64,000 nt of DNA from Gemmatimonadota bacterium (GTDB lineage Bacteria > Gemmatimonadota > Gemmatimonadetes > Longimicrobiales > Gaopeijiaceae). Positions within the stretch are counted from its first letter, which is position 1. Each line of letters starts with the position of its first letter. The stretch lies in assembly GCA_022822325.1 (NCBI GenBank), contig JAJEBW010000024.1, positions 62,001 through 126,000 of the forward strand, read 5' to 3'. A program made the position numbers and the translations under genes. The notes under the pieces were generated by a model, which had not been told where the DNA came from, did no database searches, and saw only the letters and a list, made by a program, of their open reading frames with translations. Of the stretch, positions 1 through 64,000 are shown in pieces.

Positions 1-788
1 ATGTCCTTCGTCCAGCTTCGGTTGATTCCCAGCGTCTCCTTCAGGAAGCTGGCCACGCTGTCGAACGCTTCCTTGTCCCAGCTCACTACTGGCAGACCTC
101 TGGGCGTTACCATGTCCTTCCAGAGTGCGGAGACATAGCCTTGAGCGTTTTCCAGCCATGGCGCGTCAGGGAACCTCTCGGCCACAGCCTTCCATGCGCC
201 GACGAAATCATGACTGCCGTCAAAGATGCGATGGTCCGCGCCATGCTGCTTGAGGGTGTTGTAGATGTGGTCGAGTGCCTGGTCGTATTGGGTCGCGGAG
301 CCGGATGCGAAGGTTGCGCGCATCCAGCGATCCATATGGACAGCGATATCCGTTGCGAGCACGGCATTTGCGAGGTTGGCCGCCGAGACGGCCGTTCTGG
401 TGGCTCCCTTGCGCACGCCGCTCCCGACGGTCGCGGTTGCACCGACTACTGCTTTCCCGGCTGTGGTCGTCGCCTTCCCGGCTTTCTTCGTAACCGACGC
501 GCTGGTCTTGACAACACATTCTCCCGCCCGTGCCGCCGCCCGGCCTGCAGTCGCCAGCCCGTCCCCGGCGATCCGGCCGCCCTTTGCGACCTTCGTTCCC
601 GCAGCGCTTCCCGCCTCTCCCATCTTCTCGCGCACAGCCCCGGCCGCCTCGGCTACCCCCTTGGCCGCGGCCTGGCCAGCCTCTGCTACCGTCTCCCTTG
701 CCGCCTTCAACGCCTCTGCGGACTGCTTGACAACCATGACACTTCCCTGGCTCGAGGTGCGCGATTCCCATGCCTTACTTGACGACAT
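1..788 (-). CDS. Unknown protein, Ala/Lys/Gly-rich helical N-terminus, truncated by window edge
   Basis: An open frame reads leftward from an ATG at 788 through about 262 codons and leaves the window without a stop, so the C-terminus is missing. Residues about 18-125 are rich in Ala, Lys, Gly and Thr, with repeated short units such as KAGKATTTAGKA and AKGVAEAAGAV; this resembles amphipathic LEA- or phasin-like helices. The remainder is globular, with motifs DHRIFDGSHDF, YVSALWKDM and SFLKETLG. An alternative ATG at 737 has a better ribosome site (AGGGAAG). I do not recognise a named family and give no function. Codon use and the Trp/His-rich globular part argue for a real gene. Confidence 0.6.
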   Translation of the reverse strand, partial: MSSSKAWESRTSSQGSVMVVKQSAEALKAARETVAEAGQAAAKGVAEAAGAVREKMGEAGSAAGTKVAKGGRIAGDGLATAGRAAARAGECVVKTSASVTKKAGKATTTAGKAVVGATATVGSGVRKGATRTAVSAANLANAVLATDIAVHMDRWMRATFASGSATQYDQALDHIYNTLKQHGADHRIFDGSHDFVGAWKAVAERFPDAPWLENAQGYVSALWKDMVTPRGLPVVSWDKEAFDSVASFLKETLGINRSWTKD

Positions 789-922
789 CCACCCCGCAAC
801 CCCCACTTGGGTGATGAAGCTAACGCCCCCGTCAAGCACCTTCCCCGCGTCCATCCGCTCCAAGGTGAACCGCCCATGATCCCGCATCAAATGCCTTCCC
901 AGCACCCCCCAGGAGCCCGCCC

Positions 923-2992
923 ATGAGACCCCGCCCCCGCCCACTCCTCCTCGCAGCCTTCGCCCTGCTTGCGCCCCCGGCCCTCGCGCCTCCGGCCCTG
1001 ACCGCCCAACCCGCCGAGGACCGCCTCACCGTCGATCGCTACCTGGACTGGGAGGGCGTCGGCGATCCGCGGATCTCGCCCGACGGCGGCCGCATCGTCT
1101 ACACGCGCCGCTGGGTCAACAAGCTCCGGGACAACTGGGAATCGGCGCTGCACCTCATGAACGCGGACGGGTCGCGCCCGCGCTTCCTGGTCGAAGGGTC
1201 GTCGCCCCGCTGGTCGCCGGATGGGGAGCGCATCCTCTTCACCGCCCCCGACGATCGCGGCCGGCCCCAGCTCTTTGTGCGCTGGATGGACGAAGAGGGC
1301 GCGGTCACGCAGGTCACGCGGGTGGATCGCGCGCCGATGAACGCCATGTGGTCCCCCGACGGCGGCATGATCTCCTTCACCATGTACACTCCGGGCGAGT
1401 TGCCCAGCGACTGGTCGATCGATCTGCCCGCGCCTCCCGACGGGGCCGAATGGACCGCGCCGCCGCGCATCGTGGAGAACATGCACTATCGCGCCGACCG
1501 CGTGGGATTCACCGATCCGGCTTGGATGCACCTCTTCGTCGTTCCGGCCGAGGGCGGCACCGCCCGCCAGATTACCCATGGCCAGTGGAATGTGGGCGCG
1601 CGCTACATCGGCATCTACATGGGCGCCGGCTACGACTGGACTCCCGACGGACGCACGATCGTCTTCGATGGATTGATGCGCGATTCGGACATGCGCTACT
1701 TCGAGTCGAACATCAATGCGGTGGATGTGGCGAGCGGCGAGACGCGCGAAATCACGAATGTGCGGGGACTCTGGACCTCGCCCTCGGTGTCGCCGGACGG
1801 CCGGACGATCGCCTTCACCGGCTACGAGTGGTCGCCGCAGACGTACCATGTCGGCGAGATTCACGCGATCGGGATCGATGGCAGCGGGATGCGCAAGCTG
1901 GCTCCCGGGCTTGACCGCGATGTGGGCGGAATGATCTGGGACGCGGACGGCGAGCGCTTCTACTTCTCGGTGCAGGACCGCGGCTCGGCGAATGTGTATG
2001 CGGCCTCGCTCGATGGGACGGTGGAGCGGATCACCGATGGCGTGCAGATGCTCTCGCTGTCGTCGATTGCCGGCGAAACGGGGGTCGGCGTCCGGTCCGC
2101 CCCGCAGGAACCGGGCGACGTGGTGCGATTCGAGCTGGCCGCGGGCGCGGTCCCCACGCGTCTTACCGACGTGAACGACGACGTGCTGGAAGGCGTCGCG
2201 CTCGCCGAGGTCGAGGAGATCTGGTACGAATCGACCGAAAACGCGCAGGTGCAGGGATGGATCGTCAAGCCGCCCGGCTTCGACCCCTCGCGCCGCTATC
2301 CCCTCATCCTGGAAATTCACGGCGGTCCCCACGCGATGTACAACGTCGGCTTCAACTGGATGTTCCAGAACTTCGCCGCCAACGACTTCGTGGTCCTCTA
2401 CACCAATCCCCGCGGCTCCACCGGCTACGGCACCGACTTCGGCAACGCCATCGACGATCGATACCCCGGCGAGCGCGACCTGGCGGATCTGCTGCGCGGC
2501 GTCGACGAGGTCACCGCCCGCGGCTACATCGACATCGACCGGATGTATGTGGGCGGCTGCTCCGGGGGCGGCGTCCTCTCAAGCTGGGTGATCGGCCACG
2601 ACAATCGCTTCGCGGCCGCGGCCGTGCGCTGTCCGGTCATCAACTGGATGTCCTTTGCGGGCAACGCCGATGTGGCGATGTGGGCCTACCGCCGCTTCCG
2701 CGATCTGCCCTGGGAGAATCCGGACAAGTGGCTGCACCACTCCTCGCTCATGCATGTGGAAAAGGTCACCACGCCCACCCTTCTCATGACCGGCGAGCTC
2801 GATCTGCGCACCCCGATGGCGCAGACGGAGGAATACTACCAGGCGCTCAAGATGGTCGGGGTTCCCACCGCCATGATGCGCTTCCAGGACGAATACCACG
2901 GCACGGGCAGCAAACCGTCGAACTTCATGCGCACCCAGCTCTACATGCGCAAGTGGTACGATCGCTGGGTCGGCAAGCCCCCGGTGAGCTGA
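923..2992 (+). CDS. Exported S9 family (prolyl oligopeptidase-type) peptidase
   Basis: This 689-residue serine peptidase should cleave short peptides in the periplasm or at the cell surface. Residues 1-30 form a signal peptide ending near LTAQ. Residues about 45-400 contain repeated SPDG/TPDG/DADG signatures of a TolB/PD40-like propeller. The C-terminal alpha/beta-hydrolase domain has an HGGPH oxyanion motif and the nucleophile in GCSGGG (Ser about 547). Asp about 627 (TGELDLR) and His about 659 (EYHGT) complete the triad. AGGAG at 909-913 supports the ATG. The Nramp-like gene follows after 10 bases and is probably cotranscribed. Family assignment is firm; substrate is unknown. Confidence 0.93.
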   Translation: MRPRPRPLLLAAFALLAPPALAPPALTAQPAEDRLTVDRYLDWEGVGDPRISPDGGRIVYTRRWVNKLRDNWESALHLMNADGSRPRFLVEGSSPRWSPDGERILFTAPDDRGRPQLFVRWMDEEGAVTQVTRVDRAPMNAMWSPDGGMISFTMYTPGELPSDWSIDLPAPPDGAEWTAPPRIVENMHYRADRVGFTDPAWMHLFVVPAEGGTARQITHGQWNVGARYIGIYMGAGYDWTPDGRTIVFDGLMRDSDMRYFESNINAVDVASGETREITNVRGLWTSPSVSPDGRTIAFTGYEWSPQTYHVGEIHAIGIDGSGMRKLAPGLDRDVGGMIWDADGERFYFSVQDRGSANVYAASLDGTVERITDGVQMLSLSSIAGETGVGVRSAPQEPGDVVRFELAAGAVPTRLTDVNDDVLEGVALAEVEEIWYESTENAQVQGWIVKPPGFDPSRRYPLILEIHGGPHAMYNVGFNWMFQNFAANDFVVLYTNPRGSTGYGTDFGNAIDDRYPGERDLADLLRGVDEVTARGYIDIDRMYVGGCSGGGVLSSWVIGHDNRFAAAAVRCPVINWMSFAGNADVAMWAYRRFRDLPWENPDKWLHHSSLMHVEKVTTPTLLMTGELDLRTPMAQTEEYYQALKMVGVPTAMMRFQDEYHGTGSKPSNFMRTQLYMRKWYDRWVGKPPVS

Positions 2993-3002
2993 GGATACGG
3001 TC

Positions 3003-4517
3003 ATGAAGGAAGCGACCGGGAAGGGCACGGCCACGAAGGAATCGACCGCGACCAGCCCCCGGAAGGAAGCCCGCTCCGGCCTCCGTGCCTTCCAGAAGGC
3101 CAGCCTGCCATCGCCGCCCCGCCCCAGGGGTCTCTCCTGGATCGGGGTGGTGGGACCGGGCGTCATCGTTCTCGGCGCCTCGATCGGGAGCGGCGAATTC
3201 CTCCTGGGTCCCGCGGCCTTCGTGCAGTATGGACTGGTTCTGCTCTGGGTGACCCTCGTCGCCGCATTCCTGCAGACCGTCTTCAACATGGAGCTCATGC
3301 GCTGGACGATCGCGACGGGCGAACCGGTCGTCACGGGCTTCATGCGCACGCGGCCCTGGTCGCAGCTCTGGGCCGGCTTCTACGCCCTTCTCTATTTCCT
3401 GCAGGTCGGATGGCCGGGATGGGCGGGGGCGGCGGCGGGCGCGATCTACTTCCTTGTCGTGCGCGAGGTTGCGGGTCCGGAGCAGGCCAACGTCACCTAC
3501 TGGATCGGAGTCGGGACCTTTGCGCTCTGCATCGTCATCCTCCTCTTCGGCAAGCGCATCGAACGCACCCTGGAGATCCTGAACTGGGTGCTGGTCGCCG
3601 CCATCATCGGCGGTTCGCTGGCCCTCGCCCTCGCCTTCGTCTCGCCGGAGACCTGGGTTGCGGCGGGGGCCGGTCTGGTCGGCTACGATCCGGCGGCGCA
3701 GTCCTTCCGCTTCATTCCCGAAGGGGTGGACTGGTTCCTGATCGGCGCCTTCGCGGCCTACTCCGGGGCGGGCGGGGTGATCAATCTCACGCTGTCGAAC
3801 TGGGCCCGCGACAAGGGCTACGGCATGGGGAAGCGCGCGGGCTTCATCCCGGCGGCGGTGGGCGGCGAACGCACCCGCCTGACCCCGACCGGCTACATCT
3901 TCAAACCCACCCACGCATCGATGCAGCGCTGGCGCGGCTGGTGGCGCATCGTGCGGGCCGACCAATGGGGCGTCTATTTCGTCGGCGCGATGCTGGGAAT
4001 GGTCCTCCCGGCCGTCCTCTACGTCACCTTCCTGGAGAGCGGCACCGACATCCGCGACATCTCCATCGCGGCCGCGCTCGCCAACGCCATGGCCACCCAG
4101 GCGGGCGCAATCTTCGGCGGCACGATCGCCCTCATGGCGGTCTGGGTCCTCTTCAAGACGCAGCTTGACATCGTCGAAGGCATGACCCGCGCCATCACCG
4201 ACATCCTCTGGACCGGCTCGGCCAGGGTGCGGCGCTGGGTCCGGGACGACGTGCGCTTCCTCTACTACGCGGTTCTGGGCGCGCTCGCGGTCTGGGGCGT
4301 CATCGCGCTGGGGTTCGCCACCCCGATCTTCCTGCTTCAACTCGGCGCCAACACCGCCGGCTTCGTTTTCGTCGTCTCCTCGCTCCACCTGCTCTACATC
4401 AACACCCGTTTCCTGCCCAAAGAGGTGCGGCCCCCGATGTGGCGCCGGGTCGCGCTGGTCGCCATGTCGGTCTTCTACGGGGCCTTCGTGGTGCTGTGGC
4501 TGCGCGCCATGATCTGA
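3003..4517 (+). CDS. Nramp-like (APC-fold) membrane transporter
   Basis: A 504-residue polytopic inner-membrane protein with a charged Lys/Glu-rich cytoplasmic N-terminus of about 45 residues followed by roughly 11-12 hydrophobic helices. The first helix carries GPGVIVLGASIGSGE, which aligns with the Nramp signature region but lacks the canonical DPGN metal motif. The sixth-helix region reads AYSGAG instead of the usual MPH-type motif. It is therefore an Nramp-related carrier whose substrate may not be Mn/Fe. GAGGATACGG, overlapping the previous stop, gives the ribosome site. Its position behind an S9 peptidase is consistent with, but does not prove, a role with peptide-derived or metal cargo. 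Confidence 0.82.
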   Translation: MKEATGKGTATKESTATSPRKEARSGLRAFQKASLPSPPRPRGLSWIGVVGPGVIVLGASIGSGEFLLGPAAFVQYGLVLLWVTLVAAFLQTVFNMELMRWTIATGEPVVTGFMRTRPWSQLWAGFYALLYFLQVGWPGWAGAAAGAIYFLVVREVAGPEQANVTYWIGVGTFALCIVILLFGKRIERTLEILNWVLVAAIIGGSLALALAFVSPETWVAAGAGLVGYDPAAQSFRFIPEGVDWFLIGAFAAYSGAGGVINLTLSNWARDKGYGMGKRAGFIPAAVGGERTRLTPTGYIFKPTHASMQRWRGWWRIVRADQWGVYFVGAMLGMVLPAVLYVTFLESGTDIRDISIAAALANAMATQAGAIFGGTIALMAVWVLFKTQLDIVEGMTRAITDILWTGSARVRRWVRDDVRFLYYAVLGALAVWGVIALGFATPIFLLQLGANTAGFVFVVSSLHLLYINTRFLPKEVRPPMWRRVALVAMSVFYGAFVVLWLRAMI

Positions 4518-4722
4518 CGCATGAGGCTGAGGCCGGGTCGCGCCTGCTTCAGTCCGACAGGCCGGCCTGGCAGCCCGTGGACAAACACCGAGCGGCATTC
4601 GAGCGGCGATGCATCCGCGCTGAAACGCTGCGCTCTGCGTTGCTCCTTGCCCCAATAGCTGGGCTATTCGGACTGCGGCGCGCCTTGCCAGCCCAGGCGC
4701 ACCCGGCATTATCCACGGACTG
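4518..4722. other. Intergenic spacer between convergent genes, with small hairpin
   Basis: No credible gene. The stretch separates the ends of the transporter and the FKBP gene. At 4654-4668 it has a perfect inverted repeat (AATAGC, loop TGG, GCTATT) set inside GC-rich flanks. It could act as a bidirectional terminator although no T-run follows. The block from about 4560 to 4720 looks unusually structured and might be a dispersed intergenic repeat, which cannot be tested with one copy. Confidence 0.35.
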
Positions 4723-5127
4723 CTACCCTCCCGCGATCTCCAGCAGCTCGATCTCGAAGATCAGATCCTCGTTCGGGCCGATCACATCGAGAAACCCGGA
4801 CTCGCCGTAGGCCAGCGCAGAGGGGATCGTGACCCGGTAGTGACTGCCGACCGACATCAGTTGCAGCGTCTCGCCGAAGCCCGGAATCACCCCATTGATC
4901 GCGAAGGTGGCCGGACCCGCGTTGTCGTAGGACGAATCGAACTCGGTGCCGTCGGTGAGGGTGCCGCGGTAGTGGACAACGACGCGGTCGGCGGCGGTCG
5001 GACGCGCGCCATCGCCTTCGCGCAGCACCTCGATCTCAAGTCCGCTCTCGGTCGTGTAGTTGGTGTCGGACGCGCAGGCGGCGGCAAGCGCCAGGGCGAC
5101 GAGCAGGGGGATTCGGGAAGTTCGCAT
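4723..5127 (-). CDS. FKBP-type peptidyl-prolyl isomerase, probable lipoprotein
   Basis: A 134-residue protein with a hydrophobic leader and a near-fit lipobox (LAAAC, Cys about 18), so it is probably anchored in the periplasm. The rest is a complete FKBP domain of about 105 residues with YRGTLTDGTEFDSSY, the GVIPGFGETLQLM active-site stretch, IPSALAYGE and a closing FEIELLEI strand. It should catalyse cis-trans isomerisation of Xaa-Pro bonds during folding of exported proteins. It is monocistronic and convergent with the transporter gene. Confidence 0.93.
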   Translation of the reverse strand: MRTSRIPLLVALALAAACASDTNYTTESGLEIEVLREGDGARPTAADRVVVHYRGTLTDGTEFDSSYDNAGPATFAINGVIPGFGETLQLMSVGSHYRVTIPSALAYGESGFLDVIGPNEDLIFEIELLEIAGG

Positions 5128-5329
5128 GGCGGGATTCTCCGTGGGTTGGGCGGTTGGAAATCATGGCCGGCTCAGGGAGCGCCGACTGGCTGAAAAAGAT
5201 AAGCCATTGGGGAAAACAAGTGGGGGGGAAAGCAGGTGGGGGGAAACAAGCCTTGCCTTCGTCGCCCAATATATCGAGTGCCAGCCGCGGGCTCCATTCG
5301 GAGGGAGCGCACACCGGAGGTGGACGCGC
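5128..5329. other. Spacer between FKBP gene and dehydrogenase operon end
   Basis: Non-coding. It contains the upstream region of the FKBP gene (read leftward) with two G-rich runs near 5220-5245, but I see no convincing promoter or terminator. Confidence 0.3.
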
Positions 5330-6613
5330 TCAGTTCACCCCCACGGCCGCCGGACCGATCGCGCTCAGCGACGGCGTTCCGGCCAGCCGCATCGTCATGG
5401 CCAGTTCGTCGCGCAGAATCTCCAGCGCCCGTTCGACCCCGGCCTGCCCGAAGGCCCCCAGTCCCCACAGATAGGGCCGCCCCACCGCCACCGCATCCGC
5501 CCCCCGCGCGATCGCCTTGAAGATGTCGGTCCCGCGCCGGAATCCCCCGTCCACGATCAGCGGAACCCGCCCACCCACCGCCGCCGCGATCTCCGGCAGG
5601 GCCTCGATCGTCGCGCGACCGCTTCCCTCGGCGCGGCCCCCGTGGTTCGAGACCCAGATTCCATCCACCCCATGCTCCAGCGCCAGCTCGGCGTCCTCCC
5701 GCGTCACCAGTCCCTTCACCACCAGTCTCTGGTCGGTCATGGCGCGCAGCTCGCCGATGAAGTCCCAGGTCATGGCGGGCGTGCGGAAGTCGGCGGGGCG
5801 GTAGCCGGTCCCCTGGAACATCGGCTTGACGGTGGGGGCGCGGCCGCCCGGCCGATGACAGCTTGTGCAGCTCCGCTCGTCGATTCGCGACCAGCGCGCG
5901 AGGGTCAGGCGGTTGCCGCCCGCCGGCAGATCCACCGTCAGGACGATCACGGGACAGCCCGCCGCCCGCACCCGGTCCACCACGGCCCGCGTCACCTCGC
6001 GGTTGGAGGTCGCATAGAGCTGGTACCAGACCGGTTCGCCGCGCGCCTCGTTGACCTCTTCGACCCCGGTGGAGCTGACCGTCGAGAGAACCTGCAGATG
6101 ACCGGCCGCCTGCGCCGCGCGGGCCGTCGCGATCTCGCCCTCGGGGTGGAATCCGCGCTGGCTGCCGCAGGGCGCAATCACGATCGGCGTCGGCCATTCC
6201 CGCCCGAAGAGGGTGACGCGCGTGTCGAGTCGGCTGACGTCGACGAGGCGGCGGGCGCGGATGTGGAGTCGCTCCAGGGCGGTGCGGTTGTTGCGTTGCG
6301 TCTCCTCGCCATCGACCCCGGTCTGGATGTAGCCGAAGTGGGCCGGCGGCATGGCGATCTCGGCCACGCGTTCCAGATCGAAGACGTCGAGCGCGTCGGC
6401 GGCGCTGGCCACGGGAGCGTGCAGGACGGAGCGGGACGGGTTTCCAGTTGTGGCGGACGGGCCGGACGGAGGCGCGGAGGGAGCCACGGCGGCGCCGGGC
6501 GGAAGACAGCCGGAAAGCGCGCCCACGAGGGGGCTGGCGGCAAGCCACTGGAGGAAATCGCGGCGCGAGGGCGGGGGATGCGGATTCGCCGTGACGCTGT
6601 TCGCGGGCTGCAA
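5330..6613 (-). CDS. Tat-exported FMN-dependent alpha-hydroxyacid dehydrogenase with CxxCH motif
   Basis: A 427-residue member of the lactate dehydrogenase/glycolate oxidase TIM-barrel family, which oxidises 2-hydroxyacids with FMN. A TTG start at 6613 is preceded by GGAGG (6624-6620) and sits 2 bases after the previous stop. The leader has a twin-arginine motif SRRDF (about residues 16-20) and a perfect lipobox LSGC (Cys 36), so a Tat lipoprotein is expected. Motifs include GSQRGFHPEGE, WYQLYATSNRE, VVKGLVTREDAE, the catalytic-His region SNHGG (His about 324) and VDGGFRRGTD. A CTSCH motif at about 249-253 lies in the variable loop and looks like a c-heme site. It is the last gene of a four-gene operon. 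Confidence 0.88.
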   Translation of the reverse strand: MQPANSVTANPHPPPSRRDFLQWLAASPLVGALSGCLPPGAAVAPSAPPSGPSATTGNPSRSVLHAPVASAADALDVFDLERVAEIAMPPAHFGYIQTGVDGEETQRNNRTALERLHIRARRLVDVSRLDTRVTLFGREWPTPIVIAPCGSQRGFHPEGEIATARAAQAAGHLQVLSTVSSTGVEEVNEARGEPVWYQLYATSNREVTRAVVDRVRAAGCPVIVLTVDLPAGGNRLTLARWSRIDERSCTSCHRPGGRAPTVKPMFQGTGYRPADFRTPAMTWDFIGELRAMTDQRLVVKGLVTREDAELALEHGVDGIWVSNHGGRAEGSGRATIEALPEIAAAVGGRVPLIVDGGFRRGTDIFKAIARGADAVAVGRPYLWGLGAFGQAGVERALEILRDELAMTMRLAGTPSLSAIGPAAVGVN

Positions 6614-6615
6614 GG

Positions 6616-7692
6616 TCAGCCTCCGGTCAGCCGAAATCGCGTGAGCACGGGCAGATGATCGCTCATGATCTCGCGGTAACCCGGTATATGGTCGTCGACG
6701 CGATAGACGAGCGCCGATCCCCGTTCGTACCAGATCATCGCCTCGTCGGAAGCAAGGATGTGGTCGATGACATCGTCGTAGCCCAGGATCGAGGTCGCGC
6801 CCGCGGCGGTGAGCTCGGCGGTGGGAAAGTGCCAATTCGGGGCCGAATCGACGAAGAGACGGTAGGGCGTGTCGCGCCCCGTCGTGATCGACGCATCCAC
6901 GTCGTCGTTCCAGTCCCCCGGCACGAAGACCGGCGCTCCCGGCCAGGTCGCGTCGAGGTAGCTCTTGAGACCGGCGGCCCCCGCGGCCCGTCGCGTCCAC
7001 GATGCGGTGTCGGCGCTCGCCTTGGCGTGCAGCACGATCAGCACGGCGTCGGTGGTCCGTCCATCCAGCGTCAGGCGCGCGGTCACCTCCAGCGGCGGTC
7101 GGCCGGCGAACTCGTGATTGAGGTCGGTAAGGATCACCCGCGCCCGCGAGGGTTGGACGATCGCGGTCTTGTAGATCAAACCGACCTTGAGTTCGCTCGC
7201 ATGGTAGAAGTCCGGGCCGCCCGTTACAGCTTCGTCGCTGACCAGGATGCCGCCGTAGCCGGGGAGCATCCCGAGGAGCTCCGCGAAGGCCTCGCGGCGC
7301 GAAATTTCCTGAACGCCCCAGATGTCGGCGTCGGTGCCCAAAATGACATCGCGGGCGCGCGCGAGCTGGAGCGCCTCGTCGGTGGGTCCCTGGTTGGCGG
7401 CGCCGAAGTGGAGGAGGTTCCAGGTGCCCAGCTCCAGCGCCGAGTTCGTGCCGATTGCGGGAATTGCGATCGCCGGAATGGGGTCCGGTACGGGGGGAGG
7501 TGGGGGGGCGGGGGGAGTGGGGGCGGCGCCGGATCCGCAGGCCGCGACCAGAATTGAAATGATGGAAAGGACCAGCCCCCGCTTCCCGAAGGTCGGCCGG
7601 GCCGAATCCTCCAGGCGCTGATCGGCGGGGGCGTATCGGCCCTGACCCCAATGGAGAAGGGAGGGCCGCGGCGCCGGGGACGAGTTTCTCAT
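6616..7692 (-). CDS. Endonuclease/exonuclease/phosphatase-family lipoprotein
   Basis: A 358-residue exported protein of the DNase I-like metal-dependent phosphoesterase fold. A lipobox LVAAC puts the lipid cysteine near residue 52, after an unusually long polar n-region; the true start may be later. A Pro-rich linker follows. Catalytic motifs are in order: GTWNLLHFG (Asn), IWGVQEI (Glu), VPGDWNDD (Asp/Asn) and a terminal SDHLPVL (Asp/His). The ATG overlaps the preceding stop as ATGA. Substrate could be DNA, nucleotides or phospholipid headgroups; nothing in the sequence decides. Confidence 0.85.
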   Translation of the reverse strand: MRNSSPAPRPSLLHWGQGRYAPADQRLEDSARPTFGKRGLVLSIISILVAACGSGAAPTPPAPPPPPVPDPIPAIAIPAIGTNSALELGTWNLLHFGAANQGPTDEALQLARARDVILGTDADIWGVQEISRREAFAELLGMLPGYGGILVSDEAVTGGPDFYHASELKVGLIYKTAIVQPSRARVILTDLNHEFAGRPPLEVTARLTLDGRTTDAVLIVLHAKASADTASWTRRAAGAAGLKSYLDATWPGAPVFVPGDWNDDVDASITTGRDTPYRLFVDSAPNWHFPTAELTAAGATSILGYDDVIDHILASDEAMIWYERGSALVYRVDDHIPGYREIMSDHLPVLTRFRLTGG

Positions 7693-8363
7693 GGCATGTC
7701 GATCCTCTCGCGAATCGCGTCGAGCACCTTTGCCAGCGACCGCTTTTCGCGTCTGAAGAAATGCCGCCAGGGGAGAAGCGCGGAGGCCCACGAAAGAAGG
7801 GCGGCCGGGCCGATGACAAGCGGATTCGCTCCCAGGGCCCCCGCCGCGGCGAACCCTCCGAGGATGCCGAGGATCGGACCCGGTCCCAGAACGAAGGTCA
7901 GCAGACCGTCGCGAAAGTTGCCGAGAACGCGAACGCGGGTGGATTCCCCTTCGGTGCGAATCGAAACGTAGCGGCCGCCCATCGCGCTCTGCGCCTTCCA
8001 CTCGAAACCGCCCAGAACCTCCTTCACGATTCCCTGACGCGCGAGCTCGTTGCGAATTATGTCGAGAAGGTGCGGCAGCTCGTCGCGATCGATCCGGCCT
8101 GGCACAACCTTCTCCATCTGAATGGTGGCGGTGAATCCAGGGGAAGGGGTTGTCGAGATGTGCGCGTCCCGCCTGGCGAGTTCTCCGGCGGCCGCCTCGA
8201 TGCGGGAGGGTTCGATTCCCGTCTCGGCGCCGATCTCCTTCAGTTCGGCGAGGGTCAGTCCGGTGTCGGGCGCGCGTCCCGCTCTTCCGCGGTCGGCGGC
8301 CACCTCCACCGCGCGGTGCAGGATGAGCGCGATCTCCTTCTCGTTGAAGCGTCGTTCCCCCAT
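7689..8363 (-). CDS. Small membrane protein with N-terminal helical domain, unknown function
   Basis: A 224-residue protein. Residues 1-65 (RFNEKEIALIL, LTLAELKEIG, IEPSRIEAAAGEL) resemble short helical regulatory domains often found before membrane anchors. The middle is polar. Two adjacent hydrophobic helices near residues 155-200 (FVLGPGPILGILGGFAAAGAL, then PLVIGPAALLSWASALLPW) form a hairpin anchor, followed by a basic tail. The start overlaps the upstream stop as TGATG, so translation is coupled to the metallohydrolase. I cannot name a family and propose no reaction. Confidence 0.75.
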   Translation of the reverse strand: MGERRFNEKEIALILHRAVEVAADRGRAGRAPDTGLTLAELKEIGAETGIEPSRIEAAAGELARRDAHISTTPSPGFTATIQMEKVVPGRIDRDELPHLLDIIRNELARQGIVKEVLGGFEWKAQSAMGGRYVSIRTEGESTRVRVLGNFRDGLLTFVLGPGPILGILGGFAAAGALGANPLVIGPAALLSWASALLPWRHFFRREKRSLAKVLDAIRERIDMP

Positions 8364-10855
8364 CAGCTTCCCCCCGTCGAGAGAGTCTCGAGACGCGCCA
8401 TCGCCTCGGCGAAATGGGCCTCCAGGCGCGGGATCGGAGCCCCCTCGTAGCTGGAGCGCAATCGTTCCCGCGCAGCCGCGAGGAGTTGCTGCAGCTCCGC
8501 GGCCGCCTCGCTCCGGGTCGCCGGATCGGTGCTTCCCCGCGCGCCGATCCAGATCGGGCCGGTGTGCGCGTAGGGTGCGATGTCCATGGCCGGCCAGCGC
8601 GTCTCGCCGCCCCGGGCCCGCGCCGCAATCCATCCTCCCGAGGGAAGATCGAGTTCGCCCGCGATTGTCTTCCGCCCGGGCATCTCCATGCCCGGATGGG
8701 TCGCTGCCACGCGTCCATTCACGAGGATCTCCACGGTATCGACCTCGGTGGCGGTGGCAAGGTCCAGCGTCCAGCTTGCGGAGCCTCCGGTCACGGTTTC
8801 GCCCGGTCGCGCCCCATTCGCCCGCAGGTCGAGGAAGGGTCCGTTGGTCACAAAGGAACGGCCGGTGCGCAACCCGTCCATGTACCGCGGCCAGTTCACC
8901 AGCTCGCCGGTATGCACATATACCCGCGTTGCGCCGACCGCCATGGTGCGGTAAAAGTTGAGCATCACATCGGTCCCCGCCGAGGGCGCAACCGCAACGC
9001 CGATGTTGAGAAAGCGGTGCCAGAGCGCCGAAGTCCCCTGCGAGTTGCTCCACAGGCAGATGATCTCCAGCGCGTCCACATCGCCCATGACCGCGTCGGC
9101 CACAAGCTCAACGGGAACCCCTCCTCCTCCAAAGAGGAATGGATCGGGCCTGGATACCGGATGCACATAGTAGCCGAGTCCCCCCTGTGCATGCGCAAAG
9201 TCCAGAACCGATGCGTTAGTGCGGTCGTCGGCGCCGTACACCTCGTATCCCGGTCCCCATACCCAGGGCCAGTGCAGCGTGGGAATCCCGATCAATCCCA
9301 TATGGCCAAGAAAGTGCGACCGGATCTCCTGGCCAAAGCGAATGAAGGGCGGCGACTGAGCCCTCTCCCACCCCCACAGATCCTGGTCCTCGTAGCGGTT
9401 GTGCAGATTGGCGAGCAACGGCGTGGCCATGTCGAGCGACTCGCCCTGCATGCGGATCACCATGTCCTCCGCGTCGAGGTCGGTTTGGCCGCCATAGTTG
9501 AGGTGGAAGTGATGGTCTCCCGAGGTCCAGCCCGCGGCGCGCGCGTCCCAGACGGGCTCCAGGGCGAGGGTGGTTTCGACCATTGCGCCGCCCGGCACCT
9601 CGACTGTGCGCCTGACCTCTGGAGTGGCGAGTCCCTGCACCGCCGAGACGGTGACCGTGCCGGCGGGCGCGACGATCTCGACGACGCCGGGGCTGTAGAA
9701 GAAGACTCTGCCGTTGGCGCCGTCGAAGTGGGGCGCGCCCCGGTCCGGGACCAGCGGATGTCCATTTGCGTCGATCGCGTTGATCCGCGCGGGGGCGGGC
9801 CGCAGGTCGTCGGGATCGGCCGGTTCGCCCAGGTCTCGCCCATTCGCCGCGAGGGTCGTGCGGATGCGCAGGCGACCCGTCTCGCTCGCCCAATCCCAGG
9901 CGCGCACCTCGATTTCCTCGGGCGTTCCGCCCGCCTGCCGCACCCGCATCAGCCGCATCGTCTCGCGCTCGTCGGCTTCGCTGTAGTAGATCCACCGGCC
10001 GTCGTGGCTCCACGCCGGGGTCAGGGGGAGCCCTCCGGTTGTGAGCACCACCGGCGCCTCCGGCTGGTCGACATTCAGGATCTGGAGCTTCCAGCCATTC
10101 CCCGCCGGCCAGTTCAGCGCGATCAGATCCTCGTTCGGGGACAGGGCCGGCCGGGCCATCGACGCGATGTTGCCCGACGCCAGGATCCGTCCCTCGCCGC
10201 CGTCCGGGGGGCGCAGCTCGACGCGGTCGCCGCCCCTCTTGGCCAGAATGAGCATGCGCCCGTCCCGAAAGGGTTGCGGCTTCATCTCAAGCCCCGGATC
10301 CCGGGTGACCGGCCGCGAATCCCCCGACGCCAGCTCCAACGCATGAACATCCAGGGTGCCGGCCTGCCCCGAGGTGTAGTGAAGAGTGTTCCCATCGGGG
10401 GAAAAGACGGGATCGAGATCGAGCGCGGGGGTGTCGATGACCCGAATCTCCCGCCCCGAAGCCGCGTCCACCACGACGATGCGCGTGTCGTGATCGTTGT
10501 CCCGCACGATGGCCAGCCGGTCTCCGGAAGGGTGCCACGCCGGCCGCGAATCGACCTCCCCGCCGCGGGTAAGCTGTTGGGCGGTCCCCGTTTCGAGATC
10601 GAGGATCCAGATCCAGCCGCGCGCCGCGAAGGCGAGGCGGCGGCCGTCGGGGGCGGGGGCGGGATCGATGGGCCCGGCGGCGAGGATCGGAAGTTCGTAT
10701 CCCTCCAGGTAGACATGATGACCGTAGCCCACGACGCGCGGGTAGCGGTTGGTCCACTGGGCGGAGGCGGGGTCGGGAGGGAGAACGACACCGGTCGCGG
10801 CGGCCAGGCTGGCCGATATGAGCATTGAGCTGGCGCAAGGGCGCATGCGATTCAT
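8363..10855 (-). CDS. CehA/McbA-family metallohydrolase with N-terminal PD40 propeller
   Basis: An 830-residue exported protein. A signal peptide (ending ASAQ, about residue 32) is followed by a TolB/PD40-type propeller (AWHPSGDRL, FSPDGNTL, LSPNEDLIAL, WSHDGRWIYY). The C-terminal part is a PHP-like metallohydrolase with GDHHFHLN near residue 445, NLHNRYEDQD and PSAGTDVML. CehA and McbA act on carbaryl, but most relatives have unknown ester, amide or phosphoester substrates. The start chosen at 10855 begins the clear signal peptide; a longer in-frame extension has no leader character. It is the first gene of a four-gene operon and divergent from the cupin gene. Confidence 0.85.
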   Translation of the reverse strand: MNRMRPCASSMLISASLAAATGVVLPPDPASAQWTNRYPRVVGYGHHVYLEGYELPILAAGPIDPAPAPDGRRLAFAARGWIWILDLETGTAQQLTRGGEVDSRPAWHPSGDRLAIVRDNDHDTRIVVVDAASGREIRVIDTPALDLDPVFSPDGNTLHYTSGQAGTLDVHALELASGDSRPVTRDPGLEMKPQPFRDGRMLILAKRGGDRVELRPPDGGEGRILASGNIASMARPALSPNEDLIALNWPAGNGWKLQILNVDQPEAPVVLTTGGLPLTPAWSHDGRWIYYSEADERETMRLMRVRQAGGTPEEIEVRAWDWASETGRLRIRTTLAANGRDLGEPADPDDLRPAPARINAIDANGHPLVPDRGAPHFDGANGRVFFYSPGVVEIVAPAGTVTVSAVQGLATPEVRRTVEVPGGAMVETTLALEPVWDARAAGWTSGDHHFHLNYGGQTDLDAEDMVIRMQGESLDMATPLLANLHNRYEDQDLWGWERAQSPPFIRFGQEIRSHFLGHMGLIGIPTLHWPWVWGPGYEVYGADDRTNASVLDFAHAQGGLGYYVHPVSRPDPFLFGGGGVPVELVADAVMGDVDALEIICLWSNSQGTSALWHRFLNIGVAVAPSAGTDVMLNFYRTMAVGATRVYVHTGELVNWPRYMDGLRTGRSFVTNGPFLDLRANGARPGETVTGGSASWTLDLATATEVDTVEILVNGRVAATHPGMEMPGRKTIAGELDLPSGGWIAARARGGETRWPAMDIAPYAHTGPIWIGARGSTDPATRSEAAAELQQLLAAARERLRSSYEGAPIPRLEAHFAEAMARLETLSTGGS

Positions 10856-11145
10856 GGCTGTCGCTCTCCGGATTGGGCGAACTGGCGGCGGGCTTCCACG
10901 AAGCGTCGAGGGATGACGGAAGGAAGAATCGCGAGCGCGGCGAAGCGCGGCAAGCGTTCCTCCCGTCGTGGACCCGGCGCCGGTCCTTCCATCCATTGCC
11001 CGCCGGGACGGCCCGCGCTACCCTCTTTCGTGAAGTTCCCCGACAGAGTCCCCCGACTTCCCCCGCAAACCGGCGGCGATCCGCGACCCACCCAATCCCC
11101 GCACCCGCAAACCCATCCCCCCTTCGTCCCCACGGAAAATCGCCC
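10856..11145. other. Divergent intergenic region
   Basis: Separates the metallohydrolase operon (leftward) from the cupin/TlpA pair (rightward) and should hold both promoters. No gene is supported. A candidate rightward promoter is listed separately. Confidence 0.5.
10996..11024 (+). promoter_or_regulatory. Candidate sigma-70-like promoter for cupin/TlpA genes
   Basis: TTGCCC at 10996-11001 and TACCCT at 11019-11024 are separated by exactly 17 bases, about 120 bases before the cupin start. The same layout (TTGCGT, 17 bases, TACCTT) precedes the SusC gene in this window. The match is weak and GC-rich chance matches are expected. Confidence 0.3.
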
Positions 11146-11655
11146 ATGCGAACCCAATCGCCGATCGCCGATCCGCACCGCCCCCTGACTCGCACGGCCG
11201 CGCGCACCCTTGCAGTCCTTCTCACGGCCTTCGCTGCCGCGCTGACCGCGGTTCCTCCGCTGCAAGCCCAGGACGCGGACGGCAGCGTCTTCCACCGCGG
11301 CGACTCCCTGCCCTGGGGCGAACCGGCCAATGGCATGCGCGTTCTGTCGCTCTACGGCGATCCCTACCAGGAGGGCGAGTCCTTCGCCTTTCGCCTCGAG
11401 GTTCAGTCGGGCTTCGAGATGGGCCCCCACACCCACCCCATCACCGAACACCTGACCGTTCTCTCGGGTCGGTTTTTCGTCGGAATTGGCGAAACCATGG
11501 ACAGGGAGGCGGCAACCGGATATGGTCCGGGAAGCTACCTCGCGATCGAAGCCGGAGTTCCCGCCTTCATGTGGGCCGAGGAGGAGACGGTTGTGCAGGT
11601 GCATGGGGTGGGGCCGCTGGTGACCGTATACATTGAGCTCCCGCCATGCCGATGA
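11146..11655 (+). CDS. Exported cupin-domain protein
   Basis: A 169-residue protein with a signal peptide (residues 1-42, ending LQAQ) and a single cupin barrel. The first cupin motif holds metal ligands in GPHTHPITEH and a following LSGRFFVGIGE strand; the second is weaker (IEAGVPAFMWAEE, VQVHGVGP). Small exported cupins bind a metal and may be isomerases, dioxygenases or sensors; no substrate is evident. The stop overlaps the next gene by 10 bases. Confidence 0.85.
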   Translation: MRTQSPIADPHRPLTRTAARTLAVLLTAFAAALTAVPPLQAQDADGSVFHRGDSLPWGEPANGMRVLSLYGDPYQEGESFAFRLEVQSGFEMGPHTHPITEHLTVLSGRFFVGIGETMDREAATGYGPGSYLAIEAGVPAFMWAEEETVVQVHGVGPLVTVYIELPPCR

Positions 11656-12167
11656 CCCTTCCCATGCGTCGCGCCGTCGCGCTTCTGGCACTTGTTGCCG
11701 GGGGCTGCATTCCGTCGGAAGAGGGCGCCCTGCAACGCGGCGATCCCGCGCCGGCCTTCACCGCCGCCTCGCTGGAGGACCGGTCGCCCGTCGCCCTCGC
11801 CGACTACCACGGCAACGTCCTGCTTGTCAACCTCTGGGCCACCTGGTGCCACCCCTGCCGCGCCGAGACGCCCTACCTCCAATCGCTGTACGAGCGCTAC
11901 CGGGACCGTGGTCTGCGCATCCTGGGAGTCTCGGTGGACATGGCGGCGGATTCCGGCCTGGTCGCGGAGTTCGTGCACGAGATGGGGGTCGAATACGACA
12001 TCGCCCTTGACCCCGACGCCTGGTCCGAGGACGTCTTCCGTGCGCGCGGCCTCCCGACATCGGTGGTCATCGACCGCGCCGGCCGCGTGGCCTTCAGTTG
12101 GATCGGGCCGATTCCGGAAGACGATCCGACCTTCGTGGAGGGGCTGGAGGGGGTGCTGGGGCGGTAG
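11646..12167 (+). CDS. TlpA/ResA-like thioredoxin-fold lipoprotein
   Basis: A 173-residue protein with lipobox LVAGGC (Cys about 21) and a thioredoxin fold. The active site is WATWCHPC within LLVNLWATWCHPCRAE. VSVDMAADS and LPTSVVIDRAGRV match the AhpC/TSA-TlpA family, including the cis-proline. It probably reduces disulfides of exported proteins or apocytochromes c, which suits a region rich in c-type cytochromes. It overlaps the cupin gene by 10 bases and is presumably translated with it. Confidence 0.93.
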   Translation: MPMTLPMRRAVALLALVAGGCIPSEEGALQRGDPAPAFTAASLEDRSPVALADYHGNVLLVNLWATWCHPCRAETPYLQSLYERYRDRGLRILGVSVDMAADSGLVAEFVHEMGVEYDIALDPDAWSEDVFRARGLPTSVVIDRAGRVAFSWIGPIPEDDPTFVEGLEGVLGR

Positions 12168-12209
12168 GGGGGGCAGGAAGAGACCTCCAGAATGACGCCA
12201 CGGGGGGTC

Positions 12210-15005
12210 TCAGGTGCGACGGACTGTTCCAGCGGCGTCCTTGACGGTCTCAGAGATCATTTTGGGACCACTGCCCCAGCAGGAGCGCCGGGGGCCATCC
12301 CACGCTTGCCGGATCGCGCGGCCGAGATGGGTTCGCATGAAAGGCTGGATCACGAGCGCGTCGCACCTCTTCATCTCGTTCCTGATTTCCGACAACTTTC
12401 GCTTCCAGTTCTGCTTCCAGTCAGTTCGAACGAAGCTCACCCTGATGGACTGGACATGGTCCCTCAGTTCGTCGTGCACCTGCTCCTCGCTTGCCCCCAA
12501 TTCCGCGCCAACGACGAGGACTCTGACCACAGCAGGCGCTTCCGTTGTTGACGCTGTTGCCGCATCGCCCATCCGAGCGGACAGTGCGTCATACCTGTTC
12601 GTCATGTCCGCGTAGATGTCAGGGTCCGTTCCGTAGCCGCGAACTTTTTCAAGCACACCAGCCGCGTCGGTCAACCTCTCCTCGGTGACGAGACGGTGAA
12701 AGAGGTCCCGTAGTACACCGACTGCCTTCGTGAGGTCGCCACGAGCTTCGTGGAATCGGGCACGGGCGACAATTACGTCCTCATATTCCCAAGACGCGTC
12801 GTAGACTCTTTCGTTCTCAAGCAGATTGAGAAAAGTCGATGTCGCCACGTTGGCCCGTGCCAACCCCTCAAGCCTGTCCAGCACTTCTCCCGCTGCCTCG
12901 GAGTTGCCCCGCCCGAGGAAGCCGTGAAACGCGGCCCGAAAGTCCTTTGCCCGAGCATTGGGAAGTCTACCCGTGTCTTTGGCGCGCTCCCACAGCTTGT
13001 CGGCCAGCCAGCGGCGAAGATGCAGCCCGGAATCGTTCCAGACGAGCTCATCAAGCGCCGCATCTCCTGTTTCGGCAATTGCCTGCGTGATCTTCTTGAG
13101 ATCCGCCTCGACTCCCTTCAGCCCAAATGCTTCTGTTGTCGGGTTGATCAGGTAGTGCGGTATGCGGGCTCCGCTGGCCAGGGCTTCGGTGATGACATCG
13201 GCCGCATGAGCAAGCTTGTCTGCCGAGAATTCCTGGGCTTTGGCGATGCCAAAGTACAGGTTGGCATGGCTGACGAGGTCTTTGCGGTAGGAATCACTGT
13301 CTTCCGAAAAGTGATTACGGGCTTGCTGAAGGTGCATTTCGGCGGCCTCGAATACTTGGTCTTCAACGGCCCGGCCAAGCGCCAGCACGCCAAGGCAGTA
13401 GTGACTGTGGGCCGAGTATCGACCCTGGAGGTCCCTGGATCTAACGAAATGGCCCTTGCCTCGTTCGAGCCTCTCCAGCATCCCGTCGAGCTCGTCTTTG
13501 CTCGGCGGAAGGATGACCTCTTCCAACCCATCGAATCCCCCAGCCATCAACCCGAGGTCTGCGTGAATCATCGCGAGATACTTGGGATCGGATTCCAGTT
13601 CGAGGAGTTCCTCCAGCCTCCGCCGTGCTCGATCATGGAAATGCAACTGCCTGAGGCAGTGAGCCCTTCGGCGGTGGGCATCAAGCAGCCGGCGGTCCGT
13701 CGGAGAGACACCGCTCCTCTCAAGCGCGTCCCGGGCATTCATCAGCGTTTCCAGAATCGGCAGTGCCTTCCGGGCGCTGCCCTTGTCGAGAAGCTCTGTG
13801 GCAACCTCAAGCAACTGTCCAAAGAGAAGGAGGCGGGGCTGACCCAAGAGCGTCCGAACGTTCACGAAATCTGCGATCTCCGCAGCCCGGCCCCCACGAT
13901 GCAGCGCCTCTGAAATATGCCTGACCGCAGCCACGGAAGCTGCGTCAGAACCGTTGCCCAGCTCCTGGACTACGGGATGGTTTTCGTACTCTCTGACAAT
14001 GCGGTCCCAGCGTTGGCCACGGGCCCATCCCTGTATCGCGCCGGTCCAATACCAACGAAGCCGGGCCGCGTTTTCGGCGGGCAGCTCCTCTGCGATCGGA
14101 TTGTCGAATAGAACATCGCGAAAACCGGCATGAAAATACGACTTGTGTCGTCGTCCGTTGAGCGCGATCACTTCGCCCACCAGGTCATCCAGATCCATGG
14201 GACTCAGGGCCCCCTCGACGTTCTCGGCCGAATCGACCGCCGCGTAGATCAAGACGCGATCCAGCGTTGTGAAGGAGGGCTGGCGCGACGGGTCTTCCCT
14301 TTCTGTCTGCCTCTCTTCCGCGGTCGGTGTCGTATCTTCGGGTTCGGATGGCAGTGGCAGCGAGGCGAGGTCTTTGTTGTCCGCGGGCTCCGCCAGCAAC
14401 TCCATGAGGAGCGTACGGGCCCGTTCTCCCACCGGTGCACGATACAGACACAGGGTCAGGACGTATGTTGCCACACGCTCTGCATGGTACTTTCTCAAGA
14501 GTCTGGCGACACCCGTCCTCACGGCATCGTCGCTTCCGTCAATCGCTGTGTAGGACTCGGTTATCCCCTCGCGGTGAGAGACTCCAAGGGCATCCAGAAA
14601 ATCAACCACCATCGTGCGCTGCCCGGGGATGTGGTGGCATTCCAGCAAGCGTGCTGCTACCCGGTGGTCTGGCAGTGGTACCCTGCAAAGCGCCTCGCAA
14701 ACCTGGTCGGTCGACCAACTGCTGACGGTCTTCGGTCGATAGTGCCGCGCATTGGCAATAATGCCGTTCAGTCCACGGCGAGCCGTCTCTTCCGAGTCCA
14801 GAAGGGCTCTTGTGGCCTCCCGCTTTTCGTCGTCGGAAAGGGCGTCCCACAGCCTGACTGATCCCAACCGCTTCGGATCCGCGACGAGCTGCCTCAGCGG
14901 GACAGAAAGTCCCGTGCGTTGGCCGATGGGAGAGTCCGACCTGCCCATACTCTGTTTGCGAACCATCCCCTGCATTCCTTTTTGCGACTGTCGCACTCCT
15001 GCCAC
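12210..15005 (-). CDS. Large TPR-like helical repeat protein with C-terminal DUF2325-like Rossmann domain
   Basis: A 931-residue protein not assigned to a characterised family. Residues about 20-230 are helical and unfamiliar (PLRQLVADPKRL, LWDALSDDEKREA). A charged Glu/Pro/Thr linker lies near 235-265. Residues about 270-820 read as a TPR-like solenoid (ARRRLEELLEL, AEMHLQQARNHF, VIVARARFHEA). The last 110 residues start with VRVLVVGAELG and continue RCDALVIQPF and LGRAIRQAW, resembling DUF2325-type nucleotide-fold modules. Local base composition is clearly lower in GC than the neighbours and codon use is relaxed, suggesting transfer. Alternative ATGs lie at 14975, 14966 and 14948. A broken vapC lies just upstream. 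A defence or stress-sensing role is only a guess. Confidence 0.7.
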   Translation of the reverse strand: MAGVRQSQKGMQGMVRKQSMGRSDSPIGQRTGLSVPLRQLVADPKRLGSVRLWDALSDDEKREATRALLDSEETARRGLNGIIANARHYRPKTVSSWSTDQVCEALCRVPLPDHRVAARLLECHHIPGQRTMVVDFLDALGVSHREGITESYTAIDGSDDAVRTGVARLLRKYHAERVATYVLTLCLYRAPVGERARTLLMELLAEPADNKDLASLPLPSEPEDTTPTAEERQTEREDPSRQPSFTTLDRVLIYAAVDSAENVEGALSPMDLDDLVGEVIALNGRRHKSYFHAGFRDVLFDNPIAEELPAENAARLRWYWTGAIQGWARGQRWDRIVREYENHPVVQELGNGSDAASVAAVRHISEALHRGGRAAEIADFVNVRTLLGQPRLLLFGQLLEVATELLDKGSARKALPILETLMNARDALERSGVSPTDRRLLDAHRRRAHCLRQLHFHDRARRRLEELLELESDPKYLAMIHADLGLMAGGFDGLEEVILPPSKDELDGMLERLERGKGHFVRSRDLQGRYSAHSHYCLGVLALGRAVEDQVFEAAEMHLQQARNHFSEDSDSYRKDLVSHANLYFGIAKAQEFSADKLAHAADVITEALASGARIPHYLINPTTEAFGLKGVEADLKKITQAIAETGDAALDELVWNDSGLHLRRWLADKLWERAKDTGRLPNARAKDFRAAFHGFLGRGNSEAAGEVLDRLEGLARANVATSTFLNLLENERVYDASWEYEDVIVARARFHEARGDLTKAVGVLRDLFHRLVTEERLTDAAGVLEKVRGYGTDPDIYADMTNRYDALSARMGDAATASTTEAPAVVRVLVVGAELGASEEQVHDELRDHVQSIRVSFVRTDWKQNWKRKLSEIRNEMKRCDALVIQPFMRTHLGRAIRQAWDGPRRSCWGSGPKMISETVKDAAGTVRRT

Positions 15006-15198
15006 CGCAAATTCAAACCTAAGCCCACTGCACGCTGTAGCTTGCGATCAAGAGTAACCAGCGACAAGCCGAGTGTTTCCGCGATGGCGACGTACCAAGC
15101 ATCGCAGGGGCTCACAGTATCCATTCGGCCCACAACCCGTTGGCATCCGAACTAATCGGCCCACCAACCACCCCCGAGCCATCAACGACCACCGTCAC
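14894..15198 (-). pseudogene. Broken vapC-like PIN-domain toxin gene
   Basis: Two pieces of a PIN domain lie in different frames. The N-terminal piece starts at a GTG (15198): VTVVVDGSGVVGG...GLWAEWIL, then a stop near 15112. The C-terminal piece continues about 20 bases away in another frame with SPCDAWYVAIAETLG and LVTLDRKLQRA, the conserved YxxIAE and LxTxD segments. The middle of the domain (about 65-75 residues with the second and third acidic residues) is absent, so an internal deletion plus frame change is inferred. The remnant overlaps the start of the repeat protein. No VapB antitoxin is visible. Confidence 0.65.
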
Positions 15199-15659
15199 TG
15201 GGATCCGCGTCGGGTGCGGCGAGAATCGTGCTGACTGGGACGCGGGCTCCAGTAACCCTCCCTGCGTTCCCGCATCGATTCCATTCCCGTCCAACCGATG
15301 GCCGACTGGCAATCCGTCCAGGCTTGCGCCGCAGATGCTCCTGCACCGCTCCCCGCCGCCTTACCGTGATCGCATCCCGCCGGAAGCTCCCGCGTTCGGT
15401 CGGCCCTCCGGTCCCCTCCCTCGTCTTCCTCACCCAACCCCTTCCCTACCTCCCGCGCCCGCCGCCGCAACCACGCCCCCGTCCCGAGCACCAGCCCGAA
15501 GGGCAGCAGCGTCAGCAGTCCCGCGGTCGCGAGAAAGGCGACCCTGGCTTCGTCGTCGCGATCGAAACAGACGGGGCAGGCGTGGGCGGGCTCGGCGAAG
15601 AGCGCTGTGCCAACGATGGCGACCAGAGCCAGCGCCAGGATTCCGCTGCGTCGGCTCAT
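15195..15659 (-). CDS. Small exported/membrane protein at the end of the oxidase operon
   Basis: GGAGG six bases before the ATG at 15659 fixes the start. The protein has a signal peptide (ILALALVAIVGTALFAEPAHA), a CPVCFDRDDEAR segment right after it, one transmembrane helix (LTLLPFGLVLGTGAW) and a basic RRRAREV stretch. Such small CPVC-containing proteins are plausible accessory factors of the oxidase. From about residue 85 on the sequence becomes low-complexity and tail-like (to residue 154), so the natural C-terminus may have been replaced where the neighbouring lower-GC insert joins. The assignment to the cox operon is by position only. Confidence 0.65.
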   Translation of the reverse strand: MSRRSGILALALVAIVGTALFAEPAHACPVCFDRDDEARVAFLATAGLLTLLPFGLVLGTGAWLRRRAREVGKGLGEEDEGGDRRADRTRELPAGCDHGKAAGSGAGASAAQAWTDCQSAIGWTGMESMRERREGYWSPRPSQHDSRRTRRGSQ

Positions 15660-15821
15660 GCGTCCCTCCGGACGGCGCCGGACGCTCGACGGCCCTCTTT
15701 TCGTGACCTGATTCATGAATTGATCCATTTGGCTCGGCTTTCTTCGGTCCGATTCACGCTGCGGACGAAATGACCTCGCGACATGGGTTGGAGGGCGGCC
15801 GGACCGGGCAATCTCACGGCC

Positions 15822-16493
15822 CTACAGGTAGACCTGAATGTAGAGGAAGGGCCAGACGAGCACCACAAAGTACCAGAAGAGCGCCACCGTGGAAATGGCC
15901 TCGCCCGTCAGCCGTTCGCGGAGCAGTTGCGCCACCGCCCACACGAGCACCCCGATCGCGACGACCGCGTGCAGGGCGTGCGCGCCGATGATCGTGTAGA
16001 AGAGCGCGCCGTAGGTGGAGGATGTGAGGGTGAGGCCTTCGCGGATGAGCGCGACCCACTCGACTCCCTGAAGCGCCACGAAAGTGCCGCCGAGGAGGGT
16101 GGCGGCTGCAAGGAGGAGGGCGACGCCGGGTGAGGCGGGGAGGGGGGAGGGGGGAGGGGGTTGGGAAGCCGGGGAGCCGCGAGAAAGCTTCGCTTTCGCC
16201 GCGGCGAGCGCCCGCAGATGCATGCGCTGGGCGATCAGAAGAAGGACGCCGCTTGCGATGAGGGCGGCCGTGTTGACCGCGGTCTCCTCGAAGGGGAGGC
16301 GGGGCTGGTTGGGCGGGGGCCAAACCGAACCGATCGCGCGCGACCGAATGATCACGAAGGCCGAAATGAAGCCCGCGAAGAGCATGACCTCGACGAAGAC
16401 GAAGAGGAGCATGCCCAGCACGCCATTCGACACCAGCTTCCGCCGCCGCTCGGGGCGAGGCCGAAAGGGGAGGATCGTCGTGTGAGCGGTCAC
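15822..16493 (-). CDS. Heme-copper oxidase subunit III-like protein (second copy)
   Basis: A 223-residue protein with five or six membrane helices. It has SNGVLGMLLFVFVEVMLFAGF, ALQGVEWVALIREG and YTIIGAHALHAVVAIG, the latter matching the conserved GxHxxHxxxG region of subunit III. A Pro/Ser-rich loop near residues 108-122 separates the helices. It ends with YFVVLVWPFLYIQVYL. A second, more typical subunit III is encoded two genes upstream, so this copy may be part of the same oxidase or an assembly paralogue. Confidence 0.85.
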   Translation of the reverse strand: MTAHTTILPFRPRPERRRKLVSNGVLGMLLFVFVEVMLFAGFISAFVIIRSRAIGSVWPPPNQPRLPFEETAVNTAALIASGVLLLIAQRMHLRALAAAKAKLSRGSPASQPPPPSPLPASPGVALLLAAATLLGGTFVALQGVEWVALIREGLTLTSSTYGALFYTIIGAHALHAVVAIGVLVWAVAQLLRERLTGEAISTVALFWYFVVLVWPFLYIQVYL

Positions 16494-16606
16494 GCGTCGT
16501 TCTCGGGTTCGGAGTGAGTCGGGTCGGTCGGCGGGTTGACTGGATGCGTCGGGGGGAAGGTTGGGTCAGGCGAAAAGGCGAGCGGGAAAAACCGGAGGTG
16601 GCGTGG

Positions 16607-17314
16607 TCAGTCGGCGATCAGTCCCTGAAGCCGTCGAGCTCCCGGCAGCCGCAGCAGCAGACCGAGCATCGGCGTGGCCACGCGGCGAACGACCGGCACG
16701 TTGCTCAGCGTCTCGAAGGCCAGAAGAAGGAGGCCGATCGAGAGGACGATCGCGGTCAGGTTGGTGCCGATCGCCACCAGGACCACGACCGACCAGAAGG
16801 CGGTGTGCGCAAGGTTGTAGCCGCCCGGCAGCAGGTTGTCGTTCGGCTTGGAGTCCGGCACGAGCCCGGCGTAGCTCACCCCCGCCGCCGCGATCCCGTA
16901 GTCCTCCTCCTCGGCGTGTTCCTCTTCCTCCGCGTGCTCGCCCTCCTCGTCATGCGATTCCGCCGACGGCAGCCCCCGCTCGGTCGCCTCCTTGGCGGCC
17001 ACATTTTCCCAGTTGCGCCCCTCGTCGAGCTGCACATCCGGCGCGACGCCACCCCAGAAGAGCGCCAGCAGCAGGACCGACGCCGCCAGGAAGAGCTTCG
17101 GCACCACCCGCTCGATCGTGAGGTGCATGAAGTGCTTGATGACGAGCCACGCCTTGATCACCGCGACGCCGAATGCCGTCACGAGGGTCACGAAGAGGAT
17201 TTCGAGCTCCGGCCCGATGATGCTGACCGCAAGGAGGGCCAACAGGATGAAGTAGATCTTCACATAGTGGTTCGAGAAGAGTCCGCCACGGTCTGTCGTC
17301 GAAGAACCGGCCAC
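16607..17314 (-). CDS. Cytochrome c oxidase subunit IV-like protein with acidic C-terminal extension
   Basis: A GTG at 17314 starts a 235-residue protein. The first about 100 residues form a prokaryotic subunit IV-like domain with three helices (YFILLALLAVSIIGP, FVTLVTAFGVAVIKAWLVIKHFMHL, LFLAASVLLLALFW). A soluble stretch then includes a His/Glu-rich run around residues 135-155 (DEEGEHAEEEEHAEEE), followed by two more helices (AFWSVVVLVAIGTNLTAIVL and IGLLLLAFETL). The usual family has only the first part; the extension is unusual and might bind a cation. It lies between the two subunit III genes. Confidence 0.8.
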   Translation of the reverse strand: MAGSSTTDRGGLFSNHYVKIYFILLALLAVSIIGPELEILFVTLVTAFGVAVIKAWLVIKHFMHLTIERVVPKLFLAASVLLLALFWGGVAPDVQLDEGRNWENVAAKEATERGLPSAESHDEEGEHAEEEEHAEEEDYGIAAAGVSYAGLVPDSKPNDNLLPGGYNLAHTAFWSVVVLVAIGTNLTAIVLSIGLLLLAFETLSNVPVVRRVATPMLGLLLRLPGARRLQGLIAD

Positions 17315-17340
17315 TTTGATTCGCCTGTTTCGCTTTTCGC

Positions 17341-17910
17341 CTATTTCGCGATGTAGAGGAGGGGGAAGAGGAAGATCCACACGATGTCGACGAAGTGCCA
17401 GTAGATCCCGATCAGCTCGACACGGTGGAGTTCGCGGCCCCGGGCGGCGTCGCGCGCCACGAAGGCCATGATCACGGCGCCGGCGATCACATGGAAGGCG
17501 TGAAGACCGGCCGCGGAGTAGTAGAAGGCCCAGAAGCCATTTGAAGTGATGGTGTAGCCGTGGCTGATCTCGTACCACCACTCGTAGGTCTTGACCCCGA
17601 TGAAGGTGGCGGCCCCGAGGATCGTGCAGTAGAGCCACCGCGCAGCCCTCTTGCCGTCGCCGCGCTCGGCGGCCTGGTGCGCCAGCACCGCCGTGAGACT
17701 CGAGGTCAGCAGCACCCAGGTGTTGAAGGCGCCGATGTAGGTGTTTGTGACCGCTGCGGCGTCGGCCCACTCGGGGTGCCCGAGCCGGAACATGACGTAG
17801 GAGGCGAGCAGTCCTCCGAAGATGACCACTTCGGACGCCAGAACCCACCAGACCGCCAGCTTTCCGGTGGCGGTGCCGGTGGCGGCGCGCGTGGTTGCGA
17901 TCGGCCTCAC
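17341..17910 (-). CDS. coxC: Cytochrome c oxidase subunit III
   Basis: A 189-residue membrane protein with five helices, of the short five-helix type. Motifs are WVLASEVVIFGGL, TYEWWYEISHG, FWAFYYSAAGLHAFHVIAG and YWHFVDIVWIFLFPLLYIAK; the HxxHVIAG and YWHFVDxVW signatures are diagnostic. It stabilises the catalytic core and the proton-uptake path. It follows coxA by 50 bases in a run of same-strand genes. Confidence 0.94.
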   Translation of the reverse strand: MRPIATTRAATGTATGKLAVWWVLASEVVIFGGLLASYVMFRLGHPEWADAAAVTNTYIGAFNTWVLLTSSLTAVLAHQAAERGDGKRAARWLYCTILGAATFIGVKTYEWWYEISHGYTITSNGFWAFYYSAAGLHAFHVIAGAVIMAFVARDAARGRELHRVELIGIYWHFVDIVWIFLFPLLYIAK

Positions 17911-17960
17911 TTGGGGTTCCTCATCCTGGGGTTCCGGGTTCCTGGAATGCTGGGGGCTGG

Positions 17961-19685
17961 CTACTTCGGTTCATTCTGCGGCCAGTAATCCTTCTCCCGA
18001 CCGGGAACGCTGTATTCGTAGGGGCCGCGATAGACGACCGGCATCCTGTCGGGACGCCAGTTGCCATGCGGCGGCGGCGACTCGGTGGTCCATTCGAGCG
18101 AGTTCGCCTTCCAGGGGTTCTTCGACGCCTTCGCCCCGGCCCGCCACGAGCGGAAGCAGTTGTAGAAGAAGATGAACTGGGCCGCGAGCATCACCAGCAG
18201 GGCGACGGTCGCGATGATCCGCATCGATTGGAAGCCGTCGCCCGCGAGCTCGGGGAAGTGCTGGTAGTTGTAGATCCGACGGTGCTGTCCCCCCATTCCG
18301 AGCACGAAGAGCGGAATGAAGATGACGTTGAAGGGGATGATGGTGAACCAGAAGTGCCACTTGCCCAGGCGTTCGCTCATCATCTTGCCGAACATCTTCG
18401 GGAACCAGTAGGTGAAGGCCGCGAAGGTGCCGATGATCGCGATCGGGAAGAAGGTGTAGTGGAAGTGCGCCAGGACGAAGTAGGTGTCGTGGAAGTAGAT
18501 GTCCGCGCCCGCCGCCCCCAGGAAGATCCCGGTGACGCCCCCGATCAGGAATTCGGCCACGAAGGCGAGCCCCCACAGCATCGGCGTCGAGAGGGTGATC
18601 GATCCGCGGTACAGCGTGGCGATGTAGATGAAGCAGAGCTCGGCGATCGGAACCGAGATCAGCAGGGTGGTGACGGTGAAGATGTTCGCCATGCGCGGGT
18701 CGATCCCGGCCACGAACTGGTGGTGCGCCCAGACGAAGAAGCTGAGAACCCCCGTGGCCACGATCGTGAAGATGACGGTGCGGTAGGCGAAGAGCTTCTT
18801 GCGGGCGAAGGTGGTGATGATCTCGATCACGACGCCCATCGCCGGAAGGAGCACCACATAGACCTCGGGGTGCCCGAAGAACCAGAAGAGGTGCTGCCAG
18901 AGGATCGGGTCGCCGCCCGTCGCCGGATTGAAGAAGCCCGTCCCCAGCGTCTGGTCGAAGAGGAGCATGATGGCCCCGGCCAGCAGCGGCCCGACCGAGA
19001 GCATGAAGAGGATGCTTGCGACGACGATCATCCACACCACGATGGGAACGTCGAAGGCGCGCATGCCGGGAGCGCGCGAATTCATCAGCGTGGTGATGAA
19101 GTTGATTCCCCCCAGCAGGAAGGCCACGAACTCCAGACCGACCCCAATGAGCCAGAGCGTGCTCCCCAGCGGCGTCAGATTGTAGGTGGAATCGGCCGAT
19201 AGCGGCGGATAGGCGGTCCAGGCGCCGGCGAACCCTCCTCCCTCCACGACCAGCGAGGCCAGGATGACGATCGTGCTGACGAAGAAGACCTGGAAGGAGA
19301 GCCGGTTGATCTTCGGGAAGACCATGTCGTCGGCCCCGACCATGAGGGGGATCAGGTAGTTCCCGAAGGCGGCGAGCAGCACGGGCATCGCCACCCAGAA
19401 GATCATGATCGTGCCGTGATTGGTGACCAGCGCATTGTACTCGCCCGGCGAAACCGACCCGAAATACCCCGGAACCTCGATCCCCGGAAACGCGAGCTGC
19501 ATCCGGAAGACGTAGGCCATGAAGCCGCCGATGAGCGCCATGAACATGCCCGTGAACATGTACTGCATGGCGATGACCTTGTGATCGGTGGACCACAGGT
19601 ACTTGAGCCACCCCTGCGGACCATGATCGGCATGGTCGTCGTGGTGGGCGTCTCCGTGGGTCAGATCGACTGCAAGTTCGGACAT
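17961..19685 (-). CDS. coxA: Cytochrome c oxidase subunit I (heme-copper catalytic subunit)
   Basis: A 574-residue, twelve-helix subunit. WSTDHKVIAMQY begins the membrane core. FFGHPEVYVVLLP carries a Cu-B histidine, the channel glutamate and the cross-linked tyrosine, marking an A1-type oxidase. WAHHQF supplies the other Cu-B ligands and DTYFVLAHFHYT the heme ligands. The N-terminus is His/Asp-rich (HGDAHHDDHADHG) before the first helix. It reduces oxygen to water and pumps protons. Neighbouring coxB, coxC, a subunit IV-like gene and a triheme cytochrome form one operon. Confidence 0.97.
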   Translation of the reverse strand: MSELAVDLTHGDAHHDDHADHGPQGWLKYLWSTDHKVIAMQYMFTGMFMALIGGFMAYVFRMQLAFPGIEVPGYFGSVSPGEYNALVTNHGTIMIFWVAMPVLLAAFGNYLIPLMVGADDMVFPKINRLSFQVFFVSTIVILASLVVEGGGFAGAWTAYPPLSADSTYNLTPLGSTLWLIGVGLEFVAFLLGGINFITTLMNSRAPGMRAFDVPIVVWMIVVASILFMLSVGPLLAGAIMLLFDQTLGTGFFNPATGGDPILWQHLFWFFGHPEVYVVLLPAMGVVIEIITTFARKKLFAYRTVIFTIVATGVLSFFVWAHHQFVAGIDPRMANIFTVTTLLISVPIAELCFIYIATLYRGSITLSTPMLWGLAFVAEFLIGGVTGIFLGAAGADIYFHDTYFVLAHFHYTFFPIAIIGTFAAFTYWFPKMFGKMMSERLGKWHFWFTIIPFNVIFIPLFVLGMGGQHRRIYNYQHFPELAGDGFQSMRIIATVALLVMLAAQFIFFYNCFRSWRAGAKASKNPWKANSLEWTTESPPPHGNWRPDRMPVVYRGPYEYSVPGREKDYWPQNEPK

Positions 19686-19712
19686 CGTGTCTCGGTCCTG
19701 TCTCGGAAGTCG

Positions 19713-20456
19713 CTACTGGACGCCGGGTGCGGGTGAAGAGGACGGGGCCGCGGCCAGCGGGGTGTTTGCCGCAATCCAGCTCGCGTGGGCGTCGGCGTCT
19801 TCGACCCACACCCGCGCCGCCATCACCCCATGCCCGAATCCGCAGATCTCGGCGCACTGGACATCGAATTCCCCCGTCTTCGTGGGCCGGAACCAGCCGG
19901 TGATGCTCCGCCCCGGGATCGCATCCTGCTTGATGCGCCAGACCGGCACGGAGAAGCTGTGGAGCACGTCCGTCGATTCCAGGATGAAGTGGTAGAGCTG
20001 GTCGTTCTGCACATGGAGCTCGTCCACGGTGAAGATGTCGTCGAGGGTGTCGAGCTCGCCGTCGTCGCCGGGATGCTGGAAGGTCCAGGCCCACTGCTGC
20101 CCGATCACGCGGATCACGCCGTCGGGGTTCTCCGGCAGCGTCATCTTGATGTCGATCCAGACCCGGAAGGAGACGACCACGATCAGCACGTCGAAGGCCA
20201 GTACGCAGAGGTGCGGAATGGTGATCCAGCGCTTGAGGTGCTTCTCCTTCCCGCTGATGTAGTCCGCCCTGCGACCGGGCCGGGCGCGGTACTTCAGGAT
20301 GAAGCGGAAGAACATGTATTGGGCGGCGAGAAACCAGAATCCCACCACGACGAGCACGAGCGCGATGAGCCCGTCGATCTCGGCCGCGTACGACGAACCG
20401 ACCTCGATCAGGGGGGCGAACCACTCGGAGTGGAACAGCTCGAAGAATCCGTTCAT
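19713..20456 (-). CDS. coxB: Cytochrome c oxidase subunit II (Cu-A subunit)
   Basis: A 247-residue protein with two N-terminal transmembrane helices (about 25-50 and 80-100) and a periplasmic cupredoxin domain. VIGQQWAWTFQHPG lies on the heme-facing side. The Cu-A ligands are the His in DVLHSFSVP and the cluster CAEICGFGHGVM. There is no fused cytochrome c domain, so electrons must come from a separate c-type cytochrome, plausibly the triheme protein encoded upstream. Its ATG overlaps the preceding stop (ATGA). Confidence 0.96.
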   Translation of the reverse strand: MNGFFELFHSEWFAPLIEVGSSYAAEIDGLIALVLVVVGFWFLAAQYMFFRFILKYRARPGRRADYISGKEKHLKRWITIPHLCVLAFDVLIVVVSFRVWIDIKMTLPENPDGVIRVIGQQWAWTFQHPGDDGELDTLDDIFTVDELHVQNDQLYHFILESTDVLHSFSVPVWRIKQDAIPGRSITGWFRPTKTGEFDVQCAEICGFGHGVMAARVWVEDADAHASWIAANTPLAAAPSSSPAPGVQ

Positions 20457-20638
20457 GATGCCAGGAGGAAGGTCCAGACCACGGCGGCGCCGATGAATCC
20501 GACGGCGAGGAAGGTGGTCCAGAAGAAGGTTTTGCGGGCGAAGAGGATCGCGTCGTTCTGGTCGTCGGGCGGGGGCGCGGGAATCCGGGCCGCGAGCTCG
20601 GCGTGGGTCGGCGCGTCGCGAGAGGGTTTGTGGGCCAT
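20453..20638 (-). CDS. Small single-helix oxidase-operon protein
   Basis: A 61-residue protein with a polar N-terminus (HAELAARIPAPPPDDQNDA) and one C-terminal helix (FWTTFLAVGFIGAAVVWTFLL). It starts 5 bases after the triheme cytochrome gene and its stop overlaps the coxB start (ATGA), so it is translated with the oxidase. Small one-helix subunits or assembly factors are common in such operons; no family can be named. Confidence 0.75.
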   Translation of the reverse strand: MAHKPSRDAPTHAELAARIPAPPPDDQNDAILFARKTFFWTTFLAVGFIGAAVVWTFLLAS

Positions 20639-20643
20639 GGGGA

Positions 20644-21675
20644 TCAGCGGCTCAGGGTGAAGACGTAGGCGGCGACGGCGCGCACCTGATCGTCGGTGAT
20701 CGAGGTTCCGGCGCGGGGCAGCATGGGGCCGGGATGCTCCTGCGGCAGCGGCACGCCGGTCATGACGAGGTTCACGATCGACTCGTACTCGCCGTCGATG
20801 TTGAGCCAGACGTCGTCGGTGAGATCGGGAGCCAGCGGACCGCCCCCGCCTCCGCGCAGGTGACAGGTCACGCAGACGCCCGCGCCGTGGAAGAGATCCT
20901 GGCCCTCCTGCGCCATCTCGACGGTGACGCCCTCGGGCAGAATCGCCGCATCGACGATCAGCGCGGGCAGCGGCTCCGGCGGTGGTCCCGGAATCCGGCG
21001 CGGCAACCGCTGCATGGTCATGATGTAGGTAGTGACGTTGTCGATCCGCTCGTCCGACATGCCGCTGACCGGCGCGCGCATGGTGGCTCCGGCCGCGTCT
21101 CCCGGGGCGGCTCCGCGAACGCCGTCGCGATACTTCCGCAGCGAAGAGGCGATGTACCAGTCGTTGAGGTGAAGCAGCGAGGGCGCGTTGAGCTCGGGGA
21201 GCGGCTGGTCCACCCCGCGGCCGTCGACTCCGTGGCAGTTCACGCAGAGCGCCTCGTACTCGGCCTCGCCTGCCGCCGCGTCGGCCTCCATGGTGGCCGG
21301 CGGATCGGGGATCGGCAGGCTGACGACATACTCCACGACCGACTCGATGTCGCCCAGATCGGACCAGAGCGCCCTGGACATCGGACCCATCCGCAGCCCC
21401 TCCGCATCGGTGTAGTGGTAGCCCCGAACCCTGTCCTGGAACTTCGTGAGCTGCGAGGTGAGGTACCAGTCCGAGGAACCCGCGATCGCCGGGGCGGCAA
21501 GGACTTCGTCGCCGGCGCCGTCGGCGCCGTGGCAGGGAGAACAGGTGTCGAAGAGCATCTCGCCCCGGGCCAGTCCCGGAGCGGGGGAGCCGCAACCGCT
21601 TGCCGCCGCCGCGAAAGCGACGATGCCGGCGGCGCGGGCCGCGGTGAAGGATTGCCGAATGGTGAGCCGAGTCAT
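20644..21675 (-). CDS. Triheme cytochrome c lipoprotein heading the oxidase operon
   Basis: A 343-residue exported protein with lipobox ASGC (Cys 28) and three c-heme sites: CSPCH (45-49), CVNCH (144-148) and CVTCH (268-272). Domains 1 and 2 are class I c4-like repeats (SQLTKFQDRVRG and SSLRKYRDGVRG in equivalent places); domain 3 ends with PRAGTSITDDQVRAVAAYVFTL. It probably carries electrons from quinol-oxidising or periplasmic dehydrogenases to the Cu-A site. It is the first gene of the cox operon, whose promoter should lie in 21676-21900. Confidence 0.93.
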   Translation of the reverse strand: MTRLTIRQSFTAARAAGIVAFAAAASGCGSPAPGLARGEMLFDTCSPCHGADGAGDEVLAAPAIAGSSDWYLTSQLTKFQDRVRGYHYTDAEGLRMGPMSRALWSDLGDIESVVEYVVSLPIPDPPATMEADAAAGEAEYEALCVNCHGVDGRGVDQPLPELNAPSLLHLNDWYIASSLRKYRDGVRGAAPGDAAGATMRAPVSGMSDERIDNVTTYIMTMQRLPRRIPGPPPEPLPALIVDAAILPEGVTVEMAQEGQDLFHGAGVCVTCHLRGGGGGPLAPDLTDDVWLNIDGEYESIVNLVMTGVPLPQEHPGPMLPRAGTSITDDQVRAVAAYVFTLSR

Positions 21676-21923
21676 TGTCCTCGCCCGGTGGGCTGTCGGG
21701 TTGGAGCCGCAAGTGGCCGGGAGAATATGGCCTCTTCGGTGCGCGGATTCCACCCGCAGGCCCCGGAGCCGCTGTTGCGGCGAAGGCGCGGCGACCGGCC
21801 GGAGACGGTGCGGGCCGACGATTCCGGGCGCGCTCCGCCGACCGCGACCCTGCCCGTACGCTCCATCCAGCGCCGTCCAACATGGCTTCCGGCCGGATCC
21901 GGCGCGGGCCTTCTCCCGGCCGT
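21676..21923. other. Leader region of the oxidase operon
   Basis: No gene supported. A TATTCT on the minus strand (near 21728-21723) is a possible minus-10 element for the cox operon; a matching minus-35 box is not evident. Confidence 0.25.
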
Positions 21924-22361
21924 CTATCTCCGCGTGGTCAGGATGATCGCGCCGCCGGTGTAGCCGGTCCCGTAGCGGATCGTGGCGTCGGCGGCGTTCA
22001 GAAAGCTGATGCGCTCCACCTGTCCGATCGGAATCTGGGCGAGCTCCTCGCGGGTGCCGCGCGCCATGCCGTCGATCACCACGCCCACCACCGGCTCCGG
22101 ATCGTTGATCGTTCGCGTCGGCCGCGACCGAAGCCACTGCGGCCGCAGCAGCGAAATCGCCTCCATGACATCGTTCACCGAGGTTCCGGCCAGCTCCTCG
22201 GGGGTGATGTCGCCCTGTCCGAGGGACGCCCGAGGTCCCCCCGCGGATGCGCAGGCGCCGCCCCCGACGAGCGCCAGGAGCGCCACCGCGACGAGAGGGC
22301 CGCGCTTCCTCCACCTGCGGGCTCTCTCCCGCGACCTCGCCCTTCCCGTCTGCCTTGTCAT
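21924..22361 (-). CDS. Lipoprotein with TonB plug-like domain, no barrel
   Basis: A 145-residue protein. After a basic n-region comes a hydrophobic core (LVAVALLALVGGGACAS) with a likely lipid cysteine near residue 38. The rest looks like the plug region of a TonB-dependent receptor: VNDVMEAISLLRPQWL, VVGVVIDG, IPIGQVERISFLNAADATIRYGTGYTGGAIILTTR. That last segment matches the plug motif before a barrel, but the protein ends there. Free-standing plugs occur in Gemmatimonadota/Bacteroidota-type genomes; function is unknown. It lies between the cox operon and the S15 hydrolase on the same strand. Confidence 0.75.
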   Translation of the reverse strand: MTRQTGRARSRERARRWRKRGPLVAVALLALVGGGACASAGGPRASLGQGDITPEELAGTSVNDVMEAISLLRPQWLRSRPTRTINDPEPVVGVVIDGMARGTREELAQIPIGQVERISFLNAADATIRYGTGYTGGAIILTTRR

Positions 22362-22491
22362 CCTTCTCGCTCCCGTTTCCCGAGTCCCCGTTGCCGATCC
22401 GAGTCTGTATCCCATTCGCCCGCTTCGCCTGGCTCCGCGACGGCCCCCGGGGGATCGCCGTCCGTTCGCTCTGGTCGTCATGGCCGCCCGG

Positions 22492-24453
22492 CTACCGGGT
22501 CCCTTCCGGCACCACCGGCAGAAGCAGATGCGAGGTCCGCCCCGGCGCATGATGGACCGCGTTGCGCGCCGCCACCCATTCCGTCTCGTCGTAGTTGTTA
22601 CCCCCGGTGTTCAGATTCCGGTCCCAGCGCGGGAAGCTCGACGAGGTCACCTCCAGGCGAATCCGGTGCCCGGCGAGGAATTGGTTCGCCGTCGCCTGCA
22701 GATCGATCCGCACCTCGTAGATCCCGCCCTCCTCCATCCACACCTTGTTCGCGTAGCCGTCGCGGTAGCGCGCGCGCTGGATTCCCTCCTGGACATTGAT
22801 CGGGGTGCCGTCGGGCTGAACGTCCACCAGCTTGGCCACGAAGTCGGTGTCGCGGGCGTCGGAGGAAACATACAGCACCAGCTCGATCGGTCCGGTCACC
22901 TCCAGCGGCGCAGCGAGCGGTTCTGAGCTGTACACAAGAACGTCGTCGCGATCCTCCACGGCGGACTGGTCGAAGCCCCCGGCCGGCGCATCGGCGGTTC
23001 CGGTGCAGCAGACGGGTCCTCCGATCGTGGGGACGGGGTCGTCGGGATCGTAGACGAAGCGATCCGCGGGCTGATCGTCGGCGGGCGCTTCCCAGGCGAG
23101 CCGTCCGTCGCCGCCGCGGGTGTTGGCGTTGCCGCCGCTGTGCAGGTAGAGGGGGCGGAATTCGGTGCCTTCGACCGGCCACGAGTCCGCCGTCCGCCAT
23201 TCGTTCGCGCCCATCAGGTAGTACTGGAGGCGGGGCATCTCGAAGTCGCCGGCCGTGCCGTCCGCGTCGCGCAGCCAGTGATCGAACCAGCGCAGGTAGA
23301 TCGTCCAGTAGTCCAGGCGGGCGTCGCCCACATCGCGTTCACCCACCACCGTCCGCGAGGTGGCGATCTCCGAGGTGCAGTGATCGGTTGGGGAGATGAT
23401 CGCGAACTGGTTGTTGCGCGCCAGGTCGGACTCGGCGTTGGCGCTGAGCAGATTGAAGAGCTTGAGCGTTTCGGAGACGCCCAGGTCGTACCAGGAGTTG
23501 ACGTGCAGCGCGGGAACGTCGAAGCGGTCGTCGGCGGTGACATAGCCGATGTGGTCCCACCAGGGGTCCCCCGGCTCGTGCGACACGAAGGCCTCGAAGT
23601 CGGTGGGCGGCGCGCCGGAAGCCTTCAGCATGTCGATGTAGGGAAGGGTGCGCCAGGCGGCCTGGAAGTCGAGCTCGGGCGGGACCGGGGCCGGATTGAT
23701 CATCTCCTCGACCTGGAGCGCGATCTCGCGGGGCGTTCCCGGCGGAATCCGGTAGAAGACCTTGCTGCCCGCTCCCCGGAACCACCCGAGACTCGCGGCC
23801 AGCTCGGTGGCGCCGCCGAAGTAGAGGCCGAAGTAGCGCAGGCTGCCCCCCGCCGCCTGGGGGAGCGCGGCCGCGTGGTGCGGATTGCGAGTCGCGGCGA
23901 ACTGCATCTGGTTTTCGCCCAGGTAGGAGCAGCCGTAGCTGCCGATGCGCCCATTCGACCAGGGTTGCGCGGCCAGCCACGAAACCATGTCGAAGCCGTC
24001 GCGGCGGTCGTCGCGCGAAACGAAGTATTCCCCCTCGGACTGGAAGCGGCCCCGCATGTCCTGCACCGCGACCGCGAAGCCATGGCTGGCGAAGAAGCGC
24101 GCGGCCGAGCTCTCGCGCCGGTGGGAGAGCTTGCCGTAGGGGGTGCGGATCTGGACGACGGGCAGCGGTTCGGGGGCGCCGACGGGGAAGTAGAGGTCGG
24201 TGGCCAGGCGGACGCCGTCGCGCATGGGGACCATGTGCGTGGGGTCGAGCCGGACCTGGTGGCTGCCGGCGGGGCGCGGGAAGGGGGGTTCGGCCGGGGC
24301 CGCGGCGGCGCTGGCGGGGTCCGAAGGGGAGTCGTTCTCGGCGGCGGGTGCGCAGGCGGCCCAGAGGAGGGCGGTCGCCAGCAGCGCCGGGAGTGTGGCC
24401 GGGAGCGGGAATCGTTCGGCGATGGTTCGGTCAGTCATGATTCGGTCAGTCAT
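22492..24453 (-). CDS. CocE/NonD-family (S15 X-Pro dipeptidyl-peptidase-like) hydrolase lipoprotein
   Basis: A 653-residue exported hydrolase with lipobox near residue 34 (LLWAAC). The alpha/beta-hydrolase core has MRDGVRLATDLYFP, YGKLS, VQDMRGRFQSEGE and the nucleophile in SYGCSYLGE (Ser about 176). HVNSWYDLGV and SPTDHC probably hold the acid and base. The C-terminal third (from about 440) is a jelly-roll domain (LVLYVSSDARDTDF). Relatives hydrolyse acylated amino acids, X-Pro peptides, glutaryl-cephalosporins or cocaine-type esters. It overlaps the BKACE gene by 8 bases. Confidence 0.9.
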   Translation of the reverse strand: MTDRIMTDRTIAERFPLPATLPALLATALLWAACAPAAENDSPSDPASAAAAPAEPPFPRPAGSHQVRLDPTHMVPMRDGVRLATDLYFPVGAPEPLPVVQIRTPYGKLSHRRESSAARFFASHGFAVAVQDMRGRFQSEGEYFVSRDDRRDGFDMVSWLAAQPWSNGRIGSYGCSYLGENQMQFAATRNPHHAAALPQAAGGSLRYFGLYFGGATELAASLGWFRGAGSKVFYRIPPGTPREIALQVEEMINPAPVPPELDFQAAWRTLPYIDMLKASGAPPTDFEAFVSHEPGDPWWDHIGYVTADDRFDVPALHVNSWYDLGVSETLKLFNLLSANAESDLARNNQFAIISPTDHCTSEIATSRTVVGERDVGDARLDYWTIYLRWFDHWLRDADGTAGDFEMPRLQYYLMGANEWRTADSWPVEGTEFRPLYLHSGGNANTRGGDGRLAWEAPADDQPADRFVYDPDDPVPTIGGPVCCTGTADAPAGGFDQSAVEDRDDVLVYSSEPLAAPLEVTGPIELVLYVSSDARDTDFVAKLVDVQPDGTPINVQEGIQRARYRDGYANKVWMEEGGIYEVRIDLQATANQFLAGHRIRLEVTSSSFPRWDRNLNTGGNNYDETEWVAARNAVHHAPGRTSHLLLPVVPEGTR

Positions 24454-25411
24454 AGGCCGTTGGGGTTGGGGACAGATTCAGCATTTTGCGCGCCTCGGCC
24501 GGGGTGGCGACCTCGCGATTCAGCTCGCGAACGATCCGCGCCGCACGCTCCACAAGCTGCCGGTTGCTCTTCGCCTTCTCGCCGCGCCGGTAATAGACGT
24601 TGTCCTCCAGCCCCACTCGGACATGCCCGCCGAGCATGGTGGCCAGCGTCGTCATGGGGAGCTGATGGGGCCCGATCCCGGAGGTCAGCCATACCGTGTC
24701 TTCCGGGAACTCGCGAATCATCTGAAGCACATTGTCCACCGTCGGCAGGCTCGAGGTCTGGTATCCCATCACCGTCTGGATCCAGTAGGGCTTCTCGACC
24801 AGTCCCTCCTCGATCAGAAAACGAATCACCCACCCGCCCCCGGGATGATAGGTTTCCAGCTCCGGCTTGATTCCGCGCGCCTTCATCTCGGTCGCGAAGC
24901 GCTTGATCTGACGGTAGGAAAAAGGCAGGCACTCGTCGTAGATCGTCTCGGGCCGCGGATCGGGCAGCGGCGCCGGCCGGGCCGGAATCCGGAAGCGGCT
25001 CATGTCGGGAGTCAGATTCAGCGACGCCACCTCGGGACGGGCGTCCAGACACTGCAGCCGCTCCTCGTTGGTCATGTCGGGGCCGCCGCCGGTCGTGTCG
25101 TTGATGATGATCTCGGGGCAGGCCTCGCGGATCTTCGCATTGACCTCCAGCCAGCGCTCGGTGGTGACCGCGGGCCGGGTGGGGAAGTCGGCCTGGCGCG
25201 CATGCACATGCACCATCGAGGCCCCCGCTTCGTAGGCGCCCCGCACCGACTCGGCGATCTCTTCGGGCGTTTCGGGCAGATTCGGATTCGATTCCTTCCC
25301 CTGAATGCCGCCGTTGCAGGCGACGCAGATGATCGTGGGGGGCATGCGGCCGACGCGCGCCAGGTATTGAAAGGCGTCGGCGTGGTTCCAGCGGTCGCGA
25401 AGGTTGGCCAT
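24446..25411 (-). CDS. Beta-keto acid cleavage enzyme (BKACE, DUF849 family)
   Basis: A 321-residue TIM-barrel enzyme. The family condenses a beta-keto acid with acetyl-CoA to give acetoacetate and a new CoA ester (3-keto-5-aminohexanoate or dehydrocarnitine cleavage are known members). The zinc-binding MVHVHAR (His about 68 and 70), NDTTGGG, ETYHPGGGW and VRVGLEDNVYY are diagnostic. The ATG follows a leftward promoter region shared with a divergent 3-hydroxyacyl dehydrogenase, which could make its keto acid. Start chosen at the first Met before the conserved PPTIICVACNGG. Confidence 0.93.
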   Translation of the reverse strand: MANLRDRWNHADAFQYLARVGRMPPTIICVACNGGIQGKESNPNLPETPEEIAESVRGAYEAGASMVHVHARQADFPTRPAVTTERWLEVNAKIREACPEIIINDTTGGGPDMTNEERLQCLDARPEVASLNLTPDMSRFRIPARPAPLPDPRPETIYDECLPFSYRQIKRFATEMKARGIKPELETYHPGGGWVIRFLIEEGLVEKPYWIQTVMGYQTSSLPTVDNVLQMIREFPEDTVWLTSGIGPHQLPMTTLATMLGGHVRVGLEDNVYYRRGEKAKSNRQLVERAARIVRELNREVATPAEARKMLNLSPTPTAYD

Positions 25412-25526
25412 TGAGTGGGGGGACGGGGTTGCGTGGGCGGGACGGATCGGGGTCAGAATAGCAGGGGGACCGGTGGGCGGGCGAATGCAAAGCGGGAGAT
25501 CGCGGGAAAAGGACCGAAAACGGATC

Positions 25527-25590
25527 GGGGGTTGCGCGCGCACCTTTGTCGCACGGCCCCGTGTCCGGGCCGGCCCGCGCAGGGGCCGGA
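25527..25590. repeat. Imperfect 64-bp repeat, copy 1
   Basis: Begins GGGGGTTGCGCGCGC (25527-25541) and ends with a 25-base block at 25566-25590 that is identical in copy 2. The end block contains a hairpin (CCGGCCC, loop GCGCAG, GGGCCGG). It lies in the divergent promoter region before the dehydrogenase gene. Confidence 0.7.
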
Positions 25591-25627
25591 AGAGAGCGCA
25601 GCGGGAACGGCAGAAACGAGGAACCTG

Positions 25628-26674
25628 ATGGTAAGCCAGCGACGAATGAGGCGAAACGAGACGAGGGGCGCGCGGGAGAGGGCGGCCGACAGCGGCGAGA
25701 TCGCAACCGGACCGGTGCCCGGGGGGGCGGTGGCGGTGGTGGGGGCGGGCGTGATCGGCCGAAGCTGGATTCGCGTCTTCGCGCGGGCCGGTTTCGTCAC
25801 CCGCGTCTGGGACCCGGACCCGGCCCAGCTCCGTCGCGCGGTGGCGTGGGCCGCGCGGTCGGCGGCGGCGGATGTGCGGCCGGGTTTCGCGACCCGGGAG
25901 GAAAGCGATGCCGAGCGGGCTCGGATCGTCCCGTGCGGGGAGCTCGCGGACGCCCTCGACGGCGCCATCTACCTCCAGGAGAGCGGCCCCGAAGCGCTCC
26001 GTTCCAAACGGTCGATCCACCGGGAGCTCGATCGCGCCGCACCGCCCGAAGTCATCCTTGCCAGCTCCACCTCGGCCCACGACATGACCGCCATCGCGCG
26101 CGGACTCCCCGGCGCGGACCGCTGCATCGTGGCGCATCCGGTCAATCCCCCGCACGTCATTCCCCTGGTCGAGGTCTTGCCGGGCAGGCGCACCCGCCCC
26201 GAGATCGCCGCCGCCGCCGTCAGGTTGCTGCGCCGCTGCGGAATGGCCCCCGTCGTCCTCGACCGCTTCGCCCCCGGCTTCGTCCTCAACCGGCTGCAGG
26301 CCGCGCTGCTCCGCGAGGCCGTCTCCCTCGTCGGTTCCGGCGTGGCCTCGCCCGAGGTCGTGGACAGGGTCATGCGGGACGGCCTCGGTCTCCGTTGGGC
26401 GCTCCTGGGCCCCTTCGGCACCGCCCACCTCAACGCCGACGGCGGGGTCGGCAGCTACCTCCGCAAGTACGGCGACGCCTACCGCTCCATCTGGCGCAAC
26501 CTCGAGGCGAATCCCGATCTCGGCAACCGGATCATCGATCGCATCGCCGCCGCCGCCGAGGCGAGCTACGGCCAGGAATCCGTCGCCGCGCTGTCGGCCT
26601 GGCGCGACCGCATGGTCATGCGCATTCGCCGGTTGAAGGAGGACGACGGCTGGAACGAACAAGGCAACGGATGA
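25628..26674 (+). CDS. 3-hydroxyacyl-CoA dehydrogenase family (lambda-crystallin/L-gulonate dehydrogenase-like)
   Basis: A 348-residue NAD-dependent 3-hydroxyacid oxidoreductase. After a charged N-terminal extension of 33 residues, the Rossmann fold begins with VAVVGAGVIGRSW (GxGxxG about 39-44). SSTSAHDMT and the catalytic HPVNPPHVIPLVEV follow, and the C-terminal helical domain includes FVLNRLQAALLREAVSL. The HPVNPP spacing is closer to lambda-crystallin/gulonate dehydrogenase than to fatty-acid FadB-type enzymes. Divergent pairing with BKACE suggests it oxidises a beta-hydroxy acid that BKACE then cleaves. An ATG at 25646 is an alternative start. Confidence 0.88.
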   Translation: MVSQRRMRRNETRGARERAADSGEIATGPVPGGAVAVVGAGVIGRSWIRVFARAGFVTRVWDPDPAQLRRAVAWAARSAAADVRPGFATREESDAERARIVPCGELADALDGAIYLQESGPEALRSKRSIHRELDRAAPPEVILASSTSAHDMTAIARGLPGADRCIVAHPVNPPHVIPLVEVLPGRRTRPEIAAAAVRLLRRCGMAPVVLDRFAPGFVLNRLQAALLREAVSLVGSGVASPEVVDRVMRDGLGLRWALLGPFGTAHLNADGGVGSYLRKYGDAYRSIWRNLEANPDLGNRIIDRIAAAAEASYGQESVAALSAWRDRMVMRIRRLKEDDGWNEQGNG

Positions 26675-26684
26675 CAACACCCTT

Positions 26685-26747
26685 GGGGGTTGCGCGCGCG
26701 CCATCACCGCGCGGCCACCACCCGGGCCGGCCCGCGCAGGGGCCGGA
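26685..26747. repeat. Imperfect 64-bp repeat, copy 2
   Basis: Same orientation as copy 1: GGGGGTTGCGCGCGC at 26685-26699 and the identical 25-base hairpin block at 26723-26747. The centre differs. It starts 11 bases after the dehydrogenase stop, so the two copies exactly bracket that gene. Confidence 0.7.
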
Positions 26748-26925
26748 GTCCGCCGTTTTCGGTTGGCCTGCTCCTGCTCGATCCCCCGCGGATCGTGTGC
26801 GGTGGGGGTGGACGCGGCCCCGCGAGCGGGTGGGGGGCGCGGCGTGACCGGACGGGGCGGACTCGGGCTGTACGATTTTCCGGATCGGGTTTCCCCCTCG
26901 CCCGTCTTCGCAGGAGATACCGACA

Positions 26926-27321
26926 ATGACCGCTCGGAACCTGACAGCCTTCGGAATCGCCTTCGTCGCCGTGGCGCTGGGCGCGTTCGCCGGGTGCAAC
27001 GACTGGACAATGCCCGCCGCCGATCCGACCGCCGAGGCCGATCCGGAACTGGTGGCGCTCCGCGGCCAGCTCGAAACGCTGGTCGCCGAACAGGGGCAGA
27101 TCAGCCGGACGATAGCACGGGAGAGAGTTGTGCAAGAAAAATGGCGTGAAGAACGCCACGCCATCTGGGTGTGTACAGCGGAGCGTCCTTGCCCAGTGTT
27201 AAGCTACCATTGGCCTCCCTTGTGGGAAGCTCGGTCGGCAATCTACCAGAACAGCTTGGAGATCAAAGCCGTGAAGGCGCAGATCGCCGATCGGGAAGCG
27301 GCTTTGGCGGAGAGAAAGTGA
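26926..27321 (+). CDS. Small coiled-coil lipoprotein, first of a small-gene operon
   Basis: A 131-residue protein with AGGAG upstream of the ATG. The leader AFVAVALGAFAGC ends in a probable lipid cysteine (residue 24). The mature part has two predicted helices (VALRGQLETLVAEQGQI and EIKAVKAQIADREAALAER) flanking a Cys/Trp-containing stretch (WVCTAERPCPVLSYHWPP). I know no family. Its GTGA overlap with the next short gene, and lower GC than the surroundings, tie it to the downstream small ORFs. Confidence 0.65.
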   Translation: MTARNLTAFGIAFVAVALGAFAGCNDWTMPAADPTAEADPELVALRGQLETLVAEQGQISRTIARERVVQEKWREERHAIWVCTAERPCPVLSYHWPPLWEARSAIYQNSLEIKAVKAQIADREAALAERK

Positions 27322-27470
27322 GAATACTCGTTACGGCGGTATTTTCAGCTTCCTGCTTTCTGAGCGCGTTCCCTTCGTCGTCCAGCGGCCAGCAAACGGA
27401 ACAAACGCCCCGAAGCTGGGATCAAGGGTTCGACTCCGCAGACTGCACGATTCACGGGAGGCTAACATGA
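27318..27470 (+). CDS. Short secreted peptide (50 aa)
   Basis: A GTG start overlaps the previous stop (GTGA). The product begins with a signal peptide (ILVTAVFSASCFLSAFPSSSSGQ) and leaves a mature part of about 27 residues with WDQGFDSADCTIHG. Too short for family recognition. The overlap at both ends is the main support. Confidence 0.5.
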   Translation: MRILVTAVFSASCFLSAFPSSSSGQQTEQTPRSWDQGFDSADCTIHGRLT

Positions 27471-27580
27471 CCGCTGCCCACGAGATGCCCACAATCACGA
27501 TGACCAGGACGGAGTCAGGGGGATTCGCCGTTGACCCGTCCGCAGTGACTGATCTGGAGTTCCCCGTCCGGCTGGATTAA
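27467..27580 (+). CDS. Short peptide gene (37 aa)
   Basis: ATG at 27467 overlaps the previous stop (ATGA) and has a strong ribosome site GGGAGG six bases upstream. The peptide is polar, with TITMTRTESGGFAVDP in the middle and no signal or membrane segment. The good ribosome site and precise overlap argue that it is translated; function unknown. Confidence 0.5.
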   Translation: MTAAHEMPTITMTRTESGGFAVDPSAVTDLEFPVRLD

Positions 27581-27596
27581 GTCACCGGACGGGAAC

Positions 27597-27788
27597 ATGG
27601 TATCCGAGCAGGTGGTTCACCGTCCCTCTCCGCGACAGGCCGAGGGTGAAGCAGATGCAATAGAAGGATTCCGTAAGGTGGTAAGCAAGACACGGGACAA
27701 AGCAGTCAACAAGGAGCGATACGACCGTTTCCTGCAGAAACTCGCGAAACACGAAGAACTTGTACGACAACGTGAGAAGAGGAAATGA
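27597..27788 (+). CDS. Small basic coiled-coil protein (63 aa)
   Basis: Starts at ATG 27597 after GACGGGAAC. The protein is highly charged; residues about 20-63 form one long helix (GFRKVVSKTRDKAVNKER, then FLQKLAKHEELVRQREKRK). It may bind nucleic acid or a partner protein, but no family is recognised. Its stop overlaps the next ATG (ATGA). Confidence 0.55.
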   Translation: MVSEQVVHRPSPRQAEGEADAIEGFRKVVSKTRDKAVNKERYDRFLQKLAKHEELVRQREKRK

Positions 27789-27964
27789 CTGTGCAAGCGA
27801 TCAAATCAACCGCCACCACACTCATGTCGGTGTGGGTACTCACGACCGGGCCCATGGACGTGAAGATTGCGCCGGAAGTCACCTTTTCATTCCCGTCGCA
27901 TTCCATATCGGCATGTGCGGCGGCGCCAGATCGCCCCCGGACGTCCTGCAAGCCTCCGGCGTAG
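27785..27964 (+). CDS. Small protein (59 aa), last of the small-gene chain
   Basis: ATG at 27785 overlaps the previous stop (ATGA). The peptide has a weakly hydrophobic start (TATTLMSVWVLTTGP) and a Cys/Pro-rich end (SACAAAPDRPRTSCKPPA). Evidence is the overlap and low-GC context only. Confidence 0.4.
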   Translation: MTVQAIKSTATTLMSVWVLTTGPMDVKIAPEVTFSFPSHSISACAAAPDRPRTSCKPPA

Positions 27965-28146
27965 TCTTGCCATCGTTCGGCTCGCGCAAGGGGTTGCGGA
28001 GGCCCTGCAGCGACCCGCGACGGACTCGTAGAAGCTGCGGTCGCGGCCGATCCGGAGTGAGTTTCGGCCCGTTTCGGCACGGGTACGCCTGCTGCAGAGC
28101 GGGGCACCGTGCGGGATCCGACAGCGCTACACGCCGAGGCCGTCCC
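27965..28146. other. Spacer between convergent genes
   Basis: No gene or clear terminator seen; GC rises back to the genome norm here. Confidence 0.3.
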
Positions 28147-29208
28147 TCAGAAAACGTCCAGGTCCGCCGCCGAGACCACCCTTCCCCCGTACCCCGCCTC
28201 GCGAACTTCGCGCAGCAGATCCTCGTCGGTTGCGCCCCAATAAAGCTGGTGATACATGACCAGGAGCCCGGGTCGCGCCCGCGCGGCGATATCGGCCAGC
28301 TCCACCGTCGAGGTGTGCGATGCGGCGTGGTAGCGCTGCCAAATCGACGGCCGTGTCAGGAACGCCTCCGCCGAATAGACCTCGTGGACAAGGATGTCGC
28401 AGCCGTCGCAGGCCTCCACCAGAGACTCGGAGGGGCGCGCGTCGCCCGAAATCACGATTGTGCGCGCGACGGAGCCATCGGGGGCCAGTGCCTCGAAGCG
28501 GTAGCCGAGCGGATGCGGCCAGGATCCGTGCAGAACCGGAATCGCCGTGACCCGCACATTGTCGTCCTCGTAGATGGGGCCGCCGGTGGTCTCGACGACC
28601 GGGGACTGCCAGGCGTCCAGGTTGTAGTCGTGCGGTTCGAGCCCGAAGAGCCGGTTGTGGACATCTTCGCGCCAGGCCTCCTGAATGTGGTGAACCATGT
28701 TGGTGGTGCCGGGCGGGCCGAAGATGCGGATCGGATCCAGGCGCTCCAGCACCCATGGCGAGAAGATCACATCCGGGAGGCCCACGGTGTGGTCGGAGTG
28801 GAGATGGGTGATGAAGAGACGGTCGAGACGGGCGGGTTCCAGCGCGGCCAGCTCATGCCGGGCGGCGGCCGCGGCCGCGCGGCGCACGATGCCGGGGCCG
28901 GAATCGACAAGGTAGGCCTGGCCGCCCGCCACGACGGCCAGCGCCGGGCCGGAGCGGTCGGGATCGGCGTTGGGCGTTCCGGTACCAAGAATGACGAGGC
29001 GGGCGGCGGCCGTGTCGGGCAAGGGCTGCGCCTGTCGGAGATGGGCGGCCTCGGCGAGGGCGGGCTCCGGGCGGCCGCGGCCGGTCCCGCGCACCGGCTG
29101 CGCGCCCGATCCGGAAGAAAAGACGAGTGCGCCACCGACCGGTATGCCGACGACCAGAGCACCGGTGGCGGAGATCAGCGCAAGAGCGAGGACGAAAGAT
29201 CGTTTCAT
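28147..29208 (-). CDS. Exported metallo-beta-lactamase-fold hydrolase (RNase Z/arylsulfatase-like)
   Basis: A 353-residue protein with a signal peptide (FVLALALISATGALVVG). The MBL core begins LVILGTGTPNADPDRSGP, typical of the RNase Z/AtsA branch. Metal ligands are THLHSDHTVG, ISGDARPSE (Asp), DILVHEVYS and TSTVELADIA, ending MYHQLYWG. Exported members of this branch act on sulfate esters, phosphodiesters or lactones rather than tRNA. Monocistronic and divergent from the serine hydrolase genes. Confidence 0.9.
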   Translation of the reverse strand: MKRSFVLALALISATGALVVGIPVGGALVFSSGSGAQPVRGTGRGRPEPALAEAAHLRQAQPLPDTAAARLVILGTGTPNADPDRSGPALAVVAGGQAYLVDSGPGIVRRAAAAAARHELAALEPARLDRLFITHLHSDHTVGLPDVIFSPWVLERLDPIRIFGPPGTTNMVHHIQEAWREDVHNRLFGLEPHDYNLDAWQSPVVETTGGPIYEDDNVRVTAIPVLHGSWPHPLGYRFEALAPDGSVARTIVISGDARPSESLVEACDGCDILVHEVYSAEAFLTRPSIWQRYHAASHTSTVELADIAARARPGLLVMYHQLYWGATDEDLLREVREAGYGGRVVSAADLDVF

Positions 29209-29329
29209 GCACTTGACGATACCCCGGCCCGCTCCTCCCCGCATCCCCGCCCGGCCTGCGCTTGCCCGCCGGCGCCGCCATCCCGACTATGTCTCACCAA
29301 AGTCCACCGTTGCAGGAGTTGTCGCGTTC
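29209..29329. other. Divergent promoter region
   Basis: Between the MBL-fold gene (leftward) and the beta-lactamase-like gene (rightward). TTGCCCGCCGG at 29263 matches the start of the cupin-gene promoter candidate, but no good minus-10 at 17 bases follows. Confidence 0.25.
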
Positions 29330-30516
29330 ATGTCCCCCACCCCCCACCCCGCCACCGCCGCCTTCCTCGTCGCGGCCCGTGGCCCAAGGCCGAGCGGCAG
29401 CCCGGACGTCGCGGCTTCGAAGCGCCCTCCCCGCCCGTCGCCCCGCCGCTCCCGGTGCGCACGCGGCATCACCCACGCCTTCCTCCCGGCCACCCTCCTC
29501 GCGCTCAAGGCCTGCACCCCACCCGCCGACGATCCCGCGGCAACCCCGGCCACCGCCCCCGCGCCCGCCACCGCCACCCAGTCCCCCACCCCGGCCACCC
29601 GGCCACCCTCTCCGCCCGCATCGCCGCCCATCTCGACGGCCTCGACGCCACCACCGCGCTCTGGGCCAGGCACCTGCCCAGCGGCGCCGAGATCGCGATC
29701 CGGGCCGATCTCCCGATGAACACACTGAGCGTCATCAAGATTCCGATCATGGCGAAGGCCTTTCAGGATCACGCCGAGGGCTGCCTTGACCTCGACGCCC
29801 GCCACACCATCGAACCCGGCGACATGCGGCGCGGCAGCGGCCTCATCCAGAGCTTCGCGCCCGGACTCAATCCCACCTTGCGCGATCTTGTCACCCAGAT
29901 GATCGTCACTTCGGACAACACCGCCACCGACATCATGATCGACCGGGTCGGCATGGAGCGCGTAAACGAGATGCTGGCGGCGAGGGGCTACGAGCAGACG
30001 CGGCTCAAGCACACCACCCACCGCCTCTTCCTCGAGACCTGGATCCGCACCGATCCGGCCAATGCCTCGCTCATCGAACACGAGGTCTTCGAGCGCGGCT
30101 TCCCCTCCGATGCGGGCGCCGCCGAACGCTTCTTCGCCATCGAGGGCGATTCCACGATCTGGCTGGGACGGACCACCGCGCGCGAGATGGGACGGCTCCT
30201 GGAGGAGATTCTGGCGGGCGATCTTGCCGACCGCGCGGCCAGCGAAGAGATGGTGGACATTCTGCGCGGACAGTTCTATTCGACCCGGCTCCCCAGACGG
30301 GTGCGGTTTCAGGGGGTGAGCGTGGCGCACAAGACCGGCGACTGGCCTCCCTACGCGGGCAACGATGTGGGAATCCTCTTCTACGAGGGCGGACCGGCGA
30401 TCGTCTCGGTCTTCACCAACCAGAGCCGGGACGACTTCTACGAGCTCGAAGAGACGCTGGGCACGATTGCGGAAGAAATTGTGCAAGGATGGAGAAGCAT
30501 GGAGGCATCGAGATGA
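29330..30516 (+). CDS. Class A beta-lactamase-like serine hydrolase, probably frameshifted near its N-terminus
   Basis: From about 29600 to the stop, one frame encodes a class A-like domain: nucleophile LSVIKIP (SxxK), VTSDNTATD (SDN) and VAHKTGDW (KTG). A typical ExxxN omega-loop is not evident, so it may be a DD-peptidase or esterase rather than a lactamase. That frame lacks a signal peptide or plausible start. The overlapping frame from ATG 29330 gives a leader-like segment (HAFLPATLLALKACTPP) and a Pro/Ala/Thr linker. A one-base loss in the C-rich run around 29580-29605, or an assembly error, would join them. The stop overlaps the next gene's ATG (ATGA). Confidence 0.65.
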
Positions 30517-33254
30517 GCAACTTTCGTCGCACCACCGGGCCGCACCCCACCCGGTGCGCCTGCGCGATTCCGTTCGGCAAGGTCGCGGTCGCCTTCGCCG
30601 CCCTGGTCCTCGCGGCCGCCTGCGCTCCCGACCGCCCCATCCATCCATCCCTCTCTCGCCAGATCGACGCCATCTTCGCCGACCTCGACCGCCCGGGCAG
30701 TCCCGGCGCCTCCGTCTCGGTCGTTCAGGATGGCCGCATCGTCATCTCGCGCGGCTACGGCCTCGCTCAGATCGAGCACAACGTTCCCATCACCCCCGCC
30801 ACCGTCTTCCATGTGGCCTCGGTCTCCAAGCAGTTCACCGCAATGGCCGTCACCATGCTGGCCCACCAGGGCGCGCTCTCCCTCGACGATCCCGTTCAGG
30901 CGCACCTCGACTTCGTGCCGCGCTTCCCGCATCCCGTCACCGTTCGCCAGCTTGTCCACCACACCAGCGGAATCCGCGACCAGTGGCAGCTTCTTGCGCT
31001 CTCCGGCTGGCGGCTCGACGACGTCATCACCACCGAGCAGATCCTCGGGCTCATGGCGAGGCAGCGCGAACTCAACTTCGTCCCCGGTTCGGAGTACCTC
31101 TATTCCAACATGGGCTACACGCTCATGGCGCAGGTTGTGGAGGCGGCCAGCGGCGAGAGCTTCCCCGACTTCACCGCGTCGCGGATCTTTCGCCCGCTCG
31201 GCATGAACCGCACCCACTTCCACGACGACCACCGTCACATCGTCCCCAACCGCGCCTATTCCTATGCGCCCCTTGCCGCCTCCGGCGACGACGACGGTTC
31301 CGCCGCCAACCCGCCGCGATTCCGGAAATCCGTCCTGAGCTACGCCAATGCGGGGGCCACCAGTCTCTTCACCACCGCCAACGACCTGGCGCTCTGGCTC
31401 GACAACTTTCGTCACTTCGCGGTGGGCGGCGCCGAGGTCATGACCGCAATGCAGAGGCGCGGAATCCTCAACAACGGCGACACGATCGCCTACGCGCACG
31501 GACTCGTCATCGGCGATCACGACGGCTTGCGCACGGTCGGCCATTCGGGGGGCGACGCAGGATTTCGCACCCAGGCCACCTGGTATCCCGAAATGAACAC
31601 AGGCGTCGTCGTGCTGAGCAATGCGGCCAACGGAAACCCCGGCGGACGCGCGCGGAGAGTGGCGGAGGCGGTTCTGGCCGGTTCCTTCCCGGAGGCGGAG
31701 GAGCCGGAAACGCAGGAAGAAGAGGGGGAAGAGGTTGCGCCACCCCAGGCGGCCACCGATTCCGCGCCCCCGGCCTCCGCTCCACCCGGTGCGCCTGCGG
31801 GATACACGGGCGCCTACTACAGCCCCGAGGTGGACGCTCTCTACCGGCTCGACCAAACCCCCGACGGCCTCGCGCTGCGCCACATTCGTCATGGCGAGAT
31901 TCCGCTGCGCCCCGACGGACCCGACCGCTTCGCCACGGAAAGCTGGTTCCTGCGCGAGGTGCGCTTCGAGCGCGGCCCGAATGGCGCGGTAACCGGAATG
32001 CGCGCCGGCGGGGGCCGGGTGCGCAACCTTCTCTTTGTCAGGCTGCCGGGACCGTTGCCCCGCGACGAGGTCTTTCCCCCGCCCGGCGACGTCGATCCGG
32101 CGCGTGCGGCCGCGCCCGCCATCCCCGTGCGTCCCTTTGCCGCGCCCACCGGTCCCCACCCGGTCGGCGTCTTCGAGCGGCGCTGGACGGTCGCCGGACG
32201 TCCCGAGCGCTTCACCCGCAACCCCGACGACGAGCGGTCGGTCGCGGTGCGGATCTGGTACCCCGCCGACCCGGAGCTCACGGTCCCCGATGCGTCGTCC
32301 GGCGCCCCGTACCTGCCGGAGATGGCCGAGTTCGGCGATGGCCAGGAGTTCGTTCCGGTCACGCATCTGCGCACCCACGCGATCGCCGGCGCCGCGGCCG
32401 CGGCCGGTCCCTTCCCCGTCCTTCTCTACAATCACGGCGGCGGGTGGACGCGCTTCACCAGCACCTTCACCACCGAGGAGCTCGCCAGCCACGGCTACGT
32501 CGTGGTGTCGGTCGGGCACAACGGCTTCAATCGCACGCAGTTTCTTCCCGGCGGCGCCTCGGTGATCCCCGACACCCTCGCCTTTCCCGAACCCGGCGGC
32601 GATCTCTACGACGACGCGATCGGAAGCTGGGACTTTCTGGACGAACATGTCTTTCCGGAGTGGGTGGCCGACGCGGTCTTCGCGCTGGACCAGCTCGACG
32701 CGCTGAACCGCGACGGTCCTCTTGCGGGAAGGCTCGATCCGGAGCGAATCGGGGCCTACGGCTGGTCCTTCGGCGGCGCGACGGCGATCGAGCTCAGCGC
32801 GATCGACGAACGGGTAAGGGCGGCGATCGACCACGACGGACAGCTCTTCGGGGTTGCGCCCACGCGGGGAACCGACCGGCCCTTCATGCTGCTGCACGGA
32901 GAGGTGGCCGCGGAGACGCCGCCCTTCGAGGATCCCGATTCCGCCGCGGCCTGGAACGATGCCCTGGAGCGCCTCATGGCCGAGGTGCGCGCCACCGACG
33001 CCCGTCTCAAGGCGGCCTCCACCGGCGACCGCTACGATCTTGTCATCGCGGGCACGAATCATGGCAGCTTCTCCGATCTGGTCCTCTTCATTCCCGATTC
33101 CTCGCCCGGCATCGATCCCGCGCGCGGCCACCGCATCGTCAACGCCTTGACCGTCGCCTTCTTCGACCGCTACCTGAAGGGCGAGGATGCGCCGCTCCTG
33201 GACGACCCCGGCGCGGTCTTCCCCGAGGTGAGGCCTGCGGGCCGACCCCGATAG
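30513..33254 (+). CDS. Fusion of class C beta-lactamase-like domain and alpha/beta hydrolase, lipoprotein
   Basis: A 913-residue exported protein; GGAGG at 30501-30505 and the ATGA overlap fix the start at 30513. Lipid cysteine about 37 (LAAAC). Residues 42-385 are a beta-lactamase/DD-peptidase domain with SVSKQ (SxxK, about 103-106), YSNMGY and GHSGGD. A Glu/Pro-rich linker (about 390-430) and a small beta domain follow. Residues about 570-905 form a PAF-acetylhydrolase-like hydrolase with LYNHGGG and nucleophile GWSFGG (Ser about 752), and base in GTNHGSF. Two unrelated serine hydrolases in one chain suggest sequential hydrolysis of an ester or peptide substrate. Confidence 0.88.
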   Translation: MSNFRRTTGPHPTRCACAIPFGKVAVAFAALVLAAACAPDRPIHPSLSRQIDAIFADLDRPGSPGASVSVVQDGRIVISRGYGLAQIEHNVPITPATVFHVASVSKQFTAMAVTMLAHQGALSLDDPVQAHLDFVPRFPHPVTVRQLVHHTSGIRDQWQLLALSGWRLDDVITTEQILGLMARQRELNFVPGSEYLYSNMGYTLMAQVVEAASGESFPDFTASRIFRPLGMNRTHFHDDHRHIVPNRAYSYAPLAASGDDDGSAANPPRFRKSVLSYANAGATSLFTTANDLALWLDNFRHFAVGGAEVMTAMQRRGILNNGDTIAYAHGLVIGDHDGLRTVGHSGGDAGFRTQATWYPEMNTGVVVLSNAANGNPGGRARRVAEAVLAGSFPEAEEPETQEEEGEEVAPPQAATDSAPPASAPPGAPAGYTGAYYSPEVDALYRLDQTPDGLALRHIRHGEIPLRPDGPDRFATESWFLREVRFERGPNGAVTGMRAGGGRVRNLLFVRLPGPLPRDEVFPPPGDVDPARAAAPAIPVRPFAAPTGPHPVGVFERRWTVAGRPERFTRNPDDERSVAVRIWYPADPELTVPDASSGAPYLPEMAEFGDGQEFVPVTHLRTHAIAGAAAAAGPFPVLLYNHGGGWTRFTSTFTTEELASHGYVVVSVGHNGFNRTQFLPGGASVIPDTLAFPEPGGDLYDDAIGSWDFLDEHVFPEWVADAVFALDQLDALNRDGPLAGRLDPERIGAYGWSFGGATAIELSAIDERVRAAIDHDGQLFGVAPTRGTDRPFMLLHGEVAAETPPFEDPDSAAAWNDALERLMAEVRATDARLKAASTGDRYDLVIAGTNHGSFSDLVLFIPDSSPGIDPARGHRIVNALTVAFFDRYLKGEDAPLLDDPGAVFPEVRPAGRPR

Positions 33255-33531
33255 CGCTGCGACCGCCGGGCCGTCGCACCCGCAAACCCCGCTGCCCGCA
33301 AACCCGCGACCCGCAACGCCCAAGGCCCGGATCGCCGCGCCGCAGACCTTATTCGCCCCTTGACCCCTCGACGAACGCCGCCATGACCCGATCCCGCACC
33401 GACCGCGCCCGCCCGACGTGGCGCCGGGACGTCCGGGCGCGGTCGAGGTTCGGACCAGACACCCCGGCCGGCCACGGGGCAGTTGAAGCGATGCGCAACG
33501 ATCCCAACCATCTGCTGCCGGCCCGGATCGG
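33255..33531. other. Spacer, no gene seen
   Basis: GC-rich stretch with AACCCCGC/AACCCGCGAC direct repeats near 33285-33315; no convincing promoter, RNA or coding sequence. Confidence 0.3.
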
Positions 33532-35097
33532 GTGATTCGCTTGCAAGTCCCCAAGGGAATGCGGCCGCTGCTCCTCCCGGGCGCGCTTGCCGGGGCGCTG
33601 GCCGGTTATCTGTTGATTCCGGTGGTGCGGGCCACGCCGGGTCTTCTCTGGTCGTTCGCGGGCGCGTCGGCGGGCGTTCTGGCGTGGACGATCTGGCTTG
33701 CGGGGAAGCAGCGCCGCTCGGCGAAGGCGCTCGCGTTGGAGTTCCGCGCCATCCGGCCGCACTGGATCCAGCTCCTGGCGCAGGGAACCGTGCTCGCATG
33801 GTGGGGATGGTTCGTCCGTCCCGTCTACGAATTTGCGCCCTTCATCCTGGCCCAGTTGATCCTGGCGGTTGCGGTCGAGACGCTCTTCGCCCTGACCCGG
33901 CGCGGTCGTCACACCCTCGGCTTCGGGCCGGTGCCGGTCGTCTTCAGCCTCAATCTCTTCCTCTGGTTCCGCCTCGACTGGTTCTTCTTCCAGTTGGCGA
34001 TGGTGGCGCTCGTCTATCTCGGCAAGGAGTTCATTCGCTGGCAGATCGGGGGACGCTCCCGCCACATATTCAACCCGTCGGCGTTCGCGCTGGCGGTGGC
34101 CTCGCTGGCGCTGATCGCCACCGGATCGACGGGCATCACCCAGGGCGTCGAGATCGCGCAGAGCCAGTACATTCCTCCGCAGATTTTTCTGGTCATCTTC
34201 CTGGCGGCGCTCCCGGGACAGTTGCTCTTCGGCGTGGCCACAATGACGATGCCCGCGGTGCTCACGATCTGGGGCTTCAGCGCGGCGTTCCTTGCCATCA
34301 CCGGCGAGTACTTCTTCTACGACGCGTATATCCCGATTGCGGTCTTCCTGGGCCTCCACCTCCTCTTCACGGATCCCGCCACCTCGCCCAGGTCGGAGCT
34401 CGGCCGCGTCCTCTTTGCGGTGCTGTACGGAACCGGTGTGGTCGCGAGCGTCTTCGTTCTGAACGCGGTGGGCGCTCCCCCCTTCTACGACAAGCTGCTG
34501 CCGGTCCCCATCCTGAACCTGCTGGCGCCGACGCTCGATCGGGTGGCCGCGACCCTTGCCCGTCGAATCGGAATCGCCTGGGCCGCGGCGAAGGAAGCCG
34601 TGCCGGTCCGGAGACGATTGGCGACCGCGGGGCTGTGGACCGCGATCTTCGCCGCCCTCAGCTTCGGGGGCGCGCTCGGCGACAACCATCCCGGGCAGTA
34701 CTACCCCTTCTGGCGCGATGCCTGCGAGGCCGGAAGCGACCGCGCCTGCAACTACTCCGGCGTCATGCTGCAGAACTTCTGCGATCGCGGCTCCGGCTGG
34801 GGCTGCAACGAGTTCGGCGTGCTCCTGGTGGCGCTCGACCGCGATTACCGCGGGGCCGCCGGCGAGTTCGAGCGTTCATGCAGACTGGAATACGGACCCG
34901 GTTGCCGCAACCTCCAGGGACTGGCGAGCGGCGACCAACGCCTGGCCCGGGGCGCGGTGGCCTTCAACCGGAGCGATCCGCCGCCCGAAGAGTGGCCGAT
35001 TGTCTTCCGGGGCAGCAAGGGCCCGGTCAGGGAACGCGATCCGGCCGCGCTGAGGGCGCTGGGGTGCGAGCGGGGTTGGGTGGAGGTGTGCGGCTGA
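33532..35097 (+). CDS. RnfD/NqrB-like membrane protein with Cys-rich Sel1-like C-terminal tail
   Basis: A 521-residue protein. Residues about 10-370 are polytopic membrane with HIFNPSAFALAVASLAL, the NPSAF signature of RnfD/NqrB-type redox-pump subunits, and a helix-rich region through LLFTDPATSPRSELGR. A later helix precedes a soluble tail (about 395-520) with spaced cysteines in CEAGSDRACNYSGV, CDRGSGWGCNEFGV and CRLEYGPGC, resembling Sel1-like repeats. No other rnf/nqr genes are nearby, so a complete pump is not encoded here. GTG at 33532 is the longest start; ATG 33559 is an alternative. Confidence 0.75.
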   Translation: MIRLQVPKGMRPLLLPGALAGALAGYLLIPVVRATPGLLWSFAGASAGVLAWTIWLAGKQRRSAKALALEFRAIRPHWIQLLAQGTVLAWWGWFVRPVYEFAPFILAQLILAVAVETLFALTRRGRHTLGFGPVPVVFSLNLFLWFRLDWFFFQLAMVALVYLGKEFIRWQIGGRSRHIFNPSAFALAVASLALIATGSTGITQGVEIAQSQYIPPQIFLVIFLAALPGQLLFGVATMTMPAVLTIWGFSAAFLAITGEYFFYDAYIPIAVFLGLHLLFTDPATSPRSELGRVLFAVLYGTGVVASVFVLNAVGAPPFYDKLLPVPILNLLAPTLDRVAATLARRIGIAWAAAKEAVPVRRRLATAGLWTAIFAALSFGGALGDNHPGQYYPFWRDACEAGSDRACNYSGVMLQNFCDRGSGWGCNEFGVLLVALDRDYRGAAGEFERSCRLEYGPGCRNLQGLASGDQRLARGAVAFNRSDPPPEEWPIVFRGSKGPVRERDPAALRALGCERGWVEVCG

Positions 35098-35133
35098 AGG
35101 GGGATCGGCCGGTCAGCGATGGGGCGGTCGGGG

Positions 35134-35580
35134 TCAGGGGCTTTGTTCAGTGGGGGACACGGCGCCGTTCGCCTCTTCGTCCGGAATCGGAAGTGCTTCT
35201 TGCACCTCAACTTCCCGGACCTTCGGCCTGAAGACGGGCACGGTAGTGCCGGACATCCCCGCGCGCATCGTCATGCTCTGCACGAGTTCCCGCCAGTAGG
35301 GCCACGCGTTGTAGGTGCCGTTGAGTTTGGCGAAGTGATGCAGGGCATCTGGGGGAAAAGTGGCCGGGGGATTCGTCCGATAAACCACAAGGAAACCGGC
35401 TCTGATCTCGGCTACGCGGTGGTCGGGGCCGCCTTCCGCGAGATCGGCCCGCGTCAGTCCGAGTTCGTCCATGGCCTCCCGGATTGCCTCGGTGGTCCAG
35501 AGGATCAGCCGCTCTTCCTCGTACCGCCTGCGCGCTTCCGGCATCGCCGTCTGCCGCGCGATCCATGCCTCGTTGGCCAT
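35134..35580 (-). CDS. Chimeric small protein: HTH-like N-terminus joined to SecB-like C-terminus
   Basis: A 148-residue protein. Residues 15-50 (YEEERLILWTTEAIREAMDELGLTRADLAE) resemble the first helices of an XRE/HigA antitoxin. This runs directly into FLVVYRT, FAKLNGTYNAWPYWRELVQSMTMR, typical of the last half of a SecB-like chaperone; the recognition helix of the HTH and the first half of SecB are missing. HigB-HigA-SecB toxin-antitoxin-chaperone modules are known, so a deletion that fused the last two genes is inferred. No toxin gene is seen. It may be a remnant or a functional fusion. Confidence 0.6.
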   Translation of the reverse strand: MANEAWIARQTAMPEARRRYEEERLILWTTEAIREAMDELGLTRADLAEGGPDHRVAEIRAGFLVVYRTNPPATFPPDALHHFAKLNGTYNAWPYWRELVQSMTMRAGMSGTTVPVFRPKVREVEVQEALPIPDEEANGAVSPTEQSP

Positions 35581-35604
35581 CCGTTCCCCCTCCCCCCCGC
35601 TTTC

Positions 35605-38220
35605 CTACCCCCGCGGTCGATCCCCCTGGAGCTCCACGATGTCCGCCATCTGCCGGTCGTCGCCCAGGAGGTGCTTGACGAAGTACTCGGCGCGGAGCCA
35701 GAACCAGTAGTTGCTCATGTTGCCGAAGCCGTGGCGCTGGCCGGGGAAGATGAAGAAGTCGAAGCGCTTGTTGGCGCGGATCAGCGCCTCGGCCATGCGG
35801 AAGGTGCCCGCGTGGTGGACGTTGTTGTCCACGTCGCCGGTGGTCAGCAGGAGCTTGCCCTTCAGGTTGGCGGCCAGGTCGGAGTTGCGGTCGATGTCGT
35901 ATTCGAAGTCGGTGACGGCGCCGGTGGAGTCCTTCACCTCCTTGATTCCGTCGTGCTTTTCGGACCAGTTGGCATTGTAGACGTCGTTGTTGTGATTGCC
36001 CGCCGACGAGACCGCGACCTTGAAGAAATCGGGGTAGACGAGCATCGCGGCGGTGGACATGAAGCCGCCGCCGGAGTGGCCGTAGATTCCCACGCGGTCG
36101 ATGTCGATGAAGGCGTGACGGTCGGCGAGTTGCTCGATTCCGGCCTTCTTGTCGGCCAGCCCGTAGTCGCGCAGATTCCCGTAACCGTAGTTGTGGTACC
36201 ACTTTGAGCGGTCGGGGTGGCCGCCGCGGTTCCCGATCGTGATGACGATGAAGCCAAGCTGGGCGATCGCCTGTTCGGTGGAGTTCAGCGAGAAGGACTT
36301 CGACACGGACTCGGTCTGCGGCCCGGGATAGACGTAGGCGACGATCGGGTACTGCTTTGCGGGATCGAAGTCGTAGGGCCTGTACATGACGCCGTAGATG
36401 TCGGTGACCCCGTCGTCGGCCTTGACCTGGTAGGGCTCGGGGAACTGGTAGCCGGCGGCCTCCAGCGCCGAGAGGTCGGCCGTCTCCAGATCCATGATCT
36501 TGCGCCCCGAGGCGTCGAAGAGCGCCGACTGCGGCGTGGTGTTCACCCGCGAATAGTTGTCCACGAAGTAGCGCGCCGATTCGGAGACGACCGCCTGGTG
36601 ATCGTGGTTGCCCGGATTCAGAAGGGTGACGGCGCCGCCATTCAGTCCCACCCGATACAGGTGCATGTAGTAGGGATCCTCGCCCTCCTCGCGCGCATTC
36701 CCCCGCAGGACCGCGTAGCCGCCCTCCTCGTTCACCCCCATGAGCGCGTCCACATGCCAGGGGCCCTCGGTCAGCCGCGCGCGCACCGTTCCGTCCGGGG
36801 CGTAGCGGTAGAGGTGCGCCCAGCCGTCGCGCTCCGACCACCAGATCAGGTCCCCGCCCTCGAGCCGGCGCGGAGTCTGGTGCTCCACATAGGTGTTCAG
36901 CCGTTCCTCGATCACGGCGGTCACCTCGCCGGTCGCCGGGTCGGCCCGCAATACATCCACCCGGTGCTGGGTGCGGCTCCGCCGCCAGAAGTAGAGCTCG
37001 TCGCTCTGGTCGGAGAGCCACTTCGTGATCCGGGGCTCGGTGCTGCCCCCGCCCCCGCCGCCGCCAAAGAAGAAGAAGTTCCCGCCGCCGCTCGGCGCAT
37101 TGAAGATCCCCATGCGCTGGTCCTTCCACGGCTCGTCGTCGATCTGCGTCATCTCGCGCGATTCCATGTCGAAGACATTCAGCGAGGTCTGCGTCACATT
37201 CTCCTCGCCCGGCATCTCGTAGCGGTAGCTCTCCAGCTTGGGCCGCGTATTCCCCACCGCGTGCACCACCCAGAGGAAGTCCACCTCGCGGCGATCCTGG
37301 CGGGTCAGCGCGAAGTAGCGCGAATCGTGCGACCAGGTCGTGCCGGAAGACTGCCGCTTCTCGAACTCCTCTTCGGTCTCCTCGTCGTTCTGGCCGCGGC
37401 CCTGCGAGCCCCAACTGAAGTCCTTCTCGCCATCGGTGGTGAGCTGGATCTCCTCGACCTCGACCTCTTCCTCGGCCTCTTCGGCTTCGTCGCCGGTCTT
37501 CCCGCGCCGCGCCTCCAGGATCTTCTCGTACTCCTCGTAGCTCATCATCCAGAGATTGAACTCGCGGCTGAAGACGACCCAGGCGGTGTCCGGCGAAACG
37601 CTCGCCCAGTTCGGGTGCGTCAGCGGCTCCTCGAAGTCCTCCAGCTCGCGGAGGGTGCGCGTGGTCACGTCGTACTCGAAGTGGTGAACGATGCGCTCCA
37701 TGCGCGGCCGCCGGGGTCCGCGTTGCTGCTCGTCCTCCTGGTCCTCCTCGTCCACCTCTTCATCCTCCTCCACCTCCTCTTCCTGCGACGACTGCACATC
37801 GAACTGAATCGTGTTGGGTCCGGTGAAGCGAATCGCGCGGATCGGCAGATTCTGGGCGTCGTACGGATCGCGGGTGATGCGGGTCAGTTCGGCGGCGATG
37901 CGATCGTTGTCGAAGATCTCGGTGCGGGTGCCCTGGCCCGGGTCCACCAGGTAGAAGTGCCGGCCGTCGGATGTCTCCCACTCGTACCAGAAGCGGTCGG
38001 TGTCCTCGATCCAGCGGGGCTGAACGCGCAGGGAATGGACGAGGTCGCCGATTTTGTACGGGGCGAAGCGGGCGGCGAGCTCGAAGTTTGCCGACCCGGC
38101 TCCGGCGACGGGGATCGAGCCCTCGGGCGGGGCCGACTGCGCGAAGGCGGGGGCGAAGGCGGTGGACGAGATGGCGAGGGCGAGCAGCGCGATGATCGCG
38201 AGGGGGGCGGGGCGGGGCAT
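35605..38220 (-). CDS. Exported S9 family (DPP-IV-like) peptidase
   Basis: An 871-residue protein with a signal peptide (IIALLALAISSTAFAPAFAQ). The N-terminal DPP-IV-type propeller is interrupted by an acidic insert (about 130-155, mostly Glu/Asp) and a second acidic stretch near 225, plus a Phe/Gly-rich loop (NFFFFGGGGGGGS). The catalytic domain has YVYPGPQTES, the nucleophile in GHSGGG, the acid in TTGDVDNNVH and the base in GQRHGFG. It should remove dipeptides or degrade short peptides outside the cytoplasm. It is divergent from susC/susD-like genes, suggesting cleavage and import are linked. Confidence 0.93.
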   Translation of the reverse strand: MPRPAPLAIIALLALAISSTAFAPAFAQSAPPEGSIPVAGAGSANFELAARFAPYKIGDLVHSLRVQPRWIEDTDRFWYEWETSDGRHFYLVDPGQGTRTEIFDNDRIAAELTRITRDPYDAQNLPIRAIRFTGPNTIQFDVQSSQEEEVEEDEEVDEEDQEDEQQRGPRRPRMERIVHHFEYDVTTRTLRELEDFEEPLTHPNWASVSPDTAWVVFSREFNLWMMSYEEYEKILEARRGKTGDEAEEAEEEVEVEEIQLTTDGEKDFSWGSQGRGQNDEETEEEFEKRQSSGTTWSHDSRYFALTRQDRREVDFLWVVHAVGNTRPKLESYRYEMPGEENVTQTSLNVFDMESREMTQIDDEPWKDQRMGIFNAPSGGGNFFFFGGGGGGGSTEPRITKWLSDQSDELYFWRRSRTQHRVDVLRADPATGEVTAVIEERLNTYVEHQTPRRLEGGDLIWWSERDGWAHLYRYAPDGTVRARLTEGPWHVDALMGVNEEGGYAVLRGNAREEGEDPYYMHLYRVGLNGGAVTLLNPGNHDHQAVVSESARYFVDNYSRVNTTPQSALFDASGRKIMDLETADLSALEAAGYQFPEPYQVKADDGVTDIYGVMYRPYDFDPAKQYPIVAYVYPGPQTESVSKSFSLNSTEQAIAQLGFIVITIGNRGGHPDRSKWYHNYGYGNLRDYGLADKKAGIEQLADRHAFIDIDRVGIYGHSGGGFMSTAAMLVYPDFFKVAVSSAGNHNNDVYNANWSEKHDGIKEVKDSTGAVTDFEYDIDRNSDLAANLKGKLLLTTGDVDNNVHHAGTFRMAEALIRANKRFDFFIFPGQRHGFGNMSNYWFWLRAEYFVKHLLGDDRQMADIVELQGDRPRG

Positions 38221-38474
38221 GGGGTCTCCAGGGGTGAGAAGAGGCGGATGAGAAGCGTTGGGAATGGACAACCAAGATACGGGGGAAGGGGTGTGCGGGC
38301 GCAAATCCGGGAAGCGCCTCGGAAGACCGGATTCCCCTGACGCGGAACGGTTGGCCGGCGAGGGGCGGCGGACCCAACGGGACTTGCATTGCGTGACGCA
38401 CGAACGCGGCCTACCTTGCCGACTCGTTCGCATTGGGGTCTCGAATCCAACACCATTTCACAAGGAGAACAGCA
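38221..38474. other. Divergent promoter region between S9 peptidase and SusC genes
   Basis: A 254-base region with no gene. It should carry promoters in both directions; a rightward candidate is listed separately. Confidence 0.5.
38389..38417 (+). promoter_or_regulatory. Candidate promoter for the SusC/SusD operon
   Basis: TTGCGT (38389-38394) and TACCTT (38412-38417) with a 17-base spacer, about 57 bases before the start codon. It matches the layout of the cupin-gene candidate. The TACCTTG core also resembles the Bacteroidota-type TAnnTTTG element. Weak evidence. Confidence 0.35.
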
Positions 38475-41400
38475 ATGAGACCACCACCTTGTTCGCAGCT
38501 CCGCGGCGTCGGGCGCAAATCCGGCCTAACCGCGGCCATCGGCCTCCTGGCCCTGGTCCTGGGAACTGCGCCTCTCGCCGCCCAGAACCCCGTCACCGGC
38601 ACGGTCGTTGCAAGCGGCTCGCTGCGTCCCCTCGCCGGCGCGCAGGTCACCATCGAGGGGACCGACCTGGGACAGCTCACCGACAACCGCGGCCGCTTCC
38701 TCATCGTCAACGCCCCGGCCGGGCCGGTCGAGGTCCGCGTGGTGATGATCGGCTACCGCGAAGCCACGGTCACCGTCCCTGCGGGAGAAGCCGTCACGAT
38801 CGAGCTCCAGGAGACGGCGATTTCGCTCGACGAGATTGTGGTGACGGGGGTCGTCGGGGAGCAGCAGGCGCGGTCGGTCGGGAATGTCGTCGGTTCGATC
38901 GACGTTGCCCAGATGGAACAGGTCGCGCCCGCCGCCGATGTCACGCGCATGATCAGCGCGACCGTTCCCGGAGTCCGGGTCGCGCTCAGCAGCGGCGAGG
39001 TCGGGACCGGCGGCACCACCCGGATCCGCGGAATCGCCAGTCTCTCGCTCGGCGCGCAACCGCTCATCTACGTCGATGGCGTGCGCGTCAATGGCGACGA
39101 AGCGAGCGCCGCCTTCGGGGGCACGGGCTTCCGCGGGAGCTCCCAGCCTTCCCGCCTCAGCGACTTCAACCCCGACGAGATCGAGGACATCGAGATCATC
39201 AAGGGGCCGGCGGCCGCGACGCTCTACGGCACCGAGGCCTCCAACGGCGTCATCAACATCATTACCAAGCGGGGCCGTTCGGGCGCGCCCCGGATCAATG
39301 TGACGATGAAGCAGGGCGCCAACTTCTATCCCGATCCCTACACCATGTTCCCCGAGGTCTGGTATTCGTGCAGCGGCGTGTCGCAGACGGTGGACGTGGA
39401 CGAGCGCCTCAAGTGCAATCCGGGCGAGGTCTCTTCCTTCAACATCCTCGAGATCGACCGCGACGTGTACGGCAACGAGTGGTTCCAGACCGGGCATGTG
39501 CAGTCCTACGGCGCCGACGTCACCGGGGGAACGCAGGAGATCACCTACTTCGTGTCGGCCGACTGGGACCGCGACGAGGGCGTTGTCCCCTACAACTGGA
39601 AGAATCGGAGCAGCGGACGCGCCAATCTCACCTATTCGCCCTCCGACGCGCTCAAGCTGGATTTCGGGCTGGGCGCGATCCGCAGCACGACCGAGTCCTC
39701 CTCGGCCCAGCAGCCCCTTCCCACAGCGATCCTATGGGCCTGTCCCTCGCCGGGGTGCGAGGCGGGCGACTTGCAGTCCCCCAACCGGATCGACGGTCCC
39801 TACCGGGGCTACATCGCCTATCTGCCCGAGGCCTACGAAGACGACATCGAAGGCTTTCAGCATCTGGATCGCACCACCTTCTCCCTGCAGGTCAACCACC
39901 GGCCCAACGACTGGCTCTCGCACCGGGGAATTGTGGGCGGCGACTTCAGCGGGGTCAGGAACTCGGAGCTCTATCGCCAGACCAACCGCGAACCCCCGGG
40001 CCAGTTCACCCCGTGGGGCCGCAAGACCGTCATCAGCCTCAACACCAGCTACATCTCGCTGGACTACCAGGCCAACGCGGTCCTCGACCTGGGCGACGAT
40101 CTGACCTTCACAAGCTCCAGCGGCGCCCAGTACTACCAGCGCCGCGAATCCTCCGCGCGGGCCCATGGCGAGACCTTCCCGGTCAACGCCCTCGAGACGG
40201 TCTCTTCGGGATCCCAGAAGCAGGCCGACGAGGACTTCCTGGAGAACAAGACCTTCGGCGTCTTCGTTCAGGAACAGATCGCGTGGCGCAACCGGGTCTT
40301 CCTGACCGGCGCGGTGCGGGGCGACGACAACAGCGCCTTCGGCACGAACTACGACTTCGTCATCTATCCCAAGCTCCAGGGATCCTGGGTGCTCAGCGAC
40401 GAACCCGCCTTTCAGGATGCGCTCGGCAGCGTAAATACGCTCAAGCTGCGGGCGGCGTGGGGGAAGGCCGGGAAGCAGCCGGACGTCTTCGACGCGATCC
40501 AGACCTACGAGCCGACGGTGGGCCCGGGCGGATCTTCGGTGCTGACTCCGCAGAACATCGGGAACCCCGATCTCCAACCCGAGGTGGGCACGGAGCTGGA
40601 GGTGGGATTCGATCTCGGGCTCATGGACGACCTGATCGGCATCGAGTTCACAGCCTATACGCAAAGCACGACCGACGCGCTGGTCCGCGTGCCGGTGATT
40701 CCCTCTTCCGGTTTCCCCGGCGTGCAGCTCAGGAACATCGGCGAGATCAGCAACCGCGGAGTCGAGGTTGCGGTGAATGGCGTGGCTTACAGCTCCGACG
40801 GATTGACGGTCGATCTGGGGGCCACCTTCTCCACCTTCGAGAACGAGGTCGTCAATCTTGGCGGACAGCCTCCGATCGTTCAGAGCGCCTCAAGTCTGAA
40901 CCGGCAGTTCCATGTGGAGGGATTCCCCCTCGGCGCAATGTTCTACAAGCGGGTGGTGAGCGCCGATCTGGACACGTCGGGCGATCGCAATGTCGCCACC
41001 AACCTGATGTGCGAGGGCGGAGAGACCGTCGGCGATTCCAACTTCTCCTGGGGCGACGGATCCGTGGTTCCCTGCGCGAACGCGCCCGAGGTCTACTGGG
41101 GGCAGCCGATCCCGAATCTCGAGGCGGGCGTCTACGCGAATGTGCGCATTGGCCAGGATCTGCTCCTCTACGCGCTGGTCGACTATGTGGGCGGACACCA
41201 CATGAGCCTTGGGGACGTGAGCGCGCAGCACCGCTTCTTCCTCAACTCGAAGGCGATCCTGGAGCGCACGGACCCGATCCTCCTTGCCTACGAGGCGCTC
41301 GGGGCGGAAGGGTTGGCGCAGTCCGGCGTTGTGGACGGGAGCTTCATGAAGCTGCGCAATCTTGCGGCGTCCTACACGCTGCCCTCGACGTTGGCCGAGA

Positions 41401-41606
41401 CGGTTGGGGCGAGCCGCGTTGCGGTGACCGCCTCCTTCGACAATCTGTGGACGATCTGGCAGAAGACGACCGAGTCCTTCGAGCATCCCATCATGGACAT
41501 CGAGCGGGCGCACATCGGTCCCGGGCAGTTCGGGCTGAATGGCTATCTGCAGGAAGGCTGGCCGCAGACGACGCGCTTCACCTCCACCGTCCGGTTCACC
41601 TTCTAG
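38475..41606 (+). CDS. SusC/RagA-family TonB-dependent outer-membrane receptor
   Basis: A 1043-residue receptor; AAGGAG seven bases before ATG 38475 fixes the start. Signal peptide to about residue 40 (LGTAPLAAQ). A carboxypeptidase-regulatory beta-sandwich follows (GTVVASGSLRPLAGAQV, DNRGRFLIVNAPAG). SLDEIVVTGVVGEQ is a TonB-box-like segment; the plug has IRGIASLSLGAQPLIYVDGVRV and LYGTEASNGVINIITKRG. The rest is a 22-strand-type barrel ending in an aromatic strand (TVRFTF). With the SusD partner just downstream it forms a nutrient importer; the nearby S9 peptidase favours peptides over glycans. Confidence 0.96.
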   Translation: MRPPPCSQLRGVGRKSGLTAAIGLLALVLGTAPLAAQNPVTGTVVASGSLRPLAGAQVTIEGTDLGQLTDNRGRFLIVNAPAGPVEVRVVMIGYREATVTVPAGEAVTIELQETAISLDEIVVTGVVGEQQARSVGNVVGSIDVAQMEQVAPAADVTRMISATVPGVRVALSSGEVGTGGTTRIRGIASLSLGAQPLIYVDGVRVNGDEASAAFGGTGFRGSSQPSRLSDFNPDEIEDIEIIKGPAAATLYGTEASNGVINIITKRGRSGAPRINVTMKQGANFYPDPYTMFPEVWYSCSGVSQTVDVDERLKCNPGEVSSFNILEIDRDVYGNEWFQTGHVQSYGADVTGGTQEITYFVSADWDRDEGVVPYNWKNRSSGRANLTYSPSDALKLDFGLGAIRSTTESSSAQQPLPTAILWACPSPGCEAGDLQSPNRIDGPYRGYIAYLPEAYEDDIEGFQHLDRTTFSLQVNHRPNDWLSHRGIVGGDFSGVRNSELYRQTNREPPGQFTPWGRKTVISLNTSYISLDYQANAVLDLGDDLTFTSSSGAQYYQRRESSARAHGETFPVNALETVSSGSQKQADEDFLENKTFGVFVQEQIAWRNRVFLTGAVRGDDNSAFGTNYDFVIYPKLQGSWVLSDEPAFQDALGSVNTLKLRAAWGKAGKQPDVFDAIQTYEPTVGPGGSSVLTPQNIGNPDLQPEVGTELEVGFDLGLMDDLIGIEFTAYTQSTTDALVRVPVIPSSGFPGVQLRNIGEISNRGVEVAVNGVAYSSDGLTVDLGATFSTFENEVVNLGGQPPIVQSASSLNRQFHVEGFPLGAMFYKRVVSADLDTSGDRNVATNLMCEGGETVGDSNFSWGDGSVVPCANAPEVYWGQPIPNLEAGVYANVRIGQDLLLYALVDYVGGHHMSLGDVSAQHRFFLNSKAILERTDPILLAYEALGAEGLAQSGVVDGSFMKLRNLAASYTLPSTLAETVGASRVAVTASFDNLWTIWQKTTESFEHPIMDIERAHIGPGQFGLNGYLQEGWPQTTRFTSTVRFTF

Positions 41607-41629
41607 GGCCAGGAGAGGAGAAAACAACG

Positions 41630-42967
41630 ATGAAAATGAAAGCAAGAAACAGGATCGCGGGCGCGGCCCTCTTCGCCGCTTCGTCCCTGCTGCTCTCCGG
41701 ATGCAGCCTTGACGACATCCTCGCGGTCCATGTGCCGGGCAGGGTGCAGGAGTCGGATCTGCGCAGCGCGGCGCTGGCGAGCGTTCTGGCCACCGGCGTG
41801 ATCGCCGAGGTCGAGTGCAGTTGGAACCAGTATGTGGCCGGCGCCTCGCACCACGGCGACGAATACGTTCCCACCTCGGGCAACCTCACGATGAGGAACT
41901 GGGGGCAGCGCAAGATCTACGCGAGCGACTTCGGGTACGCCCAGGCGACCTGCGGTGGTTGGGGATACCCGATGTTCACTCCGTTGCATACGGCGCGCTA
42001 CCAGGCCGAGAATGTGGGCGAAAGGTTGGCGAGCTTCCCGACGGACTCGGTTCCCGATGCGCCGCAGTTGCTGGCCAGCGTGGCGACCTGGGGCGCCTTC
42101 CCCCTGGTGGCGATGGGCGAGGGGTTCTGCAGCATGACGATCAACGGCGGATCGGAGATGACCCCGGCGCAGGTTCAGGACGAAGCGGAGCAGCGCTTTA
42201 CCAACGCGATTTCGCTGGCCCAGGCGGTGGGCGACCAGACGCTGATCACGCAGGCCTACGCGGGACGTGCCCGGGTTCGGATCGCAAAGGGCGACTTTTC
42301 CGGCGCGCTCGCGGATGCGGCCCAGGTTCCCGACGACTTCGTGGTGAATGTCACCCGCGACGACTCGGAATCGCGTCGCTACAACTACTACTTCGAGCGG
42401 CTCAATGCGCCGACGGGTTTCCGCGCGCACGGATCGGTGGCGGACAACTACCAGAATCTGACGATCGGGGCCGATGGAATGCCGACCGAGGACGACGGGG
42501 TGAAGGATACCCGCGTCAATGTCAAGACCGACGGCACCCAGGCGGCCGACTTCGCGACGATCCTCTACTATCATGACAAGTACAACTCGCGCAGCGACCC
42601 GGTGCCGCTGGTGCACTGGCACGAGGCGCGCATGTACGAGGTCGAGGCGCTGGCCATGCAGGGCGATGTGGCCGGAGCGCTGGCGAAGATCAATCACCTG
42701 CGCGAGGCCGCGGGGCTTCCGACCGTAACCGCATCGGTCGACGCCGGCGACATCATGAATCTGGTCAAGGAGGAGCGGCGACGGCAGTTGTTCGTGCTGG
42801 GCGGCCACCGGCTCCACGACATGCTGCGCTTCGACATTCCCTTCCTGGGCGATCCGGGTTCGATCCATCCCGACGGATTCGATCAGACGGGAGCCGAATA
42901 CGGCAACCTGACCTGCTTCCAGTTGCCCGAAGTGGAGCGGAAGGGGAACGAGAACGTCAGCGGGTAG
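41630..42967 (+). CDS. SusD/RagB-like surface lipoprotein
   Basis: A 445-residue protein with AGGAG upstream and lipobox LSGC (Cys about 25). Helical TPR-like core typical of SusD (TPAQVQDEAEQRFTNAISLAQ, AYAGRARVRIAKGDFSGAL) and the conserved C-terminal region with WHEARMYEVEALAMQGD, INHLREAAGL and KEERRRQLFVLGGHRLHDMLR. It caps the SusC barrel and captures ligand. It is 23 bases behind susC and surely cotranscribed. No glycoside hydrolase is nearby. Confidence 0.93.
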   Translation: MKMKARNRIAGAALFAASSLLLSGCSLDDILAVHVPGRVQESDLRSAALASVLATGVIAEVECSWNQYVAGASHHGDEYVPTSGNLTMRNWGQRKIYASDFGYAQATCGGWGYPMFTPLHTARYQAENVGERLASFPTDSVPDAPQLLASVATWGAFPLVAMGEGFCSMTINGGSEMTPAQVQDEAEQRFTNAISLAQAVGDQTLITQAYAGRARVRIAKGDFSGALADAAQVPDDFVVNVTRDDSESRRYNYYFERLNAPTGFRAHGSVADNYQNLTIGADGMPTEDDGVKDTRVNVKTDGTQAADFATILYYHDKYNSRSDPVPLVHWHEARMYEVEALAMQGDVAGALAKINHLREAAGLPTVTASVDAGDIMNLVKEERRRQLFVLGGHRLHDMLRFDIPFLGDPGSIHPDGFDQTGAEYGNLTCFQLPEVERKGNENVSG

Positions 42968-43083
42968 TCCCGGCGCGCGCACGGAATGATTGCGGGCCGT
43001 TCCCGGACCGGCTGATTCGGGACGGTCGGGCCATCATCGCCGGGAAGATCCGGAAAACGGCGGGGTCGTCGCCATTCGGCGGC

Positions 43084-43104
43084 GGCCCCGTTGCCGCAGG
43101 GGCC
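43084..43104. terminator. Possible terminator hairpin after SusC/SusD operon
   Basis: GGCCCC (43084-43089), loop of nine, GGGGCC (43099-43104) between convergent genes. No T-run follows, so a rho-independent function is uncertain. Confidence 0.3.
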
Positions 43105-43163
43105 CCGCAACCCATCATGCCCAACCCGATCCCGGCGACCGTCCCCCGGGTTCTCCCTGCCTC

Positions 43164-44327
43164 CTACCCTGTCCGGGCGGCCAGCTTCCGGCCCTGCTCA
43201 CAGACCGCTGCGACGGGAAGCGCCGAGATCCGGTCGTCGAGATCGTAGCGCTCGTTGCCCGGGTACACGATCCAGAGGTGATCGAGCGCCAGATCCCGCA
43301 GGGCAATCCGCATTGAGCGCGTGACGCCCGGCGCGTCCGCGAACTTGCACTCGAATCCGTAGCGTCTGTTCCGGTGTCGAATCAGGAGGTCGAGCTCCGC
43401 GCCTCCATGCGTGGCCCAGAAGTAGGCGTCCCGCGAATCGAACGCACCCAAGAGTTGCTCGATCGCGAACCCTTCGAATGACGCTCCCGCCTTGGGGTGA
43501 CCAGCCACTGCGTCATCGTTGTCCAGCCCCAGGAGCATGTGGAGCATGCCGGTGTCGCGAACATAGCTCTTTGGCGACTTGACCTGGCGTTTGCGGATGT
43601 TCTCGAACCAGGGTGGCAGCACTCGCACCATGAACGCACCAGCGAGAATGTCGAGATAGTTGCGTGCGGTCCCCTCGCTCGTGCCAAGGGAGCGGGCGAA
43701 TTCGGCGGCGTTCCAGATCTGCCCGTGATAGTGGGCGACCATCGTCCAGAAGCGGCGCAGCCTCTCCGTCGGGATGCGGATTCCAAGCTGTGGGAGATCC
43801 CGCTCCAGAAAGGTGCGTACGAAGTTCCTTCTCCAGAGCGCAGAGCCCTGGGCATCGGCAAGGAAGGAGCGGGGGAAACCGCCCTGGAGCCAGAGTTTGC
43901 GCCACTGGGCGGGAGTCGCTTCGTCGAGGTCGAATCCGCCAAGATCCACAAGACCGACCCGTCCGGCCAGGGATTCGGAGACGCCCCGGATCAGAGTGGG
44001 CGACGCGCTGCCCAGCAAGAGGAAGCGAGCCCGGTTGCCGGGACGGTCCACCAGCACCCGCACCGTCTCGAAGAGGGTCGGCGATCGCTGGATCTCGTCG
44101 ATCACGACCAGACCGGCAAGCTGGCCAAGGGTGAATTCAGGCGTGGCCAGGCGGCGGCGACTCGACGCCGATTCGAGGTCGAAGTAGGCGCTCTGCGAGG
44201 ATCGCGATGAGACTTCTCGCGCGAGGGTCGTCTTGCCGCATTGGCGCGGTCCCGTCAGTGCGGCGACCGGATGCACGGAAAAGGCCCGCTGGATGCGCTG
44301 AACGGGTGTGGGGCGGTCGATCAGCAT
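43164..44327 (-). CDS. AAA-type ATPase with DUF4143 domain
   Basis: A 387-residue protein. The Walker A motif is GPRQCGKTTL (about residues 26-35) and LAGLVVIDEIQRSP is Walker B. The C-terminal DUF4143 part includes LLLGSASPTL, FARSLGTSEGTARNYLDIL (a winged-helix-like element), MLHMLLGLDN, FEGFAIEQLLGAF and a PD-(D/E)xK-like stretch (GGAELDLLIR, GFECKFADAP). These proteins are widespread, often mobile or toxin-associated, and of unknown role. Monocistronic. Confidence 0.9.
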   Translation of the reverse strand: MLIDRPTPVQRIQRAFSVHPVAALTGPRQCGKTTLAREVSSRSSQSAYFDLESASSRRRLATPEFTLGQLAGLVVIDEIQRSPTLFETVRVLVDRPGNRARFLLLGSASPTLIRGVSESLAGRVGLVDLGGFDLDEATPAQWRKLWLQGGFPRSFLADAQGSALWRRNFVRTFLERDLPQLGIRIPTERLRRFWTMVAHYHGQIWNAAEFARSLGTSEGTARNYLDILAGAFMVRVLPPWFENIRKRQVKSPKSYVRDTGMLHMLLGLDNDDAVAGHPKAGASFEGFAIEQLLGAFDSRDAYFWATHGGAELDLLIRHRNRRYGFECKFADAPGVTRSMRIALRDLALDHLWIVYPGNERYDLDDRISALPVAAVCEQGRKLAARTG

Positions 44328-44503
44328 GGCGCTGTGGGTGGGAAGCGGTCGGTGCGGTGGGTGGCAAGAAAGCTACTGCCGCGAAAATCCCCAAGTCAAA
44401 TGCGGATTTTCAAGGAAAAGCCGTCCTGTCCCCACACCACCTGCCGCGATCCCCGTTCTCGTGACGGCTTCAGGTGCCAACTCGCGACGAACGACCCGCC
44501 CCT
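44328..44503. other. Spacer, no gene seen
   Basis: Contains the leftward promoter region of the ATPase gene; an AT-richer block near 44375-44415 (AATCCCCAAGTCAAATGCGG) is the best location but no clear boxes are visible. Confidence 0.3.
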
Positions 44504-45955
44504 TCAACCCCCCTCGTCCTCGATCTCGCCCAGCCGGAAGGCCTCGATCAGCTCGGGATCGGTTTCGGTTCCCAGAATCCGTCCGGCCAGGTATTCCCCG
44601 ATCACCGGCCCGAACTTGAAGCCCTCCGCCGACCCGCCGCCCGCGAACCAGACGTTGTCGTAGTCCGGGTGATGATCGAAAAAGAAGTTGCGGGTCGAGG
44701 AAAGCTCGTAGTGGCAGGCCCGCGTCTCGCTGATCGGGGCGTCGGCCAGTCCCGGAAAGCGCTCGCGCACGAAGGCCCGCGGACGCTCGTATTCCTCCTC
44801 GGTCAGCCATCTGCGGCTCGTGTCGGGATCGTCGTCGCCCGGTCCCGGACGCCGTCCCCCGGTGCGCACCCGAAAGCCGCGATTGTCCGGTCCCAGCGCC
44901 GGCCAGCCGGTCGTGCCGGGAAAGTTGTAGCTGGGCAGATGGGGATAGCTGTAGCGGTTGTCGCCCGGCGGCGTGCGCAGATAGATCACATGGCCGATGG
45001 GAATGCGCACCCGCTCCGTCATCAGCTCGGGGAATGCCTTGGGGAACCAGGGGCCGAGGGCGAAGACATGGGTTCCGGCCGCGATCTCGTCGCCAGGCTG
45101 GATCTTCAAGCTGTTGAGAGACCGGAGGTTCGCGTTGCCGGGCGCGGCGCGGGCGATCGTCACCTGTCCACCGTGGCGCTCGAAAACCCGCGCCACCGAC
45201 TCGATCGCGCGCCGGGCCCGCACCACTCCAGCGTCCTGCTCCCAGAGCGCCACGGCAATCCCCGTCACATCGATCACCGGCCACCGCCGCCGGATCTCGT
45301 CCGCGTCGATGACCTCGTAGCGCACCCCCGTCTCGTCCCAGTAGCTGCGCGTGTTTTCCAGGAAGTCGGTCCATTCGTCGCGCATGATGAGATCCGAGGT
45401 GGGGAAGAAGACGCGCGGCAGCAACATCTCCTGCCACTGTTCGTCCCATTCCCTCCACATCTCGATCGCGCGCCGGGCCCAGCGCGTCCACAGCGAATTC
45501 GGGCGATTCCCGTAGCCGGTGCGCACGCCGCGCGTCTCGCCCCCCGAGGTCGCGCGCGAGTTGCCGGGTCCGTACTGGTCGATCAGGGCAACCTGCGCGC
45601 CCGCCCGTTGAAGATTCAGCGCGGTCCAGGCTCCGAAGGCGCCGGCTCCGACGATCGCCACATCGGGGAGCTGGCGGGTGCGCACCCAGGGAGCTCTCCG
45701 CTCGCCGAACCGCGCGCTCGCCGCCGACCCGGCCCCCGCCCCCCCCACCCCCCCGCACATCACCGCCCCCGCGCCCGCCACGGCCTTCTTCACAAAATCG
45801 CGACGGCTTGCCCCTTTTCCCTCTTCGCCCGGCGGGCCCGCGCCCCACCCCGTCGCGGCCGCCGCCTCGGCACGCCTGTGCCCGCCGCCCCCTGTCCGGC
45901 CTCCGCCCTTCCCACCAGCTTCCGGCTCGCTTCCCCTTCCGTCCGCACCCCTCAT
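44504..45955 (-). CDS. Tat-exported FAD-dependent oxidoreductase (DAO/sarcosine-oxidase-like)
   Basis: A 483-residue flavoprotein. A Gly/Ala-rich n-region leads to a twin-arginine motif SRRDFVKK (about 50-57) and a hydrophobic stretch. The FAD Rossmann motif is VAIVGAGAFGAWTALNL, followed by GNSRATSGGETRGVR and LWEQDAGVVRARRAIES, typical of the DAO family; GGGSAEGFKFGPVIGEYLAGRI closes the FAD site. It would oxidise an amino or N-methyl compound in the periplasm. The ATG overlaps the stop of a monoheme cytochrome c gene (ATGA), which strongly suggests that cytochrome is its electron acceptor instead of oxygen. Confidence 0.88.
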   Translation of the reverse strand: MRGADGRGSEPEAGGKGGGRTGGGGHRRAEAAAATGWGAGPPGEEGKGASRRDFVKKAVAGAGAVMCGGVGGAGAGSAASARFGERRAPWVRTRQLPDVAIVGAGAFGAWTALNLQRAGAQVALIDQYGPGNSRATSGGETRGVRTGYGNRPNSLWTRWARRAIEMWREWDEQWQEMLLPRVFFPTSDLIMRDEWTDFLENTRSYWDETGVRYEVIDADEIRRRWPVIDVTGIAVALWEQDAGVVRARRAIESVARVFERHGGQVTIARAAPGNANLRSLNSLKIQPGDEIAAGTHVFALGPWFPKAFPELMTERVRIPIGHVIYLRTPPGDNRYSYPHLPSYNFPGTTGWPALGPDNRGFRVRTGGRRPGPGDDDPDTSRRWLTEEEYERPRAFVRERFPGLADAPISETRACHYELSSTRNFFFDHHPDYDNVWFAGGGSAEGFKFGPVIGEYLAGRILGTETDPELIEAFRLGEIEDEGG

Positions 45956-46464
45956 CGCCCGGCCTCCGGCGGCGCAATCCGCACCTCGCGCATCGGCGAG
46001 TCGGCGGTCAGCTCCGCCGCACCCGGATCGTGTCCATTGATGCTCAGAATGTACGCGGCGACATCGAGATACACTTGCTCTTCGAGGCCTCCGGGGTTGT
46101 CGTCCGGCATGGTGGAGCGCACGGTGCGGAAGAAGGAATAGACGGTGCGGCGGCCCCAGTTGGACTGGAAGGAGCGGCCGCGAAACTCGTTCGTGGTGTG
46201 GCACTCGGAGCAGACCTCGTCGAAGGTCACGCGGCCGCGCTCGGACTGGTCCGCGGTGAAGATTCCGGCGGGCGGGGCGTCGGGTGCGGGATCGGTGGCC
46301 GCGGCGGCGTCGTTTCCGGGGGCCGGAGCGGGCGCGGGCTGCGCAGGCTGCGGTGGCGTGGATGCCGGTTCCGAGCCGCTGCCCGCCGCGCATCCGGCGA
46401 CGAGAATTCCCGAAGCAAGGAGGATTGCGGGCAGGATTGCCCGTCCGAGCGATTGCCGCGCCAT
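45952..46464 (-). CDS. Monoheme cytochrome c lipoprotein, partner of FAD oxidoreductase
   Basis: A 170-residue exported protein with lipobox LVAGC (Cys about 23), a Pro/Ala linker, and one heme site CSECH near residue 85. VYSFFRTVRSTMPDDNPGGL contains the likely distal Met, and QVYLDVAAYILSINGHD is the closing helix of a class I cytochrome c. Coupled translationally to the FAD oxidoreductase. Confidence 0.9.
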   Translation of the reverse strand: MARQSLGRAILPAILLASGILVAGCAAGSGSEPASTPPQPAQPAPAPAPGNDAAAATDPAPDAPPAGIFTADQSERGRVTFDEVCSECHTTNEFRGRSFQSNWGRRTVYSFFRTVRSTMPDDNPGGLEEQVYLDVAAYILSINGHDPGAAELTADSPMREVRIAPPEAGR

Positions 46465-46597
46465 GGCCAGAGCCCCTTCTGCTGTATAGTGTTCGTCTCC
46501 GTGCGCGATGCCTCGATGGTCGATGCCGCGCGCAACGGTTCGTATCCGGAATGGACGCCGGACACGGGGATGCGGGAATCCAATATAGGGGGAAGCG
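46465..46597. other. Divergent promoter region
   Basis: Between the cytochrome c gene (leftward) and the DUF4837-like gene (rightward). TATACA on the minus strand near 46487 is a possible minus-10 for the cytochrome operon. Confidence 0.3.
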
Positions 46598-47674
46598 ATG
46601 CGAATGGTCGAAGTGCGCGGGCGGGGATCGTGGTTGCGCGGGGCGCTGATCGGGGTGGCGGCGGGGGGTGCGGGGTGCGACAGTGTGCCGATGTCGATGG
46701 GCGATGTGCAGGCGATTGTGATCACCGCGGCTCCCGAGCTCTGGAACGAGGTGGGCGAGACCGCGCTGGAGACGCTGGAGGGTTCGGTCTTCACCGTCCG
46801 CGACGACTACGCTTTCCGGGTGCGCTACCACGAACCGGCGGATTCCTCGTGGGCCGCGCTGCGGCGTCTGCGTCAACTGCTTCTGATCGGCAAGCCCTCC
46901 GACCCGTGGATGGCGCGCGCGCTGGACCAGGCGGCCGGGACCGAATCGTGGAGTCCGGCGCCGGCGGTCGGGGACTCGGCGGTGATCGGGCAGGTGCGCG
47001 ACGTCTGGGCGCGTCCGCAACTGGTCACCATGCTGATCCTGGACGAGGAGGCGGGCCCGGAGGCGGCGGCGGACCAGGTTCTGGCGAAGCTGCCCGAACT
47101 GTACGCAATCTTCGACGAGCAGTTCCGGGAATGGGTGCGGGCGCGGATGTTCGCAACCGACCCCAACCTCGAGCTGGCCGCGACCCTTCGCAGCGAGCAT
47201 GGCTTCCGGCTGATCGTGCCCCAGGTGTACGACCATGAGGTGCAGGATTCCGTTCACATCTTCCGCAACGACAACCCGGACCCGTCGGAGCTGATTCGCC
47301 AGGTGACCGTCACCTGGATTGCGCCTCCGGCCGAAATCCCCGGCCCCGACGAACTTGTCGCCTGGCGCACGCAACTTGCCGAGGCCTACTACGACTATCC
47401 GCAGGTTGTGCCCGGCGACCGCATGGAAACGGCCACCTTCCGGCACCGCGAGCTGGATGGCTTCCTCGTCCAGTCCGTCTGGTCGAATCCCCCCGGCAGC
47501 TATCCGGCGGCGGGCCCCTTCATCCTTCGTGCGATCGCCTGTCCGGCGCAGCGGCGACTCTACCTGATCGACGCCTGGCTTTACGCTCCCTCGCGCGACA
47601 AGTACGAATACATGATTCAACTGGAAGAGATCCTCAACTCCTTCGAATGCGTGGAGCAGACCGAAAATGTGTAA
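46598..47674 (+). CDS. DUF4837-like lipoprotein
   Basis: A 358-residue exported protein with lipobox AAGGAGC (Cys about 27). It has ITAAPELWNEVGETALETLEG, IGKPSDPWMARALDQ, WARPQLVTMLILDEE, HGFRLIVPQVYDHEVQDSVHIFR and, near the end, RRLYLIDAWLYAPSRDKYEYMIQLEEILNSF. This pattern (substrate-like VVxDxxxW start, R/NDNPDPSE centre and a final Tyr-rich helix) recalls DUF4837 proteins of Bacteroidota and Gemmatimonadota; their role is unknown. It overlaps the serine hydrolase gene by 8 bases. Confidence 0.65.
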   Translation: MRMVEVRGRGSWLRGALIGVAAGGAGCDSVPMSMGDVQAIVITAAPELWNEVGETALETLEGSVFTVRDDYAFRVRYHEPADSSWAALRRLRQLLLIGKPSDPWMARALDQAAGTESWSPAPAVGDSAVIGQVRDVWARPQLVTMLILDEEAGPEAAADQVLAKLPELYAIFDEQFREWVRARMFATDPNLELAATLRSEHGFRLIVPQVYDHEVQDSVHIFRNDNPDPSELIRQVTVTWIAPPAEIPGPDELVAWRTQLAEAYYDYPQVVPGDRMETATFRHRELDGFLVQSVWSNPPGSYPAAGPFILRAIACPAQRRLYLIDAWLYAPSRDKYEYMIQLEEILNSFECVEQTENV

Positions 47675-49271
47675 GCCGGTTCCCCCATCCATCCCCGCTT
47701 CGGCGGTCCCGCTGTCGTCCGCCTCTTCCCCGGGCGACCCTGCCTCGGCGCCGGCCATGCCCTCCTCCAGCGCCTTTTCCGGCTCCGGCACAGGGCGACC
47801 GCGCCATTCCCGGCGAACCCCGCGGCACGAAAGGCCCGCTCCGCTCGTCGCGCTGGCCGTCCTCTTCCTGGTTGCGGCGTGCGGTCCGGTCGCGAACGAC
47901 GCCCCGGTCGCAGGCGAACACGGCGCCGAAGGAGTCGGCTACGGCCACCCCGACCACGCCGGCCACGTTGCCGTGATCGACGAGATCATGATGACCCCGA
48001 TTCGCGATGGACGGATCGCGGGCGCATCGGTCGCGGTCGTGCACCGCGGCGAGAGGGTGGCCGTGCGGGGCTACGGCTGGGCGAATCTCGAACTCCGCGT
48101 ATCCACTCCCGAAGACGCCATCTACGAGATCGGTTCGATCACCAAGCAGTTCACCTCGGTCGGCCTGCTGCGCATGCAGGAAGAGGGGCTTGTGGACCTC
48201 GACGCCGACATGGCCGAGTACCTGCCCGACTTCCCCACCCAGAGCCACGCCATCACCGTGCGCGAGCTGCTCGACCACACCTCGGGAATCCGCGGCTACA
48301 CCGAGATGGAGGCGGCGCGGCCCTACTTCGTGCGGCGCGTTCCCCGCGACACCCTCCTTTCCCTCATCGCCGCCCACCCCTTCGACTTCCCCACCGGCGA
48401 GGCCGAGATCTACAACAACTCCGCCTTCTATCTTGCGGGAATGATCCTTGAGGACGCCTCGGGGATGAGCTACGAGGACTATGTGGAAGACCGCATCTTC
48501 GCGCCGCTGGGAATGGACCGGTCGCACTACTGCAGCGAGACCGAGATCCACGAGGGCAAGGCGACGGGGTACGACGCGGGTCCGGATGGCCTGGTGCACA
48601 AGGGCTTCATCGTCCACAACGTTCCCTTCTCGGCGGGCTCGCTCTGCGCAAGCGCGGGCGATCTGGCGACCTGGCTGGACGCGCTGCACGGCGGCGAGGC
48701 GATGACCGACGAATCCTACCGGCAGCTCATCGAACCGGGCGATCTGAACGACGGCACGAAGCTCCGCTATGCGCTGGGGATTGCGGTCTCCGACATCCTC
48801 GGCCACCGCGCGATCCACCATGGAGGCGGGATCAACGGATTCCTCGCCGAATCGCTCCACCTGCCCGACGAAGAGCTGTCGGTCGTGGTCCTCACCAACA
48901 CCGCCGGGGTGCCGTCGCCCTCGGAGCTGGCGCGGGAGATCGTCGTCGCGATGGTCGGCGACGCCACCCCGGAACCCCTTGCCTTCGAGGGCGATCCGGA
49001 CTGGTTCACGGGCATCTACGGCGGACCGGCGCGCGGCGGACGGGCGGAGGTGCGAATCGATGCGGAGGACGGCGCGCTCACGGCCACCGTCGTCATGCAG
49101 GGCGGCCGCGAGCTCCCCGAAGCCGCGCAGAACAGGCAGACGATGGACTTTCGCGGTGGCGCCACCTTCACCGCCGGGGGCGCGACCCTCACCTTCGAGG
49201 GCGATGGCGAGATGGCGTCGGTGCTCCGGTACGACATCGTTTCCGGCTACACGCCGATGCGGCGCAGGTAG
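47667..49271 (+). CDS. Class C beta-lactamase-like serine hydrolase lipoprotein
   Basis: A 534-residue protein with a long Ser/Pro-rich n-region and lipobox LVAAC (Cys about 72); the true start may be internal. The beta-lactamase/DD-peptidase domain (about 95-440) has SITKQ (SxxK), YNNSAFY (YxN) and HHGGGINGF (HxG). A short beta-barrel-like C-terminal domain follows (about 450-534). It could hydrolyse esters, D-peptides or beta-lactams. It overlaps the DUF4837-like gene and is 9 bases before dnaE, so the three may share transcription. Confidence 0.88.
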   Translation: MCKPVPPSIPASAVPLSSASSPGDPASAPAMPSSSAFSGSGTGRPRHSRRTPRHERPAPLVALAVLFLVAACGPVANDAPVAGEHGAEGVGYGHPDHAGHVAVIDEIMMTPIRDGRIAGASVAVVHRGERVAVRGYGWANLELRVSTPEDAIYEIGSITKQFTSVGLLRMQEEGLVDLDADMAEYLPDFPTQSHAITVRELLDHTSGIRGYTEMEAARPYFVRRVPRDTLLSLIAAHPFDFPTGEAEIYNNSAFYLAGMILEDASGMSYEDYVEDRIFAPLGMDRSHYCSETEIHEGKATGYDAGPDGLVHKGFIVHNVPFSAGSLCASAGDLATWLDALHGGEAMTDESYRQLIEPGDLNDGTKLRYALGIAVSDILGHRAIHHGGGINGFLAESLHLPDEELSVVVLTNTAGVPSPSELAREIVVAMVGDATPEPLAFEGDPDWFTGIYGGPARGGRAEVRIDAEDGALTATVVMQGGRELPEAAQNRQTMDFRGGATFTAGGATLTFEGDGEMASVLRYDIVSGYTPMRRR

Positions 49272-49280
49272 GGGCGTTCA

Positions 49281-52200
49281 TTGTCCTTCGTCCATCTGCA
49301 CACGCACTCCGAGTACTCGCTGCTCGATGGCGCGAATCGTCTGAAGGATCTGATCGACCGCGCGAAGCACTACGAGATGCCGGCGCTGGGGCTCACCGAC
49401 CACGGCTGCATGTACGGGGCCTGGAGCTTCCAGAAGCTGGCCCGCAAGAGGGGAATCAAGCCGATCATCGGGATGGAGGCCTACGTGGCTCCCGGCGACC
49501 GGCGGGAACGGGCCCGCTCCGGCGAGGGCGGCAAGTCGGCCTATCACCTGGTGCTCCTTGCGCGCGACCGCGAAGGGTACCGCAACCTCGTCAAGCTGTC
49601 GTCGATCGGCTACACCGAGGGCTTCTACTATCACCCGCGGGTCGATCGCGAGGTGCTGGCCCGTCACTCCAACGGTCTGATCGTGAGTTCCGCCTGCATG
49701 GCCGGAGAGGTCGCGCGCCACCTGGCCGCAGGCAACGCCGAGAGCGCCCGCGAGGCGGCGGAGTGGTACGCCAACGTCTTCCCCGACCGGTACTATCTGG
49801 AGGTGCAGGCCCACGGAACCCCCGGACAGGCCGAGTTGAACGAACAGGTCTTCGCGCTGGCCAACGAGCTGGGACTGCCGGTCGTCGCCACCAACGACGC
49901 CCACTTTCTGGAGCACGAACACCACCCCGCGCACGACATCCTGGTCTGCATCGGAACCGCCAAGAACCACGACGATCCCAAGCGGTTGCGCTACGACGAC
50001 GGCCTCTACTTCAAGGGCCCCGACGAGATGGCGGCGGCCTTCCCGGACCGGCCCGACGTCCTCGAAAACACCCTCGGGATCGCGGACGAGATCTCGCTGG
50101 ATTTCGAGAAGAGCTACCACCTCCCCTCCTTCCCCCTGCCCGACCGCTTTGCCGACGACAACGCCTACCTGGTCCATCTGGCGCGTGCGGGAGCCCGCGA
50201 ACGCTACGGCGACCCCCTCTCCGCCGAGGTCGAGGAACGGCTCCGCTACGAGCTCGACGTCATCCTGAAGACCGGCTACGCGGGCTACTTCCTCATCACC
50301 TGGGACTTCATCCGCTGGGCGCGCGAACAGGGGATTCCTGTGGGTCCGGGACGCGGTTCGGCGGCCGGTTCGCTGGTGTCGTACGCCCTTCGCATTACCG
50401 ATCTGGACCCGCTCGCCTACGGGCTGATCTTCGAGCGCTTCCTGAATCCCGAACGCATCTCGATGCCGGACATCGACATCGACTTCTGCTACGAGCGCCG
50501 CGGCGAGGTGATCGAGTACGTGCGCAAGAAGTACGGACGCGACGCGGTGGGGCAGATCGTCACCTTTGGAACGATGAAGAGCCGGGCGGTGATCCGCGAT
50601 GTGGGGCGGGTGCTGGGGTTCGAGCCCTCCGAGACCGACCGGATCGCGAAGATGATTCCGAACCAGCCGGGCAAGAGCTACACGGTCCGGGAGGCGGTGG
50701 ACCGGATCCACGATGTGAAGGCGCTCTACCGGACCGACGAACGGCACCAGCGCCTCTTCGACTACTCGATCACCCTCGAGGGACTCTCCCGGCATGCGTC
50801 GGTGCATGCGGCGGGGGTCGTGATCGCGCCCGGGCCGCTCGACGACTATGTGCCGATCTGCACCCAGGGCAAGGGGAAGGGGAATGGGGGGCGGGGCGCG
50901 GCGGAGGGGGGGGACGGTCCCGACATCGTCACGCAGTACGACATGAACTGCCTCGAGGACGCCGGGATGCTCAAGATGGACTTCCTGGGCCTCAAGACGC
51001 TCACCGTCATTCACGACGCGGTGCGCGGGGCGAAGGCCCGGCTCGGCGAATTCCGGCATCCGGAGAGCGGTGCCCTCTACCGCTCCGATTCCATGAGCGA
51101 CGTTCCCCTGGACGACCCGGAGGTCTACCGGATGCTGGCCAGCGGCGGCACCTCGGGCATCTTCCAGTTCGAATCCAATCTGGCGCTCGACAAGCTGCGG
51201 GCGATGCGTTGCGACCGTTTCGACGACCTCGTCGCCACCAATGCGCTGATTCGCCCCGGCCCCCTCGATTCGGGGATGACCGACCGGTACATCCTGCGCA
51301 AGCTGGGAAAGGAAGCGGTGGCCTTCCCGGCGCCGGGACTGGAGCCGATCCTCGAGTCCACCCATGGGATCATCGTCTATCAGGAACAGGTCATGCGGAT
51401 CGCGAGCGAGCTGGCGGGCTACTCGCTGGGCGACGCCGACGTGCTCCGCAAGGCGATGGGGAAGAAGGACGCGAAGCTGATCGAGGCCGAGCTGGGGCGC
51501 TTCCGCGAACGGGTGCGCGAACGGGGACTCGACCGGAAGACGGCCTACGAGCTGGCCGACCAGATCAGGACCTTCGGTCGTTACGGCTTCAACAAGTCGC
51601 ATTCGGCGGCGTACTCGATTCTCTCCTACAAGACCGCCTGGCTGAAGCGCCACTATCCGGCGGATTTCATGGCGGCGCTCCTCTCGTCGGTGCTGGACAA
51701 GACCGACGATGTGGTGAAGTACATCGGCGAGTGTCGCGAGCTGGGCCGCTACCATCCCGCGCTGGCGGAGGGGATCTCGGTGCTGCCCCCCGATGTGAAC
51801 GAGAGCGGCTGGAAGTTCACCGCAGTCGGCGACGAGACGATTCGCTTCGGGCTGGGGGCGGTGCGTGGGGTGGGCAGCGCGGCGGTGCAATCGGTTCTGG
51901 CGGCGCGGCGCGAGGGCGGACCCTTCACCAGTCTCTTCGGGTTCCTGGAGCGGATCGACCTTCGCGCGCTCAACAAGCGGGCCTGCGAGGCTCTGATCAC
52001 GTCGGGGGCGCTGGATTCCTTCGGCCACCGGGCCCAGATGGTGGCGGGACTCGACACGGCCTACGGCGAGGCGTCGGCGCGGCTTCAGGAAACCCTGCTG
52101 GGGCAGCAATCGCTCTTTGGCGACGAAGGCTTCGACCAGACCGAGCCCGAATTGCCCACCGTTCCCGAATGGAGCGACCGCGAACGGCTGGCTCGCGAGA

Positions 52201-52838
52201 AGGAGGCGCTCGGGTTCTTCATCTCCGGACACCCCCTGGACCGTTACCGCGAGGTGGCGCGCCTCTTCGACGAACTCGACGCGGCCTCCCTCAAGACGCG
52301 GGCGGGCGAGCTGGTCGAAACGGCCTGCGTGGTCACCTCCGTGTCGCGGCAGGTCTCGCGGCGCGACGGGTCGGAGTGGGGAAGGATCGCGGTGGAGGGG
52401 TTCCAGGGCACGGCAACGGTTCTGTGCTTCCGCGACGCGTGGCAGTCCTGCCGGGAGCTCCTGCAACCCGATGCGCTGGTCCTGGTGCGAGGCCGGGTGA
52501 GCGACCGCGACCGCGACGAGGAGGATCCGCCGGTCTTTCTGGATTCGGCGAAACCCCTGCGCGAGGTGGCGGCGAGCGGACGCCTTGCCGTGCAGATTCG
52601 GGTGGACCGGGACGCCCGGCCGGCCGACGATCTCTTTGAGCGGGCGCGCGCGATCCTCACGGGCAACGCAACCGGGGCGCCGGTCGAGGTGGTGGTGGGG
52701 AACGGGGACTCCGATGGCCAGGCCGACCCACCGCCGCGACTGAGGTCCAGGACGCTCCGGGCGACGGCGGACCGAGCCACGATCCGCGCACTGGAGGGGG
52801 TCTTCGGCAGGGGAAGGGTGGGGCTGGCCCGGGTCTGA
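49281..52838 (+). CDS. dnaE: DNA polymerase III alpha subunit (DnaE1 type)
   Basis: A 1185-residue replicative polymerase, close to the family's usual 1160-1200. Translation begins at a TTG preceded by AGGGGCG. The PHP domain starts at HLHTHSEYSLLDG and includes LTDHGCMYG. The palm carries the catalytic acids in PDIDIDF (about 397-403), with GPGRGSAAGSLV before it. FNKSHSAAYSILSYKTAWLK lies in the fingers region. Tandem HhH and an OB-fold (ETACVVTSVSRQVSRRDG) precede the C-terminus. It synthesises DNA at the replication fork. Essential housekeeping gene among accessory genes. Confidence 0.97.
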   Translation: MSFVHLHTHSEYSLLDGANRLKDLIDRAKHYEMPALGLTDHGCMYGAWSFQKLARKRGIKPIIGMEAYVAPGDRRERARSGEGGKSAYHLVLLARDREGYRNLVKLSSIGYTEGFYYHPRVDREVLARHSNGLIVSSACMAGEVARHLAAGNAESAREAAEWYANVFPDRYYLEVQAHGTPGQAELNEQVFALANELGLPVVATNDAHFLEHEHHPAHDILVCIGTAKNHDDPKRLRYDDGLYFKGPDEMAAAFPDRPDVLENTLGIADEISLDFEKSYHLPSFPLPDRFADDNAYLVHLARAGARERYGDPLSAEVEERLRYELDVILKTGYAGYFLITWDFIRWAREQGIPVGPGRGSAAGSLVSYALRITDLDPLAYGLIFERFLNPERISMPDIDIDFCYERRGEVIEYVRKKYGRDAVGQIVTFGTMKSRAVIRDVGRVLGFEPSETDRIAKMIPNQPGKSYTVREAVDRIHDVKALYRTDERHQRLFDYSITLEGLSRHASVHAAGVVIAPGPLDDYVPICTQGKGKGNGGRGAAEGGDGPDIVTQYDMNCLEDAGMLKMDFLGLKTLTVIHDAVRGAKARLGEFRHPESGALYRSDSMSDVPLDDPEVYRMLASGGTSGIFQFESNLALDKLRAMRCDRFDDLVATNALIRPGPLDSGMTDRYILRKLGKEAVAFPAPGLEPILESTHGIIVYQEQVMRIASELAGYSLGDADVLRKAMGKKDAKLIEAELGRFRERVRERGLDRKTAYELADQIRTFGRYGFNKSHSAAYSILSYKTAWLKRHYPADFMAALLSSVLDKTDDVVKYIGECRELGRYHPALAEGISVLPPDVNESGWKFTAVGDETIRFGLGAVRGVGSAAVQSVLAARREGGPFTSLFGFLERIDLRALNKRACEALITSGALDSFGHRAQMVAGLDTAYGEASARLQETLLGQQSLFGDEGFDQTEPELPTVPEWSDRERLAREKEALGFFISGHPLDRYREVARLFDELDAASLKTRAGELVETACVVTSVSRQVSRRDGSEWGRIAVEGFQGTATVLCFRDAWQSCRELLQPDALVLVRGRVSDRDRDEEDPPVFLDSAKPLREVAASGRLAVQIRVDRDARPADDLFERARAILTGNATGAPVEVVVGNGDSDGQADPPPRLRSRTLRATADRATIRALEGVFGRGRVGLARV

Positions 52839-52918
52839 TGCGGCGCGCAACCGGCGAGCCCCGGGATCGGATTCCGCCGGCGCCGCCCGGTTCCGGCGAC
52901 GATTCCGTCCCTGGTCGC

Positions 52919-52935
52919 CCCGCGAGAAACGCGGG
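52919..52935. terminator. Possible bidirectional terminator between dnaE and Spy-like gene
   Basis: CCCGCG, loop AGAAA, CGCGGG (six perfect GC pairs) in the gap between two convergent genes. No T-run on either side. Confidence 0.35.
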
Positions 52936-53478
52936 CTATCGTCCCGGTGGCCGCCGCCGGGAAATCTCGTCCAGCTTCTCCGCCTGCTCCTCGTTCAGCA
53001 ACGCCCTGAAATCCGTCTGGAACCCTTCAAGCACCGGCCGAAGCTCGGTCATCATCTGGCGAAGCTGTCCCCCGCCTCCCCCCGCTCCCCCGCCGGCTCG
53101 TCTCTGCCCGCCGGGCCGTCCGCCCGCAGCTCCCGTCCGGTTGCGCATCCGCGTCATCAACTCGCTGAAGCTGCTCAGCGCGGCCCCGTTCTCCTCGCGA
53201 ATCTCCGCAACCAGCGCCGTCGCGCTCTCCCGCTGCGACTCGGTGAGCTCAAGCTCCTCGGCGAGCGCGTCGAAGCGGTTGTCCGCCGCGGTCCAGAGAA
53301 GAAAGGCGGGATTGGCGAAAGCTCCACCCGTCCCCGCGCCACCACGTCGCTGCTGCGCCTCGGCGGAGTGGGAAAGGGGGGCGGCAATCCCGGCGGCGGC
53401 CAGCGCCAGCGCCGCGATGGGTTGGCCAACGACCTTGCGGCGAAGCTCGGGTCTGCGAAGATCTCGGGTCATCGTCAT
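52936..53478 (-). CDS. Spy/CpxP-like periplasmic protein
   Basis: A 180-residue protein with a signal peptide (AALALAAAGIAAPLSHSAEA) and helical mature part. LAEELELTESQRESATALVAEI matches the LTxxQ repeat, and FRALLNEEQAEKLDEIS is the second repeat. A Gly/Arg-rich spacer separates them (about 120-140). Spy/CpxP proteins buffer misfolded periplasmic proteins. Convergent with dnaE. Confidence 0.75.
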   Translation of the reverse strand: MTMTRDLRRPELRRKVVGQPIAALALAAAGIAAPLSHSAEAQQRRGGAGTGGAFANPAFLLWTAADNRFDALAEELELTESQRESATALVAEIREENGAALSSFSELMTRMRNRTGAAGGRPGGQRRAGGGAGGGGGQLRQMMTELRPVLEGFQTDFRALLNEEQAEKLDEISRRRPPGR

Positions 53479-54051
53479 GGTGTGTGCTCCCTCGGTGATT
53501 TGGCGGAATGCAATGCGCGCGGCCGTGCCCGGCGATGGTCAGCCCGCAGGCGCTTCGACCGACACGACAAATCAGACACGCGGCCTTCCTGATTCGTTAG
53601 CCTTTGCCCCCCTCGCAGCGTGGCCCGGCACGCCCACGCGATGTTCGGTTGAATCGTCGCCCGGGGATCGCCTGTCCCTGTCGCAGCCGGCATCGCCCGG
53701 GACAAGGTCCCATCTTCCCTTTTCGCGCAGCTCGGCCTCGGGCCCGATCCACAAGGCGCCGATCGGGCGCATATGTCCACCGGGGGCATACGGGATGCTG
53801 TCAGGCCGCAGATTCGGTACGATCAACGCGCCGCTCGCCTAAGGCTTCCGCGCGGGCCGCGCGGCCTGACCGACTACTCTCCCGGCATTCGCACGGCGCG
53901 AATGATCCCGCGTCGGCCCCCGTAACGCTTCCCATCATCCGCCATTCAATCCACCGCCCGATCAGTCCTTCGCCATTCACAAGGCCCGAGGCGCACCCAC
54001 ATCCGGTCCCTCGTCCCGCCGCCATTCAACCCACCGCCTGGAAAAGTCCCG
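53479..54051. other. 573-base region without a supported gene
   Basis: Upstream region for the Spy-like gene (leftward) and the alpha/beta hydrolase (rightward). It has an imperfect 19-base direct repeat (CGCCATTCAATCCACCGCC near 53940 and CGCCATTCAACCCACCGCC near 54020) just before the hydrolase. A minus-strand open frame at 53572-53826 has no recognisable product. Confidence 0.4.
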
Positions 54052-55500
54052 ATGATCACGCTGAAGAGAATCGCCCTCCCGCTCGCCCTCGCCATCGCTC
54101 CGCTCGGTCCGGCGGTCGCGCAGCCACCCGCCCCGAACGACTTCACCGGCCCCTGGATCGGGGTTCTCGACACTCCCACGGGTCAGCTCCGCATCCGCGT
54201 CGACTTCGAAATGGTGGATGGGAGCCCCATCGCGACGATGATCTCGGTGGACCAGGGCAACGCGCCGATTGCAGTGGCCTCGACGACCGTGGATGGCGCA
54301 ACGGTCGCGCTCACCATGCCCATGGTCGGCGGCGGCTACGAGGGCACGCTCTCCGAGGATGGACAGTCCATTGACGGCGTCTTCAGTCAGGCGGGCGCCG
54401 AGCTGCCCCTTCTCCTGGAGCGAATGACCGCGGAAGAGGCCGACATGCGCAGACCGCAGGATCCGGTGGAGCCCTATCCCTATCTGGCGGAAGAGGTCAG
54501 CTACCCGAATCCCGATGGCGGACACACCCTGGCCGGCACCTTCACCCGGCCTCGCGAGGGCGGCCCCTTCCCGGCGGCGATCCTGATCAGCGGCTCCGGC
54601 CCCCAGGACCGCGACGAAGCGCTGGCGGGTCACCGTCCCTTCCTGGTCCTAGCCGACCACCTGACCCGTCGCGGGATCGCGGTGCTGCGCTACGACGACC
54701 GTGGCGTGGGGGAATCCACCGGCGATTTTGCGGCGGCCACCTCCCCCGACTTTGCCTCCGACGCGCTGGCGGGCGTCGCCTACCTGAAGACGCGCGACGA
54801 TGTGGACACCGGGGCGATCGGGTTGGCGGGCCACTCCGAGGGCGGGCTCGTCGCACCGATGGCGGCGGTCGAATCCGACGATGTGGCCTTCATCGTGCTC
54901 ATGGCGGGCCCGGGAATCACCGGCGAGCAGATCCTCTACGCGCAGGGGGCGTTGATCGCGCGGGCGCAGGGGGCGACCGAAGAGCAGATTGCGCGCAACC
55001 AGCGGCAGCAGCGGCGCATCTTCGAAATCATGAAGTCGGAAGCCGATCCGGAGCGGGCGGTGGAACGGCTGGAAGCGGTGGTGCGGGAACAGCTTGAGGC
55101 GCTGGGCGATCCGGAGCGCGCGGCGATGGGCGTCACCGACGAGGCTTCGCTCGAGCAGACGATCACCGCCCAGGTGGCGCAGGTGAACACGCCATGGTTC
55201 CGCTACTTCCTCACCTACGATCCGGCGCCGGTAATTGCCCAGGTGACAGTTCCGGTGCTGGCGATCAATGGCGAAAAGGATCTTCAGGTTCCATTCGAGG
55301 AGAACTTGCGCGAGATCGAAGCGGCGCTCCAACGCGGCGGAAACGCCAACTACGAGATTCACTCGCTGCCCGGTCTGAACCACCTCTTCCAGAGTTCCGA
55401 GACCGGATCGCCCACGGAGTATGCGGTCATCGACGAGACCTGGTCGGTCGAATCGATGGAGCTGATCGCGGACTGGATTCTGCGCACGGTGGGGCGCTGA
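54052..55500 (+). CDS. Exported alpha/beta hydrolase
   Basis: A 482-residue protein with a signal peptide (ALPLALAIAPLGPAVAQ). An N-terminal beta-rich lipocalin-like domain (about 25-130) precedes the hydrolase. ILISGSGPQDRDE is the oxyanion region, RYDDRGVGES and GLAGHSEGG (Ser nucleophile) are diagnostic, LAINGEKDLQVP holds the acid and GLNHLFQ the base. This architecture is typical of exported esterases/peptidase-like hydrolases annotated as S9-related. GAAAAG-type ribosome site is weak. Monocistronic. Confidence 0.92.
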   Translation: MITLKRIALPLALAIAPLGPAVAQPPAPNDFTGPWIGVLDTPTGQLRIRVDFEMVDGSPIATMISVDQGNAPIAVASTTVDGATVALTMPMVGGGYEGTLSEDGQSIDGVFSQAGAELPLLLERMTAEEADMRRPQDPVEPYPYLAEEVSYPNPDGGHTLAGTFTRPREGGPFPAAILISGSGPQDRDEALAGHRPFLVLADHLTRRGIAVLRYDDRGVGESTGDFAAATSPDFASDALAGVAYLKTRDDVDTGAIGLAGHSEGGLVAPMAAVESDDVAFIVLMAGPGITGEQILYAQGALIARAQGATEEQIARNQRQQRRIFEIMKSEADPERAVERLEAVVREQLEALGDPERAAMGVTDEASLEQTITAQVAQVNTPWFRYFLTYDPAPVIAQVTVPVLAINGEKDLQVPFEENLREIEAALQRGGNANYEIHSLPGLNHLFQSSETGSPTEYAVIDETWSVESMELIADWILRTVGR

Positions 55501-55522
55501 GGGGAATCGCGGACGGGCTGGT

Positions 55523-56503
55523 TCAACCCGGGTTGCCCATGGTCGGACCGGTCGCCAGCGCCCGGGCCCGCTCCCAGAGTTCGGGATCTCCCAACCGCGC
55601 CGCCACCTCGCGAAAGGCGCCGCGCGGTCCCCGCCACCGAAGTTCGTCCACAGCGCCGAAGAGGTCGACGTCGCGGCGCAGCGTCGCCAGATCGCGAAAA
55701 AGGAAGGCGTCGTCGCGGAGTTCGTTCAGTGCCTGCGCCAGCCTGCGCGCTCCCCGCACGGCGATGTCCCATTCCTCGGCGCGCTTCGGAATCGTCTCCA
55801 GGCGGCCATACCGCGCCAGCACCCGTCCCGCCGATACCTTGCCCCAACCGGGAAGGCCAGGGTAGCCGTCGGCCGAGTCGCCCACCAGCGCAAGGAAGTC
55901 GGGAATGCTCGCCGGCGCCACCCCGAACTTCGCCCGCACCCCCTCTTCGTCGATAGTCCGTCCTCGCCTGCGATCGAGCAGCACCACCCGCTCGCCCACC
56001 ACGGACTGCGTCAGATCCTTGTCCGGCGTACAGATGTGAATCCGTTCGACATCCGGGTCGCGCGCCGCAATGGCCGCCGCCGAAGCCAGGGCGTCGTCCG
56101 CCTCGAACTCCACCATCGGCCAGACCGTCAATCCCATCGCCCGGAGCGCATCCTCCAGCGGGTGAAACTGCGCCAGAAGCTCGGGCGCCACACCGGCGCC
56201 GGACTTGTATCCGGGCCAGAGGTCGTTGCGGAAGGACTCGATCAGATGATCGGTGGCGACGGCAAGATGCGTGGCCCCGGCCTCCAGCATTCCGAGCAGC
56301 GAGCCCACCACCCCCCGCACCCCGCCCATCCCCCGGTCATCTCGATTTGCCGCCGTCCCCCCCATCCCCCGGTCATTTTGAATTGCCGCCGTCCCCCCCA
56401 TCCCCGCACCACCCCCATTCGGGTCGGAGCGGGCGCGAGCGCGCAGCCGGCCGTAATGGTGCCGAAAAAGCTCGTATGTCCCGTCAACCAGGTGGATCTG
56501 CAC
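55523..56503 (-). CDS. Stand-alone 5'-3' exonuclease (FEN/PolA N-terminal type) with repeat insert
   Basis: A 326-residue nuclease of the Pol I N-terminal family; GTG at 56503 starts VQIHLVDGTYELFRHHY. Acidic metal-site residues are in EADDALASA, CTPDKDLTQ and LVGDSADGYPGLPGWG, the last leading into the H3TH element (KVSAGRVLARYG). It should remove RNA primers or flaps. Between residues 23 and 60 there is an insert made of nearly exact 12-residue repeats (GMGGTAAIQNDR, GMGGTAANRDDR), encoded by a 36-base tandem repeat. Polymerase I itself is not here. Confidence 0.88.
   Translation of the reverse strand: MQIHLVDGTYELFRHHYGRLRARARSDPNGGGAGMGGTAAIQNDRGMGGTAANRDDRGMGGVRGVVGSLLGMLEAGATHLAVATDHLIESFRNDLWPGYKSGAGVAPELLAQFHPLEDALRAMGLTVWPMVEFEADDALASAAAIAARDPDVERIHICTPDKDLTQSVVGERVVLLDRRRGRTIDEEGVRAKFGVAPASIPDFLALVGDSADGYPGLPGWGKVSAGRVLARYGRLETIPKRAEEWDIAVRGARRLAQALNELRDDAFLFRDLATLRRDVDLFGAVDELRWRGPRGAFREVAARLGDPELWERARALATGPTMGNPG
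56338..56424. repeat. Tandem 36-bp repeat inside the exonuclease gene
   Basis: About two and a half copies of a 36-base unit (CCCCCCATCCCCCGGTCAT, then TTTGCCGCCGT with small changes), in frame with the exonuclease. Copy number may vary among strains. Confidence 0.7.
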
Positions 56504-56565
56504 GGTCGCTGCGCCCCATTTCCGCCGTCCCCCGGTCGCGCTGCCAGCGCCCGCGGTTGCGGTCC

Positions 56566-58821
56566 TCAGAAGGCCACGAGCCTGGTAACCTTCAGCGTCA
56601 CGGCCTGTTCCGCCACCGCCGGACCTCCCGGCGCCGGGTCCGCGCTGCGCCGCTCCGAATAGACCAGAAAGACATCGCTCAGCGGCGCGTGGATCAGATT
56701 GAAGCGCACATTTGTCAGAATCTCCTCCGTCGTTTCGTTGTACTGCACGAAGGCGCTCAGAAAGGTGCGGGTGTCGCGCGCGTACCGGAATCGGCCTGCC
56801 ACAAGATTGGCGTCGAAGCCATTCCCGCCGAGTACCAGACGGTTGCGCTGGCCGGTGCCCTCCAGGAAGAAGTGCGCGCTCGGCCGCACCGTCACGCTCC
56901 CCGACACCGAGGTCCGCTCCCCGTCGAAGAAACCGCCCCGCGTGATCGAGATCCTGCCTCCCAGCTTGCGCCCCAGATCCGACTGCCAGCTTGCGGTCAG
57001 CGCGCCAAAGTCGTATTCGCCGATGGGCACCATCGTCCCCGCGATCGCGGTCGGTTCCTCCAGTCGCTCGTAGGACGCTTCGTACTCGAAGCTGAGTGTG
57101 CTGCTGTTCAGGAAGGAGATGGCGAGCCCGGGACGGATCAGTCGGCTTTCCATCACCCAATCCAGGTTGGCGAAGAGATCTAGGTCAAGGTAGGGATTGA
57201 ATTCGCGAACATGGGGGATTGACGGTTGCGGATGCGCCCCGATCGTTGCAAATCCCCGCCGGATCCCGCGGCGCCGCACGAACCCGACGCCCGGATTGAA
57301 TCCGTCGCCCACATGCTTGACAAGCGCAGAGGCATTCCACAGCGGATCGCGCCAGGCAACCTCGAGTGCGCCGCCCAGAGCGTTGCCGGAGAGATCGGGT
57401 TCGTCGGTGGCTGCAAGGTACGAGTTGACGAGCATCCGTCCCCCGGCCAGCCGCAGATTCAGGTCGGCCCCCAGCGCGCGGTTGAAGGAATCGCCGCCGC
57501 CGGTCGCCTGTCGGTTCACGAGCATGAAGCCCGCATCGCTGCCGCCCAGGATGTTCTTCCGCAGCCTCGCCACCGAGAAGTTCTCGCCGAACCTTCCCCT
57601 GTCGTCCTGCGTCTGCATATTGAGCAGCCCCAGCGCGTAGCCGCCCACGCGCCCGGTCAGGCGGGCTCCACCTGCGATCGGAACCGGGGTGCGGTCGGGG
57701 GCGAGACCGATGCGGCGGCTGTGAAAGAGCCTGAAGTTCTGCGGCCCGGAGCCGGTGCGGAAGTTGCGCACGCGGTTGTCCTGGAAGGCGAAGATTCCCT
57801 CGTTCTCAAGGAAGAAATCCCGCTTTTCCGGGAAGAAGAGCGAGAAGCGCGTCAGGTTGATCTGTTCCTCGTCGGCCTCGACCTGCGAGAAATCGGTCAG
57901 CGCGGTCAGATCGAGGGTGAGTTGCGGTGTCACGCCCCACTTGAGATCGAGTCCTCCCTCCAGCGTCTCGCCGGGGTTGGCCGCCCGTTCCCCGCCGGTG
58001 CGGACCGCGCTGATGAATGGCTTGACCGCCAGATTCCGTCCCTGCCGAAGCCCTTCCAGCCCGGTCAGCGTTCCCGCGCGAGACATCTTGTAGATGCGGA
58101 ACTGGCGCGAGAGCGGCGCCCAGCTCGAATCCTCCGAAATCCTGCGAATGCGGCGCGAGAAGTTGATTCCCCAGCTCTGCGCGCCCTCCGACTCGCGGAA
58201 GCGCAGTGTGGTCAGCGGAACGGCGATCTCGGCGACCCAACCCCAATCGCGCACCGAAGTGGAGACCTCCACCTCTCCCTCCCAGGCACGGTTGACCGAT
58301 TGCTGATCGTTGAAGGATTGCGCATCGAAGAGGGCGCCCGCCGGATTGACCGCGAAAAGAAAGGCGTTCTGGCGGTCCAGCCAGGTGTCGAGCGCGAAGC
58401 CGAAGATGTCGGAGTCCTGGGTGGCGAAGTCCTGTTCCATCCCGGCCGAGACGAGCAGCTCGGGGTGGCTGTCGTACAACGCGGCGCCGATATAGAGATG
58501 CGATTCGTCGTAGAGGACCCGAACCACCGTGCGCTCGGCGGAAGGCATCCCCTGGTCCGGGATGGATTGGCGAAAGACGCCCCGGGTGGAATCCGCGAGG
58601 GACCAGGCCGCGTCGTCGAGGTTGCCGTCCAGGACGATCGGCAAGGTCGCGCGGCGGGCCTCAAGGGTGGGGCGGGGGACGGTGTCGGGATCGACGCGCG
58701 CGGGAGCGGAGAGTTGGCCGGCAAGAGAGAGCGGCGCCCAAGCCGGCAGGAGGGCGGCGACCAGCGAGGCCGGAGCGAATGGACGACCCCTCGGCCGGGG
58801 ACCGAAGCGGTTCATGCGCAC
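56566..58821 (-). CDS. DUF5916-domain outer-membrane protein with N-terminal CBM9-like domain
   Basis: A 751-residue protein with a signal peptide ending near LSLAG. Residues about 58-220 form a CBM9-like domain (IVLDGNLDDAAWSLAD, VRVLYDESHLYIGAAL, SDIFGFALDTW). The remaining residues form the DUF5916 barrel (INFSRRIRRISEDSSW, LTDFSQVEADEEQINLTRFSLFFPEKRDFFLENEG). DUF5916 proteins are common in Gemmatimonadota and Bacteroidota and are thought to be outer-membrane barrels; substrate is unknown. A Met at 58815 is an alternative start. Same strand as the exonuclease but 62 bases apart. Confidence 0.9.
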   Translation of the reverse strand: MRMNRFGPRPRGRPFAPASLVAALLPAWAPLSLAGQLSAPARVDPDTVPRPTLEARRATLPIVLDGNLDDAAWSLADSTRGVFRQSIPDQGMPSAERTVVRVLYDESHLYIGAALYDSHPELLVSAGMEQDFATQDSDIFGFALDTWLDRQNAFLFAVNPAGALFDAQSFNDQQSVNRAWEGEVEVSTSVRDWGWVAEIAVPLTTLRFRESEGAQSWGINFSRRIRRISEDSSWAPLSRQFRIYKMSRAGTLTGLEGLRQGRNLAVKPFISAVRTGGERAANPGETLEGGLDLKWGVTPQLTLDLTALTDFSQVEADEEQINLTRFSLFFPEKRDFFLENEGIFAFQDNRVRNFRTGSGPQNFRLFHSRRIGLAPDRTPVPIAGGARLTGRVGGYALGLLNMQTQDDRGRFGENFSVARLRKNILGGSDAGFMLVNRQATGGGDSFNRALGADLNLRLAGGRMLVNSYLAATDEPDLSGNALGGALEVAWRDPLWNASALVKHVGDGFNPGVGFVRRRGIRRGFATIGAHPQPSIPHVREFNPYLDLDLFANLDWVMESRLIRPGLAISFLNSSTLSFEYEASYERLEEPTAIAGTMVPIGEYDFGALTASWQSDLGRKLGGRISITRGGFFDGERTSVSGSVTVRPSAHFFLEGTGQRNRLVLGGNGFDANLVAGRFRYARDTRTFLSAFVQYNETTEEILTNVRFNLIHAPLSDVFLVYSERRSADPAPGGPAVAEQAVTLKVTRLVAF

Positions 58822-58920
58822 CTGGGGCGAATCCGAGCGGCGATTGCCGAAATGGCGAGAAGGCGCATGGCGAGAGGAAACGCCGTGGTCGGGGAAGCGC
58901 GGGGTCAGAGAAACGCGGGG

Positions 58921-59337
58921 TCAGAGAAAGAAGCGCTGAAGCGCGAGAATCAGGCCGACGACCACGACCGCGTGGCCGAGCAGAAGCTTGTAGACCGAAC
59001 CCCTCAACTTCTCGATTTCGACCTTCACCATGGAGAAATCGAGCTGAGTCTCCGCCCTCAGCTCTTCGATTCGCTTGTCGAGCCTCGCGACATCGACCTT
59101 GAGCCCGTCGACATCGGCACGAAGCGCCACCACCTCGGTCCTGATTTCGTCCACATCGCGGCGAAGCGCCGCCACCTCGACCCTGACCTCATCCACATCG
59201 GCCCGCACCGAGACCACCTCGATTCGCAACTGTCCGAAGCCCTCTCGCAGACCGCTCACCTCCCCCATTACCTCGCGCACATCCCAGCGGGTAGCTACAT
59301 TGCCCGTCACTGCGCTGCCGATTCCCGAGCGCTCCAT
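58921..59337 (-). CDS. Coiled-coil protein with C-terminal membrane anchor
   Basis: A protein of about 138 residues (178 if the ATG at 59460 is used). Residues 20-105 are repeated heptad-like units (VVSVRADVDEVRVEVAALRRDV, DEIRTEVVALRADVDGLKVDV, ARLDKRIEELRAET), a long coiled coil with an 11-14-residue period. One helix at the end (LLGHAVVVVGLILALQRFFL) anchors it. It resembles DUF1640/CCDC90-like or bacterial tether proteins. It is divergent from the plug-domain gene. Confidence 0.7.
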   Translation of the reverse strand: MERSGIGSAVTGNVATRWDVREVMGEVSGLREGFGQLRIEVVSVRADVDEVRVEVAALRRDVDEIRTEVVALRADVDGLKVDVARLDKRIEELRAETQLDFSMVKVEIEKLRGSVYKLLLGHAVVVVGLILALQRFFL

Positions 59338-59519
59338 GGGTAGAATCAACTGTTTTGTCCTCCATCCTGTCAAATCGGGTTGCTCTATCGCCGCGGCGAC
59401 CGCGATCTCGGCGCTCGGCGGCCGGTCCGATACAGTCCAGCGTCTTTTCCGGGCATCCAAATGGCGAAATGGGACATGTCGAAACGGGATCTGTCACAAT
59501 GGGAAAGATGAGGTGCGGC

Positions 59520-60608
59520 ATGATCGAATGGGCCACGGAATCCGGCCGCTTGCACGGCCTTCCCCAATGGCTCGCGCGGGTTGTCGGCACAGCCTGCCTG
59601 ACCGGCGTCGCGTCTGCCCTCGCCGCTCTCCCGGCAACGGCGACTTCGGCCCAGGAAACCCGCCTGCCCGATACCGTGACGATCTCCGGCAAGGTGCTCG
59701 ACGAGGTCACCGGGGACCCGATTTCCGGGGTTGTCGTCAGGCTGACGGCACCCGGCCTCACCCTGGTCAGCGACGAGGAGGGGGGATTCGCCATCGAGCG
59801 CATCGTCCGCGGCAGCTACCAGGTCCACCTGATTCACCCGGATTACCTGCGTCTCGACGGAGACCTTGAAGTCGAGCGATCCGGCGAGCTGGCGCTGCGC
59901 ATGACGCCGATCGCCGCCCCGGGCTCCGACATGATCACCGGGGTCGTCGGGATCGTCACCGACCGGGCGAGCGGACGGCCAGTCCCCGAGGTTGTGGCGA
60001 GGTTGCCGGGCGTCGGGCGCACGGCGCGAACCGACGACGAAGGGCGCTTCATCCTTGCGGAGCTTCCACCGGGCCGCCATGAAGTCGCATTCTCGCACCT
60101 GGGGTATCAGCCGCGGTCCGTTTCCGTCGAGGTTCAGGCCGGCCACGCCACGCGGTTGCAGGTGACGCTCGCCGTCGATGCCATCGCTCTGGACCCCATT
60201 GAGGTCGAGGTCGAGCGGCGGCAGGCAAATCTCGATCGGGTCGGCTTCTACCAGCGGCGCGAGGATGGCTGGGGACACTTTGTGGAGCACGACGAACTGG
60301 AGTACGCGGCGCGAGTCACCGACGCTCTCACACGGTTTCCCGGAGTCACGACGGTGCCGGATCCGCGAATGCCCTCGCGACAGTTCCTGGCTCTGCGCAG
60401 GATGGGCGCTCCCTGCTTTCCCGCCGTCTATCTTGATGGAGTTCCGATCGGCGACGCGCGTTCGGTGGCGGGGATCAACGACATCGTGAGTCCGCTGGCT
60501 GTGGCCGGAATCGAGATCTACCGGGGTACGGCCGGCACGCCTCCTCAGTACTGGGGAACGAGTTCTTCGTGCGGGGCGGTCCTCATCTGGCTGCGCCGGG
60601 GTGGCTGA
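59520..60608 (+). CDS. Exported protein with two carboxypeptidase-regulatory domains and a TonB plug-like end
   Basis: GAGG six bases before ATG 59520 supports this start. Signal peptide to about residue 47 (ALAALPATATSAQ). Two regulatory beta-sandwiches follow: ISGKVLDEVTGDPISGVVVRL with DEEGGFAI, and VGIVTDRASGRPVPEVVARL with DDEGRFILAELPPGRHEV. LDPIEVEVERRQ resembles a TonB box. The last 100 residues look like a plug (ALTRFPGVTTV, RFLALRRMGAP, PAVYLDGVPIGD, IAGIEIYRGTAGTPPQYWG) and the protein stops there without a barrel. 362 residues. It may be a periplasmic adaptor or partner of a separate receptor. Confidence 0.82.
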   Translation: MIEWATESGRLHGLPQWLARVVGTACLTGVASALAALPATATSAQETRLPDTVTISGKVLDEVTGDPISGVVVRLTAPGLTLVSDEEGGFAIERIVRGSYQVHLIHPDYLRLDGDLEVERSGELALRMTPIAAPGSDMITGVVGIVTDRASGRPVPEVVARLPGVGRTARTDDEGRFILAELPPGRHEVAFSHLGYQPRSVSVEVQAGHATRLQVTLAVDAIALDPIEVEVERRQANLDRVGFYQRREDGWGHFVEHDELEYAARVTDALTRFPGVTTVPDPRMPSRQFLALRRMGAPCFPAVYLDGVPIGDARSVAGINDIVSPLAVAGIEIYRGTAGTPPQYWGTSSSCGAVLIWLRRGG

Positions 60609-60726
60609 AGGCGAACGAACCGGGAGCCGGGACCGCGCAAGTCGCCGACGAATGGAACTTCGCGCTTCGCCGTCGTGCCTTCGGGGTCTGGCGCGCACCC
60701 ACCGCCTTCCCCACCTTGTGGATTCC

Positions 60727-60778
60727 ATTTCACAGGCAAACAATTCCGTTTCACAGGCCATTTCACAGGCAAACAAAT
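60727..60778. repeat. Three TTTCACAGGC direct repeats upstream of DUF4399 gene
   Basis: TTTCACAGGC occurs three times in about 50 bases, two copies followed by AAACAA. It could be an operator or a slippage-derived tandem array; it ends about 15 bases before the start codon. Confidence 0.5.
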
Positions 60779-60793
60779 AGGGAGCAACCCGAG

Positions 60794-61288
60794 ATGAATC
60801 CTGCCGAAGCCCTGCATCCTGCCGAAACCCTGCGCGACCGGTTCCTGCGTGCCGTGGCGGGCACGGCCGCCCTTCTGATGATCGTCGGTTGCGGTGGCGG
60901 CGATGACGCGAGCGACGCCGATGCGGGAATGACCGAAGAGGAAGCCACGCCCGCCCGCGTGATGATCACGGAGCCGGCCGATGGCGCGGAGGTCGACGCC
61001 GGGCCGCTGCTGGTGGTCATGGAGGTCGATGGACTCGAGATCGTTCAGGCCGGGAACATGGAACCGGGAACGGGACACCATCACCTCGTCGTCAATGGCG
61101 ATGTGGACTGGGCGCTGCCGATTCCGAACGATCCGGGCGTCCACTACCACATGGGACTGGCGCAGACCGAGTTCACCCTGGAGGATCTGCCCCCCGGCGA
61201 GCACCGGATTATCGCGGTGGTGGCGGATGGCGTGCACATCCCCCTGGATCCGCCGGTCGCCGATACGATTACCGTCGTCGTGCGGTAG
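60794..61288 (+). CDS. DUF4399-domain lipoprotein
   Basis: A 164-residue protein. ATG 60794 is preceded by AGGGAG. Lipobox LMIVGC (Cys about 35). The DUF4399 domain runs from VMITEPADGAEVDAGPLLVVMEV to the end, with the signature GTGHHHLVVNG and LPPGEHRIIAVVADG. A metal role for the HHH cluster is plausible but unproven. The parvulin gene follows after 6 bases. Confidence 0.85.
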   Translation: MNPAEALHPAETLRDRFLRAVAGTAALLMIVGCGGGDDASDADAGMTEEEATPARVMITEPADGAEVDAGPLLVVMEVDGLEIVQAGNMEPGTGHHHLVVNGDVDWALPIPNDPGVHYHMGLAQTEFTLEDLPPGEHRIIAVVADGVHIPLDPPVADTITVVVR

Positions 61289-61294
61289 GAAGCG

Positions 61295-62692
61295 GTGGCA
61301 AGACCGCCTCGGAGTCCGTCCGGGCCCGGTTCGCGGCGGACGGATGGCGAAGGTAAGGCGCGCGAGTTGGGCCGGGCCGTTCTCTTCCTGGCCGCGATTC
61401 TCCAGCTTTCCTCCTGCGCTCCGACGGACCGGGGGGTCGCCGCGCGGGCGGGCGACTGGACGCTGACAGAGTCCCGGCTGGCCGAACTGCTGGTATTGGC
61501 GCAGCCCTTCCCGCTGGATTCGCTTGCGGTTCATCAGTTTGCCGAGATGTGGACATCTGCGGCGGCGCTCTCGCAACGGGCCGCTGCGGGCGATTCGCTC
61601 CTGGGTTCGGAGGCGCGCGAGGCATCGACCTGGCTGGATCGGCGCGAAGCGATCCTGGAGATTGACCGGCGGGAGCGGCTGGGGGCGGCCGTCGCGCGAG
61701 ACGAGGCCGAGATTGCGCAGCTCTTTGCCGAGGGATCTCTGCGTCTGGTCGCCCATGTGCTGCGCCGGGTGGGGCCGGCGACCTCATCGAGCGAACGACT
61801 CCTTCAACAGCGCACGATCGAACGTCTGCTCGCCACGATCGCCGAGGGGGGCGGATGGAACGATGCGGTGGCGGAGAGCGAGGACGCGGAGTCGCAGCGG
61901 CGGGGCGGATTGCTCGGAGTCTTTGCCGCGGGCGAACTTCCGACCACACTGGACCGGGCCGCCTTTCGGCTTGAACCGGGGCAGGTCTCCGGGGTGGTGC
62001 AGAGCGCCGAGGGCTTCCATATCGTGTACCGGCCGCGCTTCGAGGAGGTGGGGACTCTCTTTCGCGACCTGCTGGCGGAGCGCGATCTGGCCCAGGCCGA
62101 TGCGGGCGCCGCGGAGGGAGTGCGCGAGGCGCGTTCCTTTGCAGCCACCTCCGGCGCGCATGTCGTGGTGGCGCGAATGGCCGAGGATCCGGCCGGATGG
62201 CTCGATTCGGAGCAGGTGCTGGCCACCTGGGATGGGGGCGCGCTGAGAGCTGCGGTGGTGGCGCGGGTGCTGGCCTTCTTTCCGCCCGAGTCGCTCGCGG
62301 AGTTGATCGAGGTGGGGGAGGAGGGCCGGGTGCGGCTCATCGCCGATGTGGGCACGCGCGAACTCCGCCTGACCGATGCGGCCGCCCGGGGGCTTGCGCT
62401 GGACGCGCCGACGGCCGACCGGCTTGCGCTCCTGCACGACGAAGAGATCGAGCACTGGACGCGGGTGCTGGAGCTGAACGGACCCGACGCTCCCTCGCGG
62501 GAGGCCCTCGCGCGCTACATGGAGGCCGTGGTGGCGCGCCGCGAGGACGCCCGTTCGATGCCGCCCCTCTTCGAGGCCTGGATCAGGGACGGGATCGAGA
62601 CGCGGGTGAATGGCCGCGGAGTCCTGGCGGCGATCGTGACGGCGCGTGGAATGCTGGCCGAAGCGGGGGGCGGGGGGACGGGGGATTCGTGA
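61295..62692 (+). CDS. Parvulin-type (PpiC/SurA-like) peptidyl-prolyl isomerase lipoprotein
   Basis: GTG at 61295 preceded by AGGA. 465 residues; lipobox LSSC (Cys about 41). An N-terminal SurA-like helical region (about 45-145) is followed by a parvulin domain: LVAHVLRR, QRRGGLLGVFAAGELPTTLDRAAFRLEPGQVSGVV and GFHIVYRPRF are diagnostic. A long helical C-terminal part follows. It should help fold outer-membrane proteins in the periplasm. Its stop overlaps the GTG of the next gene (GTGA). Confidence 0.88.
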   Translation: MARPPRSPSGPGSRRTDGEGKARELGRAVLFLAAILQLSSCAPTDRGVAARAGDWTLTESRLAELLVLAQPFPLDSLAVHQFAEMWTSAAALSQRAAAGDSLLGSEAREASTWLDRREAILEIDRRERLGAAVARDEAEIAQLFAEGSLRLVAHVLRRVGPATSSSERLLQQRTIERLLATIAEGGGWNDAVAESEDAESQRRGGLLGVFAAGELPTTLDRAAFRLEPGQVSGVVQSAEGFHIVYRPRFEEVGTLFRDLLAERDLAQADAGAAEGVREARSFAATSGAHVVVARMAEDPAGWLDSEQVLATWDGGALRAAVVARVLAFFPPESLAELIEVGEEGRVRLIADVGTRELRLTDAAARGLALDAPTADRLALLHDEEIEHWTRVLELNGPDAPSREALARYMEAVVARREDARSMPPLFEAWIRDGIETRVNGRGVLAAIVTARGMLAEAGGGGTGDS

Positions 62693-64000
62693 TCGCGGCG
62701 GCCCGGACCGCTCGGAGGTCGGGACGGACATTCGATCTGTCGCGCCCCGGATGCGCCGCTCGCACGGTCTGCAAAGAGGAAGGGACCAGGGCTTCGCCTC
62801 GCCTTGCCGGTTCGGCGCATCGCCGCTTTCGGCGCGCACTCGCGATGGTCCACGGACCGCTGGTGGCCGCCGCGCTTTTCGGCTGCGGCGACACCCCCCC
62901 CACCCCACCCCCCGACCTCGGCGACCCCACGGCGAATCTGGATGCGGGCGACCGCGGCCGCTTCCTTCTCGGCCGCGCCCTCTTCGAGCGTCTGGCCACC
63001 CCCGACGAGGGCCTCGGCCCCCTTTTCAATGCGGAGCGCTGCAGCGACTGCCACGATCAGCCGGTCGTGGGCGGCGGCGGCGCCCGCATTCGGGTCGTCA
63101 AGGCCACGCGCTTCGCCGATGGACGCTGCGACCTCCTCCACGCCGAGGGCGGCGACAATATCCAGCGCCGCGCCACCGATCTCCTGGCCGCGCACGGGTT
63201 GGGCCCCGAGCGGATCCCCGCCGCGGCCACCGCTTCGGCGCGCGTCACCGCCCCGCCCCTCTTCGGTCTCGGCCTGATCGGCGCCGTCCCCGATGCGGTC
63301 CTCCTGGAGGCCGCCGACCCTGACGACCGCGACGGCGACGGCATCTCGGGACGTTTGCCGCGCCTGCCCGACGGACGGAGCGCGCGCTTCGGTCGCAAGG
63401 GGGACGCCGCCACCCTCCGCGATTTCGTGGTCTCGGCTCTCCGCTTCGAGCTCGGCTTCACCACCCCCGCCCACCTCGACGAGATCGCCGTGAATGGCGT
63501 CCCCGTACCGCCCGGCGCCGACCCCGCGCGCGACCCTGAAATCGACCCCGTCGCGCTGGGCCAGCTCACCGACTACCTCCGCTTCCTCGCGGCCCCCGCC
63601 CCCGACCGCGACCTCCCCGATGCGGCCCGCGACACCGTCGCCCGGGGGCAGGCCCTCTTTCGCCAGATCGGCTGCACATCGTGCCACCGCGAGACGCTGG
63701 TCACGGCCGTCGCGGACACCCCCGCCTCAACCGGCGCCGGCTCCGTTGCCGCCCCGCTCGCCGACCGCACGATCCGGCCCTGGTCCGATCTGCTGCTGCA
63801 CGACATGGGCGAAGGGCTGGCCAACGTCTGCGGATCCGACGCCGCCCCCGCCGAACTTCGCACGGCGCCGCTCTGGGGCCTCCGCCACCGCAACCTCTTC
63901 CTCCACGACGGGCGCGCCTCCGATCTTCCCGCCGCCATCCGCGCGCACGGGGGCGAAGCCGCCGCCATCCGCGACGCGTTCCTTGCGCTGCCCGCAGAGG
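62689..64000 (+). CDS. Diheme oxidoreductase (DUF1111/thiol-oxidoreductase type), truncated by window edge
   Basis: An open frame of 437 codons runs off the right edge. GTG at 62689 overlaps the parvulin stop, but a likelier mature start is ATG 62845, whose product begins with a short leader and lipobox LFGC. Two c-heme sites are seen: CSDCH (about residue 122-126 from the GTG) and CTSCH (about 328-332). LFGLGLIGAVPDAVLL, DGDGISGRL, FGRKGDAATLRDF, DYLRFLAAP, HDMGEGLAN and LWGLRHRNLFLHDGRA match the diheme oxidoreductase family. It is likely a periplasmic redox enzyme linked to imelysin-type or peptide-oxidising systems in relatives; substrate unknown. Confidence 0.85.
   Translation, partial: MIAAARTARRSGRTFDLSRPGCAARTVCKEEGTRASPRLAGSAHRRFRRALAMVHGPLVAAALFGCGDTPPTPPPDLGDPTANLDAGDRGRFLLGRALFERLATPDEGLGPLFNAERCSDCHDQPVVGGGGARIRVVKATRFADGRCDLLHAEGGDNIQRRATDLLAAHGLGPERIPAAATASARVTAPPLFGLGLIGAVPDAVLLEAADPDDRDGDGISGRLPRLPDGRSARFGRKGDAATLRDFVVSALRFELGFTTPAHLDEIAVNGVPVPPGADPARDPEIDPVALGQLTDYLRFLAAPAPDRDLPDAARDTVARGQALFRQIGCTSCHRETLVTAVADTPASTGAGSVAAPLADRTIRPWSDLLLHDMGEGLANVCGSDAAPAELRTAPLWGLRHRNLFLHDGRASDLPAAIRAHGGEAAAIRDAFLALPAE

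Follow-up and report, generated by a model that had tools for sequence, protein, structure and literature searches.

The 64,000-nucleotide stretch of DNA that was analysed (the window) carries a 931-codon open reading frame (ORF) on the minus strand (12210..15005), and the question raised by this locus is whether the encoded protein belongs to an undescribed bacterial conflict system. The ORF was delimited by using an ORF scan and homologues. Its position and length were as the original prediction had given them, with an open frame free of internal stops, and it is present in a single copy in the window genome. The start codon is uncertain. The GTG start is doubtful given that residues 1-31, which overlap a vapC remnant, were modelled at a pLDDT of less than 50, and in-frame ATG codons are found at residues 11, 14, and 20. 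As predicted, the ORF is located between the end of a cytochrome-oxidase operon and tlpA, adjoins a broken vapC, and lies in a segment of lower GC. GC content was 0.603 for the ORF versus 0.678 for the left and 0.675 for the right flank, so that its composition differs from the flanks, and a scan of GC and codon use gave z-scores of −2.9 for GC and −1.9 for GC3 (calculated against 34 crudely called window genes). A second GC dip (GC 0.59-0.63) was observed in the window at 27001-28500, similar to that of the segment described below.

The cytochrome-oxidase gene and tlpA were found on one contig in 16 genomes of the genus. Seven of these have the two genes 242-302 bp apart, two have them at distances of 542 and 681 bp, and in the other seven, which include the window, they are separated by 1.85-6.2 kb. 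The fixed flanks in the window are a tlpA-like gene on the left (11646..12167, plus strand) and the last large gene of the cytochrome-oxidase operon on the right (15822..16493, minus strand), with a small CPVCFDR gene between the latter and the insertion. Alignments of the window flanks to the empty slots of relatives end near 15390-15451 and 12150-12170. In six of the seven empty-slot relatives, the distance between these alignments is 0-64 bp, and in the other (G001) the right-hand alignment ends sooner. Given that the flanks abut in the empty slots, approximately 3.26 kb (12170..15430, GC 0.608) were inserted in the window. The inserted segment also contains vapC, in which a PIN match is confined to the last third of the domain (positions 89-117 of PF01850, E 0.0011). 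This C-terminal part (14894..15133, minus strand) overlaps the ORF start, and a short N-terminal PIN-like piece (VTVVVDGSGVVGG..., 15115..15198, minus strand) was recognized by eye against the intact PIN gene at the same place in relative G021; the gene is thus broken, as originally described.

Slot contents differed among relatives. The slot of G021 holds PIN, AAA_21, and DUF4276-like genes together with a homologue of the 931-residue protein, and that of G007 holds PIN and AAA_21 genes plus a small gene, with no more of the homologue than its 29 C-terminal residues. Another gene and a homologue were found in G018, HEPN in G020, and a PIN-like gene (by eye) in G009. For G022, in which tlpA is on another contig, the cytochrome side carries vapB-like, PIN, nucleotidyltransferase, and HEPN-like genes. 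The slot is therefore a hotspot for toxin-antitoxin and related cargo, in agreement with the vapC remnant in the window. The combination of PIN, an AAA_21 ATPase, and a small gene (DUF4276-like or unnamed) in the slot, at L025:6662-9012 and L085:3942-6411, is a candidate for a separate two-gene defence pair.

The protein had been called an orphan, a description overturned by protein and profile searches. A protein search of 59 genomes recovered homologues within the genus at 46-54% identity (about 30-54% for homologues overall), and profile searches covering the class (about 394 genomes) and the phylum (395) recovered copies that are full-length or nearly so in about 22 genomes from three taxonomic families. 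Presence was patchy, with a homologue in 9 of 23 genomes of the genus (comparison genomes were mostly draft assemblies with crude gene calls). The searches reached across the phylum of the window and one metagenomic contig from elsewhere; this contig (L002, labelled as a Saccharibacteria MAG, GC 0.58) carries a truncated homologue that lacks the N-domain described below, was the single homologue outside the phylum, and may be mis-binned. Pairwise dN/dS among homologues was 0.17-0.28, and the family is under purifying selection. On the tree, family f4 requires at least three changes. Near-identical copies were found in different families (99.8% and 99.2%); given the shortness of the contigs, these were not taken to prove transfer. 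In one subfamily, a stretch of about 7 kb with a phage integrase is common to three genomes and 93.5-99% identical (L026:9052-16721, L027:5635-12362, and L030:88-7746). It comprises the homologue, an unnamed 227-aa gene, and one to two tyrosine recombinase genes, and is probably a mobile element. Collections of phages, plasmids, and viral contigs gave no match to the family, nor did PHROGs, and an origin in a phage, plasmid, or viral contig was set aside for want of any such match.

The protein is not covered by any family in Pfam, NCBIfam, PADLOC, or PHROG, no PADLOC-DB 2.0 model matches it at E 10, and PDB sequence searches returned no useful match. Its only Pfam match, to TPR, is sub-threshold. 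The architecture was therefore described from a full-length AlphaFold model (pLDDT 83, generated by using an alignment of 23 homologues), with all parts on the minus strand. Residues 35-205 (14391..14903) form a helical domain (N-domain) with a pLDDT of mostly 80-92 and with profile matches; it has no Pfam match, in keeping with the predicted helical N-terminus unlike known families. A low-confidence linker follows (residues 207-237, 14295..14387, pLDDT below 50), then a TPR solenoid (residues 247-815, 12561..14267) and a Rossmann-like, DUF2325-like C-domain (residues 826-930, 12216..12530), the latter assigned by using AlphaFold, fold matches, and sub-threshold DUF2325 matches. The long TPR-like solenoid of the original prediction was confirmed, as TPR-type helical hairpin repeats that form a superhelix. 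Pfam TPR models match 12 of the 23 homologues (best E 1.3e-6), and the modelled solenoid resembles the solved TPR superhelices of OGT, LGN, and Rap proteins (VIA Z 12-14, which for repeat proteins denotes a common arrangement and not a function).

In the full-length model, the C-domain (there residues 827-930) has four strands in the order b-a-b-a-b-a-b-a; modelled alone, it reached a pLDDT of 90. Its fold matches are generic Rossmann- or flavodoxin-like proteins (PTS IIB, lobes of periplasmic binding proteins, type II dehydroquinase), and a comparison with viral structures gave one better match, to an unnamed 271-aa protein (A0A8D4GMA3, E 1.2e-4). The proposed likeness to DUF2325 (PF10087) is weak. 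It was supported by the fold, by collinearity, and by sub-threshold matches in 3 of 16 homologue C-domains (best E 0.0054), and not by the window protein itself, which has no PF10087 match above the curated Pfam cut-off. Alignment of the C-domain profile to one single DUF2325 sequence using hhalign was collinear, at a non-significant probability of 3.9, and a plasmid search for DUF2325 sequences gave one chance match. Both share the four-stranded Rossmann-like order and a VxxVGGD-like first loop; in contrast to DUF2325, the present family falls below the curated cut-off, has its own invariant motifs (GW..NW, RT..GR..R, and C..G), and carries the domain in fusion with the TPR part and the N-domain. 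The residues that are invariant or almost so are W863, N866, W867, R891, T892, G895, R896, R899, C909, and G913. Read off the secondary-structure string of the AlphaFold model, these are predicted to lie in or beside the loops after strands, where such folds bind ligands. The literature consulted on DUF2325 yielded neither this three-part architecture nor a known function. A 534-aa protein with a coiled coil and a C-terminal DUF2325 was observed in another genome of the family (G127, L086:211-1815), the sole DUF2325 match among 101 genomes.

Full-length homologues do not belong to a conserved housekeeping operon and were often found beside restriction or toxin-antitoxin genes; with the differing base composition, the refuting conditions set for the original interpretation thus came out in its favour. 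The L002 homologue adjoins GmrSD, HsdM, HsdS, and an OLD-like ATPase, and that of L022 adjoins a PD-(D/E)XK gene (PDDEXK_4) and a pair of GmrSD-type genes, of which one was tested. Further neighbours are type III Mod and Res (L031), DUF499 (L029), an MrfA-like helicase and HsdR (L075), NOV_C (L072), and AAA_15/21 (L071). At about half of the distinct loci no recognizable defence neighbour was found (by eye, on crude gene calls). When 89 neighbours were scanned with PADLOC, 301 models matched, with the DUF262 class foremost, versus 98 models for an equal number of genes (89) drawn from control regions in some of these genomes; given that PADLOC models overlap heavily, these numbers give a direction and not a p-value. 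Across the homologue loci there was no constant partner gene, and no constant metabolic or stress neighbour either. The original proposal of an undescribed system is therefore supported in part: the protein is undescribed, in that no family in Pfam, NCBIfam, PADLOC, or PHROG contains it, and a multi-gene system was not upheld, as no neighbour is constant.

The reading that we prefer, at slightly under even odds (roughly 0.47), is a horizontally moving single-gene accessory protein that most likely acts in conflict, against phages or other mobile elements. Because the gene was inserted where relatives swap toxin-antitoxin and conflict genes, it is probably a mobile accessory gene and possibly an immune one, and without a constant neighbour, single-gene action is likelier than a multi-gene system. 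The company of the homologues points to conflict biology, and the architecture suggests ligand sensing by the TPR part coupled to a small ligand-binding or catalytic C-domain. We infer the defence role from genomic context; sensing, docking, activation, and C-domain chemistry are proposals. In such a mechanism, the TPR solenoid would bind a ligand, namely a protein or peptide of foreign origin or linked to stress, and the helical N-domain would dock the protein to a host partner. Ligand binding would then release or activate the DUF2325-like C-domain as a small ligand-binding or catalytic module. Counted in favour were the hotspot insertion, the restriction neighbours, the PADLOC excess, the integrase stretch, the patchiness, the selection, and the invariant residues. 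Counted against were the roughly half of loci with no defence neighbour, the failure to match phage, plasmid, viral, or PADLOC entries, the generic fold matches of the C-domain, which point to no effector chemistry, the want of a constant partner, and the crudeness of the PADLOC comparison.

The same loci with no defence neighbour would also fit a mobile accessory protein whose TPR part serves as a scaffold or regulator outside immunity, as in stress or redox signalling, and which lands in variable regions alongside defence genes but takes no part in defence. TPR and Rossmann-like domains are generic. In the one report found, a 104-residue DUF2325 protein has been tied to oxidative stress in Campylobacter (PMC9426514), so that stress signalling stays a possible reading. 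Set against this are the hotspot contents, the repeated restriction neighbours, and the finding that no metabolic or stress gene is a constant neighbour, and we regard a non-immune scaffold as rather unlikely.

The main multi-gene alternative is the AAA_21/DUF4276-like association seen in G021, G007, and G097, in which the protein would be the third subunit of an ATPase system and the window gene would have been orphaned after loss of the other two. The four G021 genes are co-directional (PIN, AAA_21, DUF4276-like, homologue) and the last two overlap by 4 bases; in G007 an AAA_21 gene is accompanied by just the last 29 residues of the homologue, and in G097 the homologue is followed by an AAA_15/21 gene. 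The AAA_21 protein also resembles defence ATPases, below the cut-off. This arrangement is improbable, given that most homologues have no such adjoining ATPase, that the order and type of the ATPase differ between G021 and G097, and that the DUF4276 match is sub-threshold (E 0.0073). Decay of the window copy into a functionless remnant of an otherwise functional family, to which the adjoining broken vapC, an end branch of 0.62 (versus 0.22 for the nearest relative), and the loss of W906 and of the GGxE motif in the first loop of the C-domain might point, is doubtful in view of the open frame over 931 codons, a pairwise dN/dS of about 0.19 to relatives (with dS near saturation), and three domains each still 39-61% identical to the nearest homologue.

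The N-domain extends beyond the proposed mobile conflict gene. It is the only widespread part: over 60 additional genomes have it, in most cases as a separate protein of about 165 residues. In one family of the class, most genomes carry this stand-alone protein, which has no Pfam or NCBIfam model (four tested examples had no Pfam match). In two inspected genomes, this protein (about 160 aa there) is convergent with ffh, which was named by eye from sequence (L082:8516-9007 and L083:8012-8494). Membership of the full-length protein in a housekeeping operon was rejected, given that solely the stand-alone N-domain adjoins ffh. In a distant genome from another family of the order (L034:8865-15515), a 2217-aa unnamed ORF starts with the N-domain, has an AAA (STAND-like) domain near residue 1526, and is possibly a giant conflict protein.

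By analogy, the closest described idea for this shared N-terminal domain appears to be the effector-associated-domain (EAD) conflict systems, which are defined by a second N-domain copy on a partner protein (Kaur et al. 2020, PMC7159879). Common to both are TPR superstructures and an N-terminal domain on otherwise different large proteins (here the TPR protein and the AAA protein of L034). In contrast to EAD systems, the window genome (94% complete) gave a single N-domain match and thus no second copy on a partner, and no vWA or MoxR genes were seen adjoining. NLR-like/STAND sensors with TPR (e.g., LypB, PMC13236601) share a long TPR solenoid as a possible sensor; unlike these, the present family has no NTPase domain, as Pfam scans of 23 members found no P-loop family and the model consists of a helical solenoid with a Rossmann-like end. 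Peptide sensors of the Rap/NprR type share the TPR helical solenoid, at the Z range given above, whereas the 931-residue protein is much longer and has other terminal domains. A bolder proposal, which we consider a long shot, is a new class of single-protein immune receptor. In it, the N-domain, known also as the conserved stand-alone protein of this class of bacteria, would have been joined here to a TPR sensor with a DUF2325-like effector and, independently, to a giant AAA protein, and would serve as a decoy or adaptor for a host component under attack by invaders.

For an unclassified mobile family of proteins about 930-1,060 residues long, the analysis has defined domains, a hotspot proven by empty sites, and a predicted defence role. 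The family shares a helical domain that has no name with a conserved, core-like protein. Were the preferred reading correct, a possible effector role would follow for the widespread DUF2325-like fold.
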